A DNA stretch of 64,000 nucleotides from Glandiceps talaboti (taxonomy: Eukaryota > Hemichordata > Enteropneusta > Spengelidae): contig NC_135549.1 of assembly GCF_964340395.1 (NCBI RefSeq), positions 23,451,842 to 23,515,841 of the forward strand. The letters are read 5' to 3'. The translations under genes and the position numbers were made by a program. Positions within the stretch are counted from its first letter, which is position 1; every line of letters begins with the position of its first letter. Shown here one piece after another: positions 1 to 64,000 of this stretch. Below the pieces are notes generated by a model. The model was not told the origin of the DNA. It saw nothing but the letters and a program-made list of their open reading frames with translations, and made no database searches.

Positions 1-286
1 TATACTTGCAGCAATAGGACAGCGCACCAAGTACTAGCTGACAGACAACATGTGCAATGGGAAGGCCTGTCACAGGGCTGCAGTGGAACGGATTAAAATT
101 GGGATGAGTTGTGAACATTATACAATTGTAAATTGAAGGGACGAGTTTAATTAGGATGATTTTAAATAGGGACGATTGATCATCACCGGGGTACCAACAC
201 TGGCATTTTAAGTCTTACCAATTAAACGCCGGGCAACTACCATAACTGACATTTACAAATAGAAATGGGAACCAGAAATAGTACGT

Positions 287-336
287 ACTTGCTTGCTTGC
301 TTGCTTCCTTACTTACTCCCTTCCTTCCTTCCTTAT
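287..336. repeat. (TTGC)n/(TTCC)n low-complexity tract
   Basis: Short run of TTGC and TTCC tetranucleotides between the conserved head of copy A and its minisatellite. It is absent at the matching place in copy B. Confidence 0.8.
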
Positions 337-342
337 GGATGG

Positions 343-535
343 AAAGTGCAGCCAGCTCTGACACTCAAAATAAGTATACACAGGGCAGCCAGCACTGTAC
401 TCCCCAATAAAAGGGCTGCCTGCACCGATACTCACTAATAAGAGGGCAGCTAGCACTGATACTCACTACCGAAAGGGGCAGCCAGCACTGATACTCACCA
501 ACAAAAGGGCAGCCGGCTCTGACATATACTGATGG
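343..535. repeat. 31-bp minisatellite, short allele
   Basis: About six degenerate copies of a 31-bp unit that begins GGGCAGCCAGCACTGATACT and continues CACCAATAAAA. The same unit is present in roughly 30 copies at 19.5-20.5 kb. There are no unique spacers between the copies. Confidence 0.85.
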
Positions 536-2944
536 TCAGTAAAAAGCGCACTGCTACTAAAATATAATTATCATTGATATTTATAAATAGGATGACTTGC
601 ATGGATACTGATGGAGACAGGATAGCCAGCACCACTATGTACTGATCAGAGGGCAGTGCTAACAATTGTACTTACCAATGGAATTTCATGGAACAACTAG
701 GACTGCTACTTACCAATGGAGAGGGCAATAAAAAACAACAACATGACAGTCCACTTCAACATCTTGCTAAATATACGTATTTACCTGAAATTAGGAATTA
801 GATGGAATGTAAGAACATATTTAATATGGCATGCCTTTCCTTCTAAGCTATAATTGTCAAATATTTACACATGTGAGGGTTAAATCGGAAAGTGTGGTCT
901 TTTCTGGGTGGGTACCACTTTTACTTTGGTCATTGGGTTGGGGGGAAGGGCCTGAGGACAGTTTGAGAAAATCCATGATGTTTAACACCTGCAAGTCAGT
1001 TAAAAATGACCGTCCACTAAAGGCAAACAGTTACGAATTCGCCAAAACGTTGACATATTTGTTTGCTACACAGCCAGCATGCATCATACGATATCCAAGA
1101 TGCAACTGTTCGTAATACTAGTGTCACCTTTAATTTGTATGTCTTTTGTAGTACCATAAAGAATTTAAGCAGGACCTACTTCGCAAAGCTACTATCAATG
1201 TACAGGTTGTTTACGAGGTAACATTACAAGAACGTACTATCATGGCTAACTTTGTCTTTATGTATGATTACGTGTACATATATCACCATGTTACTGACGC
1301 GTGACACTTGGTTTTCGCGTTGGCATTATACGTCCATGCTACGTCAATAAGCAGGACTTTTATGATGTGGTAGTAAGCCTACCTCTATAACATATAATAT
1401 GCAGGCGTACTTAGCAATTACCATATTACAGAATACAAGATGAGCCTAACAAACATAATACAACATAAACTTCTCATTACAATCCAAGTTTTAGGTTGGC
1501 TGTGATCCTGTGACTGTAATTACACAGTTACCATGTCTGAGCTTGCGCATATATACTATCTTCTAATCCAACTTATTTGTTTTTAAGGAGCAATGTTGCC
1601 TGATGTTGTGTTAGTAACAGCGTCATAGTCACGTTGCTGTGCAACAAATGAACCGCAAACAAACCGCAAGAATACACAATAATATGAACGATATTTTCTT
1701 CGCCAAAATCTTGATCGGAAGATCAAGAAGGAACTACATGTCATATATTTTATTTGTATGGAAAGTACAATCTATATGTAGTACTGTAACAGTGTAAATG
1801 AGCAATGTTGCCTGTTTTGTTGTCAGTAACAGCGTCATAGTCACGTTGCTATGCAACAAACAAACTGTAAACAAATCATGCATTACGGAGTCGGAATGAA
1901 ATACGATGATCGCGAATCAAGGAACCAAAAGTAGTTATGAAAGTAAGTCTTTTTAAGAGCAACACTGAATTCATGGATGAAACTGACTCTCCTGTTTCAT
2001 AACTTTGAACAGTTCAAACGCAACTAAACAACCATTTTCGAGGTAAACATGTCTCCATTTGTCTGTTTACAACCCCCCCCCCCCCGGAGACCTACCAGTA
2101 AATATATGATACATCTACAGCAAGTTATTCGTAGAGGGTTCGAACTTTTATAACGATTTTTGGGAATGTTTAATAGCTGTATATAACGACAGTGACCGTA
2201 ACGTTGCGCGCTTTGACCAATACTTTGACTTATGACCAGCACGGTAATTTGCTATACGTTGGTGACTGTGTTTTCTCTTCGAGTATACGTTTGAAGTGGT
2301 TGTGTAATGTGTTGACGTGACATGGCAGTGTTGTATTGTATGTATCGACGTGTGTCTTGAAACTAGTAATGAATTACTCTATTTTGACGGTCAAGAACAA
2401 GTCCATGAACCTTCATTTATGAGCAGGACTCAGTTTTGATAGGATTACTTGATTGTGTTGATGTTAGGTCTGTTGATACAAAATATCTCTATAGTTACGA
2501 CAGTGTCTGTTAGCGCTACAGCGAACTAAACGTGGGATAAGCAAAATATTTCCCCAAAAGTATCTTGTAGTTGATAATAAAATTCAACTCACCTTTCCAA
2601 GTACTGAAATAAACCTAAATTATTCGTAGCCAGTAGGAGTTCACTTTACCGGTTTGTTAGCCTGACTACAGGTGTCACAAAATAGTCTGTCTTTTATACT
2701 CTTACCAGTCTTTCAAATAACCACATCGATCATTTGTCGTTGGTATTTTGAACAATACGGGGGGCTTATTATATATGCGTGTCAGTGCAGTAAGGTCATA
2801 TGTGCCTATACAATTCATAGCAGATACGACCCAACCTTACTGCACTGAAACGACAATATCTTTGAGAGGACTGACATGCTAAAAAAAAACAAAAGAAAAC
2901 TGGCATGTGATGACGTAAATCTACAAGTTACCGTCACCGATACC

Positions 2945-2970
2945 ACTCAGGTGGGGGTGGGGGTGGGGGT
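2945..2970 (+). repeat. G-rich tract (GGGGGT)n
   Basis: Three runs of five G separated by single T, just inside the 3' third of copy A. The corresponding place in copy B (about 27,725) is only GATGGGGGAGGG, so the tract grew in one copy. Confidence 0.7.
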
Positions 2971-3624
2971 ATAGCTATTACCTTTGTTATTTCATTGGAA
3001 TACAAAGTATACAAATGTTCATGGAGTTCTTCTTTTCGAATTCATGTCTTTCAGGCAATGGAGTATAGATTATCTATGCTTGGAAAGAATGCATTTTGGA
3101 CTATTGGTATATAGATATGCAAGTTTGTATAACGAAGGCCATATTTACGTATTTCTTAAAAAACAACAGAACAAAAAATATGGGTTTTACTTTAAGAAAT
3201 GTATCCCCATCATTTCATAAAAAAAGGGAGAGAATGTTTTGTAGTGTACCTGCCTCCCACATTATGAATGAATCATTCTCGGATATGTCGGTACAAAAAT
3301 CAGACATAGGGCCTGGGGTGTCAAATGTTCATGTGTTACCTATTCAAAACCTTCATGAACCAGTATATAAGCAGGTGAGACAAAAGGTGTAGTCTCTTCC
3401 CCTGGCCACTAACCAAGAAGTCGGAGTTGTCTTAGCGAGACAGTCATATATATCAGAAACTGGAAGCAGTTACCCTGCCACTGGAGCCAACATTGTAGTT
3501 ACACGCATCTGTTTTGTGAAGTCCACAGTACAGCCTAAGTAATGCATAAAATGGACAGGTAGGCATTATACCTAATTGGGTTCCATGACACGTTAGTTCA
3601 ATTGGCGGCCCCAACTGTTCTTTG

Positions 3625-3662
3625 TTCAGTTCAGTTCAGTTCAGTTCAGTTCATTTCGGTTC
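3625..3662 (-). repeat. (TGAAC)n 3' tail of the CR1-type LINE
   Basis: On the plus strand this is a run of GTTCA units directly beyond the end of the LINE reverse transcriptase frame. Short tandem tails of this kind mark the 3' ends of CR1/L2-type elements, so it fixes the element's end and its minus orientation. Confidence 0.75.
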
Positions 3663-3689
3663 ACGGAACTAGTAATCCTAATTGGATTC

Positions 3690-5762
3690 TAAACATCCCT
3701 CTGTTCTGTAGCATAACATGAGTCAATAGCATTTGTTAAAAGCATTTGTTGACACTGCACTGTCCGGTAGCTTGTTCGATTTACTCTACATGTAAAGAAG
3801 TGTTTACAGATGTCGCGTCGCGCATATGGTTTCTGGAGTTTATTTGAGTGTCCTCTTGTTGAGTGATATTCTGCAGTCTGAAAGCGTAGCTTGCATTGGT
3901 CAATATTGTTGATAAGTTTATATACTTGGATCATGTCACCTCTACATATTCTCTGACTCAGTGTTGTCAACTGTAACGGTCTCAATCTTTCTTCATACGT
4001 GAGGTTCATCATACCGACTACCATCTTTGTAGCTCGTCTTTGTACTTTCTTTAATTGTGAAATTGTTAATGGAATAATAAAGTTTGGATTCATTTTTGCT
4101 TTGGAAGATACGGTCTGAGGCAAGGGGCGTCTATCTGCTCCCTGACTGGGCCACTTCTAAACGATCCAGGTTAACCATGAACATTGTGTGTAGTCTGAGC
4201 TAATTCCCTAAAAGTCCAAGTCTATCCCGGAGTGAGAGAGACTAACATTGGAGGAGGGTTATGTTAACAGTAGAGGTCATCCCTCTAATTTGTTACAAAA
4301 TGTCTCTCTGTAGTGACCATGCCCTGAATGGAAAATTCCAGTTGAGGTCGAACAAACTGTTTATAAAGCCTTCACTGTGAAGGACCTTTTAATCAATCCA
4401 AGTGTTCGGTTTGCCTTTTTTGCTGATTCAGCACATTGAACGGATGGTTTCAGTGACTCGTGTACAATGATTCCTATGTCCTTTTCATTTGGTACTGTTG
4501 TGAGTATAGATCCCTCCATTGTATATTCCATTTTTGTGTTTCTCGTACCTACATGCATGATCTTGCATTTTGCTACATTACAACTCTATCTTGCCCATTC
4601 ACATACTATTCGGTGATTTTAATCTGTAGTACTTCATGGTCTTGACGTTTGGCTACTGGTGTGTACACTTTTGCGAATTTATTGATGCTAGAGGTTACAC
4701 CCTGATCGATATCATTAATGTATATAAAAAATAACACTGGTCCAAGAACGGCGCCCTAAGGCACACCGCTTGTTACATCTTGCCATTGAGAACAACATAT
4801 TGCTTTCTGTTACTCAGCCATTCCTGGATTCATTTTGCAATCTTCCCACCAATTCCAAGGCATTGTATTTTCTTGAAAAGTCTTACATGTGGTACTTTGT
4901 CAAAAGCTTTGGTAAAGTCGAAATAGATAATGTTCACTGCCGTATGCTGTCAACTGCTTTTGTTACATCCTCTAGGAATTCAAGCAAGTTTGTCAGACAC
5001 GATCTGTCAGAACGGAAACCATGTTGTGTGTTTGTGATTATGTTATTTAGTTCTAAATGCTTTGCAATTTCATCTCTAAGACATGTCTCGAGTACCTTGC
5101 CAACCACCGGTGTGAGGCTGACCGGCCTGTAATTTCCAGGGCTTGACTTGGATCCTTTCTTGAATATTGGGGTAATGTTTGCAACTTTGCAATCATGTGG
5201 GACTTCGGAGTTTTGTACAGAGCTGTTGAAAATGACTGCGCTAATATGTCTGCAGATTCTTTCAGTATCATTGGATAAACTTGATCAGGACCCGGTGACT
5301 TGTTGGGATTTGATGACTTCAAATGTGCATATACTGTATCTTCCGTTATGAATATATCTTGTAGGTTACTAGCAGTAATACCCATGTCCATATTGCCTGG
5401 TTGGGGTACATTTATCGTGTCCTCCCTCGTGAAAACTGGTGTGAAAAACTGGTTGAGCTCATTGGCTATACTTAAATCATTACCACAAATTGTTCTGCTG
5501 TCCCTTTTGAGTTGATAAATCGATTCTTTTGCTCGTTGCTTTGATCTAATATATGCATAGAAAGCTTTTGGGTTTTTCCTACAGTTCTGTGTCAAGTTAA
5601 TCTCGTAGTTCTAGATCTCCTTTGCTTTCTTTACTAGTTTTGTACATTCCTTTTGTACACTTCTGTATGTTGTATAGTCGTCTTTATGGTTGGAATTTAC
5701 ATATTTCTTTCATAATTTCATCTTTTTCCTTATCACTCTGAGTAAATCATTTGTCAAAGTTC
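3690..5762 (-). pseudogene. CR1-type LINE reverse transcriptase, C-terminal half of ORF2
   Basis: Minus-strand reading from the hinge: LTNDLLRVIRKKMKL, then a stop replacing Trp, then KKYVNSNHKDDY; later KNPKAFYAYIRSKQ, NKSPGPDQVYP, TPIFKKGSK, NYRPVSLTPVVGKVLE (after a frameshift), GAVLGPVLFFIYINDI, PNEKDIGIIV, AESAKKANRTLGLIKRSF, and KVQRRATKMV followed by RGDMIQVYK. These are the ordered motifs of CR1/L2-type reverse transcriptases. At 4,670 the catalytic motif reads KFAKVYTPVAK, where the family has FADDTKVY, so three codons holding both catalytic Asp are gone. Stops and frameshifts are scattered throughout. Confidence 0.9.
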
Positions 5763-5763
5763 C

Positions 5764-5865
5764 TTCTTCTTCTTCTTCTTCTTCTTCTTCTTCTTCTTCT
5801 TCTTCTTCTTCTTCTTCTTCTTCTTCTTCTTCTTCTTCTTCTTCTTCTTCTTCTTCTTCTTCTTC
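5764..5865 (+). repeat. (TTC)34 microsatellite at the 5' edge of the Tx1 LINE
   Basis: Thirty-four uninterrupted TTC units. The CR1 reading frame resumes on the left, and the Tx1 5' UTR starts on the right at about 5,867. The other side of the Tx1 element is bounded by (TTC)5 at 11,797-11,811. Read on the minus strand the tract is GAA/AAG, matching the Lys-rich linker of the CR1 protein. It is therefore the likely target, later expanded. Confidence 0.92.
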
Positions 5866-6074
5866 TTGTAGTAGTAGAAGGAGTTCTAATAGTCGCTCTC
5901 AGTTCGTTGTTGGATTTTCCGGTAGTTTGGACTTTCCTTGCCACAATTTTCAACATTTCGAGGAGTTATTGTCTACTGCACCTTTTTGGAGGATTATCAG
6001 TGCCAAGTATCAGTGGATTGCTGAGATTTTTGCAGATTGTTTTTTGGTGATTGTCACCTTCTCAATCGGCCAAT

Positions 6075-7763
6075 ATGGCGGCCGTGCGAGCGCCGCCTTA
6101 TGGTTATGGTGATGACCACACCTTGGTTAAATTGACCATGAAGAATGCCGTAAAGATGGAGAGCATAGAAGGTGTAAGTGTTAATAACTATGTGGAAAAG
6201 ATAGCTGAATTGGTACAAGAAAATGAAATACTAGCCGCTTCAAGAATGAACAAATCAGTGGTTGTTTTTCTGAAAACGATTGATTTAGTTGATAAGGTAT
6301 GCACAACCGGACTGACAATAAGCGATGAATTTGTCCAGCCCCAACCGATGGTTAAACCAGCTACAAAGGTAATACTATCCAACGTTCCACCTTTCCTTCC
6401 TCACAGTTTACTTGCTGAAAAACTAGAACAATTTGGAAAGGTAATTTCAACAAGTTTCCGATTTATTCCACTTGGTTGTAGAAAACAAGGTCTCCGACAT
6501 GTGAAATCCTTTCGACGCCAGGTGTTCGTTATTATGAAACAAAGCAATATCAGTGGTGTTCTACATATTCTCTATGGTGGACAGAACTATCAAATTTACA
6601 TTTCTACTAATGAAGTCAGATGTTTCCACTGCAAAAACAATGGTCACATACAGAAAAACTGTCCTTACATACAGCGTGATGGTGTGGCTGAATTAACAAA
6701 TCAGAGAGATTCCGCCAATCAGGATTCAGTGGATAGACAAAATAACACCGGGGAAGAGAGCATTGCTGAAAAACTGGTTCATCAGAATCAAAAGTCAACA
6801 GATGACATTAACGGAGACGACACTGATCTGGATAACGCTACTGAAAGTGCTAGTAACATCGTCGACGGAGACGAACCAAACTCACAATTTGACATCGGGG
6901 AAATGATAACTGAACAAATATATGACAACATGTCTCAACCTTCCACAAGGAAAAATAAACGTGGCAGATCCCCTAGCCCCGATCAAAGCTATGCATCCGT
7001 AACTCCTTCTGAAAAAAAGCGGTGTGACAAGGATAAGGAACCCGACGATCGATCAGTACAACCGTCTCCTACAACATCGCATGATCAGAACGAGGTGTCA
7101 GATGACAAAGGTACCCCTCCTACAAAAGAAGATAAACAGACTAAAACTGCCGATGAAGAAAGGGTACGACCCCCTCCTTCGCATTCAACCCAGAATCGTG
7201 ACCCTGATGAAGAGAGAGTAAACACCCCTCCTTCAAATAAAAACGGCATTGATGAAAGCTCTACAGGGGAGTTTGTATCTCCGTCTGCAAAACAATCTGT
7301 GTCTTTTGAAGAGGATACGTCATGGCAACGTCAGCCATTGATATCTCTCCATGAACCTGATAACAGTCATCAAAGTATACCGTGTAGCCTTCCGTCCTCA
7401 TATCCTCCTCCATCTGGGATTCCAATACAGAATTCATATTCTGTCCTCACCGATGTTGAAGAATCAAGTCAAGATGATGATGCTGAATCATTTTGCTCGA
7501 CTTTTTCCGATCTGTCGGCGGTCAGCGACGTATCTGACCAGTCAGTTGTGACACTGTCCCAGAAATCACTAGTTGAATTCATCGAAGAAATCAAATTTTC
7601 AAAGAAAGCTATAGAAAAATCACAGGAATATTGTTCCGATTTAAAATTGCTAATAAAATCCCTGTCACACCTTCATAAATCAGGTGTTCTTTCCAGTCGA
7701 CAGAAAACCCGAGTTGGGAAATTGGTACAGAAAATCAAAGTCCACCTCAAACATACGAACTAA
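6075..7763 (+). CDS. Tx1-type LINE ORF1 protein (RNA-binding)
   Basis: A 562-residue ORF starting at an ATG in good context (A at -3, G at +4). An in-frame TTG at 6,051 also extends the frame but is an unlikely start. Residues about 97-175 have the look of an RRM-like fold (VILSNVPPFLPHSLLAEKL, then KHV-like RHVKSFRRQVFVIM), typical of Tx1 ORF1. One CCHC zinc knuckle follows at 183-196 (Cys183, Cys186, His191, Cys196; spacing C-x2-C-x4-H-x4-C). Residues 200-490 are a hydrophilic Ser/Pro/Asp/Glu-rich linker, and the last 60 residues are a basic, probably helical tail. By family, it binds the element RNA to form the retrotransposition particle. The stop lies 2 nt before the ORF2 ATG. Confidence 0.92.
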   Translation: MAAVRAPPYGYGDDHTLVKLTMKNAVKMESIEGVSVNNYVEKIAELVQENEILAASRMNKSVVVFLKTIDLVDKVCTTGLTISDEFVQPQPMVKPATKVILSNVPPFLPHSLLAEKLEQFGKVISTSFRFIPLGCRKQGLRHVKSFRRQVFVIMKQSNISGVLHILYGGQNYQIYISTNEVRCFHCKNNGHIQKNCPYIQRDGVAELTNQRDSANQDSVDRQNNTGEESIAEKLVHQNQKSTDDINGDDTDLDNATESASNIVDGDEPNSQFDIGEMITEQIYDNMSQPSTRKNKRGRSPSPDQSYASVTPSEKKRCDKDKEPDDRSVQPSPTTSHDQNEVSDDKGTPPTKEDKQTKTADEERVRPPPSHSTQNRDPDEERVNTPPSNKNGIDESSTGEFVSPSAKQSVSFEEDTSWQRQPLISLHEPDNSHQSIPCSLPSSYPPPSGIPIQNSYSVLTDVEESSQDDDAESFCSTFSDLSAVSDVSDQSVVTLSQKSLVEFIEEIKFSKKAIEKSQEYCSDLKLLIKSLSHLHKSGVLSSRQKTRVGKLVQKIKVHLKHTN

Positions 7764-7768
7764 CTATG
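7761..7768 (+). promoter_or_regulatory. ORF1 stop / ORF2 start junction (TAA-CT-ATG)
   Basis: ORF1 ends TAA and ORF2 begins ATG only 2 nt later, in a different frame. This is the geometry for termination-reinitiation by the same ribosome. Mechanism inferred, not shown. Confidence 0.5.
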
Positions 7769-10700
7769 GCTTTGAACAGACTTTATCTAATAACAATGGT
7801 GTGCCTGACGCTGTCAACATTTAACGCACGTGGGTGCAGGGATGCTATGAAACGTTATGAAACCTTCGAATTTCTGAAAAATAATCAAAGATCAGATGTC
7901 TATTATGTCCAAGAAACCCACTCTCAACCTTCTGATGAAGATGTATGGAGATTGATCTGGCGTGGACAAGCTGAATTCTCACATTTAGCTTCAAATAGCG
8001 GAGGAGTTGCGATATTGTTTTCACCCAAAATGAAAGTTGATATTGTAGAAACCCGGTCTGTTATACCAGGCAGACTTCTTTACGTGAAAGCAGTCGTCAA
8101 TGACCACATCTGTAACTTTATCAACATTTATGCGTCGGTTGATCATAATGAACGACTAAATAATTTTATTGTACTAAAAAGACTCTTAAATGAACTTCGA
8201 AATAATGAAACTATTATACTAGGGGGTGATTTCAATTGTACGATAGACGCAGGTAAAGATAGACGAAACGGGAAAGAACCAGATCAAAAATGTGTAGACT
8301 TCCTGTCGAATACCATCAATAGATTCAAATTAGTTGATGTCTGGAGACGTTTCCATGGTGATGATTGTGCCAACTACACTTGGAGGAGACAGAACAGTGC
8401 AGCAAGACTCGATCGCTTCTATATACCTAAAAACTTTTGTAGTAGAACCCAGTCTGTTTCTATAGAACCTGGTATCAACTCTGATCATGCTTTGGTAAAG
8501 CTTGTAATGTCACAGACACAATTTAAACAACGTAGTTCAAGTTGGTGTCTGAACACTGAGTTATTATTAGATGAAGAATATTGTAATTTAATTGAGGAAT
8601 TTTGGTCACGTTGGCAATCTTGTAAAGTATCGTATAATTCACTTCAGCTATGGTGGGACATGGGAAAACTTAAAATCAAGCAATTGACACAACAATATTG
8701 TATTGAAAGGAAAAATCGTAAAGAAAATTTAAAGCGCGATCTTGAATCCGAATTACATAATCTTGAACTGTCGCGTACAAACGGAGACAATGTCACTGCT
8801 GCTATTGATGAAAAGAGAAATCTATTGGACAAAATCATGAAATCACAGGTGCAAGGAGCAGTGATTAGGTCAAGATTCAAACAGCTGAACGAAAGTGACA
8901 CTTCAACCTCGTTCTTCTATGATTTAGAAAGGTACAGGGGAACAAAAAAACTTATGACACATTTACGTCTTCCAGACGGAGAAATTACGGAAAATCCGTC
9001 GGAAATCCGTCAAATTGCAAGAAATTTTTATTCTGAGTTGTACGCTCCGGATGAAATTTCTACTGAAGCTCAAAATCTCATTTTGGACGATTTACCAAAA
9101 CAAGATGAAGAACACAAACAGTCCCTAGACATGCCAATTACTTATGAAGAGTTAACTGACTCACTTAAGCAACTTGGGAGAAACGCTTCTCCAGGTATCG
9201 ACGGGTTACCGTCAGAGTTTTATCAAAAGTTTTGGCATCTCATTGGGAAAGATTACCACGACGTTTTTACTGGCGCTATCGATGATGGGCTACTCCCTCT
9301 ATCATGTAAAAGGGCGATTTTGACTTTGATTCCAAAAAAAGGAGACAATAGCCTGATCAAAAATTGGCGTCCCGTTTCGATTCTTTGTTCGGATTATAAA
9401 ATACTGACCAAAGCTCTTTCGTTACGCCTCCGGACAGTGCTCAGTAGTATTATTCATATTGATCAAACATACTGCATTCCTGGCAGACATATTTCTGATA
9501 ACATTAACCTTCTGCGTGATTCAGTTCACTATGCAAATGAACAAAATATACCTCTCGCTATTTTGTCGTTGGATCAAGAAAAGGCTTTTGACCGTGTCCA
9601 CCATAACTACCTGATCAATACATTAAGTGCATTTGGCTTTGGTCCAACCTTTATTAAGTACATCCAACTTTTATATTCAAACACAGAGAGCTTACTGAAA
9701 TTAAACCATTCGCTGACCCCTCCGTTATCGTTCAGTCGTGGAATTCGACAAGGGTGTTCCCTATCTGGTCAACTGTACTCAATCTGCATTGAGCCTCTGC
9801 TTCATAAAATACGTTCGCAGAGTAGCATGCGTGGACTCGAACTTCCTAAGTCTAACGGAAAACGCTGCCATTTGTCAGCATACGCAGATGACGTTAACTT
9901 TCTAATTACACGTGACAATGACTTAAAAGAATTACAGCATTGGCTTAATATTTATGAGAAGGCTTCCAATGCTCGTATCAATTACTCCAAATCTGAGGGT
10001 CTATGGTGTGGTCGCTGGGGAAAGCGTAGCGATACACCCATGGACATTAAGTGGTCATCAAAAGGCCTAAAGGTTCTGGGTACTTTCATTGGTAACGAGA
10101 ATTCATACGCTGAAAAGAATTGGGATGGTGTAGTTCGAATAATTGACGAAAAATTAAATAACTGGAAACGTTATGCGACAGCAATATCTTATCGTGGTCG
10201 TGTCTTAGTGACTAATCAGCTTGCCGCTACTAAGATCTTACATCGCTTAGCTGTCATGTCTCCACCTAAGGAAGTTGTCGAAATCCTTCAACAGAAAATT
10301 GAAAACTTTTTTTGGCAGGGGCGTCATTGGGTGGCGAAGGAAACTCTGTATCAACCCGTAAAGAAAGGAGGACAAGGTCTCATTCATATCCAATCTCGTT
10401 TAAAGGCATTCAGATTACAATATCTTCAACGTTATCTGTACATGGATAAAGAGCACCCGTGTTGCTACTTTACCGACTACTACTTAGGAAAAGTTGGGAT
10501 GCTAGGTTACGACAAACAGCTTTTCTGCGTTGACCTAACCAAGTTACACGTAGATCGAGATTCTCCAACTTTCTATCACGAACTGTGGATGACTGTAACA
10601 TGTAAAGATATTGACATCAATCGAAACGGTGAACCCACAACAATTGGAGAAATTCTAAATGAACCAATTTTCCTGAACAATTTGATTATAAATCCAATTA

Positions 10701-11680
10701 CAAGACATTCGTTTTCTCCAGACAAATTTGCAGAATCTGGCTTGACTAAAGTTACAGACCTTATCCATCTAACTGAAAGAAGGTGGAAAACTCCACAGGA
10801 GCTATCGTCCTCTCTTACAATTCATTCGCGTCGCATTATTACATTGAAATTAAATACTTTTCAGCAAGCCATTCTGAATAGGTTTGACGACAAAGTAAAG
10901 TCATTCTTTGATAATCAAATCTCAACCGACGATCTCTCATCACGGAATACACGTTACCACTACACACTTAGTACTACAACTGAAGGTAAAGAGCACGACA
11001 TCCAATGTTGTCTCTACAAGCTCGAAAAAGGTGTAATTTACAAATTTCTAATCGAAAATCTTCTAGCTAATTCTGACAGACTAAGTAGTATTTGGGTAGA
11101 CTTATTGTCAACCCCCCTAAATATAAAACCTAACTTTGGCATTATTTATGACACTCCTGTTTACAAGAAAGAGGGCGACATACAGTGGCGCTTCCTTCAC
11201 GGTGCTATCTCCACGGGTACTTACTTACATTCAGCTGGTTACACTGACAATGATAACTGCCCTTTCTGTAACAGCAATCGCGATACTTTACTCCATATGT
11301 TTGTAGAATGCGTAAGGCTTCAAGATTTTCTCCGCATTATTGAGAAACTGGTGGAGAAAATTAGCGGTGACGATATAGTTCCTCAAATTTGGTATATTTT
11401 TGGCCCTCCATATAGAAAAGGCCAAAAAGCTGTTATGCGTTTGATTAACTTCATTTTCATAAATGCTAAACTTGCCATCCATGTTTCGCACTACAACAAG
11501 TTGAAAGAGAAATCAAACATTGATGTTCTTGACTTATTTAGATCACGTCTAAAGTCGCGTTTAATGGTTGAATTCCAATATTGCCAATTTACCGGCAACC
11601 TGTTACACTTCCAAACGTTTTGGGCAATGAATTCAGCCCTCTGTAAGGTCAAAAACAATGATATCCTTTTCTGTATATAG
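7766..11680 (+). CDS. Tx1-type LINE ORF2: endonuclease and reverse transcriptase
   Basis: An uninterrupted 1,304-residue polyprotein. The N-terminal APE-like endonuclease shows the STFNARG start, catalytic Glu50 in VQETH, GGDFN at 153-157 and SDH at 239-241. The reverse transcriptase follows: SPGIDGLPSEFY, LIPKKGD then NWRPVSIL, Asp603 in LDQEKAFDRVHH, RQGCSLSGQLYS, and YADD at 706-709. The Tx1/L1-type thumb motif KVLGTFIG is present. Near the C-terminus a CCHC-type finger (CPFC...H...C) lies at about 1165-1182. By family it nicks the target and primes reverse transcription there. The length is normal for Tx1 elements, and no stop, frameshift or catalytic substitution is visible. The closest well-known relatives are Tx1 of frogs and the microsatellite- or RNA-gene-specific Tx1-like families. 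Confidence 0.95.
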   Translation: MALNRLYLITMVCLTLSTFNARGCRDAMKRYETFEFLKNNQRSDVYYVQETHSQPSDEDVWRLIWRGQAEFSHLASNSGGVAILFSPKMKVDIVETRSVIPGRLLYVKAVVNDHICNFINIYASVDHNERLNNFIVLKRLLNELRNNETIILGGDFNCTIDAGKDRRNGKEPDQKCVDFLSNTINRFKLVDVWRRFHGDDCANYTWRRQNSAARLDRFYIPKNFCSRTQSVSIEPGINSDHALVKLVMSQTQFKQRSSSWCLNTELLLDEEYCNLIEEFWSRWQSCKVSYNSLQLWWDMGKLKIKQLTQQYCIERKNRKENLKRDLESELHNLELSRTNGDNVTAAIDEKRNLLDKIMKSQVQGAVIRSRFKQLNESDTSTSFFYDLERYRGTKKLMTHLRLPDGEITENPSEIRQIARNFYSELYAPDEISTEAQNLILDDLPKQDEEHKQSLDMPITYEELTDSLKQLGRNASPGIDGLPSEFYQKFWHLIGKDYHDVFTGAIDDGLLPLSCKRAILTLIPKKGDNSLIKNWRPVSILCSDYKILTKALSLRLRTVLSSIIHIDQTYCIPGRHISDNINLLRDSVHYANEQNIPLAILSLDQEKAFDRVHHNYLINTLSAFGFGPTFIKYIQLLYSNTESLLKLNHSLTPPLSFSRGIRQGCSLSGQLYSICIEPLLHKIRSQSSMRGLELPKSNGKRCHLSAYADDVNFLITRDNDLKELQHWLNIYEKASNARINYSKSEGLWCGRWGKRSDTPMDIKWSSKGLKVLGTFIGNENSYAEKNWDGVVRIIDEKLNNWKRYATAISYRGRVLVTNQLAATKILHRLAVMSPPKEVVEILQQKIENFFWQGRHWVAKETLYQPVKKGGQGLIHIQSRLKAFRLQYLQRYLYMDKEHPCCYFTDYYLGKVGMLGYDKQLFCVDLTKLHVDRDSPTFYHELWMTVTCKDIDINRNGEPTTIGEILNEPIFLNNLIINPITRHSFSPDKFAESGLTKVTDLIHLTERRWKTPQELSSSLTIHSRRIITLKLNTFQQAILNRFDDKVKSFFDNQISTDDLSSRNTRYHYTLSTTTEGKEHDIQCCLYKLEKGVIYKFLIENLLANSDRLSSIWVDLLSTPLNIKPNFGIIYDTPVYKKEGDIQWRFLHGAISTGTYLHSAGYTDNDNCPFCNSNRDTLLHMFVECVRLQDFLRIIEKLVEKISGDDIVPQIWYIFGPPYRKGQKAVMRLINFIFINAKLAIHVSHYNKLKEKSNIDVLDLFRSRLKSRLMVEFQYCQFTGNLLHFQTFWAMNSALCKVKNNDILFCI

Positions 11681-11796
11681 AACGTCGTTGTGAACTTCAT
11701 CAGTTATTCCTTGTTTACCTTTGCAGATGATGTAATTTTAATGTAATTTGTAAATTTTGTATAGTCGCATTAAACGTATCTGTGAAAATCAAAATC
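11681..11796 (+). other. 3' UTR of the Tx1 LINE
   Basis: A 116-nt tail after the ORF2 stop, A/T-rich, ending in a short A-rich direct repeat (AAAATC twice) that meets the TTC tract. There is no AATAAA and no poly(A), as expected for an element whose RNA end pairs with, or is recognised at, its microsatellite target. Confidence 0.7.
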
Positions 11797-11811
11797 TTCT
11801 TCTTCTTCTTC
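11797..11811 (+). repeat. (TTC)5 at the 3' edge of the Tx1 LINE
   Basis: Five TTC units, then CTCC, then the CR1 hinge in the minus frame (FIPTRRKKKKK). This is the right-hand half of the microsatellite target. Confidence 0.9.
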
Positions 11812-12790
11812 CTCCTTGTTGGTATAAACTCGTCACTTGCTTTAGATAATGCGTTTCTATAAGGAACCACCATTTTGCTTCTGTATTTTTTAGTTTGTCT
11901 AATTCCTGCCATGAAGTGTTAGTTAATGTGTTTTTTATTCCTTCCATATCAGCACCCTCAGGCATTTCTTGTCTTCATTTTCTGGCAATATGACAACACC
12001 CATCCACATTACAAATTCTACAATTACATGACCACTTGCTCCCAAATGACCATTTGACGTCAAATATCATTCCCTTTTCACTGGACAATACCAAGTTTAG
12101 ACAGTTTTCTGCTCGGGTTGGGAAGTTTACATGTTGTACCTTGTATCAGAAATCTGTCCTGTATCGCTTCCATAAAACTGCACCGATAGCTGCTAGAGTT
12201 CAAGGTTTCTCAATCAATGTCTGGATAGTTGAAATCACCTGCAATAACCACTTGGTTGTTACTTATTTCTTGTATGAATTTAATCAAACTATTGTTGTTA
12301 AGTTCACTGCTATTTGGATATCTGTAGATTACTCAAAGTAGTAAAGGTGGGCTGTGTTGAGCTTTAACTCTATACCACACTGAATTAGGAAAGTTACAAC
12401 TTTGATAAATGTTGATAATTTGAATATTGTCCTCTTCCTCCTTGTGTGGCCATCCTATCTTCTCGTACTGGTAAGCGATAACCTTCTATGAGAAGTTCTG
12501 CATTAGATACATCTGCGTGAGTACCGCGAGTCCACGATTCAGTTATTGCAATGACATCATAGTTGTACTCATGTACAAGCCCTTTCAACTCATCAACTTT
12601 GTTCATAACACTCTGGGCATTTGTATAAAACCATTTCAATCCTGAAATTATGTTCTGGTAAATTTCCTGTATTGCATCCTGATCCTTTTTCCATCTACCT
12701 GCCTTTGTCTGGTTTCTTTCTGAAGTATGATATTCAATAACTGTTTTCCTTCTATCCATACTTGGACAAATAAATATGTTTTTAATAATT
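11812..12790 (-). pseudogene. CR1-type LINE endonuclease, N-terminal part of ORF2
   Basis: The minus strand reads LKWFYTNAQSVMNKVDELKG and DVIAITESWT at about 12,640-12,530, the classic start of the CR1 APE-like endonuclease. VVIAGDFNYPDID, then a stop in place of Trp, lies near 12,240-12,205. A decayed GASGHVIVEF is present near 12,050, where the family has SDH. The hinge ending in poly-Lys lies at 11,912-11,812. Several frameshifts and stops show long decay. Confidence 0.85.
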
Positions 12791-12861
12791 TACATCACCC
12801 CTTGACGGGGTATTCTTTCCATATACATTTACTTAATTTTTAAGATCTTCTATTTAGTTTT

Positions 12862-13100
12862 TTACACTTGTCTGGCTGCAGCAGCAGCTGAAAAATCTAC
12901 TATCCTGCCTTTCCTTATCTTCAAGTGTACGTCCCCCGCGTCGCTTCTCTGTTTCAACTCTAGTCTCAATTTTCTATCTTTATCTTGTTCTTGCTTTGTT
13001 AAATCTGGTGAGATGTAAATATTCTGGAATTGCTCTGTACTACTATCTTTAAGTTTATATGCCTTTTTAAGCACTTTGTATCTCACATCTGGCGACGAAA
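12862..13100 (-). pseudogene. CR1-type LINE upstream ORF remnant
   Basis: Minus-strand reading VLKKAYKL, then NIYISPDLTKQEQDK, then LRLELKQRSDAGDVHLKIRKG. This matches the conserved YISPDLT ... LR.EL..RR..GE ... I..GKIV block that lies just ahead of the endonuclease in many CR1-type elements. It supplies the 5' end of the split CR1 copy. Confidence 0.75.
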
Positions 13101-13545
13101 GCTTAATACAATTATCAATTACAGAAGATCTTCTTCGGAAATCTATAATGTTCGCTAAACAGCACACAGAAATCTCAGACCAGGAGGTTGAGATAATTAT
13201 GCATGCAAGAAAATCACTCCTGTTTGACAATAATGTATCAGTGAGGATGGCAGAAGGAATGAAGAAGGATATCACCAATATTTTCCATGATGCCGGCTTG
13301 AAAATAACTATAGAGTCTAATGTGAAGATTGTCAACTACCTAGATATCACATTAGATCTTACAAGCGGAAAGTACTACCCATATAGGAAATCGAATGACC
13401 ACCCAGTATATGTTCACTCTAAATCGAACTAAATCCAGCCGCCATCAATCATCAGGCATCTTCCTGCAGTAAATAAGCAAGAGGTTATCTGACATTTCCT
13501 GCGTTGAAAGTGTGATAAGTATGGTAAGTTTCAGATTCAGGGGGC
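13100..13545 (+). pseudogene. Penelope-type reverse transcriptase fragment
   Basis: Plus-strand frame with EIIMHARKSLLFDNN, KKDITNIFHDAGLKITIESN, NYLDITLDLTSGKYYPYRK and VYVHSKSN, then a stop where a His is expected, PPSIIRHLPA, and after a frameshift RLSDISCVESV. This wording matches a widespread invertebrate reverse-transcriptase family with the Penelope-like NHPPSII...LP tail. Everything between SLLFDNN and MKKDI, which should hold the catalytic palm, is deleted. The fragment starts where the CR1 5' end stops, so one element probably truncated against the other. The clade call is moderate. Confidence 0.65.
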
Positions 13546-13750
13546 ATTGTTTTTAGTTTGACAGTAAATTGAGGAGAAAGTGGCGATTAGGAGCGAGTGC
13601 GCACTTGCTTTTGCGTCCAGCAAGTGCTACGTTGGAACGCATGCGTTCTATATGATTTAATCAGCTGTGTAACAATACACATCAATTTACTAAGCATCTT
13701 GTACATTCAGTAAGACCAAAGAAAGCGTCACTGACGATGTGCCTGTGGAT

Positions 13751-13791
<41 letters not shown>

Positions 13792-14082
13792 AACTGTAAA
13801 CACGCCCTGCAAGTTACATTAGAATGTGATATTTTATTTTGTCAGTAGCACTGACCCTTTAATAATTAATAATAGTGAAGCTCGTACCACACAAGAACTT
13901 TTTAAAATAGATTTAGAAAAAATACACCAGCTTTTCAAATCATTACTCCATCACTACATGGCACCTCGCCCGGATTAACAAGAAAATAATTACAAAAAAG
14001 GTGAAAGAAAACAAGAAAAAAATATTTGTAAACAAATATGGTCAATTTCAAGCCCCTGTGATAAAAGTGTTCATTGAAAACG
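13546..14082. other. No gene seen
   Basis: A 3' flank of the Ly6-type gene and the Penelope fragment. It holds the (GA)n tract at 13,754-13,790 and otherwise unremarkable A/T-rich sequence. Confidence 0.5.
13754..13790. repeat. (GA)n microsatellite
   Basis: About 18 GA units. Confidence 0.95.
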
Positions 14083-14338
14083 CAGCAAAGGATTATCTGG
14101 TAAACAAACTGATTAAAATCTGATGTGGTGAATACGGCTTGGTTTCTTTATTAACCTCTGTATCCTTCATTTATTGTTGTTTGTTTTAGATTTTGTTGTT
14201 CTGGCAGGTAGTGATCACTCCTAGAACAACATAATCAAAAACAAACAAAACTAAGCGAAAGAAATAGAAGTAAAGAAACCGAACAGTATTCACCACAGCA
14301 GATTTTAATCAGCTTGTATACCAGATAATCATTTGCTG
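14083..14338. repeat. 256-bp imperfect palindrome (foldback/MITE-like)
   Basis: The left arm at 14,083-14,149 (starting CAGCAAAGGATTATCTGG) is the reverse complement of 14,272-14,338 with few mismatches. A second inner pair (TTGTTTGTTTTAGATTTTG against ATAATCAAAAACAAACAA) continues the pairing nearly to a central loop around TAGTGATCAC. The whole unit would fold into one long hairpin. It codes for nothing visible and no clear target-site duplication is seen. It lies just past the last exon of the Ly6-type gene and could fall in its 3' UTR. Confidence 0.8.
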
Positions 14339-14496
14339 TAATCAGATTGTTTCCTATCTTGAATAATTGAATAAAAATCAGTAGGTTTCTACTAATGATA
14401 AAGACTAAAGCCTCTTAATAAATCTTGGTTATTTATCCCATTCTTGGAGGGTATCCCAATCTCTAATCACACGGTCTGATTGAGTAACATCAGTAC

Positions 14497-14570
14497 TTAT
14501 TGGGTGATCCAAACAGCAGTGAGGATGGCAGACAACATGATGACAACAGCGCCAATGGTGGGAGTTGTTC
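14497..14570 (-). CDS. Ly6/uPAR-type gene, last coding exon (GPI-type tail)
   Basis: Acceptor CTTTTCTACAG precedes 74 nt that start in phase 1 and end in TAA. The exon encodes TTPTIGAVVIMLSAILTAVW then ITQ: a short polar stretch followed by a hydrophobic C-terminus with no cytoplasmic tail. That is the normal ending of a GPI-anchored Ly6 protein, replaced by lipid during maturation. It joins in frame to the exon at 16,179-16,220, giving CNGG just before TTP; a small-residue run there is a suitable anchor site. The intron is about 1.6 kb. Confidence 0.85.
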
Positions 14571-16178
14571 CTGTAGAAAAGTCACGAAATCGGACACGGA
14601 GTTAGTAACAATAAGCGAATGATTACGAATGCACTTTTTCAGATATTCACAGCAGGAAACAACAACAAAATTTTTGTTTAGAATTATAAACAAACTGAGA
14701 ATCTATCATTAGCTGACTGATCAATAACTTGGTGAGACAATTTATCAATAGTCGACGGATCGATTGTTCTACACATAGTATTGATGACGATGGTAGTGAT
14801 TTTGGCGTTGTGGTTATATGGAGAAAATTTAGCATCGTAACAGTTGTCGGTGGCTCATGATGCAAATGGTGACTGTGATCGTTTTGTCATTTATATAACT
14901 GGAATATAAATTTGAGATTTGATTTTAGTTAAATTTACAAGCAACACTAGATATTGATGTGTATCGTAAATACCTAGCCCATAATGTACAATGTTCTTGC
15001 AAGTAAATAGTGTATAATCGCTCTCCAGATAGGCAACGTGGATCTAATAGCCTACCAGTAATGTTCCTTTTTTATATAGAGCTTTCCCACACTGTGCTCA
15101 AAGCGCTTTAAAATTATTACCCCCGAGCCCGAGAAACGGACCTATAACGGCACAACGATCCTTCATACTTCTTCAACTCCCTGGAGAGAATACAATCCAT
15201 TATAACCTCTATCCATTGTACCAGGTCCCCACTATATGTAATATTCAAGTCGCAGTCCTCCAGGCTGCACATCTTTTGTTTGTATTTTAAATGCCACAAT
15301 TATTCTTTGCAACTTTCTAACCGTTCTTAGTTACTTTATTTTTGTCTTTAACAACGTGTTGTTATATTTATTTTGTCAATGGATGTTGTATCGTTCTACC
15401 TGTGTTGTGAAAGTATATACTTTAATTGTCTATGTCGTGTTCGTGTGCTGACAATACTTTCATATACACGAACCAATCTCATTGTTCGATCGTGTCCGTA
15501 GTAGCCTGTCGATCTATGTCAATCTGTGATAGCTCTCAACTATATACTCGGCTTGCTCTATCAAGTGGGTAATGCGATTTGAAAATACCCCCATAAGTTG
15601 AATGGTCGCAGTGCGGAGTAATTATCTACCTCAGACTGTTTGATTATTCAAATTAGGTCAATATGTAAATGTGCATGTATATAGCTGCACCCCTTCCAAG
15701 TACCCAACATATGAAGTGTGATAATTGACATGTAATTGACATGTTATGCAAATGTTATGTAAATCTAAACATATGGGTATTCTGGTGACAGCTTTTTATA
15801 TCAAACTGAATGTCAACGATCCTCAGAGCTACCATAGACACAGATCAGCGACGTAGATAGGCTGTGTACACGTCTGTAGTTAAAATCATACACGCTAGTA
15901 GCTTTACGGACAATTCGTGGCGTCATCCTCCCGAAAAGGATCGGAGCAATGGAATGTGAATAACCCACATAAGTAAGAAAGTGTTTATATTTTAGAAAGT
16001 GTTTACATTTTCCTCTTTAATACATTAACATACTACTTATATCACAGCTTACAATTGTAATTCGACATCGGTAGCAGCTATGCCAATCCTCAGTGTATTC
16101 ACATAATATATTTGAACGAAAAACGTGAGGTACGAAATAAGAAAACCCGTTCACGAAAACTAATATTAAAATAAATAC
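14571..16178. other. Intron of the Ly6-type gene
   Basis: The 1.6-kb intron between the CC-x5-CN exon and the GPI-tail exon. It contains a minus-strand open stretch (15,117-15,299) with no recognised motif and no convincing splice context. No other feature seen. Confidence 0.6.
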
Positions 16179-16220
16179 CTCCATTACAGAGTTCACTATC
16201 GCAGCAGGTAGTCTTGGCTC
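16179..16220 (-). CDS. Ly6/uPAR-type gene, exon with the CC-x5-CN signature
   Basis: A 42-nt exon between acceptor TTTGTTCTAG and donor G|GTATTT, phase 1 at both ends. It encodes AKTTCCDSELCNG, which is the diagnostic end of a Ly6/uPAR (three-finger) domain: paired cysteines eight and nine, five residues, then Cys10-Asn. The exon is too short to be found by open-frame length. It was recognised from the motif and from phase agreement with both neighbours. Confidence 0.9.
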
Positions 16221-16920
16221 CTAGAACAAATCAAAGGCAAAAAGGCATAAGCCCAATATTGTAAACAGATCACGCAAACCGTGTACACAGTGAAATGATG
16301 AGCCTGAAAAGATTTGGGCAGACACTGCTTTTTTTCGTTTCTTTTTTTTTTTTTTAGCAAACTTACCTTTGTTGATTGGACGTACCTGTTACTACTATAC
16401 TATCGACTGATTAGTTTCACGTGATTTACGTGTAATATGTTAAGTTCCTCATCTCAGTCTTTGTTCCTCCGCCTTCCGTATCTTTTCAAAGACTGTACTA
16501 AAGTTGCTACGCTGCTAGTGTACACACACAAGTGGTGTGAAGGACATATCGTTAATATGCCCTTTGTTTGAATGATTTAGGCCCCAATAGTATTGTATAG
16601 CAGAGTACAGTATACATATATTTCATATGGCAGTTCACATACACAGACAAGTCACACTACCCGCTCGGAAAAATACAAACACTTCGACATCCCGCAATAA
16701 ATTTATTTCAAATATGATCATATTGAACGTTATGAATACATTGCTTCAAGTTCCTCAGGCGATTACCCGACCGTAGAATGTCCTTGATGCACTCATTTAA
16801 TGCATTGAATATATTAACATGTATTTCGTCCAGGCTTCCTGGACGACCACCCAACCCATAGCAACCCCAGCGACGGAGACGATCTCAAAAAAGTGGATGG
16901 TTGTTTGGACACACTGCCTA

Positions 16921-17504
16921 TAGTCCAGTTGCCAGAGGTGGTTTTGGAAGGTTAACCTTGCAATGTGAGTTATATGATATTTTTTTTGCAGATTCCACCT
17001 CAGCAAGTGTCCTGTTAGCATATCTGAATGTGTAACTGGTGTCATAGCCTGATTTGATAAATAAAATCTAGATGATACATGGATGTACCCACACGATACA
17101 CAGAAAACACAGTCACTACCTATAAGTCATAACAACTGAAAATGGCGTCATTTTGTTGACCTTTGGCCTAATTATGATATTTTAATATCCAAAACCTTTG
17201 ACAAAATATTTGTAATTGACTGATTATTCATAATATACTGTGTGTAACATGTAAATATGACTTTTAAGTAACTTTGATATGGTTTTATAGGCAGTAAGTA
17301 TTAAACCTACCAAAACATGTGTTTACCCATAGCAATACATGGTATTTCGGTTTTCTCGCGATATAACAAAATGCCCAGGGGTGCGCGAGTGGCACCTGTC
17401 AGATATGCTAACAGGACACCTTTCTGAGGTGGAATCTGCAAAGAAATATCATATAACTCACTTTGCAAGGTTAACCCCCAAAACCACCTCTGGCAACTGG
17501 ACTA
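16921..17504. mobile_element. 584-bp foldback/MITE with about 115-bp inverted repeats
   Basis: The left end starts TAGTCCAGTTGCCAGAGG and the right end finishes CCTCTGGCAACTGGACTA. The arms (16,921-17,035 and 17,390-17,504) are inverted copies with few mismatches. The trinucleotide CTA flanks both ends (16,918-16,920 and 17,505-17,507), a likely 3-bp target duplication as in PIF/Harbinger-type MITEs. The arms contain open frames, but they mirror each other and are not genes. It lies in a Ly6-gene intron. Confidence 0.82.
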
Positions 17505-17765
17505 CTAAGATTTATTCTAGAGCCCCCTCCCCCCTCCCCGCCCTTTCGTACCTCCACCAACTAATATCTAGTAGAGGACATGAGGTTGATGTAAGTTTTT
17601 GACTCTCTGAATGACTGACAAGTGCAACAATCCGAATGTAAACACGACCGTTTTCAGTTAGACTGTAATGCATTCGGCGGTTATGAAATGACGTACACCT
17701 AATATATTTCGTGACTTTTGTCTTTTGCTTGGTTAAATATGTGTATATGATGACTATACGCTCAC

Positions 17766-17877
17766 CTGTTTTGATGCCGAGGGCTTCGACTATGTTATCT
17801 GACTCTTGGCAATTACCTCCGCCACATCCACGAGTGTAAGCCGTAGGGACCTTACTTGCTACGTATGTTAACGTTCG
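17766..17877 (-). CDS. Ly6/uPAR-type gene, middle exon
   Basis: A 112-nt exon with donor ACAG|GTGAGC (phase 1) and acceptor TTTCTTTTACTTATAAAG (phase 0). It encodes RTLTYVASKVPTAYTRGCGG then GNCQESDNIVEALGIKTG. The RGC-x3-NC spacing supplies cysteines six and seven of the Ly6 fold. The frame stays open upstream and would read MSMLLLIFVFLLLI, which resembles a signal peptide. That stretch is better explained as the polypyrimidine tract, because the upstream exon joins here in phase 0 and completes the domain. Confidence 0.85.
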
Positions 17878-18249
17878 CTTTATAAGTAAAAGAAACACAA
17901 ATATCAGAAGTAACATCGACATTTTAATTGCCGTAACATTACACATACTACCTCAGTGCAAACGTGAAGCAGAACAAACCATGAAAATCACAAACACACC
18001 AACATGCATACATCGTACAACCATTATGTAAATTAAACTAAATGTGAAAATATGCATTTTAATTCAATACCTAACCACTTAGAATAATAACCGTAAAGAA
18101 TATTTATAAGTGCCGAATTTCATATAATTCGATTTGAGCTATTTTCGATATCGATAAGGATAACACAGAGCTCGAGAGAGAGACATCTCTATCTCACCCC
18201 CACCCCGTATCAGCAGGGGGTAAATTTACTAGTATTTAAGAAAAATTAC

Positions 18250-18368
18250 CAGACAAGTTGTGGTACAATTAGTATCGGTATCGGTAGTAGTGTCGGGGTT
18301 TTCACATTCTCCACCGAATATGAATAAATAATCACTACAGGAGTAACATTCTATTGATGCAGCATTGT
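18250..18368 (-). CDS. Ly6/uPAR-type (three-finger) GPI-anchored protein, first recognised exon
   Basis: A 119-nt exon, acceptor GATTACTTACAG (phase 1) and donor CTG|GTAATT (phase 0). It encodes NAASIECYSCSDYLFIFGGE then CENPDTTTDTDTNCTTTCL, the typical Ly6 opening (I-E-C-Y-x-C) with cysteines one to five. Joined to 17,877-17,766, 16,220-16,179 and 14,570-14,497 it gives an in-frame chain of about 115 residues with ten cysteines in the Ly6/uPAR order and a hydrophobic GPI tail. By family, such proteins sit on the outer cell surface and act as receptors or modulators; the ligand here is unknown. The signal-peptide exon, which must end with one codon base, was not found upstream. Confidence 0.9.
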
Positions 18369-18659
18369 CTGTAAGTAATCAAAGTTAAATAAATGATTAA
18401 TTCTACTTCACTCAATTATAATTTACTAAAAGTGTAACAATTAATCTCGTGAGTAGTAGAAGTTTGACGAATACACACATACTTTGAGCGCTTTCGACTG
18501 TGAGTACAACTTGAACTGTTAGTATTGTTCACTCGACGATAGATGGCGCTGTTTATGATCACGTACAGAGAGACATAGAGTCAATACATTATCACATTGT
18601 TAATCCAAACCGACATAAAACAGAGAGGGCTTAAAAACTGTTAAAACCTAATATCCAAG

Positions 18660-19375
18660 ATGAAATTTAAACAAAGAAAGACGTTAACAATTTATAAAAA
18701 CTATCACAATGCCAAGTATAATGTATGGCACAAGAATTAATATCAATTGATACAGCTCTCCTGATGTGAATTGGGAGAGAGTTCCATAACTTATTAGGAC
18801 CGGCTACAGAGAAGGCGCGATCTCCGTACGTAGTAGTTGCGCCAAGCAGGATGGTAAGTGTAAACTGAGTGCCGGAACGTAAAGTACGCGTTGGCTGTGA
18901 ACGGTTAACAGTTCAGTGATGTAGGATGGTGATAGTTTGTTGACAGCGGCCTTGTACTGGTGTTGTCGAGGTAGTTCCGAATTTGGCCGATCTTTCGAAT
19001 GGCTAGGGATGCTGCTCTGCAGATGTTATTTACATGACAAGTCATTCGAAGTTCCGAGTCAAGTGTCACCCCAAGGTCACGTGTTGTGGATGATGTGTTG
19101 ACAGTACTGTCACCAATTGTGATACACGGTATAGGATTGGTTTTACTAAAACGAGATGAGAAGTAGACTATCTCTGTCTTGCGGTCATTGAGCTTTAAAT
19201 TGCTCATGACTGTGTTCATGTGTTGTGATCGTTTCATCATCTGGTAAAGTTGAGAGTCATCAGCATACATCATACTGTTTAGATTGTATTGTGAAATCAG
19301 TTCCTCCAAGGGTGTGACATACATGATAAAGAGTGTGGGGCCTAGAACTGATCCCTGTGGAACTCCGAAGTTTAA
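18660..19375 (-). pseudogene. L2-type LINE fragment (reverse transcriptase C-terminal part)
   Basis: The minus strand reads NFGVPQGSVLGPTLFIMYV, then MMYADDSQLYQM with an intact YADD box, LNDRKTEIVYFSSRF, TRDLGVTLDSELRM, HVNNICRAASLAIRKIGQIR, and further down GDRAFSVAGPNKLWNSLP. These are the ordered motifs of an L2/CR1-type reverse transcriptase from the B box to the C-terminus. It is 5'-truncated and internally damaged (sequence lost between RNYLDNT and GDRAF). It ends where copy B of the duplication begins. Confidence 0.85.
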
Positions 19376-19544
19376 GCTAAGTTTATTTGGTATGATTTTA
19401 AAGAGGGACGATTTGATACGTCACCGGCTATCAACACTGGTATTTTAAAACTTACCAATTAAATATGGGGCAAATACCATAGCTGACATTTCAAAATAGA
19501 AATGGCAACCAGAACTAATACATACTTACCGATACTCACCAATA

Positions 19545-20540
19545 TAAAAATGGCAGCAAGCAGTGATACACACCAATAAAAGGACAGCTAGCACTGATAC
19601 TGACCAATGTAAAAAGTCAGTCAGCACTGGTACACACCAATAAAAGGGCAGCCAGCTGTGATACTCACCAATGAAAAGGCGGCTAGCACTGCTACACACC
19701 AATAAGCATGCAAGCAACACTGATACTCACCATAAAAGGGGAGCCGGCCCTGATACTCATAAAAAACCGGTTGTCAGCACTGGTACACAGTCACCAATAA
19801 AAGGGCAGCCAGGTCTAATACTCACGGATAAAAAAAAGCAGCCAGCACTGGGACACACCACTAAAAGGGCAGCCAGGTCTAATGCACACCATTAAAAGGA
19901 CAACCAACACAGATAATAACCAATGAAAGAGCAGTTAGCTCTGATACTCACCAATAAAAGGGCAGGCAGCACTGGTACAAGGGCAGCCAGCTCTGATACT
20001 CACCAGTAAAAAGGGCAGCAAGCTCTGATACTCGCCAATAAAAGTGCAACCAGCACTGGTAGCACTGATTCTCACCAATAAAAGGGCAGCTAGCACTGAT
20101 ACTCACCAATACAAGGGCAGCAAGCTCTGATGCTCACCAATGAAAGGGCAGCCAACACTGGTATACACCAATAAAAAGGCAGCCAGCACTGATACTCGCC
20201 AATAAAAGGGCAGATAACACTGGTACACACCACATCGAAGGGGGTCAGCACGGATAATCACCAATAAAAGGGCAGCCAGCACTGGTACTTAAAAATTAAA
20301 GGGCAACCAACACTGATACTCACCAATAAAAGGCCAGTTAGCACTGATAATTACCAATAAAAGGACAGTCAGCTCCGATACTCACTAATAAAAGGGCAGC
20401 CAGCTCTGATACTCACCAATAAAAGTGCAGCCAGCGCTGATACTCACCAATAAAAGGGCAGCCAGCAGTGGTACAAATTAGTAAAAGGGGGCAGACAGCA
20501 CTGGTACACACTACTAAAGGGCAGCCAGCACTGACTTATA
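19545..20540. repeat. 31-bp minisatellite, expanded allele
   Basis: Roughly 30 copies of the unit seen at 343-535, with substitutions and a few partial units. Every consensus unit contains CCAATAAAA on the plus strand and, read on the minus strand, TTATTG|GTGAGTATC, a consensus 5' splice donor. The repeats run head to tail with no spacer. Confidence 0.92.
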
Positions 20541-20589
20541 CAGCTGGTCAGTACAAACCGCACTGCTACTAACATAATTTGTTACAGAG

Positions 20590-22450
20590 CGCCCGTACCT
20601 TTAGATTTCTATGTTCTTGGTTTCTGACACAATCGAGAATACTAGTACATTCTATAGAACACCTCAATGTGGGATGATTTATCATTACCCAGAATGCACT
20701 GCGGCCGTGACGACACGTTTGATGATTGGTCTTGGTCAGACAACTAGTTGTCTATGGTTCTTGAGATATCCTTATAGGGAGATCGCCCAGCAAACAATCC
20801 ACAGCTGGCCTGACCCACGTGTCCGTGTTTCAAAGAAGCACAGCTCTCTGTGCACTGTATTTTGCGGCCGAGGGTCGCTGGTCACGTTGATACTGATGCT
20901 ATATATTTATGGACTGTGTAATGTCAAATACGATTCTCCAGATTTCAACTAGGATTTCTCTATGTCGTCAACATTCTAAAGCAGATTCAAATACCTTCTG
21001 CTCAAGTGTGGACGTCGTATCCGATCATTAGTTTTGTGTTCAATTTTACTCAGAAAACATAGTAGTTTGACTTTTATCTCGTACAACGATGAATAGACGC
21101 CTTTTTCAAAATGGCGGGTAACCACATCATAAACTATCGCAAGCTTTTGGAGTTCAGTGGTGAGCAAATAATTTTGTGAACTGGTGGTCCCCGGACCAGT
21201 GCCTTAGTGGTCCTGCTGAAAGAATTAGTAGTCCCAGGTCCTGCTATATGAAACATTCAATCTTTCCTATGAATATATGAATAATATGTCACTTTATATT
21301 TTGATCCAATTTTTTAAAGACAGGAGTGTGCCAGTTTATTAAATGGAGGACATTTTCGCCAATGAAATATTCAGGAAGAAACAAAATTATTTTATTTTCA
21401 ATTTCAATTTTATTTCAAATTTGTTAAACAACATCGTTACATTTTTTAGCACTGATATTTGCCAAAGCCTTGACGATTGGCGAATTCAAATTTACCTCAG
21501 CATGGACTCCTCTAGTCAAGCAATGTATGCGTTCCTTAGTCGTGCTGTCGAGTTGTCCAGTTGTCGTCTTGTTCATTTGTTTACGCACAAACCCATACCT
21601 CAAAAGATTGGCTATTGTTCACAACTTTAAATGGTCCGATACTGCACTAATCGATACCGCTAGTACATTCACGTAATCAACGCACGTTCAACTGTTCAAA
21701 TTTCACCTCACATCTCTTATCCAATTGAGCAATACACAATACCCCTATAGCGCATATTGTAGGGTTGACATCAAAAGTCAGCTGAATATACTCCATGACC
21801 CGTAGGGCTTTAGAAGGTCATCATGCAGTACCGTAAAGTCGTACGTTTTCGATAGTTTCAGTTCCACTGCGACCGTTTTTGCTCATTTCCAGTTCAAACT
21901 TTTTTAACATGATTATTTATAGTAAGGTATTGGTCCGCCAGACCAGACAAGATCAAATGTGTATTGTCCACGCAAAAAAAAAATCGTCGCTGGTCTGGGA
22001 AGTCGAACTATTGGATTTGTTCACCCCTTCATTACAGTAAGGTATAGCATGTCTTATATATCACGATATTTCGTCCAGTTTCTCGACGTCTGTGTAGTTA
22101 TCGTAACGTTTTAGAGTTTTGAAAATGTCCTCGTCATTGGATATTTAGTTTGAAACAATTTTAGCTTTTTTAGAAAAATAATCAAAAACTTTATTCTTTG
22201 TTTAAAAAAATCGATGTGCAAAGATTATAATTAGTGTTTTAAATTGACTAAGCCAGAAAAGTGAGCTTTTTCATTTGCAACTTCATGCGACAGCTACCAT
22301 GATCCTTTGATATACCAATTGTGTCTCAACCCTTAGGTAAATACATCTTACTTTATCTCCACACAACCATGACCTCTATAAATGAATGTCGACAACCCTA
22401 AACTTACAGCCATACGGTGCCTCGATCTGGAACTACGCTTTGCTTGCAAA
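20590..22450. repeat. Tandem block X1 inside copy B
   Basis: Related in the same orientation to 22,890-25,850. Shared markers are CGAATGCACTGCGGCC-like at 20,690/23,015, GGTGGTCCCCGGAC at 21,183/23,442, GGAGGACATTTTCGCC at 21,343/24,893 and ACCCTTAGGTAAATACAT at 22,330/25,720. It is absent from copy A. No coding capacity recognised. Confidence 0.75.
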
Positions 22451-23567
22451 TGCTTACTAGTTAGCATTGATACTTATAAATAGGATGACTAGCATACTGT
22501 TGTAGACAGAATAGCCCGTACTACGAGGTACTGATCACAATGCTAACAATTGTACTTACCAATGGATTTTCATAGAAAAAACAAGGACTGCTACTTACCA
22601 ATGGAGAGGGCAACCAACACAAACAACATGACAGTCCATTTCAACATCTTGCTAAATATACGTATTTACCTGTAATGAGGAAGTGGATGGAATGTAAGAT
22701 CACATTTAATATCGCATGCCTTTCCTTCTAAACTTTAATTGATATCAAACGTTCAATCTCAAAGTACAAATAGTTTTTATGGCTTCACGTTTGACCTTAG
22801 TAGTCAACAAAATCTATGTGCTTAAATAGCAACATTACAACACATTCAAATAATGTATTATATAGTAACATCATTATTAGTTTCAGAGCTCCCCTCCCCC
22901 GGCCCCAGGGGCGTTCTCTGGAACTTACGAGTTTTCTCGAATTCTTGATTTCTGACACAATCGAAAATACATTCTATAGCACACCCTAAGTGGGGTAAAT
23001 CGCCGTTACCCCGAATGCACTGCGGCCATCACTACACGCTTGATGATTGGGTTCTTCAGACATCCTTAATTATACTGACTCACGTGTCCGTGTTCGGGAA
23101 GCACAGTTCTCTGCACACGTATGCTACGGCCGTTGGTCACTGGTCACGTTGGATACTGATGCTATATATTTTATGCACTGTGTGATGTCAAACACGATTC
23201 TGCAGACTTCAACTAGGATCTTGCAATGTCGTCAAAAATATATAAAAATATATGCAAATATCTTTTGCTTAAGTGTGGACATCGTGTCCGTGTTCAATTT
23301 TACTCAATTTTACTCAAAATATTATCAGAAAACATTTTTACGACGATGAATATACGTGTTTTTCAAAATGGCAGGTAACGATGTCACAACCTTGATCGTT
23401 AGATTTTGGAGTTCAGGGGTGAACAAATCATTTTGTGAACTGGTGGTCCCCGGACGAGTGCTTTAAAAAATCCAGTGGTCCGGCTGAAAGAATTAGTAGT
23501 CCCAGGTCCCGCTATATGAAACATTCAAGCTTTCCTATGAATCTGTATAATGAACCAGTACCGTAGC

Positions 23568-23612
23568 CTGAGGGGGGGGGGGGGCAAGGGGGGCAGCTGC
23601 CCCCCCTGAGAT
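23568..23612. repeat. G12/C7 palindromic terminus
   Basis: Contains GGGGGGCAGCTGCCCCCC, a perfect 18-bp palindrome at 23,588-23,605, preceded by a 12-G run. It resembles the terminus of a MITE-like insert in block X2. No matching opposite end found. Confidence 0.5.
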
Positions 23613-23913
23613 TTTGGAAAAAAGAAAGAAAAAACCCCTACTTTTTGAATGCATAGCGATGCTATTAAAATCGTTATTACTTGACGATTCCTAGCATGCG
23701 TGATTTCAACGGATAGTTCACTAAAGTGACTGTACACTGACTCATGGCTTATATCGCTATTGTACGCTGGCTTAACTTTGAATTAAAATGTGTCCATTTA
23801 AAAATTGTCACATTTTGCAGCAAAGTAATTTTTTTTCGCATTTTCTGTGAGTAACAGTAGTCTTGAAAGTCTCCTTCATTTGACGATAGCAAGTCGCAAT
23901 TATAATGTCAGCG

Positions 23914-24144
23914 AGTGAAACTCAAAAAAAAGACGGAAAAAGTCGTTCAACGTGAGGTTGCCTGCTATGCTGCATGTAGTGACTCGTGAATCCGAAGATG
24001 CGCTCGATCTCATTTACATCTTGTTCGAGTGAAACTCAAAAAAAAAAAAGACGGAAAAAGACGTTCAACGTGAGGTTGCCTGCTATGCTGCATGTATTGA
24101 CTCGTGACTCCCAAGATGCGCTCGATCTCATTTACATCTTGTTC
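23914..24144. repeat. Two tandem copies of an about 115-bp unit
   Basis: The two copies (23,914-24,026 and 24,027-24,144) start GTGAAACTCAAAAAAAA and end CATTTACATCTTGTTC. They differ by an A-run length change and several substitutions. Both read through in one frame (KKRRKKTFNVRLPAMLHVL), but there is no start or known motif. Confidence 0.85.
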
Positions 24145-27100
24145 CTTTATATAGAAAATAAAACACGGGTAACACGATGTACACCATTTATTTTGTGCAA
24201 AAAACATGACGGTAATACAGTCTGATGTATAATGTAGATTCCTAAAATGTGTCTGAATGTAAAAGAGTAAGTTTTGAATCTCGCTACCTTCGCTACCCTT
24301 CGCTACGTAGCGGAGAGAAAAAATAAAACCAATTCAACCCCATATCTTGCACTAGATGTGTTCCTTATATTAAAACATTTCATGCTGATAAAACGGCAGA
24401 TCTCTTTTTGGAATATTTGGTGGCCCTGAAAAACTATTAAACTAGGTACCAGTTTAAGAGCCACTATTTGAAGATGTTTCTTTCAATAATTGTGTTCGAC
24501 GTTGTCTTTGGTTAAAATGTTGTTTGATATAATTATCTCATTGCACACTGACATTAGCGTTAGTCCGCAATTCATTTTGAAGCGACGATTTGCTATGGAA
24601 AGAATGGCCTTGAATTTGTAAACAGAGCTGTACCTTCGACATCAAAATCCAAACTTCAATTTCCATTATCATGATAATGACAAGGAGAATTCACTGAGTT
24701 CACCTTGGGTTCCGACATAAACGAGGCCATAACAGTTTTGGGAGTTGGGTAAAGAAATTGATTATTTTGTTGTGTTGCTTATTTGAGAAAGCACCATCCA
24801 TTTTTTTAACTTTCAATGTGACATCTTTTCGGCATCTACTTTGAAAGATACGACATTAGGCCAGAAAATTATGCTGCATGTAGTCTATTATGGAGGACAT
24901 TTTCGCCAATGAAATATTTAGGAAGACAAAAACAGTTGTTTTTTTTAAATTTCAAATTGGCCATTGTTTACTTACAACTTTACATGGGCCGATACTGCAC
25001 TAATCGATACCACTAGTATATTCACGCAATCAATGCACTTTCAACTGTCAAAGTTCACCTCAGTATTCAAACAGCGTGGTCACATCTCCTATTCAATTGA
25101 GCAATTATGCTATGTTGACGTCAAAAGTCACCTGATTATATTTCATAACTTGTGACGGCTTTAGAAAGGTCATACATAGCCGTACACGATAGTTTCATCT
25201 TCACTGCGATCGTATTTCTTGTTTGCTCATTTCCAGTTCTTGTTGTTCAAACTTGTTTAACATCATCATGGTTATTTACAGTAAATAAGGTTTTGGCCCG
25301 ACAGACCAGACAAGGGCAACAAATCGTTAACGTTGCTGCTGGTACATGGTTTCGGATGTCGGACCAGTGGATTTGTTCATCCCTGCTTACAGTAAGGTAA
25401 GCTCGTAGCAAGTCTTATATATCACGAGCTTTCGTCAAGTTTCTCGACGTCTGTGTACTTATCGCAATTTTTTAAAAAATTTTAAATATTTTTTTTGAGT
25501 TTTGAAAATGTACTCGTCATTGGATATTTAGCCTTTGAAACAATTTTAGCATTTCTTAGAAAAAAATAATAAAAAACTTTGGATTTTTTAATTGAAAAAA
25601 CAAATCGATGTGCAAATATAATTAGTGTTTTAAATTGACTAAGCAAGAAAAGTGAGCTTTTTCATTTGCAACTTCATGCGACAGCTACCATGATCCTTTG
25701 ATATACCAATTGTGTCCCAACCCTTAGGTAAATACATTTTGTTTTATCTCCACACAACCATGACCTCTATAAATGGCTGTCAACAACCCTAAACTTACAG
25801 CCATACGGTGCCTCTGGAACTACGCTTTTGCTTGCAAATGGTTACTAGTAGTTAGTAAGATGCTGTATATGTTACATACTAATGTTATATGTCGAAAATA
25901 TACACATGTGTGGGTTAAATCGGCAAATATGGTCTTTACTGGGGTGCATGCATCATACGATATCCAAGATGCGACTGTTCGTACTGTTTGTGTCACCTTT
26001 GTATGTCCTTTTTAGTACCATAAAGAACTTACTATCAAGGTACTATCAATCTACAGGTTGTTCATGAGATAACATTACAGAAAGAACTTTATGGCTAACT
26101 TTATCTCGATAAGTTACTGACGTGTGACACTTAGTTTTCACTGTCGCAATAAACGTCAATGGGACGTCAATAAGCATGACTTTAAATGTACTAATATGGT
26201 AGGCCTACCTATAGCAAATATTGTGCAGGCGTACTTAGCAATTAACATGATAAATGAAAATACAAGATCAGCCTAACAAACACAAAACAACATAAACTTC
26301 TCATTACAATCCAAGTTTTAGGTTGGCTGTGATCCTGTGATTGTAATTACACAGTAACAAAGTCTGAGCTTGAGCATAATACTATCTTCTAATCCAAAAT
26401 ATTTGTTTTTAAGGAGCAATGTTGCCTGTGTTGTTGTTGTTAGTAACAGCGTCATAGTCACGTTGCTGTGCAACAAACGAACCGTAAACAAACCGTAAGC
26501 ATACACAATATGAACGATGTGTTCTTCGCCAAAATCTCGATCGGAAGATGATTCTTAGAAATAAGGTACTACATGTCATATATATATTAATACTGAACTT
26601 TTGCTTTTATTGTGTGGAAGGTACAACGACAGTACTCTAACTGTGTAAAGAGTAATGTTGCCTGTGTTGTTGTTAGTAACAGCGTCATGGTCATGTTGCT
26701 ATGCAACAAACGAACCGTAAACAAATCATGCATTACGGAGTCGGAATGAAATACGGTGATCGCAAATTATGGAACCTAAAGTTGTTATGAAAGTATGTCT
26801 TTTTGTAAAAAGACAAAATCATCACAATAAACTTTGAGAGCAACGCTGAATTCGTGAATGGAACTGACTCACCTGTAGCATAACGTTGAACAGTTCAAAC
26901 GCAACTGAACAACCATTTTCGAGGCAAACATGTTTCGTTTGTATGTTTGCACATTTAGTGAAAAAAAAACCCGGAGACCTACCAGTAAAGATATGATATA
27001 TGATTTATCTACAGCAAGTTATTCGTAGAGGATTCGACCTTTTCTAACGTTCTTTTTGGTAACGTTTGTTTATATAACGACAGTGACCGTAACATTGCTT

Positions 27101-28138
27101 TGACCAATAATTTCAGTTCTCTATGACCAACCAGCACGGTAATTTGTTATACGTTGGTGACTGTAACGTATTTTCTCTTCGAGTATATTTGTGAAGGGGT
27201 TTGTGATGTGACGTGACATGGCAGTGCTGCATTGACGTGCCTCTGGAAACTAGTAATGAATTATTCTATTGTGACGGTCAAGAACAAATCCATGAACAAG
27301 TCCGTGAACTTTCATATTGATTGTGTTAATGTTAGGTCTGCTGATGCAAATATCTCTATAGTTACGACATTTGCCATTAGTGCGACAGCGAACTAAACGT
27401 GGGATAAGCAATTTCCTACCCCAAAAGTATATTGTAGTTGATAATAAAATTCAACTCACCTTTCCAAGTACTGAAATAAACCAAATTATTCGTAGCCAGC
27501 AGGAGGTCACTTTACCGGTTTGTCAGCCTGACTGCAGGTGTCACAAAATAGTCTGTCTTTTATACCCTTACCAGTCTTTCAAATAACCAACATTGATCAT
27601 TTGTTGTTGCTGTTTTGAACAATACAGGGAAGTATATATTTCAGACGACTGAAAAGTTAAAGCACAAAGAAAATGCGATGATGTGTAACACTGATCTGGA
27701 AGTTACAGTCGCCGATACCACTCGGATGGGGGAGGGTATAGCTACCATCTTTGTGACGCCATGGGAATATATCGTATAAAAATGTTAATGACGTCGACGT
27801 TACTCTTTTCGAATTAATGTGTTTCAAGAAATGGAGTATGGTTTATCTATGCTTGGAAGGAGGGCATTTTGGACTATTTGTATAGATACGCATGTTTATG
27901 CAACGAGGGCTCCATATTTACGTATAATAATTCCTTACAAAACGACCTGTCTAGAACAAAAAACTATGGATTTTATTTTATAAACTGTATCTCCATCATT
28001 TTATGCAAAAACGGAGATAATGTTTGTAGTGTACCTGCCTCCCCCATTATGAATGAATCATTCTCGGAAATTTCAGAACAAAGATCATACCATAGGGCCT
28101 GGGGTTTCAAATGTTCATGTGTGACCTATGGGGTAACA

Positions 28139-28569
28139 ATATTATTTGCTGTTACTTACAGTCTAGAAAGGGGTAGGGTTTGATTACGTTGGCGATACAC
28201 CCTTATTCATGTACTAGAGTAAAATAACGACGATGTTAACAGCCCTAAATATTGCTAGTAAACTGCCATTAGTATGACGTCAGGACAGATGTATTGGATG
28301 TATTTGTGCTTATATACACAACATATTAGACGTCGTCAAACGACATGACACATGTACAAACTTTTTTTTTTCACTGATGAGAAACTATACGATGAACAAA
28401 CTAGGTCGGACAATCCATAATGCTTGGACACTTGCCACAGTCACATAGTCAGTGAATGGGACCAACAGGTGGATATGAATACGGCCCTATAGAATTTTAA
28501 AGAGATCTTAAGAATGTAGTCTGGTAATGTAATTGGATATCGTTTTAAAGTATACCCTGCCTGTGTAAT
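28139..28569. other. No gene seen
   Basis: A/T-rich unique sequence between copy B and the octamer-bearing repeat. Nothing recognised. Confidence 0.5.
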
Positions 28570-28632
28570 TTGGACCTTCCGTAAGGAAGGTTATATATTG
28601 GGATGAAAAAGTCTGTATGTGTGTGTGTGTGT

Positions 28633-28685
<53 letters not shown>

Positions 28686-29690
28686 TGTCAACGTTTTCTG
28701 AGAAATGGGTAGCTCAATTAAAAAGAAATTTGATACACATTCTTTACTGTAATGACTAGGACTGATTTGGTTTAGGTAAACATGACATGAATATTAATGG
28801 ACTATTTACATAATTAATGTTTTTCGGTAATTAGGCTATATCTTAAGAATCAACGCTTCAAATTCAATAAAATTTGGTACATACATTTATGATAACAAAG
28901 TGCATGTGTCATATAATTTTGATAACATAGCTTGTAGTTTCAATGACTCATTTGCATAATTAATGATTTTCAGTAACATGCACACTCCAAATTCAATATA
29001 ATTTGGCTCATACTTCAAACACAAGAAAGGTACAAATCCTGAAAAACTTGTGATGTAGCTATTAGTTTTAATGACCCATTTGCATACTTAATGATTTTCA
29101 GTAATTCGGCTGGCTATACATGAAGAGTGCAAGTTTCAAGTTGCATGTAATTTGGTACGTACATTCATGATACGAAGATGCACATATCTCATAAAGCGTA
29201 CTGATGTAGCAATTAGTTTTAATGAGTCATGTGCATAATTAATGATTTTCAGTAATTAGGCCACATCTTAAGAATGTACTCTTCAAATTTAATATAATTT
29301 GGTACGTGCATTTATGATAACAGAATTCATGTATAATAGACAGTTTGATAATGCAGCTTTTAGTTTTAATGACTCGTTTGCATAATTAATGATTGTGAGT
29401 AATTAGGCTAAGTCTTGAGAATGCACGTTTCAAATTCAATATATTTTGCTACATACATAAACCATAATAAAGTGCAGATCTTCTTTAGTTGTAATGATTC
29501 ATTTGCATGATTAATGATTTTCAGTAATTAGGTTATGTTATTACAAATGCACTCTCCAAATTCACTAAAATTTGGTGTATACTGCAAACATACCTAATCG
29601 CAACAATTTATTGCGTGTAGGAACGAATATCTGAAGACTTTGCCCTAACGGTAGGCATTCAGTTTACATGTTGTTTGTCCTAGTTTGTCC
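28570..29690 (+). repeat. Repeat family with CTTCCGTAAGG head and octamer-motif array
   Basis: The head CCTTCCGTAAGGAAGG is followed by a (GT)n tract at 28,619-28,684. Then come about six units of 127-149 bp, each containing TTTGCATAATTAATGATTTT or a close variant and then AATTTGGTACATACAT. The end AGGCATTCAGTTTA (near 29,655) recurs in a second, shorter copy at 61,045-61,660. The same head, microsatellite and body order in both places defines a dispersed non-autonomous family. The transposition mechanism is unknown. Confidence 0.78.
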
Positions 29691-30500
29691 TTTTTTGTTT
29701 GTTTTTCTATGTACGTAATCTTGCAACAGGTTCCATTGGGAGAACAGTGTTTAAGCTCTGAAATGCATGGAGCCTATATATTACAGTGGTATCATTTTAC
29801 ATTATTTATTTCAATTTGCTGCTGTTCGATGTCTATTCACTCAGGCATGTGTAATTAATATCCCTGATATTGCACTGCGTGTACTCAGACAATCGTGACG
29901 ATTTCTGAGCTCACCAAAATCCAACCTTAGGCTTTATTCAGAAATTAAAGAAAGCAAAACAACATAGCATTGATTTAAAGTTGGCTAAGAGTCAAAAGAG
30001 CCTAGTGAAAAAGAAGTTTGTTTTTGTCGTTTTCAAAAAATGACATTTCGCAAATTTAAAGCCCCATAACAGTCGGATCGCTAGCCTGCGGAAATGGCCG
30101 GCAAGATCAAACGAATTAATTTGAAATTAACCGCCACAGTGAACGCTCACTCACGCTAAACTCAAAGATTTCAAAAGAGCATTTTCGATATTTCTAAGAG
30201 AGATACCAGCTCGAAACTTTCACAATATATTTACAATAGTACCGTCTTCATGTGTCGAATTTTTTACGAAGTTTTACCGTAACAGTCTTTAGAAAATGTG
30301 ATTCTGCTATCACGAGTTCGGATGAAGGACCTATGGTTCACGCACAAAAAATACGATAAAAAAGTTCAAATTCCATTTTTACATGTCTTCAAAAACAGAA
30401 CTGTAAAGTCTCCTGTAGTGGCGGCTCGAAACAACGGAGAAAATCGACGGCGCAATCGACCCTCCGTCACAAGCGTAGCACAAGAAGCGGACGCGTTAAC
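29691..30500. other. No gene recognised; CpG-containing possible promoter flank
   Basis: The right half (30,400-30,500) is relatively rich in CpG for this window, leading up to the CRE at 30,522. A 79-codon open frame at 30,298-30,537 has no motif and no splice support. Confidence 0.4.
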
Positions 30501-30521
30501 TAGGTCAACCTTGTTATTTTA

Positions 30522-30529
30522 TGACGTCA
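30522..30529. promoter_or_regulatory. Palindromic CRE (TGACGTCA)
   Basis: Full-length cAMP-response element in a CpG-containing stretch about 300 bp ahead of a strong donor (CTG|GTAAGTG at 30,836). It may belong to the promoter of the small plus-strand gene below. Inference only. Confidence 0.45.
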
Positions 30530-30709
30530 TACGCTGACTCGTTCCAACTGTGGAAATTACAAGTTTATATCTGTTGTCGAGGTTAAAGGGTTAGTGAAAG
30601 AAATCGTACCAAAGAAATACTCTTTGATGAACACTTTTACAAAAATAGTCTACTTAATATATATTTGTGTAATCAAATGCGTTACGGTTGTAATTATAAG
30701 CTTTATTTA

Positions 30710-30836
30710 AAATACTACATGAACGAGGTTGTCATGGCCATGCGTTATTATTGCGGGAACCAGTCAGTCCGAGCGATCTTGAAAGGCAGACGGACGGGTC
30801 AACCGAAAATTACACAGCTCTTCCCGTGAAACTGGT
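30710..30836 (+). other. Possible first exon (5' UTR) of a small plus-strand gene
   Basis: It ends in a near-perfect donor, CTG|GTAAGTG. The ATG-initiated frame closes with TGA 6 nt before the donor, so if real it is mostly untranslated with a short upstream ORF. The 5' limit is arbitrary. Confidence 0.3.
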
Positions 30837-31644
30837 AAGTGACGGGTAAAAGTGAGATTGCATTTATAAGTGGAGTAACAATAACTGTGATCGGTGTGGA
30901 TTTTTTGTATCAGTACGAAACGAATGGTGTTCTGGTTTTCAAAGCCTGGCATGACTCGAAAGCACACGGTAAAATCCAGTGTTACGTTGTACCATGGATG
31001 TATTAGCTCCAATGTACATAATTATTTGAAAACTCAATGCAGTGGTCAATGTTCAAACATTTCTTTCTTGCTGTTCGTATTAGGACATTTGTAACTATTG
31101 TAGTTTTGTTTTAGAAAAAGAGAAGCATGTACATTGGATATCCAACAGTTGCTGTTCATGTCGTGTAACTTTGACATTCCAGGCTGTACATGTAAACCTA
31201 ACTAATACTTTATAGGTTGCGATTATACGTAAGTGTAAATGAAAAATTCAAGTGAAAGTGGGTTTAAATGTACTTGTGTATATTAGAATAAGGGAGCTAT
31301 TGTATTGTGTATTAATGACTGAAATGCTGAGGTCTATTATCATCATCATTATTATATATTATTATTTAATTGTGATTATTTCATTTATTTTAAAACTTTT
31401 TTGGGGTGATACACTCGATCACATACATAACAAAATCCAAATAAAACAAAACCATACAAAGTTTAACATTACAAACAACAAAAAATGCATTAAAGAAGGT
31501 AGAAGTTATATGATTATTAATATGGGTTTGCTATTTGCCATTGTTCTGATACAATTACAAGTGGTTGCAGTTTAATAGTATTATTTCTCAAAACAAAATT
31601 TCAACCTTGTGTGTAACTTGTAATATGTTTATGTTTTTTTATAG

Positions 31645-31890
31645 TGAAACATGGCAAGTTTTTCTATTTCAATGGTACTATTGTACCAATCACGAAGATG
31701 GGTAAAGCAAATCGTAAGATTATTAAAGTTTTCAAGATTGGCCACAAGGAAATATATACTCAGACATTTTCTCAGATTTTGATACTTTCAAAATCCTTGT
31801 TACAAACCCCATTCTCATTGGATTGGCCAGAGAATGTGTTGGAAGAAATGAACATAGATAGTGATGAAGAGCAGTTAGAGATTATATAAT
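31645..31890 (+). CDS. Putative last exon of an unrecognised small plus-strand gene
   Basis: A long pyrimidine/T-rich acceptor (TTTATGTTTTTTTATAG) precedes an open frame to TAA. AATAAA lies about 37 nt past the stop (31,926), so a 3' terminal exon is well supported. The full open stretch reads KHGKFFYFNGTIVPITKMGK then ANRKIIKVFKIGHKEIY and ends acidic (NIDSDEEQLEII). If the exon at 30,710-30,836 is untranslated, translation could begin at the Met of MGKANRK, giving 63 residues. I do not recognise the protein. Forty bases of the coding part are repeated exactly at about 32,157. Confidence 0.45.
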
Positions 31891-31925
31891 ATGTAAATAT
31901 TGATTTTAAAAATATATATTTAAAA

Positions 31926-31931
31926 AATAAA
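31926..31931 (+). terminator. Polyadenylation signal AATAAA
   Basis: Lies downstream of the TAA at 31,888-31,890 in A/T-rich sequence and supports a transcript end there. Confidence 0.5.
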
Positions 31932-35699
<3,768 letters not shown>

Positions 35700-36148
35700 T
35701 TAAGGACTCGAATCGTCACTGTCGGAATCATCTGACAAATCAGAGCACGACACACTTTTCCGAGAGTCGTTCCGAATTGAAGAAACAGACGGGCTCATTC
35801 TTCTGAGGTCGCGCTGTGACGTGATGACATTTTTGACAGACTCCTCCGGTGAAATGGGGATCTTGTGAACGTCAGACAGAACGTAGCTATCATAAACAAC
35901 GCCCCCTATGGCACCATTCTCGATCGGACTGTGTCTCAGCGATGTGGCGCCCTTCATGTGAAAAGACGACGTCGACGGTCCGGGTACGGGTCGTTCCTCG
36001 GGCGGTGTGAGAGTCAGCTCTAATTCGTCATAGAAGTGTTCCTTGATATCTGAGTCCGTTCCATGACCAGAACACCTGTACGCTTCAAAGGCATCGGGAA
36101 TGTGTTGATGGTCAAACGGTTTATACCAAGTAGGTCTGTATTCAAAAT
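35700..36148 (-). CDS. EGF-type type I membrane protein, exon 5 (cytoplasmic tail)
   Basis: The acceptor TCGTTTATCTAG opens a phase-1 exon running 449 nt to TAA. It encodes about 149 residues, 205-353 of the model, all cytoplasmic and probably disordered. They include tyrosines in short acidic contexts (FYDEL, VVYDSYVL), a proline stretch (PPEERPVPGPS), an RDLRRMSPS basic-Ser site and the acidic-Ser C-terminus SDDSDSDDSSP, a likely CK2-type substrate. Such tails usually carry trafficking or signalling sites. No known domain is recognised. Codon use is more G/C-rich than the flanks, supporting real coding sequence. Confidence 0.85.
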
Positions 36149-37274
36149 CTAGATAAACGATACAATATAGTCGTTTAGCACACGGAGCATGGGACACTAA
36201 TGTTATTATAAGTAATTATTGCACAGCAGATCTGCTACAGTACAGTGCATAAAACAGACCTTATTCTCCAATTAATAGCGGTTATGTCAGGATTAATACT
36301 TCACATGTTTGACTTGTACATTTACTACACGTCGGGTTCCACGAGAAGAAATCGAAGACTACACAGCGCCCTCTCGCACAACTCATGTCGTTCTTTAACA
36401 TGAACGATATTATTTTTTTAGACTGAAATATTGTATGCCAAATATACAAATTTGACACTAAATAATACGATATTAAAAGGGTTGATCCAATAAAGCAAAA
36501 CCCAAATTGACACAAACTCATCAAAATGATAACGATGTTATCGACTTCCCCATTCAAAAAAAAGACTTTGGCTGGGCTTACGTGTAGTTACCAAGTGTGA
36601 ACAAATCTTTCAATTGAAATAACTTACATCGTTGGACTACTAAAAGAACTAAACTGTCTAGTAAGTATATACCATGTCAATGGAAACAATTCATATCAAC
36701 GTATGAACGTATCATTAGTAGCCTCCGTGGAAAAAACCCCACAAATACAGCAAAAAGATAGACATGAATATTTCTTGTAGTGGCAACAGAGTCTTCGTCG
36801 AGAAAGTAGCTCCGGTGTACAACCATGTGCGCTCACTGTAATTTTTGGTATCAATAGAAATAATGAAATCTATGTTTCTTTGTTAGAAGGTATCATAAAT
36901 ATACTAGGAATAGATTATTTATTTAATATAAAACTGACCAGCCCACCAGTCACAATAAAAAAAATACTGCCAACATGTATTCTAATGTTATGATGTCATT
37001 CTTCGTCATCTAATTGTTTAATGTCTTCTGAACTTTAGCTCTATACATAGCTGAAGATTATAGTGATGTAATTATCAATTTACGGCTAAGATTTCACAAA
37101 TTCGGTATTAGAAATGTGCACTAGCTAGATTGGAATGGTGGATATATCTGAGATAAGTTACCATTGAGAGACATCGAGGTTGTTTGCATTCCATGTAGCA
37201 AAACATTATGGCAATACTGTGGGTGGAAAATTCTGTTTTTATTCGATGATAAAAATTGCTACTAGTATATATAT

Positions 37275-37275
<1 letters not shown>

Positions 37276-37309
<34 letters not shown>
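37276..37309. repeat. (GT)n microsatellite
   Basis: About 17 GT units, intronic. Confidence 0.95.
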
Positions 37310-37311
<2 letters not shown>

Positions 37312-38054
37312 ACGTTTTGCAAAACAACGAGCAAATGATAAACGAAACCTCGCAATACATTAAAACCTAGGAAACAAATACAAACTGGTTAGCTTTGAGG
37401 ATTAGCGATGAAATGTGATTACACGGTTCTGTACATTTGCATACAGCTCATTAAAATTCAACAGACTAGCACTGATAACGGATGGCATCAACGAATTGCA
37501 AGATACTATTTCTTTCAATTTTCTCCGAGTAATCTAATAAAGTACAGATGGCTTGTTGTACAAAACACCCGAAGACATTAAAACTCCGACTGACTACTTC
37601 ATACATATTACATGCATAAAGTGTCTGGAAGTTCGTCTACTCAGCTTTTATCCAAATGAATATGATATGCCATTATTCACTCAGTCCTGGGTTCAACGCA
37701 CTTCTTAACATAGAGCTGTAAATAGGGCAATTTAATGACATATAATGGCCAACTGATATAACTTATTCACAGTATAATGAACTCCAATATAAATATCATG
37801 CTCTTTTTCTTGTCTGATAATACATATATACAGTACTCGAATATGTTAAGTTTTTACGATCATGGATATACTTATCATGGACATACAGTATTCGAATATC
37901 AAATAATGATATGCACATGATGAATATTTCCTTTTATTTGTAAATATCGTTATTTGAATTCAAATGACGTCAGTAGGTAGCCATTATTCAGATGAACATC
38001 TTGAATACATTTGACAGGTGAACACATAATTTACATATATTCTAATATTAAGTA

Positions 38055-38088
38055 CACACATACATACATACATACATACATACATACA

Positions 38089-38117
<29 letters not shown>
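38055..38117. repeat. (CATA)n microsatellite
   Basis: About 15 tetranucleotide units, intronic. Confidence 0.95.
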
Positions 38118-38120
<3 letters not shown>

Positions 38121-38726
38121 CATAAACATGCATGCTGATAATGGCCATTGAAGTAATAGGTTTAGCTGACAGCATTACAGGCCTATGTGGTCAGTCAGAA
38201 GGGAAGCGAAGTAAAATCACAGGTAGTGATGTGGACAGGTTACAACAGTTCTGATTACGAGGCCCATTCTCGCATACATCTGATAGGCTCTATAGATTCG
38301 AATTTGCAGCTTCAATTGTTTTAATGAGTATCATCGGATTTTGTACGCTGCCCTTACTCGATAATCCATCGACCTCATTCACAGACTGTGAAATTATTGA
38401 CGTTTATAACAACATATACATTTTACCTGTTCTACTTGTAAATGATAGAAGGAGAAATAAAAAATTCAACTACAATTAAGTTTTCACAGAACAATACTAC
38501 AACTTCAAACCTTTTCCATCATGATTTTCCAATACACATCAATATGTCATGTAAGACGAGTACGAAAAATAGACTTTCTTAAGTCACTGGGAAATTCAAA
38601 AAAAAAACCTTTTGTTTAAATATTTTACGAAACACAACTGTCCTTTTGTATGAAGTGATAACCCGAGTGAATGACTGCAACACAGTCGACGTGTGAACGC
38701 GGAAGCCCAGTAACGTTTATCAGTCA

Positions 38727-38766
38727 GGTGGGTGGCGGGGCTGGGTGGGTGGTATGGGGGAGGGGG
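38727..38766 (+). other. G-quadruplex-forming tract
   Basis: Six G-runs of three to five within 40 nt, including GGGTGGCGGGGCTGGGTGGG, which fits G3+N1-7. It lies on the non-template strand of neighbouring plus transcription, and on the template side for the minus gene. Confidence 0.75.
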
Positions 38767-40137
38767 TTAGCCATAATATAAATTAGGGATGAGATGACCT
38801 CATTACATTCAGGACCTTATATTTATTCAGGGGAATGGCCAGGCTAATTAGGTAGCCTCAAAGTTGAAAATAATGTCACATGGCAGTTGTTTAATTTATG
38901 CAAATTACTGTAAAATGTTGTCAATAACAAATTTGGTCAATTGGCATTGACAACATTTATGTCCAAGTGATAGAGAGACAGACCATATCAATTATCTATT
39001 AAAACACTTTCAAAGTAATGGATTTTCGAGTACTATAATTTTATGTTGAGATGTCACAGTTCCTTCATAACAAAGATATTATGTAAGGTAACAAGGTATT
39101 AATATTAATAGTAATATATAAGATATATACATTAATGTGCTATTTTACTGAAATCAAAAGAAACAAATTTCATGTTCATCATTTTTCTAAAATCATGCCA
39201 TGGAGTGGATGACTTACATTATTAGCAATACTCAAGAAACAAATGTGGCGACGAATGACCTTTTTTTTAAAGTCAGTTCCCGTCGGATATTTACTTCGAG
39301 AGCTTTTTCGGGTATTTCCGGTCCCACTTAGACCACGCCATTTTGTGACGTCATAGTGAGAATGGTTTAGCATTCAGGCTATGAAGAGTGTAGTCAACAT
39401 TTTGACTAAAACTCAACAATGTTGTGAAGAAAATGCATCGCTGATGGTTGTGATAGACATCAGTAAACAAAAAACTACAACCTACACGTCTTAACAAACG
39501 GATGTTTACCCACACTACCCCCGACTATTGTATTTGTCTGTGGCTACCACAATAATTTATTTATTTGTGGTTTCTAACAATGTCTGCGTAATTCTCCAAG
39601 TTTTATTTTTCCCCTTTTCTTGAGTTTTGTGTGTAAGTGCTAATAAGACGTCGATGGAGCTGACAATGACGTCACAGATTTGAGATATTCACGCCTGACC
39701 TACAACATCTGTGCTCATTGACCAGATATCCTTGTGATCTCAATTGCCATTACTCAGATATTGTTGTCATGTGTATATGTCAGTTTTGACGTGTTTGTAA
39801 GAAATTTACAATGTGAGTATATGTGTGTAGCTGGTGATATCACCTATGCTATGTCAAAGAGAAGATTAATGTACATCCCGTATATTATTTAATAGAAGCA
39901 ATGAAGGGTAACAATTTCTTACAGCGACTGTTTGACTGATCGATGGCAATACCCGATGATGACACATTATGCATCAAGTATGTACGCATTCATGTGTTAC
40001 GTACAGTTATCGAAGGAATATGTTAGTCGCCATATTTTACTGAATTGAATCAAGATGCCACAATAGTATTCGTAACATCACGTACGTACGTACGTATACG
40101 TAAATACGTGTGTGTGTGCGCACGTGTGCATGCGTGG

Positions 40138-40222
40138 GTATGTATGTATGTATGTATGTATGTATGTATGTATGTATGTATGTGTGTGTTTGTGGGTTTG
40201 TATGTATGTATGTATGTATGTA

Positions 40223-40294
<72 letters not shown>
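40138..40294. repeat. (TATG)n then (TG)n compound microsatellite
   Basis: Tetranucleotide run to about 40,228, then a dinucleotide run of about 33 units. All open frames across it are repeat artefacts. Confidence 0.97.
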
Positions 40295-40296
<2 letters not shown>

Positions 40297-40554
40297 GACG
40301 CTTCAACGATACAACAGATAATAGGTATGACTGAAAGCATTGACCCATACACTACATGTAACCTGGACGCACATACCCATGAAATGTTCATCTGAAATAA
40401 TGACGTTGAAATCACGCGGTTGGGAGAACATTTTCCCCGCAGCTAATCAAACGTGATTGTATTTGGTGATAACTAACTTTAGGCGGTCTCTCTGTGTTAA
40501 ATGTTGGTTTATTGCTTGTCTCGACATGTGCATGAAAGTGCCTTTGTTCAGACA

Positions 40555-40745
40555 GGAACGATAAGGTCACCATCCAGGACAACAAAACATAGCTACATGG
40601 TACCTCATGCTTGACTAGCGTTTCATCAGAAATCCTTCTTTCCAAACACCATCAGGCTATGGAACACTCTGCCTAACCACATCAGAGTCAGTGTAGATTT
40701 GGACGCATTCAAAGGGAATATCCAGTCAATAACATCGCGTGTTTA
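40555..40745 (+). pseudogene. LINE reverse transcriptase C-terminal remnant
   Basis: The plus frame reads RSPSRTTKHSYMVPHA, a stop, then HQKSFFPNTIRLWNTLPNHI and VDLDAFKGNIQSI before a final stop. SFFP-TI-WN-LP-...-LDAFK is the standard C-terminus of CR1/Jockey-type reverse transcriptases. It is a 5'-truncated copy, typical of LINE insertion. Confidence 0.8.
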
Positions 40746-41689
40746 AATGCAAAATATTTTGTTCTTAAAAACTCTATATATTTTATGTTAACTTCCCACT
40801 GCTGCTATGCCGCCAGTACGACTTCACTAATTTCTGAGGACTACTTACAATGAATAAGAAATAGGAACATCAGATGACGAAACGGAGTACTGGGAAAGTG
40901 AAGATTACATTACCTTTTTTATGGGTAATAACTACATGAGAAGAAATAAACTTGCATTCTGTTTATAAGTCACATGGTTTTGCAATTCAACCAGATGAAA
41001 ACCACATTATAAAAATAAATGTACACATTTCCAATTATGTACTAGTAAAACGTTCACTTGCATGTATGAAATGAAAATGTCCCAGGCCGTATATGGCTGT
41101 TTACGCCTTCAGATCGGGATATTTAGCTAAAAATCTTCCGGCTAACGATAGACCCAAAATTTAGCTTGAATATCTACAGAGAGACATGAGCTCATTTGGA
41201 AATGAAACACTGAATAAGAAATTAATGAGAATATTTGAGTTTGACAATCTAATGATCTGAACTGTATAATGTAATCGTTAATCCCATTCTACGTTTGCAG
41301 GCACTATTATAATGTTTCATATGTAATTACAAAAAAAGCGATAATCTTACGCGTGGTAAATCGGTTTAGAATATACTGCAATATAGTCATGATATTATGA
41401 GAGGTTTTGACACTACTCCTAGTAATAACTGATTCGTGACTTCCGCAAGCATATCAATAAAGGAGGAAGAAATATACAGTTTTGCAATTGGCAATGAAAG
41501 GTGATAATACAAACACGTGACGTAACAGACATCAACATATACAGATACATTTAACATTTATTTCATAACTATTGCGCTTATTGAAAAGCGCATACTTAAA
41601 AAAATATACCAAACAAACACCAATTAATACACACCATAAGAAAAAAATTAGTAAATTAAAACAATTTCCAAAATAAAACACATATAAGG

Positions 41690-41850
41690 GTACAATGAAC
41701 TGTTACAAGTTGTAAGACAATTTAACAAGGTACGTCTTCTTTTAAATTGATCCAGTTCGTCGAAACATTTCAAATCTTCTGGAAAGGAATTCCACCGTCT
41801 CGAACCACAGAGCTAGACGGCAAAAGCCCTGTCATTCAACTTATTACAAG
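41690..41850 (-). pseudogene. LINE C-terminal remnant
   Basis: The minus frame reads DRAFAV, stop, LCGSRRWNSFPEDLKCFDEL, then DQFKRRRTLL. The wording RAF.V.G.R.WNS.PEDL...DQFK is a reverse transcriptase C-terminus from another family than the one at 40.6 kb. Confidence 0.7.
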
Positions 41851-44800
41851 ATCGTGGAACTACGAGATTTACAGTCATAAGACTTGTACACTTTGTCAGC
41901 TCGGTCAATGTCATGAACATTAAAGTTGCAGAACCGAATTTAAAGGTAGAAATGTTCAGATAGATTTAAGCAATGACCGTAACCTAGAAACGTTTCGGGC
42001 ATAATCACTGTAATTTTTTATCAATTGAATTATTACGGCCACAAAGCTATCAGTGCAAGCGCAATCTACGCAAACATTGAATTCACACTAATTATCCCTG
42101 TCCTAGTGAGATATTGCAATATAAAACCACAATTTTCCCACGGAATACCACTCCTTGTGAAAGGTATAAAGATCTGAAACCTTAAAAAACCTCACAATGC
42201 TGATGTCAAATTTGCATGATATACGCTATGTACAAGCTGTGTAGTATTGTGAATAATTAATTATGCCTAGAGGGGCAGCAAAGATTACATATAGATGGCA
42301 CAAAAGGGATTTTACCTTGTATTAAATAATTGCCATTAATATGATAATCATCAACATATGGCTTGATAACTTCCAAGAGACATATTTAGTGATATTGACA
42401 GATTATGATGTCAGAATAACGTCATGTGAATGATGTAGCACTATATTTGATTATCAAATAGAAAAAAAACTTGTTAAGATAAAATGTCATTGGTCCAATA
42501 GAGTAGAAAATAGCCGACGTTTCGGGAATAACCTTTCCCAAGAACTGAATCGTAACACTACTAAAAGGGTTTCTACGAAGGCGTATCATATATCATTTAT
42601 ATTGCCTCGTTTGGCGTGTTTGGATTATGAATATTTGATACCTAACCAAATGCAATTTATTTTTTCTTTGACTTGAAATCGTCTTCGCAAATACACGTAC
42701 TCTGTCGAGTACGATTATTCCAAACAAAGTACGGTATTCGATATAAGATGTAGAGTGAAGGATGAGTGTTTATCTTTGTCACTCCGGAGATGTAATTGGA
42801 ATTATCAAGGTTATGTAAGGTTTCAACAAGACATTCTAAGTGTCCTTCAAGAAGTGTTTACGATAGCCTGTGTTCTCATTGAATCAGTTTTACTCCACAA
42901 ATGTACTGCAAGCTGAAAACGGACACTTACGTCACTACATATTCGATGTGTTGCTAAGAGCTTAGTTACTCGCACAATTTCAATCAGCAGGCAGATCTAG
43001 AGCACGAGGTTCATGCCCAAGGTTCGTGCATATACTGTCTAATTGCACAGCCGCTACAATCACACACCGTCTAGTGTGTCAGAAATTGAGACTAAAATAC
43101 AGTTGTAGCCGGCCCTGCTAATTACTTCCCGGGAGATACAAGAGGAGCCCGGGAGCAAACCAGTGGCCAAGTGACACTCAAAAGTCGATATATCGATTTA
43201 TGTTCACTGGGATACTGCAAATATATGTTGACCAGAATTTAGTAGATTCAAGCCACTAAATACACGTATACAAACATGTCCATAACATATGAAAAGGAAT
43301 ACTGGAATACATCAATCCCTTACGTCAACGGACTCTTTCGTTATCGAGTCCGACACATTATTCACAATGTTTCTAACTGCCTACATGATTGTATAGACTA
43401 GAGTAAGGTTACACAATTTGCTCTTCAACCGATCAGTGTAATTTACACAGTTTGTTGTATGACCAATCAGGCGCCAGGCAAGTATGCAAATCATGCACGG
43501 GCAAAGTGTTATTCGATCATGTCTGCTGCTAGGAGAAGGGTTCTTGTAGTCATCGACATTTTTTAAATGTCAAATTCTAGTAAAATCTAAAGAAATAAAA
43601 CGCATGCGCAATGTTGCGTTTGAAAATTGATATTTGGATTTAACTTTTTCTTTTGTATTTATAGAATTGTTATCATTTTCTTTTGTTGGGTACAAAAAAA
43701 TATACGAATTTAAAGTAGAATGCACCTCATCGGGGACAAATTGCACCTACAATCAAAGTTTTTAAAATCTCTCGAAACCTTCTCATATGGAAGCTTGCTT
43801 CTGGTCTTTTTTTGAAACAATTTAAGAAATTGTAAGGTTCACCATCTTGTGTTCAAGGAAACCATATTGGATTCTAAAATTGCTTAATTCTGATAAAAGT
43901 TCAGTTGCTATTTCAAACATTTGTACAGAAACCCTAAATTGTTTCTTCTTGATTTGAATTGAGAATGAATTGCATGAGCAAAGTATCAAGAAGAGTTTCA
44001 ACTTTCACTTTCCTGCCAGTATCTCTCACAAAAATATATATTCAAGTTTACAATAGAGATGTTAAATCACGTTTATGCCAAATTTGCATTTGTTATTATA
44101 TTAGAAGGATATAGCACGCAGGCAATATAGGATATTAATAACCATTGCAAACAGTATATGTGTCAGGTTAAATTACATCCGAGTCAAGACAGACACGTTC
44201 AATGTTGCAAGAATATCAGGAAATATCAATATTTACCTCGTCCGGTTTAGCTTACATGCACATGTATTGATTTCCTCTCAGATGAAATTTTAAGAGAACT
44301 GCACATAATCGATTTAAAGCCAGGGAAACAGTGTATACATTTTATTATCCCCATTGGCTATTTGAAAGAAACAATCATGTTGAAATCATTAGAGTGTTTT
44401 TATAACAGTAATTGAAATAGTAAATGGTTTTAATTTACCCAATAAGCTATACAGCTTTCATGAATCAATAACAATGTCTGTCTGTGTTGTAAAAGTTACA
44501 TTATTCCGTCAAATTGGCTCCAAACTATAGCAAACATAGCAAATTACATTTGGTTTATCCCACGAAATCGAGGACGGGTCCCTATAGACTCGCGTCAGGA
44601 TGTGGAGGAGACATTGTAATAGCTATGTACGATAATTTATATATAGTCTGATGGGGCAAATGGTGAACGCATCCTGGGCAAATGTGATTGTACAATATGA
44701 ATTAACACAGTCACCCTAATTAACCAACTAACGAACCAACCAGCCAACAATCACCACCACTACTACCATAACCATCATCACGTCAACAACTTTAATGTAA

Positions 44801-45026
44801 CACCACCACCACGCGACTACTACGTATACTGCTGCTTACACTACTACTGAACCTGCTTGCGCTACTACTGAACCTGCTATTACCAGTGCGTGTCTGGACA
44901 TAACCTATTTAGTTGGTTAGTTAGTTTGTTAAATACTAGTTCGTTCCTTCGTTCGTTAGTTTGTTTTGTTTCTGGGATGAAATGAGAGTAAAGCTGTGTG
45001 AAAATTTCTTTGCTTTCGTATAAGGT

Positions 45027-45232
45027 ATATGTGTATGTATGTATGTATGTATGTATGTATGTATGTATGTATGTATGTATGTATGTATGTATGTACGTAC
45101 GTACGTACATACGTACACATACATACATACATACATACATACATACATACATACATACATACATACATACACACGTACATACATCCATCCATCCATCCAT
45201 CCATCATACATACATATATACATATACCTTAC

Positions 45233-45278
<46 letters not shown>

Positions 45279-45294
45279 GTATGTATGGTGTATG

Positions 45295-45328
<34 letters not shown>

Positions 45329-45356
45329 TGTATGTATGTATGTATGTATGTATGCA

Positions 45357-45390
<34 letters not shown>

Positions 45391-45410
45391 CATGTATGTA
45401 TGACAAAATC
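45027..45410. repeat. Compound, partly palindromic tetranucleotide microsatellite
   Basis: Successive (TATG)n, (TACG)n, (CATA)n, (CCAT)n, (TGTC)n, (TATG)n and (TGTC)n blocks. The first (TATG) block and the (CATA) block are inverse complements around a GTACGTACGTAC centre, so about 150 bp can fold back. All long open frames across it (Tyr/Thr/Val/Cys repeats) are spurious. Confidence 0.95.
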
Positions 45411-46449
45411 TCCAACATAGGCAAGTACAATGTAAAAATGATCAATTGTGAAAGAGTTTCTTCATGCAAATAAGCCAAGTTCTACGCAATGATCGTCGCT
45501 TGTTATGATCGCGATGTGAAGTAACGTGTTTGTCAGCAGACATAAAACACTTCATCTAGACATGCGCAGTGACCTTTGAACGTTAACAACTATAGATTAC
45601 TGAATGTGACTCCATGTGATGTTACAGCAGCACACTTTGACATTTCAGTTTATTGCCACCCCCTCCCCCCAAATAAATGCTGCTATGGTCTGGCCGAGAG
45701 AACACTGTCATCACACTGTGTGTATCTGATATCATGAAACATGAAACGAGACGTACACCTCATTAAAATAGAGTAGTATGTTCCTTGACATAAAAGTTGA
45801 AAATTACGGTATCAGTAATGAGACGATGTGTCCAAAACGCAAGGGGATTTCAACAATGAACCATTGCTTACCATTGTATCACGAGGCTAACTATTCAGTA
45901 AAGTGTTTTTGCGTATAGCACTATTAAAATAGCAAAAGCGATGTAGATGGAAATACGAAATAACCACCTTGAAGGGTTCCGTCATTCAGAAAATCCAATA
46001 TTATATATTACAGCTTAGGTTATGCTATATAGAGCGAATGTATATAAATAATTGATGAAACAATTAATGCATGACATTTATACCATGCATGAGCATAAAA
46101 ATATGGAATATATACTCTGGTCGTTACATCACGACAACGCGCCTGTAAGTCACGACAACGCGTGTCTATATCACTGGTTCTGCTGTGTTCGAAATACGAG
46201 ACAAAACGTTCAAATTTACTATTACTTTCCCCGTTTTTTCTTTGATATTACTAGCGCTGGTATAATTATGCTATTCTCCAATATTTTTCTTTATTCAGCC
46301 GGAAAATACTCTTTACCTAACGGTTAACACTACGAGTCGCTAGACGAGTAGTGACAAAGCCCCCTTGGGTCACTCGTATTTTCCTTGACTGGACGAAGAA
46401 CAAAAACCCTAATATTTCTCCAATGTGAATAACATCTAAAAGTACTCAC

Positions 46450-46689
46450 GTTCAGGTTTGGGTTTGAGTTGTACCAGTGGGTGTTCATGAGTCTGTTCAC
46501 GATTTTGACGATTCCGACGTCGGTTTCTCATGGCGAATCGTATACAACTTGTACATATGGACAAGATGATAACGACAACAACAGCTACCATAACAGTTCG
46601 GAATCTATAGGTGTTGGCGGTATTTTCAAACGAGTCTTCGCCATGTACAATGCCAGTTGTCTTAGTAACTTTTTGACGCGGCCTTGTAT
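46450..46689 (-). CDS. EGF-type type I membrane protein, exon 4 (transmembrane)
   Basis: A 240-nt exon with acceptor TTATCTTAATTACAG and perfect donor GTGAGT, phase 1 at both ends. It encodes residues 125-205 of the model: an extracellular juxtamembrane stretch (TRPRQKVTKTTGIVHGEDSF), a single hydrophobic helix TVMVAVVVVIILSICTSCI at about 156-174, then a strongly basic stop-transfer run RFAMRNRRRNRQNR. The basic side fixes a type I orientation, N-terminus outside. It joins exon 3 as GAT (Asp125) and exon 5 as CAT (His205). Confidence 0.9.
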
Positions 46690-46807
46690 CTGTAATTAAG
46701 ATAATTACAAGTGATCGGTCGGTAAAGCTAGTTTTTAGAGACCTATTCAAGAAAGGGAAACGTTATGTGATCAAACGACTATCTGTTATGTTATAATAAT
46801 TTAACCC

Positions 46808-46846
46808 CCAACCAACCAACCAACCAACCAACCAACCAACCAACCA
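46808..46846. repeat. (CCAA)n microsatellite
   Basis: About nine CCAA units, followed closely by an (AT)n run at 46,865-46,916. Confidence 0.95.
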
Positions 46847-46860
46847 ATCCATCCATTTAT

Positions 46861-46864
<4 letters not shown>

Positions 46865-46916
<52 letters not shown>
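46865..46916. repeat. (AT)n microsatellite
   Basis: About 26 AT units in intron 3 of the EGF-type gene. Confidence 0.95.
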
Positions 46917-46921
<5 letters not shown>

Positions 46922-47605
46922 TTATATATATTATCCCAGTACGTACCTATATTTCACCTAATTCATAAGCAAAATTGTATCGTTGTGAAAGCGACGATGT
47001 GGTCCTTAGATTACTCAAACGTCTTCACTTCTAGACCGTTGAAGGTATTTAAGGAATTGGCATAGAAAAGCTTCGATATGTAGTTGTTATTTCAAGTCAC
47101 GTCCAGTCAACGAATAGACTAAATGTATCAAAATTCATACAAGAGGGTTGCCCTGATTGAAAATCTAATATAACCACTGCTTGTAGGCCATGGTTCATTT
47201 TCTTGTATGCAAATTCTTTGTTTGAAGTTCGCTTTCTAAAGTGGTTTTTATATCTACGGCAAGTATCTCAGTAAATCAAAGAATTCACTCTTGTGGCACA
47301 CATATACACGCTATATCATGGCGGTTCCCTTCCTACTATATATTTCTAAGCAGTTGTCGACGATATATGTATACCGTTGTAATGAATTTCCAATGACTGT
47401 GTTTGAATTTGTGATACAGAACATATTTGACTCCGCACCCTGGAGTTCTGACATGACGCAGTTTGTACATGTCGCCAATCACTAGTATCTTTTGTTGCGA
47501 TCGTTCACCAAGGTGTAAAGACAACATATACTGTCTCGTAAGTCTAGACATAGACGTTAGAGAGACTCTCCATGGTCTATCTTGGGACGTGATTCAAGTT
47601 GTAGT

Positions 47606-48032
47606 CCCGGGAGGGGGGGGTACCACTGGCCAGATCTGGTAGGGGTGTGTGGCCAATGCTGTCAACCCCAGACCCCATTTTAGACCCAAAACCAATACCC
47701 CGTTTTAGACCGTTCAACATTCGCGCATGCGCAGTTAACGTAATAATGCATTATGGGGCGATATCTAGAACCAAGCGTTTCATGGGGGTGTGCATACTAT
47801 CTTAACCAGTGAATTAGAAGGGGGGAATCCTGAACTCGTCGAAGATCCTTCCAGGACCCCATTTTAGACCTAACAAAATAAACAAATTGTGAAATGTGGA
47901 CCCCATTTTAGACTCATTAGCTCTCAAAAGACAGTACCCATGTTAGACCAAAGAGCGAAAAACCCTACCCCAAAGGGCGGCACGTATACGTATACCCAAT
48001 AGGTGGGAGTACCCCCCCCCCCGGGGGGGGGG
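47606..48032. mobile_element. hAT-like MITE, 427 bp, with 8-bp target duplication
   Basis: Flanked on both sides by GTTGTAGT (47,598-47,605 and 48,033-48,040). The left terminus CCCGGGAGGGGGGGGTACCA and the right terminus (reverse complement C10-G12-TACTCCCACC) form G/C-rich terminal inverted repeats. The interior has five degenerate copies of a GACCCCATTTTAGACC motif. It encodes no transposase. The 8-bp duplication points to a hAT-type mobiliser; this is inference. Confidence 0.8.
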
Positions 48033-50567
48033 GTTGTAGTCTCCTTTGTGTCACGTTTCAGGACACTCATAATTATGCGTATCCTATTATTGAGCACCAG
48101 CAGTCTCACGTGGCCCCGGAATTGAGTTTGGCCATTAGGCCAAACTTAGGGCGTTCATGATATTTAGGCTACGGCAAGTTTTTCTCTAAATGTCGCCTTG
48201 TCGGCTGTTTATGTTCAACTACACTTACGTGTATTTTTACTTTTTGAGAAATATATTACACCTTAATTGATTTCATGATCAAGTAAACTTCAACCACACC
48301 AGAATAGGAATAATGAAGAATTGATCGAAAAACAGATTTGTCAATTCATTATCAATTCATCAGCATACAATCATTTGATATCTTTAAAAAAATAGTGTCA
48401 TTACAAAATGCAACTTCTCTTCGGTTGAGAATGTATGTCAGACAAGAGAATCTAGTGAGAGAGAGAAAGCTTTTGTTATATTTTGTGTATTTATGGAGGC
48501 GTTAGGTTTTATAGTCTCATCACTGTGACAAATGCACGCGAATAGATTTCACAACGTCATGGTATAAGGCTAACTGGCCAGCTATTCATCAACCATTTAG
48601 ATAGGCTGCATAGAAATGCCAATACAAAGTAATCATGTTTGCTTCATATACGTAATTCGTATTGTACTGGCATATAGTTAATCTTTGTCTTCACACGCTA
48701 AGTCAACATGCGAACACCTGTATATAGACGCCGTTGTTACTAGCCATGTAGCAATATAAGTTTAAACGTTCACCCTTTCTGAAATTCAAATAATTAAATT
48801 CACAACCCATTTAAGGAATCTATTTGCTATCGAACTAATTTCCCGAATTCTTCATATGCAAATAATAAACATAGAAATTAAAATACATAGATTTGTGTTT
48901 TTTGCCTTGACAGGAAGAATGTGTGCTGTATGATAAATAAGAATTTATAAATGTCGAGTTCCACTGTGACATTAAAAACGCAGTTTGTCGCATTATATTT
49001 GTTTAGGAGTGAGTGTGGGAGTTTGAAAACGCCCACGGAATGTCTTTAAAATGATATATAATACTGTCATTGGATACAACAGGCCTAAAAGGTTATCTAA
49101 TATGTCTATCGAACCTAAATGTAGTACTGTTTTCATATCACACGAACTAACCTTTCCTTGCTTCTCATCTCATGTTTGATGGTATAGATGAAATAAACGT
49201 TCAAACAACTTTGAGTATGACAAATATACACTATCGAATGCTTTACTAGATGTGTCTTATATCATTAAATTATAGTGACAATAAAAGAGAACAATTTATC
49301 AGAAATAAGGGAAGATTTCCAAATACTATGGTAGTTTACATAACATACGATATAAACCAATGTGCTGTAAATGCAATTTTGTGACTTTTCTTGTGGTTTT
49401 TTGGTATTTGTTAATATTTTGTTGCGCCGAAAGAACATACATTTAGTTGCTAACGTCTAAATTTTGGAGTCGACATAAAGTACACAGCGTTGGTGATGCG
49501 AGCAACATTTGCCAATTTGTACAGATATCAAGATCAAGACCAAAACAGCCTTGACATTTAAAATTGAGGATGTAAACTAACTAGTATCAAAGAACACGGC
49601 TAGCAGTTAAAATTGTTTCCGTACAGTATGAAATGTAATAATGTAAATCTTCCACTTCATGAACTAGTTTCAACCCTGAAAGGAGCAGCAGAATATGGAT
49701 CGAAAGCTTTCTTCTGTATACTAGTTATTACACTTCCTATATCGGAAGATTTATAGACGAATCTAAGTATCACATTTCCTTTACAAGATTACCAGCTGTC
49801 AGAAGTAGTCTTCGAAGGTCACAGTGGATTTCATACGATTGTAACACCGACGTATTAGGGCTTTTGTTAGTTAACCTCCAACACATGAGGGGTTAGAGGT
49901 CAAATTGAAGAAAACAATCATTACATTGCTGATGTTGATTGCATCTACATTTGAAAATAGTACTCGTAAAATAAAACTGTTTCTAAAATTTGTGTCTACT
50001 TCTCAAATTAAACACCTTGGAATAGACTGATATAATTTATATTGAGTGCCCAAAATATTTTAGCACAGGTTCGAAACAACAAATGATGGAAGAGATACAA
50101 TGCATCAGATGTTCTCGCTAAGGTAAGGATGGATGCACCTGGGAATATAATATACACACATACATGTCATTTATCTGTTAGACGTCCTTACTTTGTATTC
50201 AAAACCAGTTTGATCTGGTATATATACTACGTGACGTAACTACCCTTAGGTCATGCTGAGTCGATCAGGCAACTCAGAACATTTGGAAAGATATAGCAAC
50301 AACAAAGCATAACATAACATAACATAACAAAACACAACACGACATGGCATGACATGAAATGACATCATTGACATGACATGACGTGACATGACATAACATC
50401 ACATATAACATTACTTAGGGTATTGTACCTCTGTTAAATTAATATATCAGTGTCTTGTCGTACAAACATCCAACTCTACACACTCACTAAAACACGAAAG
50501 GTTCGTGTACCATTGGCGAGATCAAGTCATATGCAGTTAATGTTGATTGCATGGACAAAATAATTAC

Positions 50568-50729
50568 CTCTAGTCTTTGCTGTTGTTAGGGCATCTGTAA
50601 CATTTTCGGTAGAATTGCTCGTGAAGTTACCAGTAAAGTTAGTGGTGAAGTTACTATACAGTGTTGTGTTCTCTGTAAATGCTGTAAATAATGTAGAAGA
50701 AATGGGTACCTTCGGAGTAGTTGTCGACG
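50568..50729 (-). CDS. EGF-type type I membrane protein, exon 3 (N-glycosylated stalk)
   Basis: A 162-nt exon, phase 1 at both ends. The donor is G|GTAATT; the acceptor GATCAACAG follows a textbook branch-point sequence CACTAAC. It encodes residues 71-125: STTTPKVPISSTLFTAFTEN then a five-fold four-residue repeat N-x-T/S-x. Six N-glycosylation sequons fall within about 26 residues, with many Ser/Thr for O-glycosylation. This is a rigid mucin-like stalk between the EGF module and the membrane. Alternative in-frame acceptors exist 42-51 nt further in, so the 5' edge is less certain than the donor. Confidence 0.82.
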
Positions 50730-51246
50730 CTGTTGATCAATAGCATAAAGTTAGTGGGTAAGAATGCATACACTAGTTTGTTGGAAAAAAAGACCTCCTT
50801 CACAGTCATCAGAAAACGAATTCATGTTAACACACACCTTTTTATACTACATCATATCAAACTGTTATTATTGGAAACATAATGTAAAAAAGAAGACATT
50901 GTTGACAGAGAGAAACAGTTTGATAAGCACGGTAATGTATGCTTTAGTACTTCATTTAGTCAGTTTGGTTAAAGAAATGACCTAACAGTTCACATATGTA
51001 CATTCACTCACAAGCTGGCCAGACGCTTGAAAATTGAGCATGTGACTAAACACCTAACTGAAGCCGTACATCGTAAATTATGGCCGACAGTATCATTTGG
51101 CTTTACTTGTATGTATGCGAGTGTATTAAAGGTTAATATATGAATTTAACAATCGTAACAGCGTATAAAAATAGATTTTTGTCATGACTAGTCAAGCTTA
51201 GTTTTTACACTACGTACGTCCTGCTAATGTCTTAGCGTTGTCTTAG

Positions 51247-51249
51247 TCC

Positions 51250-51311
<62 letters not shown>
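51247..51311. repeat. (TGTC)n microsatellite
   Basis: About 16 tetranucleotide units. Confidence 0.95.
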
Positions 51312-51314
<3 letters not shown>

Positions 51315-51965
51315 GACCATTCATGTGCATGCGAAGTCATTTTCTCTCAATCACAGTTATTCAAATGAATTGAAAGATGGTACATACATGGTTATGTCGA
51401 AAGCTATCTTTAAAGCAAACTGATTAAAATGTGTTGTGTTATCTTCATGTTGTGAGAAATGTTTGATTTATTAAAGCAATATTTGGAAAATATGTTCTTG
51501 GTGAAGCGACATATGACACAGTTGGTAAAATTGTATGTGTTACTTTGCATTATTCAAATTATCATTTTAACATTATTCGGTATGATATTTATCTCAAAAA
51601 CTACTCTCTGCATACTAAATACCCTAATTTGCATACTATTTTAGAAACTATAGAATTTGATTGAATGGAACAATACTTTGCACTGCTGAAAGGAAATCTG
51701 GTCCATATTTTTACGAGCCTTTGCATATCATTGAATTTACTATATCAACATACATTTCCATGAACTTTCCCTTTGTCAATTAATCTTAGAATGCTGCTGT
51801 TACAGGGTGAGTTTGTAGTTTCGATGAGATGAGGTACCAAGTTCTGTCAGACTGACTACAAATTTTGATGTTAAGGTTAACACAATAAAGATAGGAGAGA
51901 TTGATCATTCACTGTGGAAGTGTTTCACTGTCTGGTCTGTATGTTAAGTGTAAAGTTAGATATTT

Positions 51966-52288
51966 GGAAAGTTTAAAGGGTACTTATTTTAGATTTTCAA
52001 TTTATAAAAATTTTTTATCATGGCTTCCTACTTGAAGAATCAATGTGAAACAACATTGACCAAGTATGTTTTTATAACTCAACACATTGCAAAAAGCTTA
52101 AAAATACGTAAAAGGTTTCATTGTATGTACTACAATAACAAAACATTTTACACATTTATTAATTTGTTTGCAATGTATTGGGTTACAATCAAGGACTTGA
52201 CATATGTTGTTTCACATTGATATGTCAAGTAGGAAGCCATGTTTTATAAATTAAAAAATCCAAAAATACCGAGTCATCTTCCATATGG
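51966..52288. mobile_element. Palindromic foldback/MITE, about 320 bp
   Basis: The left arm includes ATTTATAAAA then CATGGCTTCCTACTTGA and ATCAATGTGAAACAACAT. The right arm is the inverse complement of the same stretches (52,205-52,260). Pairing weakens toward both outer ends, so the limits are approximate. The 66-codon frame starting at the ATG in the left arm is a by-product. Confidence 0.72.
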
Positions 52289-52412
52289 CCACTTAAAAAT
52301 GCACAATCCACCAAGTCTACCATACTACAGTCTAGTGTAATAGTAGTAGTACTGCTACTGTTTACATCTATTCATTAACAAAATACAGAACAGACTCTTT
52401 GGAAGCAATGAT

Positions 52413-52456
52413 TGTGTGTTGTGTTGTGTTGTGTTGTGTTGTGTTGTGTTGTGTTG
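52413..52456. repeat. (TGTGT)n microsatellite
   Basis: About eight pentanucleotide units, close to the donor side of EGF exon 2. Confidence 0.95.
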
Positions 52457-52576
52457 TTATCACAAAACCTTGCGGCTAGTCCCGCTGAATTTGATATCTC
52501 GTTTGATTATAAAGTGCATGCGCAATATCAAATCTATCGGTGTGAAGTAAGGACTCTTTTGTATAATAATAGCTAC

Positions 52577-52723
52577 CTTTCGTTTTCTTGATATTGAATG
52601 CATACTGACAGTGTCTCCCAGCATAACCTTTATAACAGGCACACATTCCAAAATGACAGGACCCCTGGTAGAGACAGTCATATTTGGACTTACAATCCCG
52701 GCCAAACCAAGCTGGAACGTCTC
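52577..52723 (-). CDS. EGF-type type I membrane protein, exon 2 (EGF domain)
   Basis: A 147-nt exon with acceptor TTTTTACATCTACAG and donor G|GTAGCT, phase 1 at both ends as usual for shuffled EGF modules. It encodes residues 22-71, with six cysteines at 32, 38, 44, 49, 51 and 60: spacing C-x5-C-x5-C-x4-C-x-C-x8-C, plus the conserved GYAGRHC ending. The short third loop (x4) resembles tenascin/teneurin-type EGF repeats more than ErbB-ligand EGF domains, whose loop is about ten residues. There is no calcium-binding Asp/Asn signature. The domain should fold outside the cell and act in binding or adhesion. Confidence 0.92.
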
Positions 52724-53612
52724 CTGTAGATGTAAAAACGTGACATCGAATGAATGACGTGTAAACATTCCACGAGATATCGAATTTTGGCTTGTCATTT
52801 ATCTTGGAATGTCGTCTGCTACAAAAGACCAATCTCTGTGTTTTCTCATGGACAAAACAATGATGTTTATCTTACATACACATTGTCTGGAGGCTATTAC
52901 CCTTTACAAAAGACGAATGTGTCTTTTCAAAGAAAGCCCGTCTGTCTAACAGGAAACTTCTCTCACCTTCAAGTTTTTTTGAAATCTTAAACAGGCTTCG
53001 TGCATGCACAAGATGTCTACACCATAAGATATCTCTTTCAATTATTAGCTATGTATTTATGGCAATCAATACCATGGAAAATGTCGTCATTGTTGGATAG
53101 AGACTGAAGTGGCTGAGACGTGATCTTTTACACACACGCAACAACAAAAACCTTGAATATGGATGGGGGTTGTAGAAATATAATCAAGTCAGGGGGTAGC
53201 TTAAGTGTGTAGGACTCAGACATTTCAAATTAATCATTTATAGACAGATGAGTGTAGCTCACGTACAACTCATAGTGAAATCAGAATAACTGTTACAATA
53301 TGAATAGATATAGGTAGACCGTTAGGGTTGAGTGGGTGTGAAATAGAACCTCAATGGCTACTATATGCAAGAAATATTTCTGAAAAATTGTTGATATATG
53401 GCATGATTTTAGTTTAATACGATAAATGATTTAAATTTACTATATCGTAAGTGTTTAATAAAACTGAGCAAAAATAAATCATTCATTGAACAATTTTTTC
53501 ACAATGACATCGTAAACTTAGATGGCTTCTACAATAAACAAATGTTGCACACAAAAGAAATGTTTTCCAAAAATTCTGATTAGCCTTTTACATGTTAACA
53601 GAGAATCATCAA

Positions 53613-53613
<1 letters not shown>

Positions 53614-53684
<71 letters not shown>
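53614..53684. repeat. (AT)n microsatellite
   Basis: First of three AT runs in this intron. Confidence 0.95.
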
Positions 53685-54092
<408 letters not shown>

Positions 54093-55823
54093 GTTCACCC
54101 ACTACACAAAACGATATTCAATCCGTATATTGCGTTGATAGCCACGTATTTTTCGTTGTGATTCTGCAGAGACGTGAAGCAATTACTGTGTCCAAATGTG
54201 CACTGAATTTTAAATAAAGCTTGTGCAGACATACAATTTGATTGTCTGATTTACTTCAACTTATCGACGCGACTCGAGGCTAGTAAAACCTGACTGGGTT
54301 CATCTATATACGTCAAAACAAAATCTCGGTCAATACGTATTACTGACGTCGTTGTGTGTGTGTCGACGTGTAAAACGTCACTAGTGGCATCATGAACGCT
54401 TATTTACTTGGGGGCTTAGACAAATGAGGGCCCTTAAGTCATTAATAAATGAGAATATAGCGACAATAAATCACGGAAAGCTAAATATACTTTATATGTA
54501 CCCCAGACATCTACAATCAAGTCACGTTTAGAGGGTAACGAGGAGAGATGTTTGTTATTATAACTGACAAAATCAGTATTGTGGTCATAGTCTTTGCATA
54601 GAAGAAAATCCTGTATTTTGCAGCCGACAATTTATGACGGTTTAAGTTAGTCATCGTAATGTGTTATTGAAAGGCTGTCAGACTAGACATATCATATACG
54701 ATATCAACCTTTACTGACACAGGTTATGCAGCAAAACCCACCGATATTTCTGTATTGGGTCAAATAGGTTAGATGCCAAATAACAGAGATCTCTTAAGGT
54801 GCGTCAGTTGTACAAGAGGGCAAGCAAATAGTTGTTAAATTCACGTCAATATTGAAGACGGCTCCGGCGAGTAAAATAACAGAGTTGGCTTCATATGAGT
54901 AAACAGTCGTACGGTGAAGTCTGATTGATGTCTAGACAACCTGCGGAACCCGTCATATGGCATTTAGACCATGCCACTCATCATGCATGTATATACAAAG
55001 AGTTTCTCAGCAGTACACCTCTCAAACCTCCTATTTCGGGGTCAATCCGTTGACTACACTACTTGTTAAATCAAACATCACTACCAGGAGATATCTAAAC
55101 CTCAAAGTTCCATTTTATCATATCCCCACAATTTTCCTGTGCTGACGTATAGACTTATTTTTTTTCTTCTGGTTACTGGTAGGTCAGTGCTTGTGTCAAT
55201 CAACCTGGGTGGATGCTAACAAGAGTTACTATCTGCAGAGCTTTTCTAAACAGTTTGAAGAAACACATCAGTCATAGCTGCTCGTACAATCATAGCGTAA
55301 AACCAATATTTGTTTCACTTTGTAATCACCTGATATGTGACAAGTAATATTTGTTCCGTTAAGATTAACTTTCCAGTCAATGATTATCTAGAAGACGTTA
55401 TGACTATTATCTATCTTTACATTTTATTGGGTAAAGTCTATCAGTACAGAATCTGCAACCTCGTTCACAGTACACTAGTTTTTTGATATATGGATACAGA
55501 ATTGGATTTTTGATGGCTTTGACAGCCAATCAATTTATAAGCAAGTACCTCTAGCGACTCTTTTCAACGTCAATGTCGTCTCTGATATATTTGTAAAATT
55601 CAGACTGACTCCTCAATTAATTTTAATCACCGTGTCACTATCACAGCTGGGTAGTATTGTGTTGACACTTTCCGACGTAAACTCTGATTTATGTGACCGT
55701 CGTCCTTGATAAACTTAAAATACCTGGCGCTTGTGTTAACATTTTCTATGAAATATGTTGAATAAATAATCTTGAACGGACTCTATACGAGGAATGAATT
55801 AAAGTGTAACGTGTAACACTTAC

Positions 55824-55887
55824 TATGGCATAAAATAATCGGCAAACCGCATACCAGGAGAACAGACGCAAATGGCCAGGATGACAT
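55824..55887 (-). CDS. EGF-stalk-transmembrane type I protein, exon 1 (start and signal peptide)
   Basis: ATG at 55,887 opens MSSWPFASVLLVCGLPIILC then H, a clean signal peptide, ending at the consensus donor ATA|GTAAGT in phase 1. Joined to 52,723-52,577, 50,729-50,568, 46,689-46,450 and 36,148-35,700 the coding length is exactly 1,062 nt with no stop before the end, giving 353 residues. The order is signal 1-21, EGF 32-60, glycosylated stalk 71-125, helix 156-174 and cytoplasmic tail 175-353. The product should be a cell-surface receptor, ligand precursor or adhesion protein; I know no named orthologue. An acceptor-like TTTCTCTACAG lies 4 nt before the ATG, so a 5' UTR exon may exist upstream. 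Confidence 0.82.
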
Positions 55888-56012
55888 ATGCCTGTAGAGA
55901 AATACAATGTAAATGATGATGTATGTAATGTATATGTCTAGGCATGTTTAATTCCTGTGCACACCATCACCGCGATACTGATATTCCATGAATACGATGC
56001 GACGCAACTTCA

Positions 56013-56103
56013 TTCATTCATTCATTCATTCATTCATTCATTCATTCATTCATTCATTCATTCATTCATTCATTCATTCATTCATTCATTCATTCATTCA
56101 TTC
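56013..56103. repeat. (ATTC)n microsatellite
   Basis: About 22 tetranucleotide units just upstream of the EGF-gene start. Confidence 0.97.
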
Positions 56104-56981
56104 ACCAAGAACCCATACTCCATTTACTTAATTAAGCCAGTTTGGCAGAAAACAGCAGTGAATACCCAACACAAAATCATATTCAGACGGCAGCGGCCAC
56201 GAAAACAAAATTAAAGTATCAGAAAATTGATTCTTGTAATCTGAATATATTCAGCTCGAAATGATGCTATACGGCTTAGTTGTGAGTTGCCCTGGCAACC
56301 ACTAGCACACATGTACATGTATAGGTAATGAATGAAGGAGTCCAGACCTTGCGCAGACGACACCTCTTAATGCGTATAATGGAAACTGAAAATACGTCTT
56401 GAGGCTTTCTGCATATATTGATTTCTATCAGTAGCACCGTAACTGGTGATGCCAAATGATATTCATATATATTCATAAACAGTGAACATATAATTTATGT
56501 CGTTTTCGTGGGTTGATTAATTTTATTGATTAATGTTTCGTGAAAACACCCAGGTGGACAATTACACGAATTATTTCTTGAATTGTCTCCGAATAATTTA
56601 TATTAGAGTTGATCAGACTAAACGGTATAATAAGTAAGAAATATGATATTTTGATTCTGGAAAATCACTCTATTTAAAAAAAAAATAAGACCATAAAATC
56701 ACGAGTCTAATAATCAGAGTAAGTTAGGAGAAATGAGGTAAGAGATTAAAAGTACATAGACGACCTTCAAATAACCGACATTGCAGTGGTTGTTTTCGTT
56801 CCCACGAATGGCCATAGCACTCGTGTGTGATCTACACAATTTTCTAAGATTTCTTAAGTTACTTCTTTACGTAAAATTCGCCAACGCAAATAGATGACGT
56901 ACATATATACACGACAAATGATATATTACCCTCAAAAGAAGAGCAGTCGGCACCTCCCTGACTACTCTTGCCATCCACACC
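56104..56981. other. No gene seen upstream of the EGF-type gene
   Basis: May include the promoter, but no TATA, CpG cluster or known element stands out. Confidence 0.4.
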
Positions 56982-57234
56982 CCCATCATCATCATCATTA
57001 TCATAATCACCATCACCATCATCATCATCATCATCATCATGATGATGATGATGATCATCATCATCATCATCAACAACAACAACATCATCGTTATCATGAG
57101 CATGATCATGATCATGATCATCATCGTCATCATCATGAAGATGATGACGATCATCATCATCATCGTCGTCGTCGTCGTGGTAACCCTCCTCCTCCTCCTC
57201 CGCCTCCTCCTCCTCCTCCTCCTCCTCCTCCTCC

Positions 57235-57288
<54 letters not shown>
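56982..57288. repeat. Compound trinucleotide tract (CAT)n/(CTC)n
   Basis: Mixed CAT, GAT, CAA, GTC and CTC runs, partly self-complementary (CATCATGATGATG). Poly-His, poly-Met and poly-Arg frames over it are artefacts. Confidence 0.95.
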
Positions 57289-59699
57289 CTGTATTAAGGA
57301 AAACATCAGTCGGTCAGAATCAAGAAGATGAAACATGTCTTACCTTCAATAATATGACTTTCCCGGGCAAAATAATACTGAGGAGGAAAAGGTTGATATC
57401 CTGTAATCGAATCCCTATTTCACCTTCTTTGAATGTCTTCGATATGTCTTGAAGACGGTGTGATAATCGCGACGGAGTTCATAGGAGCGGAACAGTTCTT
57501 TTCTCGATCAGTCGCGATTTATTCATAATTTGGCGAAACCACAAACCATTTTCAGAATCTGCTTAGTCGTTTGTGTGTCCCAGCGATTGTAGAAATAATG
57601 TTAAACGGTCATAAACCATCAAGAACATGCCAGAATTGCTACAAATTGAGACTATGTGTGCGCATGCGTCGATCTCAGGTGATGCGAAAGGCCGTATATC
57701 CGGGTTACAAAGTTACCACATGCACGATTTCAACATCAGGGAAATTGAAGTACGTCACGTTTGTTTAACCTTTGTAGTACTAATCGTTGTCACACAGAGA
57801 GAATCCTTGAAATGTGGTAATCAAAACAACACATTTCTTATCCTTGCTTAAAATACTTCAAATATAAATCCCAGCTTAGTAATAGAATGACTCAATTGAA
57901 ATGTTTTAAAATTAGCCATACGTTCGAATTCTATTGGGTTTAAAATATGAATAAAAATCTCCATATTCATATAATAGTTTACTGTTAAGATAACCACGTT
58001 TATATCGCTAATCCTTTTAGAATTCGTCAAAATTTCCAACAAAAGCTATCTTTGCTTGCTTGGTTTCAAAAATGATACTCATATGCCTGGAGAGGAAGCG
58101 TGAGTCCTTGAAATTCAAACACATCTGGAATATTCAAGAGTTCGTAGATCCGCACATGTCCACATAAAGCTATATAGAGAGCTGGGAGATACCATTGAGA
58201 AATCCAGTCACGCTTATTTCGTATCTTTTAATGGTCAACATACTCTGAAATTCTGACATGCCACTCTGCTTTTTATAGATAATTTAATCTAGTTACTTTA
58301 AACCCCAACTTGTTTGATATACATTAATCACATTACAGTTGTCTAATAGGATGAATTAGTAGCTGTGCCCGTTGCGTCATCAGTATTATTACTGAGTCTT
58401 TGGGCACTTACAGTGAATTTTACAATACCGTGCAGTTTTTCTGCTTGATGTTATCCCCCCCCCCCACAAGAAACTACATATGCCGCACTTCAATAGCAAG
58501 ATAGCATTTTTTTGCTACATTTAGTCTATTTCTTGCTACATTTAGTCTAAATGAAATAAACCAGTTAAATGTATTGCAGACATTCAGGCGACAATGGTTT
58601 TCTTAGTATCAAACATTCGATGAAATGTCCTTTGCCGTGTTCATATGATGTCTGTATGTGGCATGTGTAGTTCATTTCACTAAGGCAAAATGTAGCAAGA
58701 AGCTGTACTCATTCAATCTTGCTATCTTAAAGTGTAGCAAATCCAGTTTCTTATTGGTTTCTGCATGGTTGTATCAAACAGAAAAGCTACACGGCCACGG
58801 TTGTGTGAAATTCATTGTAGTACATATCAATATTAGTTGTACTATGTACGGATATGTTTATTTTATTTTTTCTACCCGTCTTTTGAAGTGCAAGCATCAA
58901 AAACAATAGCTTAGCATTAAAATTTATCTGATTAAGGAATGGTCATTTAGTACATGGCAAAATTACTGATCCTGACCCCCCCCCCTTCCTCTGTACTGTG
59001 TACTGAAAAAGTGACCCTCCCATAACAGCCTAAAGACCTTGAACAAAAATCACTGACCCTCCCCTTTTCTGTGTACTAAAATAGTGACCCTCCCCCTAAC
59101 TTCTTAACGACTATATATAACTTTTAACATACATAATGACGTCTACATTTTCTCTTAACTACTGTAACAATTTATCTCTTTCCCGAAGAAATTTCTGAAC
59201 CCAATAAATTTGTGTTCGTCAATGTTTGGCCACTAGTGTACTCTTAAAGAATTTCCTGTGGCGATTTCAGCTGGTTCAAGAACAGCGTCCTCGGTGGCGC
59301 TCTTCGTAGGTAAACGTACTTTGGCAAGAAAATTTGTACGGAAATAGACGTAAATTCTCACCATTTTACCTTTTTTTGAATAAAAAATGTTTAGGGTCGG
59401 CGGCTTAAATTAGGGTCGGTCGGGGGGTTTATTTGGCCCTTAGCTACTATTTTGAGTATTCATATTGTCTATCTATAGCCGTAGCGTACTGCATTATATA
59501 GTAGTTATAAATAAGGCAATTGAATATCACCCTGGCCAGTACTTTATATAAATGTCACACAAGGTAAAGATATTTACAGAAATAAGAACAAGGTAATGCA
59601 TGATATATTTTCAAGTTATCATAAAAATCAATGGGTTGAAAGGGCGAATTGTTTTATGGATTATATGAACCCATAAAAGTTGTGCCCTTTTAGCTGCAC
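57289..59699. other. No gene recognised
   Basis: Contains a poly-C run (58,456-58,465), related stretches GTGACCCTCCC between 58,970 and 59,100 and TAGGGTCGG near 59,395-59,425 that suggest an old MITE, and weakly inverted TTGCTACATTTAG segments at 58,510-58,750. Open frames here lack motifs and splice support. Confidence 0.4.
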
Positions 59700-59703
59700 T
59701 TTA

Positions 59704-59940
59704 TTAGGGTTTATCCGAGACGCTGATATTGGTGAGACGGAAGCCTTCGGAAAGTCCATCAGGCATAATAAAATGAAGAGTACTCTGTAAGGTTAATGGG
59801 GAGTGATGTACTTCCATTCGACCGAAACTGAGATACAGTCGATGGCTGGCCGCATTTATGAAGTTATAGTATTCGCCATACTCGAATGCGGCAATATGAC
59901 ACCGAAGCAATCGGCTTAATTCGTAACCAGCTGAAATATG
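59704..59940 (-). other. Weak candidate terminal exon, minus strand
   Basis: A good acceptor (AACTAATTCATATTTCAG) is followed by about 78 open codons: GYELSRLLRCHIAAFEYGEY continuing to LTNISVSDKP and TAA. AATAAA overlaps the stop region (59,700-59,705). The amino-acid mix looks protein-like, but no motif is recognised and no partner exon is found. Confidence 0.25.
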
Positions 59941-61044
59941 AATTAGTTGCTGATCATGCGATTTTCTTTTTCTTTTCTTCTCCTAGGAGATTATCAGATT
60001 GTCCCATCATCTTTGGAAGTGAAATTCCCCAACTCCATCACGAAAATTGAAAGTAGCATTTGTCATCCAATGGGTGATACAATCGTTATAGCTTAACCGC
60101 AGCTACAGCATAGACATCACGCAGTCTAAGAACGAAATGTGATATTTTATAATGGCTCAGCAATTACAACTGCTTTTGATATGCATACACAGTGTATTTC
60201 TATTTTTTATGTATCCTCATTCGATTTAAACACGGTCTCGATACGTACATAAGAGGTACTGTGTTGGCAAACACGTCGTGGAGTAAAATAGCAACATAAC
60301 AATTTGTAACGATCGAACATAATTGAAATGGAGTTATTAAGGGTAATAAAATTCAGTACGCGTGAAGCCTCTCTCCGTATTTACCGTACATACAGAAAAT
60401 TACCAAACACTGTACATAACTACTTCAATCTAAAACCATTAGGGGCAGAACACACAAGATTAGCAGGTGATCGTGCGAAAAAGACTATAAATAATAAATA
60501 ACAACAAATAAACAAAATATACAAATGACGTATTGGCATTTTGAAGTGCATTGCTATGGTGATAAATGCAAACCAAGTATGATAAAATTGAAATTAAGGA
60601 TGAGACTGTATCTCTCAGTGAAAACGCGTTATGGCCCAAAAAGTAATGTGACCACTGGGAACAATTGATTACATGCTATGGAGCTCGATATGTCGTTTGT
60701 ATGTCATATCCTGAATTATAAAGTCTTTAGATAAATTGCGACAGATGGTGGTAGATCGGTTATATAAATGTGTCGGCGCTGACACGTTTATTTGTGAGTT
60801 ACAAGCACCTATTACGTCATAAAACCATATAAATTTTGTGGCTAGATTAGATATTAGTATTCTACGTCTGGTTAGATGTGTTAACATTAACGGTTAATTG
60901 GTGACCATAGATCGATGGATCTGTGGTCGAAGGCTTTAAATCTCTTAACAACTTTAATTGATCGTGACAAAAATTATAACTGTGCAATTCTAATTTCAAA
61001 ACATTCTACCTAGTGTGTATGCTTATTTATAAAGGATCCATTTT
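59941..61044. other. No gene seen
   Basis: A/T-rich sequence without recognised features. Confidence 0.45.
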
Positions 61045-61071
61045 TAACTTCCGTAAGGGGAGGTTATGTTC

Positions 61072-61134
<63 letters not shown>

Positions 61135-61660
61135 ATCTTAATTATGCACATTTTCAGAGCCGAGTAGGTTGTGATCAATATTATATAAATAATAAGTCAT
61201 TTGCATAATTGACGACTTTTGTTTTCAGTTTATTTTTAAAAAAAAGGTAGTTCATATTAAATGAAACCATGTTTTCACTCTTCAATGCTTCATATTCCAC
61301 TTCTTACGTACATCAACCATAATAAAGTGCACGTGCCCTATAGAATTTGTTTATGTAGTTTGCTAACGTACGTTGTTTTTAATTGTAATTAATGATTTGC
61401 ATAATGAATGGTTTTTGACAATATCTTTAGAATGCAAACTTCATATTTCATATAATTTAATTTGGTGCACTTATTTCTGATAACAAAGCGCATGTATCCT
61501 ATAAAGTTTGGTAATATAGTTTGGTATAATTAATTTGCCAATTAATGAGTCAGAATTTTTCAATCCGACAATGCGGGTAGGAATAAAACTCTACAGGAAT
61601 TGCCCACATTGGAATCTGAAGGCATTCAGTTTATACATCTAGCTGCAGATCTAGTTCATG
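61045..61660 (+). repeat. Second copy of the CTTCCGTAAGG/octamer repeat family
   Basis: The head AACTTCCGTAAGGGGAGGTT is followed by (TGTC)n at 61,074-61,134. Body units contain CATTTGCATAATTGACGA and GATTTGCATAATGAATGG, and the end GGCATTCAGTTTATACAT is present. Compared with 28,570-29,690 the microsatellite has a different unit at the same place. Confidence 0.75.
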
Positions 61661-61775
61661 ACTTTGGATTATACCATTAGGTATTGAATTCAATACACCC
61701 CTAAAGTGTTTTTCCAAAAGATACCTTCAGGAATGGGCTTCGGCATTGCTGACAAATCATATATTTAGCACTCCT

Positions 61776-61779
61776 GTGT

Positions 61780-61824
<45 letters not shown>
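61776..61824. repeat. (TG)n microsatellite
   Basis: About 23 TG units. Confidence 0.95.
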
Positions 61825-61825
<1 letters not shown>

Positions 61826-63589
61826 CCACAGTCGTCGTACACTCGGCAACTTCGTCCTCGTACTTGTACGGTAGGCAATATGCCAAGTAATTGCTCACAC
61901 CAGGTGCAGGATTAGCAGACAACGTGTACTAGGTAAGGGTCTGAGTAAGAGGCGGTGAATGTAAAATAATTGTTTTACACGTGCTAACGTAAGTCAATAA
62001 AGTTTCTACCCCTATATTACCAAGTTTAAACTTTCTTTTTTTTATACATTTGACATATGACCCTTAAGCTAGACCTGGATCTTCAGGTTCAATTACTGAA
62101 ATTCAGCAATGCCCTGCACTATCATAACACTAGTATTTATTTGTTGCCACCAATTTCTTTTAAATCATATCTCCATTTAATCACATTTGAGGAGGTGACA
62201 TGTGCCTTCCACGAAGACTTGTTTTTTCTGGATGTTAATTCAAATTATGTATTCTATGCTTTAGCCTGGTGAATGCCATTGTATTTAATGGAGAGCAATT
62301 GACTTGAAATTAAAACTGTTCGTTATTAATCACCTCATATCATAAAATATGACAATCACCCACAATGCAAATCGACAACCTTAACCTTGCACAAAGAAAG
62401 ATACGATACTCTGTCTGCTGGAACTGGAACTATTTTGTTATATATACTGAATCAATGGAAAGTTTGAGGAAGACATATCTGCTAACGAAGAAACTATCTT
62501 TACCACGTGACCTTTGCAGAAGAGTAGGCCGTATTGATCATGACATTTACGCAATCACAGTGCAATTGAACGTTACATAAAACCATTATCATACTGTGCA
62601 CTATCACCAATAAATTTGTGTCCGGGTGAGGCTATGCTTGAGCAGGCGCAGCTATAATATTCCTAATTGTGACCCCGACTATGACACATGTTGTAGTCTT
62701 GATTGGCAAATAATTTACTCAATCTGTCGGCTGCATACAAAACACACACTGAGGAAAACCTGTCCATTATTGGAACCTAGTCTAAATGTAGTTTATATAA
62801 AGCTCTAAGGTTTTATCAAACAGTTTGAACAGAATGTTGCGTGTTGATTTGGAATTGATTTAAGACGTTGTCTTGAATACCGAATTAACCATTAAAAGCC
62901 TTACATCTTGTTTTACTCAATACTTCAAGTTGTGAGTGCCATCGAAGAGCGTTCGATATCGGAAAAAAGGGGTCACAAGACACAATGTGTTGAATTTCAA
63001 ACGCGATGTAGAGGCAAGCCGCACGCCTTATGTTGAAAGAGTAGCCTACTAGACTAACCTTCGTTTTTATGTTTTAAAATATTTGCGTAAGTAACTCTGA
63101 GTCACTAAATTAACGACAATGTACACAAGTATGAAAAAGATCAAAAAACGAAAATGACCATCCAGTTTGCAAAACAAATGAAACGTACATTTCATGTTGT
63201 AACACTTTTTGTTCAATATATAAAGCTTAATGTTACAATTTCCAAAATGAAAAATGACATTAATTTAAAATTGTAAATTGACGATTACCCAGCATGATCA
63301 TTAGTTTAAAAAGCGTATGATATGATTTGAAGTACATGTACAAATCATAACACGTCTCGCTCGTGACATCATGTTATCAAAATATTTATTTAGCTTCAAC
63401 TGTTGTCCATAGCCTTTATCATATGACCACAGTCTCTTAAACATGACCCTTTTCTGTATTTTATGAGTTAATGGCTTAGATGTTAGATAGACTTTATCTA
63501 TGATTTACGGTTCTGTTTTTATCTGATAAATTATGCGCAAACTACGAGGCGCCGAATGTAAAATATTTGATTTACACCTCGTGCTATGG
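61825..63589. other. No gene recognised
   Basis: A short minus-strand open stretch at 61,830-61,928 (acceptor CCTTACCTAG, then YTLSANPAPGVSNYLAYCLP) looks protein-like but runs into the TG repeat with no donor. Nothing else stands out. Confidence 0.35.
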
Positions 63590-63920
63590 TAAGTGACATA
63601 CAAAGGTAAATGGCACATGCATGAGTACGTACTTTATACACGCATAGTGGCAAACGACATACGCATGACAATAAATGATACACGCATAAAGTTAAATGGT
63701 GCATCAGAAAAATAAATGTCACACACACAAGGCAAACGTTGCACGTATAAATAAATTGCACACATAAAGGTAAATGGTGCACGTATGAAAGTAAATGACA
63801 CACACAAAACAAACGACGCACGTTGAATATAAATGATGCATAAAGCAAACGACGCACTATGAAAGTGACGTACATATAATGACGTACACATGAAAATAAA
63901 TGACACACAGTAAGGTGAAA
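63590..63920. repeat. Degenerate minisatellite, about 20-25 bp unit
   Basis: Repeated AAATGACACACGCATGAAAG-like units with heavy divergence and variable spacing. Reverse-strand frames (repeated CVCHL/FIVMRMSF-like) are by-products of the repeat. Confidence 0.6.
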
Positions 63921-64000
63921 TGTACGCGCTATCAGATATTTTGAGAAATTTATATACCACCGATTTTGTACACATGATAAAAATATTCATCAGATAAGAA

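What the first reader, a model, noticed from the sequence alone, without database searches (positions are those of the whole stretch)
5764..11811. Intact Tx1-clade LINE seated exactly inside a (TTC)n microsatellite
The element's UTRs meet TTC units on both sides (34 left, 5 right), and there is no poly(A) tail. Both ORFs are complete with endonuclease, YADD and zinc-finger motifs. Tx1-type families are known for strict target choice, including one described for (TTC)n. This looks like a full-length, possibly active member.
Basis: partly seen in the sequence, partly recalled or inferred. Interest (0 to 1): 0.85.

Follow-up and report, generated by a model that had tools for sequence, protein, structure and literature searches.

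The report
Tx1-type LINE inside a TTC repeat
A complete jumping gene of the Tx1 type sits inside a run of TTC repeats within the remains of an older jumping gene; the kind is known, and whether this family always aims at TTC repeats could not be tested because no second copy could be fetched.

Summary
A 5.93 kb LINE (window 5868-11794, + strand) lies between the only two TTC/GAA tracts of 12 bp or more in the 64 kb window: (CTT)35 at 5763-5867 and 17 bp of TTC repeat at 11795-11811. ORF1 (562 aa, CCHC knuckle) is homologous to Xenopus laevis Tx1 ORF1 (40% over 186 aa). ORF2 (1304 aa: AP-type endonuclease, YADD reverse transcriptase, C-terminal CCHC) groups with fish proteins named YTX2/TX1, apart from human L1. 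It is Tx1-clade, with both ORFs open and no poly(A).

That linker is 6-16 residues long in all 98 relatives where it could be measured (120 examined of 340 hits). Most of the present roughly 40-unit array is therefore expansion.

Not shown: TTC specificity as a family trait, or activity. There is no second copy in the window, the genome search did not complete (24 tries), and no DNA of close relatives was available. TTC targeting by Koshi is recalled, not read. Verdict: probably a new member of a known kind; moderate interest.

The parts
5763..5867 (+). (CTT)35 / (TTC)34 perfect array at the 5' side of the element
5868..6074 (+). 5' UTR (207 bp), begins GTAGTAGTAGAAGGAG
   Evidence: boundary set by the end of the TTC array, not by comparison of copies
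6075..7763 (+). ORF1, 562 aa, zinc knuckle CFHCKNNGHIQKNC at residues 183-196; Tx1-type ORF1
   Evidence: (zf-CCHC 17.6 bits, below Pfam's cut-off of 20.8)
7766..11680 (+). ORF2, 1304 aa: AP-type endonuclease (residues about 14-247), reverse transcriptase with YADD (706-709), C-terminal CCHC (1165-1182)
11681..11794 (+). 3' UTR (114 bp), no poly(A); no significant RNA fold (z -0.55 for 11678-11809)
11795..11811 (+). TTC tract at the 3' side, 17 bp of pure repeat
11852..12639 (-). host relic: endonuclease part of the LINE that the element interrupts (CR1-like is my label, by recalled motifs; no clade test)
   Evidence: (best E 4e-16); the Pfam endonuclease hit is weak (E 0.094, below cut-off)
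3698..5763 (-). host relic: reverse transcriptase part of the same LINE; 50 of 120 relatives match both halves, 120 of 120 match this half

Best explanation
A full-length Tx1-clade non-LTR retrotransposon with both ORFs open, which inserted by target-primed reverse transcription into a (TTC)n/(GAA)n tract. The tract arose from the Lys/Arg-coding (AAG)n linker between the endonuclease and reverse transcriptase of a dead LINE. Most likely its endonuclease prefers TTC tracts, as recalled for Koshi: it nicks the GAA strand, and a UUC-ended read-through transcript can pair with the GAA primer, which would explain the TTC in place of a poly(A). Shown: element anatomy, Tx1 kinship, TTC on both sides, the split host LINE. 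Inferred: the endonuclease preference, the priming step, present activity.
For: Both TTC/GAA tracts of 12 bp or more in 64 kb (2 of 2, also with one mismatch allowed) abut the element's two ends. Host LINE coding resumes at the tract on the right (FIPTRRKKKKK) and, read by eye against relatives, within about a codon of the array on the left (GTLTNDLLRVIRKK); 50 of 120 relatives match both halves. ORF1 matches Xenopus Tx1 ORF1 at E 3.2e-30 in the database search and 40% over 186 aa. ORF2 falls in a 30-row set (bootstrap 100, SH-aLRT 99) that holds the fish proteins named YTX2 and TX1, in a 53-row tree that also holds human L1. Catalytic and zinc motifs are present and both ORFs are open (motif meanings recalled). 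A clam relative (L001, 33% identity) lies directly against U2 snRNA, so a repetitive target occurs among relatives.
Against: One copy only. The microsatellite hides any target-site duplication. Simple repeats are common in this window (45 TRF rows, some overlapping), so an array as such is not special. The 35-to-5 asymmetry and the short linker of host relatives mean most of the array is not ancestral host sequence. No named TTC-specific family could be compared. The U2-inserted relative falls outside the window's 30-row set, and within that set the tie of the window's 7 rows to the named fish rows is weak (85/89).
Confidence: 0.65

Rival explanations
1. The TTC runs belong to the element or its RNA rather than to the target: a (UUC)n 3' tail added or templated at priming, like the simple-repeat tails of other LINEs (recalled), and a 5' array carried over from the source copy or grown by slippage. 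Site choice would then be loose.
For: 35 of the roughly 40 units lie on the 5' side. Relatives of the host LINE have only 6-16 residues in the whole linker (98 of 98 measurable, of 120 examined), so most of the array cannot be ancestral host sequence.
Against: The insertion point falls in the host's Lys/Arg linker, which by itself is AAG/AGA rich: the right flank reads TRRKKKKK in the host frame. So the target was probably TTC-like in its own right.
Confidence: 0.2
2. A Tx1-clade LINE without TTC specificity that landed once by chance in a TTC tract.
For: Only one copy was seen; relatives' targets are unknown, apart from one relative against U2.
Against: Outside the element and the two counted arrays, at most 7 of 57953 window bases lie in TTC-like tracts, and these are edges of the same two tracts; a random hit in one is very unlikely. 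[quoted passage not shown]
Confidence: 0.15

Closest known systems
   Same: Tx1 clade, AP-type endonuclease, TTC microsatellite at both ends
   Different: Sequence not available here, so direct kinship is untested; the window's nearest ORF2 relatives are 46-47% identical and without species names
Xenopus laevis Tx1 (ORF1 = YTX1_XENLA, P0319)
   Same: ORF1 homologous over 186 aa at 40% identity, including the zinc knuckle
   Different: Tx1L is recalled to sit in another transposon (Tx1D), not in TTC; ORF2 of Xenopus was not among the listed results; in the ORF1 tree Xenopus is on a long separate branch
Keno (U2 snRNA-specific, Tx1 type; PMC6136364 and PMC4640811, passages read) and the clam element L001
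   Same: LINE of the same wider group, abutting a multicopy target (Keno's AP-type endonuclease: PMC4640811; the L001 fragment starts after that domain)
   Different: Target is U2 snRNA; L001's ORF2 is 33% identical and lies outside the window's 30-row set

Membership tests
Tx1 clade of non-LTR retrotransposons | ORF2 reverse transcriptase groups with Tx1-type proteins, apart from L1 | tested here: met
   (53 rows): 30-row set with YTX2/TX1-named fish proteins, 100/99, human L1 on the other side; window in a 7-row subset, 100/99. (114 rows): 53-row set, SH-aLRT 99. Names are those given by the sources; Xenopus Tx1 ORF2 itself was not in the set.
Tx1 clade of non-LTR retrotransposons | Tx1-type ORF1 with zinc knuckle | tested here: met
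   YTX1_XENLA, E 3.2e-30; 40% over 186 aa; CX2CX4HX4C at residues 183-196.
Tx1 clade of non-LTR retrotransposons | AP-type endonuclease, RT, C-terminal CCHC in ORF2 | tested here: met
   PF03372 1e-10, PF00078 2.1e-34, PF13966 7.8e-08; motifs.
(TTC)n-specific Tx1 family (Koshi type) | Flanked by TTC on both sides in this copy | tested here: met
(TTC)n-specific Tx1 family (Koshi type) | Independent copies all in TTC tracts | not tested
   No second copy in the window; the genome search 'own' not answered in 24 tries; the search for related loci found none in viral contigs and one distant clam relative in genome contigs.
(TTC)n-specific Tx1 family (Koshi type) | ORF2 nearest to Koshi/Kibi | not testable with these tools
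   No protein bearing either name in the listed results (120 of 144 hits listed, most without names); literature searches listed no paper on these elements other than ones citing the 2004 work.
L1 clade proper | RT groups with human L1; L1-type ORF1 | tested here: not met
   A 100/99 branch separates the window's 30-row set from the rows with human L1, which was also the chosen root; Pfam found only a weak zinc knuckle in ORF1, no L1-type ORF1 domain.

The most novel reading that the evidence does not exclude
The element helps build its own target. It entered a short Lys/Arg codon tract (at most about a dozen AAG units) in a dead LINE, and the 35-unit array on its 5' side came with or after insertion, copied from a UUC-bearing transcript or grown by slippage at the junction. 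Each jump would thus seed a new landing site.
Probability: 0.12. Interest if true: 0.6.

Novelty: new member of a known kind. Interest (0 to 1): 0.38.

Why it matters
Target-specific Tx1 LINEs are used to study how AP-type endonucleases choose sites (recalled). A copy with both ORFs open and a readable host context (a LINE whose protein layout is known from relatives) would let one ask whether microsatellite targeting is an endonuclease trait, and whether such elements lengthen the repeats they live in.

Tried and rejected
Plasmid collection: no match. 3' UTR RNA structure: no better than shuffles (z -0.55; 59 of 200 shuffles as good). Rfam on the window: none at gathering threshold. Target-site duplication: cannot be read in a repeat. 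Literature for a TTC-targeting Tx1 paper: none held; the Tx1L endonuclease paper PMC85248 is not held. Passages of PMC5753468, PMC7140322 and PMC8869645 and of PMC4176376, where TX1 names a mutant construct, added nothing decisive; PMC3747384 (passages) says the Tx group has two branches, one with frog Tx1.

An artefact reading (chance ORFs next to a microsatellite) was rejected: no stop in about 1866 sense codons against about 121 expected, and database relatives that cover ORF2 at its full length and the conserved N-terminal part of ORF1.

Limits and rows dropped: one search scored only the 7988 candidates sharing most words and listed 120 of 144 hits; one search listed 120 of 340; one search scored only 7995 candidates and listed all 99 hits. 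RT tree: 112 of 121 candidate rows (120 proteins plus L001; those with under 400 aligned positions left out) plus window and human L1; 53 of those 114, chosen by hand to span the tree. ORF1 tree: 96 of 99 plus window, midpoint root for drawing only. Host linker count: 98 of 120; 14 truncated before the site, 8 without the marker Trp. Looser first counts (44 of 120, 51 of 120) were discarded because their patterns matched wrong places or missed rows.

Full report
Observation. Between window positions 5763 and 11811 lies a LINE framed by TTC repeats: (CTT)35 on the left, 100% pure, and 17 bp of pure TTC repeat on the right. These are the only two TTC/GAA tracts of 12 bp or more in 64 kb, also when one mismatch is allowed. 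The window is otherwise rich in other simple repeats (45 TRF rows, some overlapping), so the array itself is unremarkable; its placement is not.

Anatomy. 5' UTR of 207 bp; ORF1 6075-7763 (562 aa) with a CX2CX4HX4C knuckle; two bases; ORF2 7766-11680 (1304 aa) with an AP-type endonuclease, a YADD reverse transcriptase and a C-terminal CCHC; 3' UTR of 114 bp; no poly(A). A random frame of this composition would hold about 121 stops; none is present inside the ORFs. The endonuclease stretches FNARG, QETH, GGDFN and NSDHA and the RT stretch LDQEKAFDRV are in place (their roles are recalled). The match to solved human L1 ORF2p runs over residues 14-877 at E 6e-74.

Kinship. ORF2's best relatives are 46-47% identical and bear no species names; the named ones include fish YTX2, TX1 149 kDa and pol-like proteins (120 of 144 hits listed). 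In a 53-row tree rooted on human L1 the window falls in a 7-row set (100/99) inside a 30-row set (100/99) with those fish proteins; the inner link between the two is weaker (85/89). The larger quick tree of 114 rows agrees. ORF1 matches the Xenopus laevis Tx1 82 kDa protein at E 3.2e-30, 40% over 186 aa. In the ORF1 tree, which has no outgroup, both lie on the same side of a 100/98 branch, 17 rows against 80, though Xenopus sits on a long branch of its own there. This places the element in the Tx1 clade.

Host site. The flanks are the two halves of a degraded LINE on the minus strand: endonuclease part at 11852-12639, reverse transcriptase part at 3698-5763; 50 of 120 relatives match both halves. 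I call it CR1-like from recalled motifs; no clade test was made. On the right the host frame reads ...ASDEFIPTRRKKKKK straight into the TTC tract; on the left the array is followed by GTLTNDLLRVIRKKMKL, which by eye matches the start of the RT region in relatives. Relatives carry a basic linker of 6-16 residues, median 11, mean K+R 0.41, between that Pro and the conserved Trp (98 measurable of 120 examined). So the element most likely entered a short Lys/Arg codon tract, (AAG)n on the minus strand, which is (TTC)n-like on the plus strand. The present roughly 40 units exceed what such a linker could have supplied; the array grew before, during or after insertion. The frames on the two sides differ, so the array or the relic has also had an indel.

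Mechanism (inferred). Target-primed reverse transcription at a nick in the GAA strand, possibly helped by pairing of a UUC-ended read-through transcript with the GAA primer. This would give TTC at the 3' end instead of poly(A). Whether TTC is the family's rule is untested.

A relative with another target. The one locus that could be fetched, L001, is a LINE fragment in a contig filed under a bacterial symbiont of Taylorina (that this is a lucinid clam is recalled). Its 3' UTR ends against U2 snRNA from about position 3523 (Rfam U2, 129.9 bits), and the contig's far end reads like the start of another U2 copy (judged against the U2 consensus). Keno is described as U2-specific, of Tx1 type, with 3' flank TCTGTTCTTATCAGTTTAAT (PMC6136364, passages read), and known from frogs, fish, lancelet and hydra (PMC4640811, passages read). 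L001 is thus probably a Keno-like element of the clam host. It falls outside the window's 30-row set. Utopia, a LINE of another kind, uses the same U2 site, but L001's RT groups with AP-type relatives.

Literature. [quoted passage not shown] PMC10294476 reports L1-Tx1 elements in 35 mollusc species and 14 L1-Tx1 entries among the Repbase LINEs it counts (passages read). The 2004 paper by Kojima and Fujiwara, recalled as the one that named Koshi and Kibi, is not held; that Koshi targets (TTC)n is recalled.

Verdict. Real, ORFs open, Tx1-clade, in a TTC tract; specificity likely but unproven; a new member of a known kind. The split host LINE with a readable linker is the useful extra, because it gives the approximate state of the site before insertion.

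Noticed in passing
L001:3497-3678 and 5310-5340: LINE fragment in a contig filed under a clam-symbiont bacterium ends directly against U2 snRNA, with what reads like the start of another U2 copy at the contig end: probably a Keno-like U2-inserted element, and host contamination in that bacterial genome.
   Followed up: partly
window 382-522 and 19531-20534: The same 31-bp minisatellite unit (AGGGCAGCCAGCACTGATACTCACCAATAAA, rotated) occurs in two arrays about 19 kb apart, 4.5 and 32 copies.
   Followed up: no
window 18893-19420, - strand: A second LINE reverse transcriptase remnant that matches the host LINE's relatives at about 30% identity.
   Followed up: no
window 33466-33563, 53951-54016, 56009-56104: Long perfect microsatellites of other motifs (GA, TA, TTCA), besides longer imperfect ones; repeat growth seems easy in this genome.
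   Followed up: no
window 5922-6075: 3 of 99 ORF1 relatives align in frame upstream of the ATG at 6075 (from 5922, 6021 and 6027), across an in-frame TGA at 6048-6050, so part of the 5' UTR resembles coding sequence in those relatives.
   Followed up: partly
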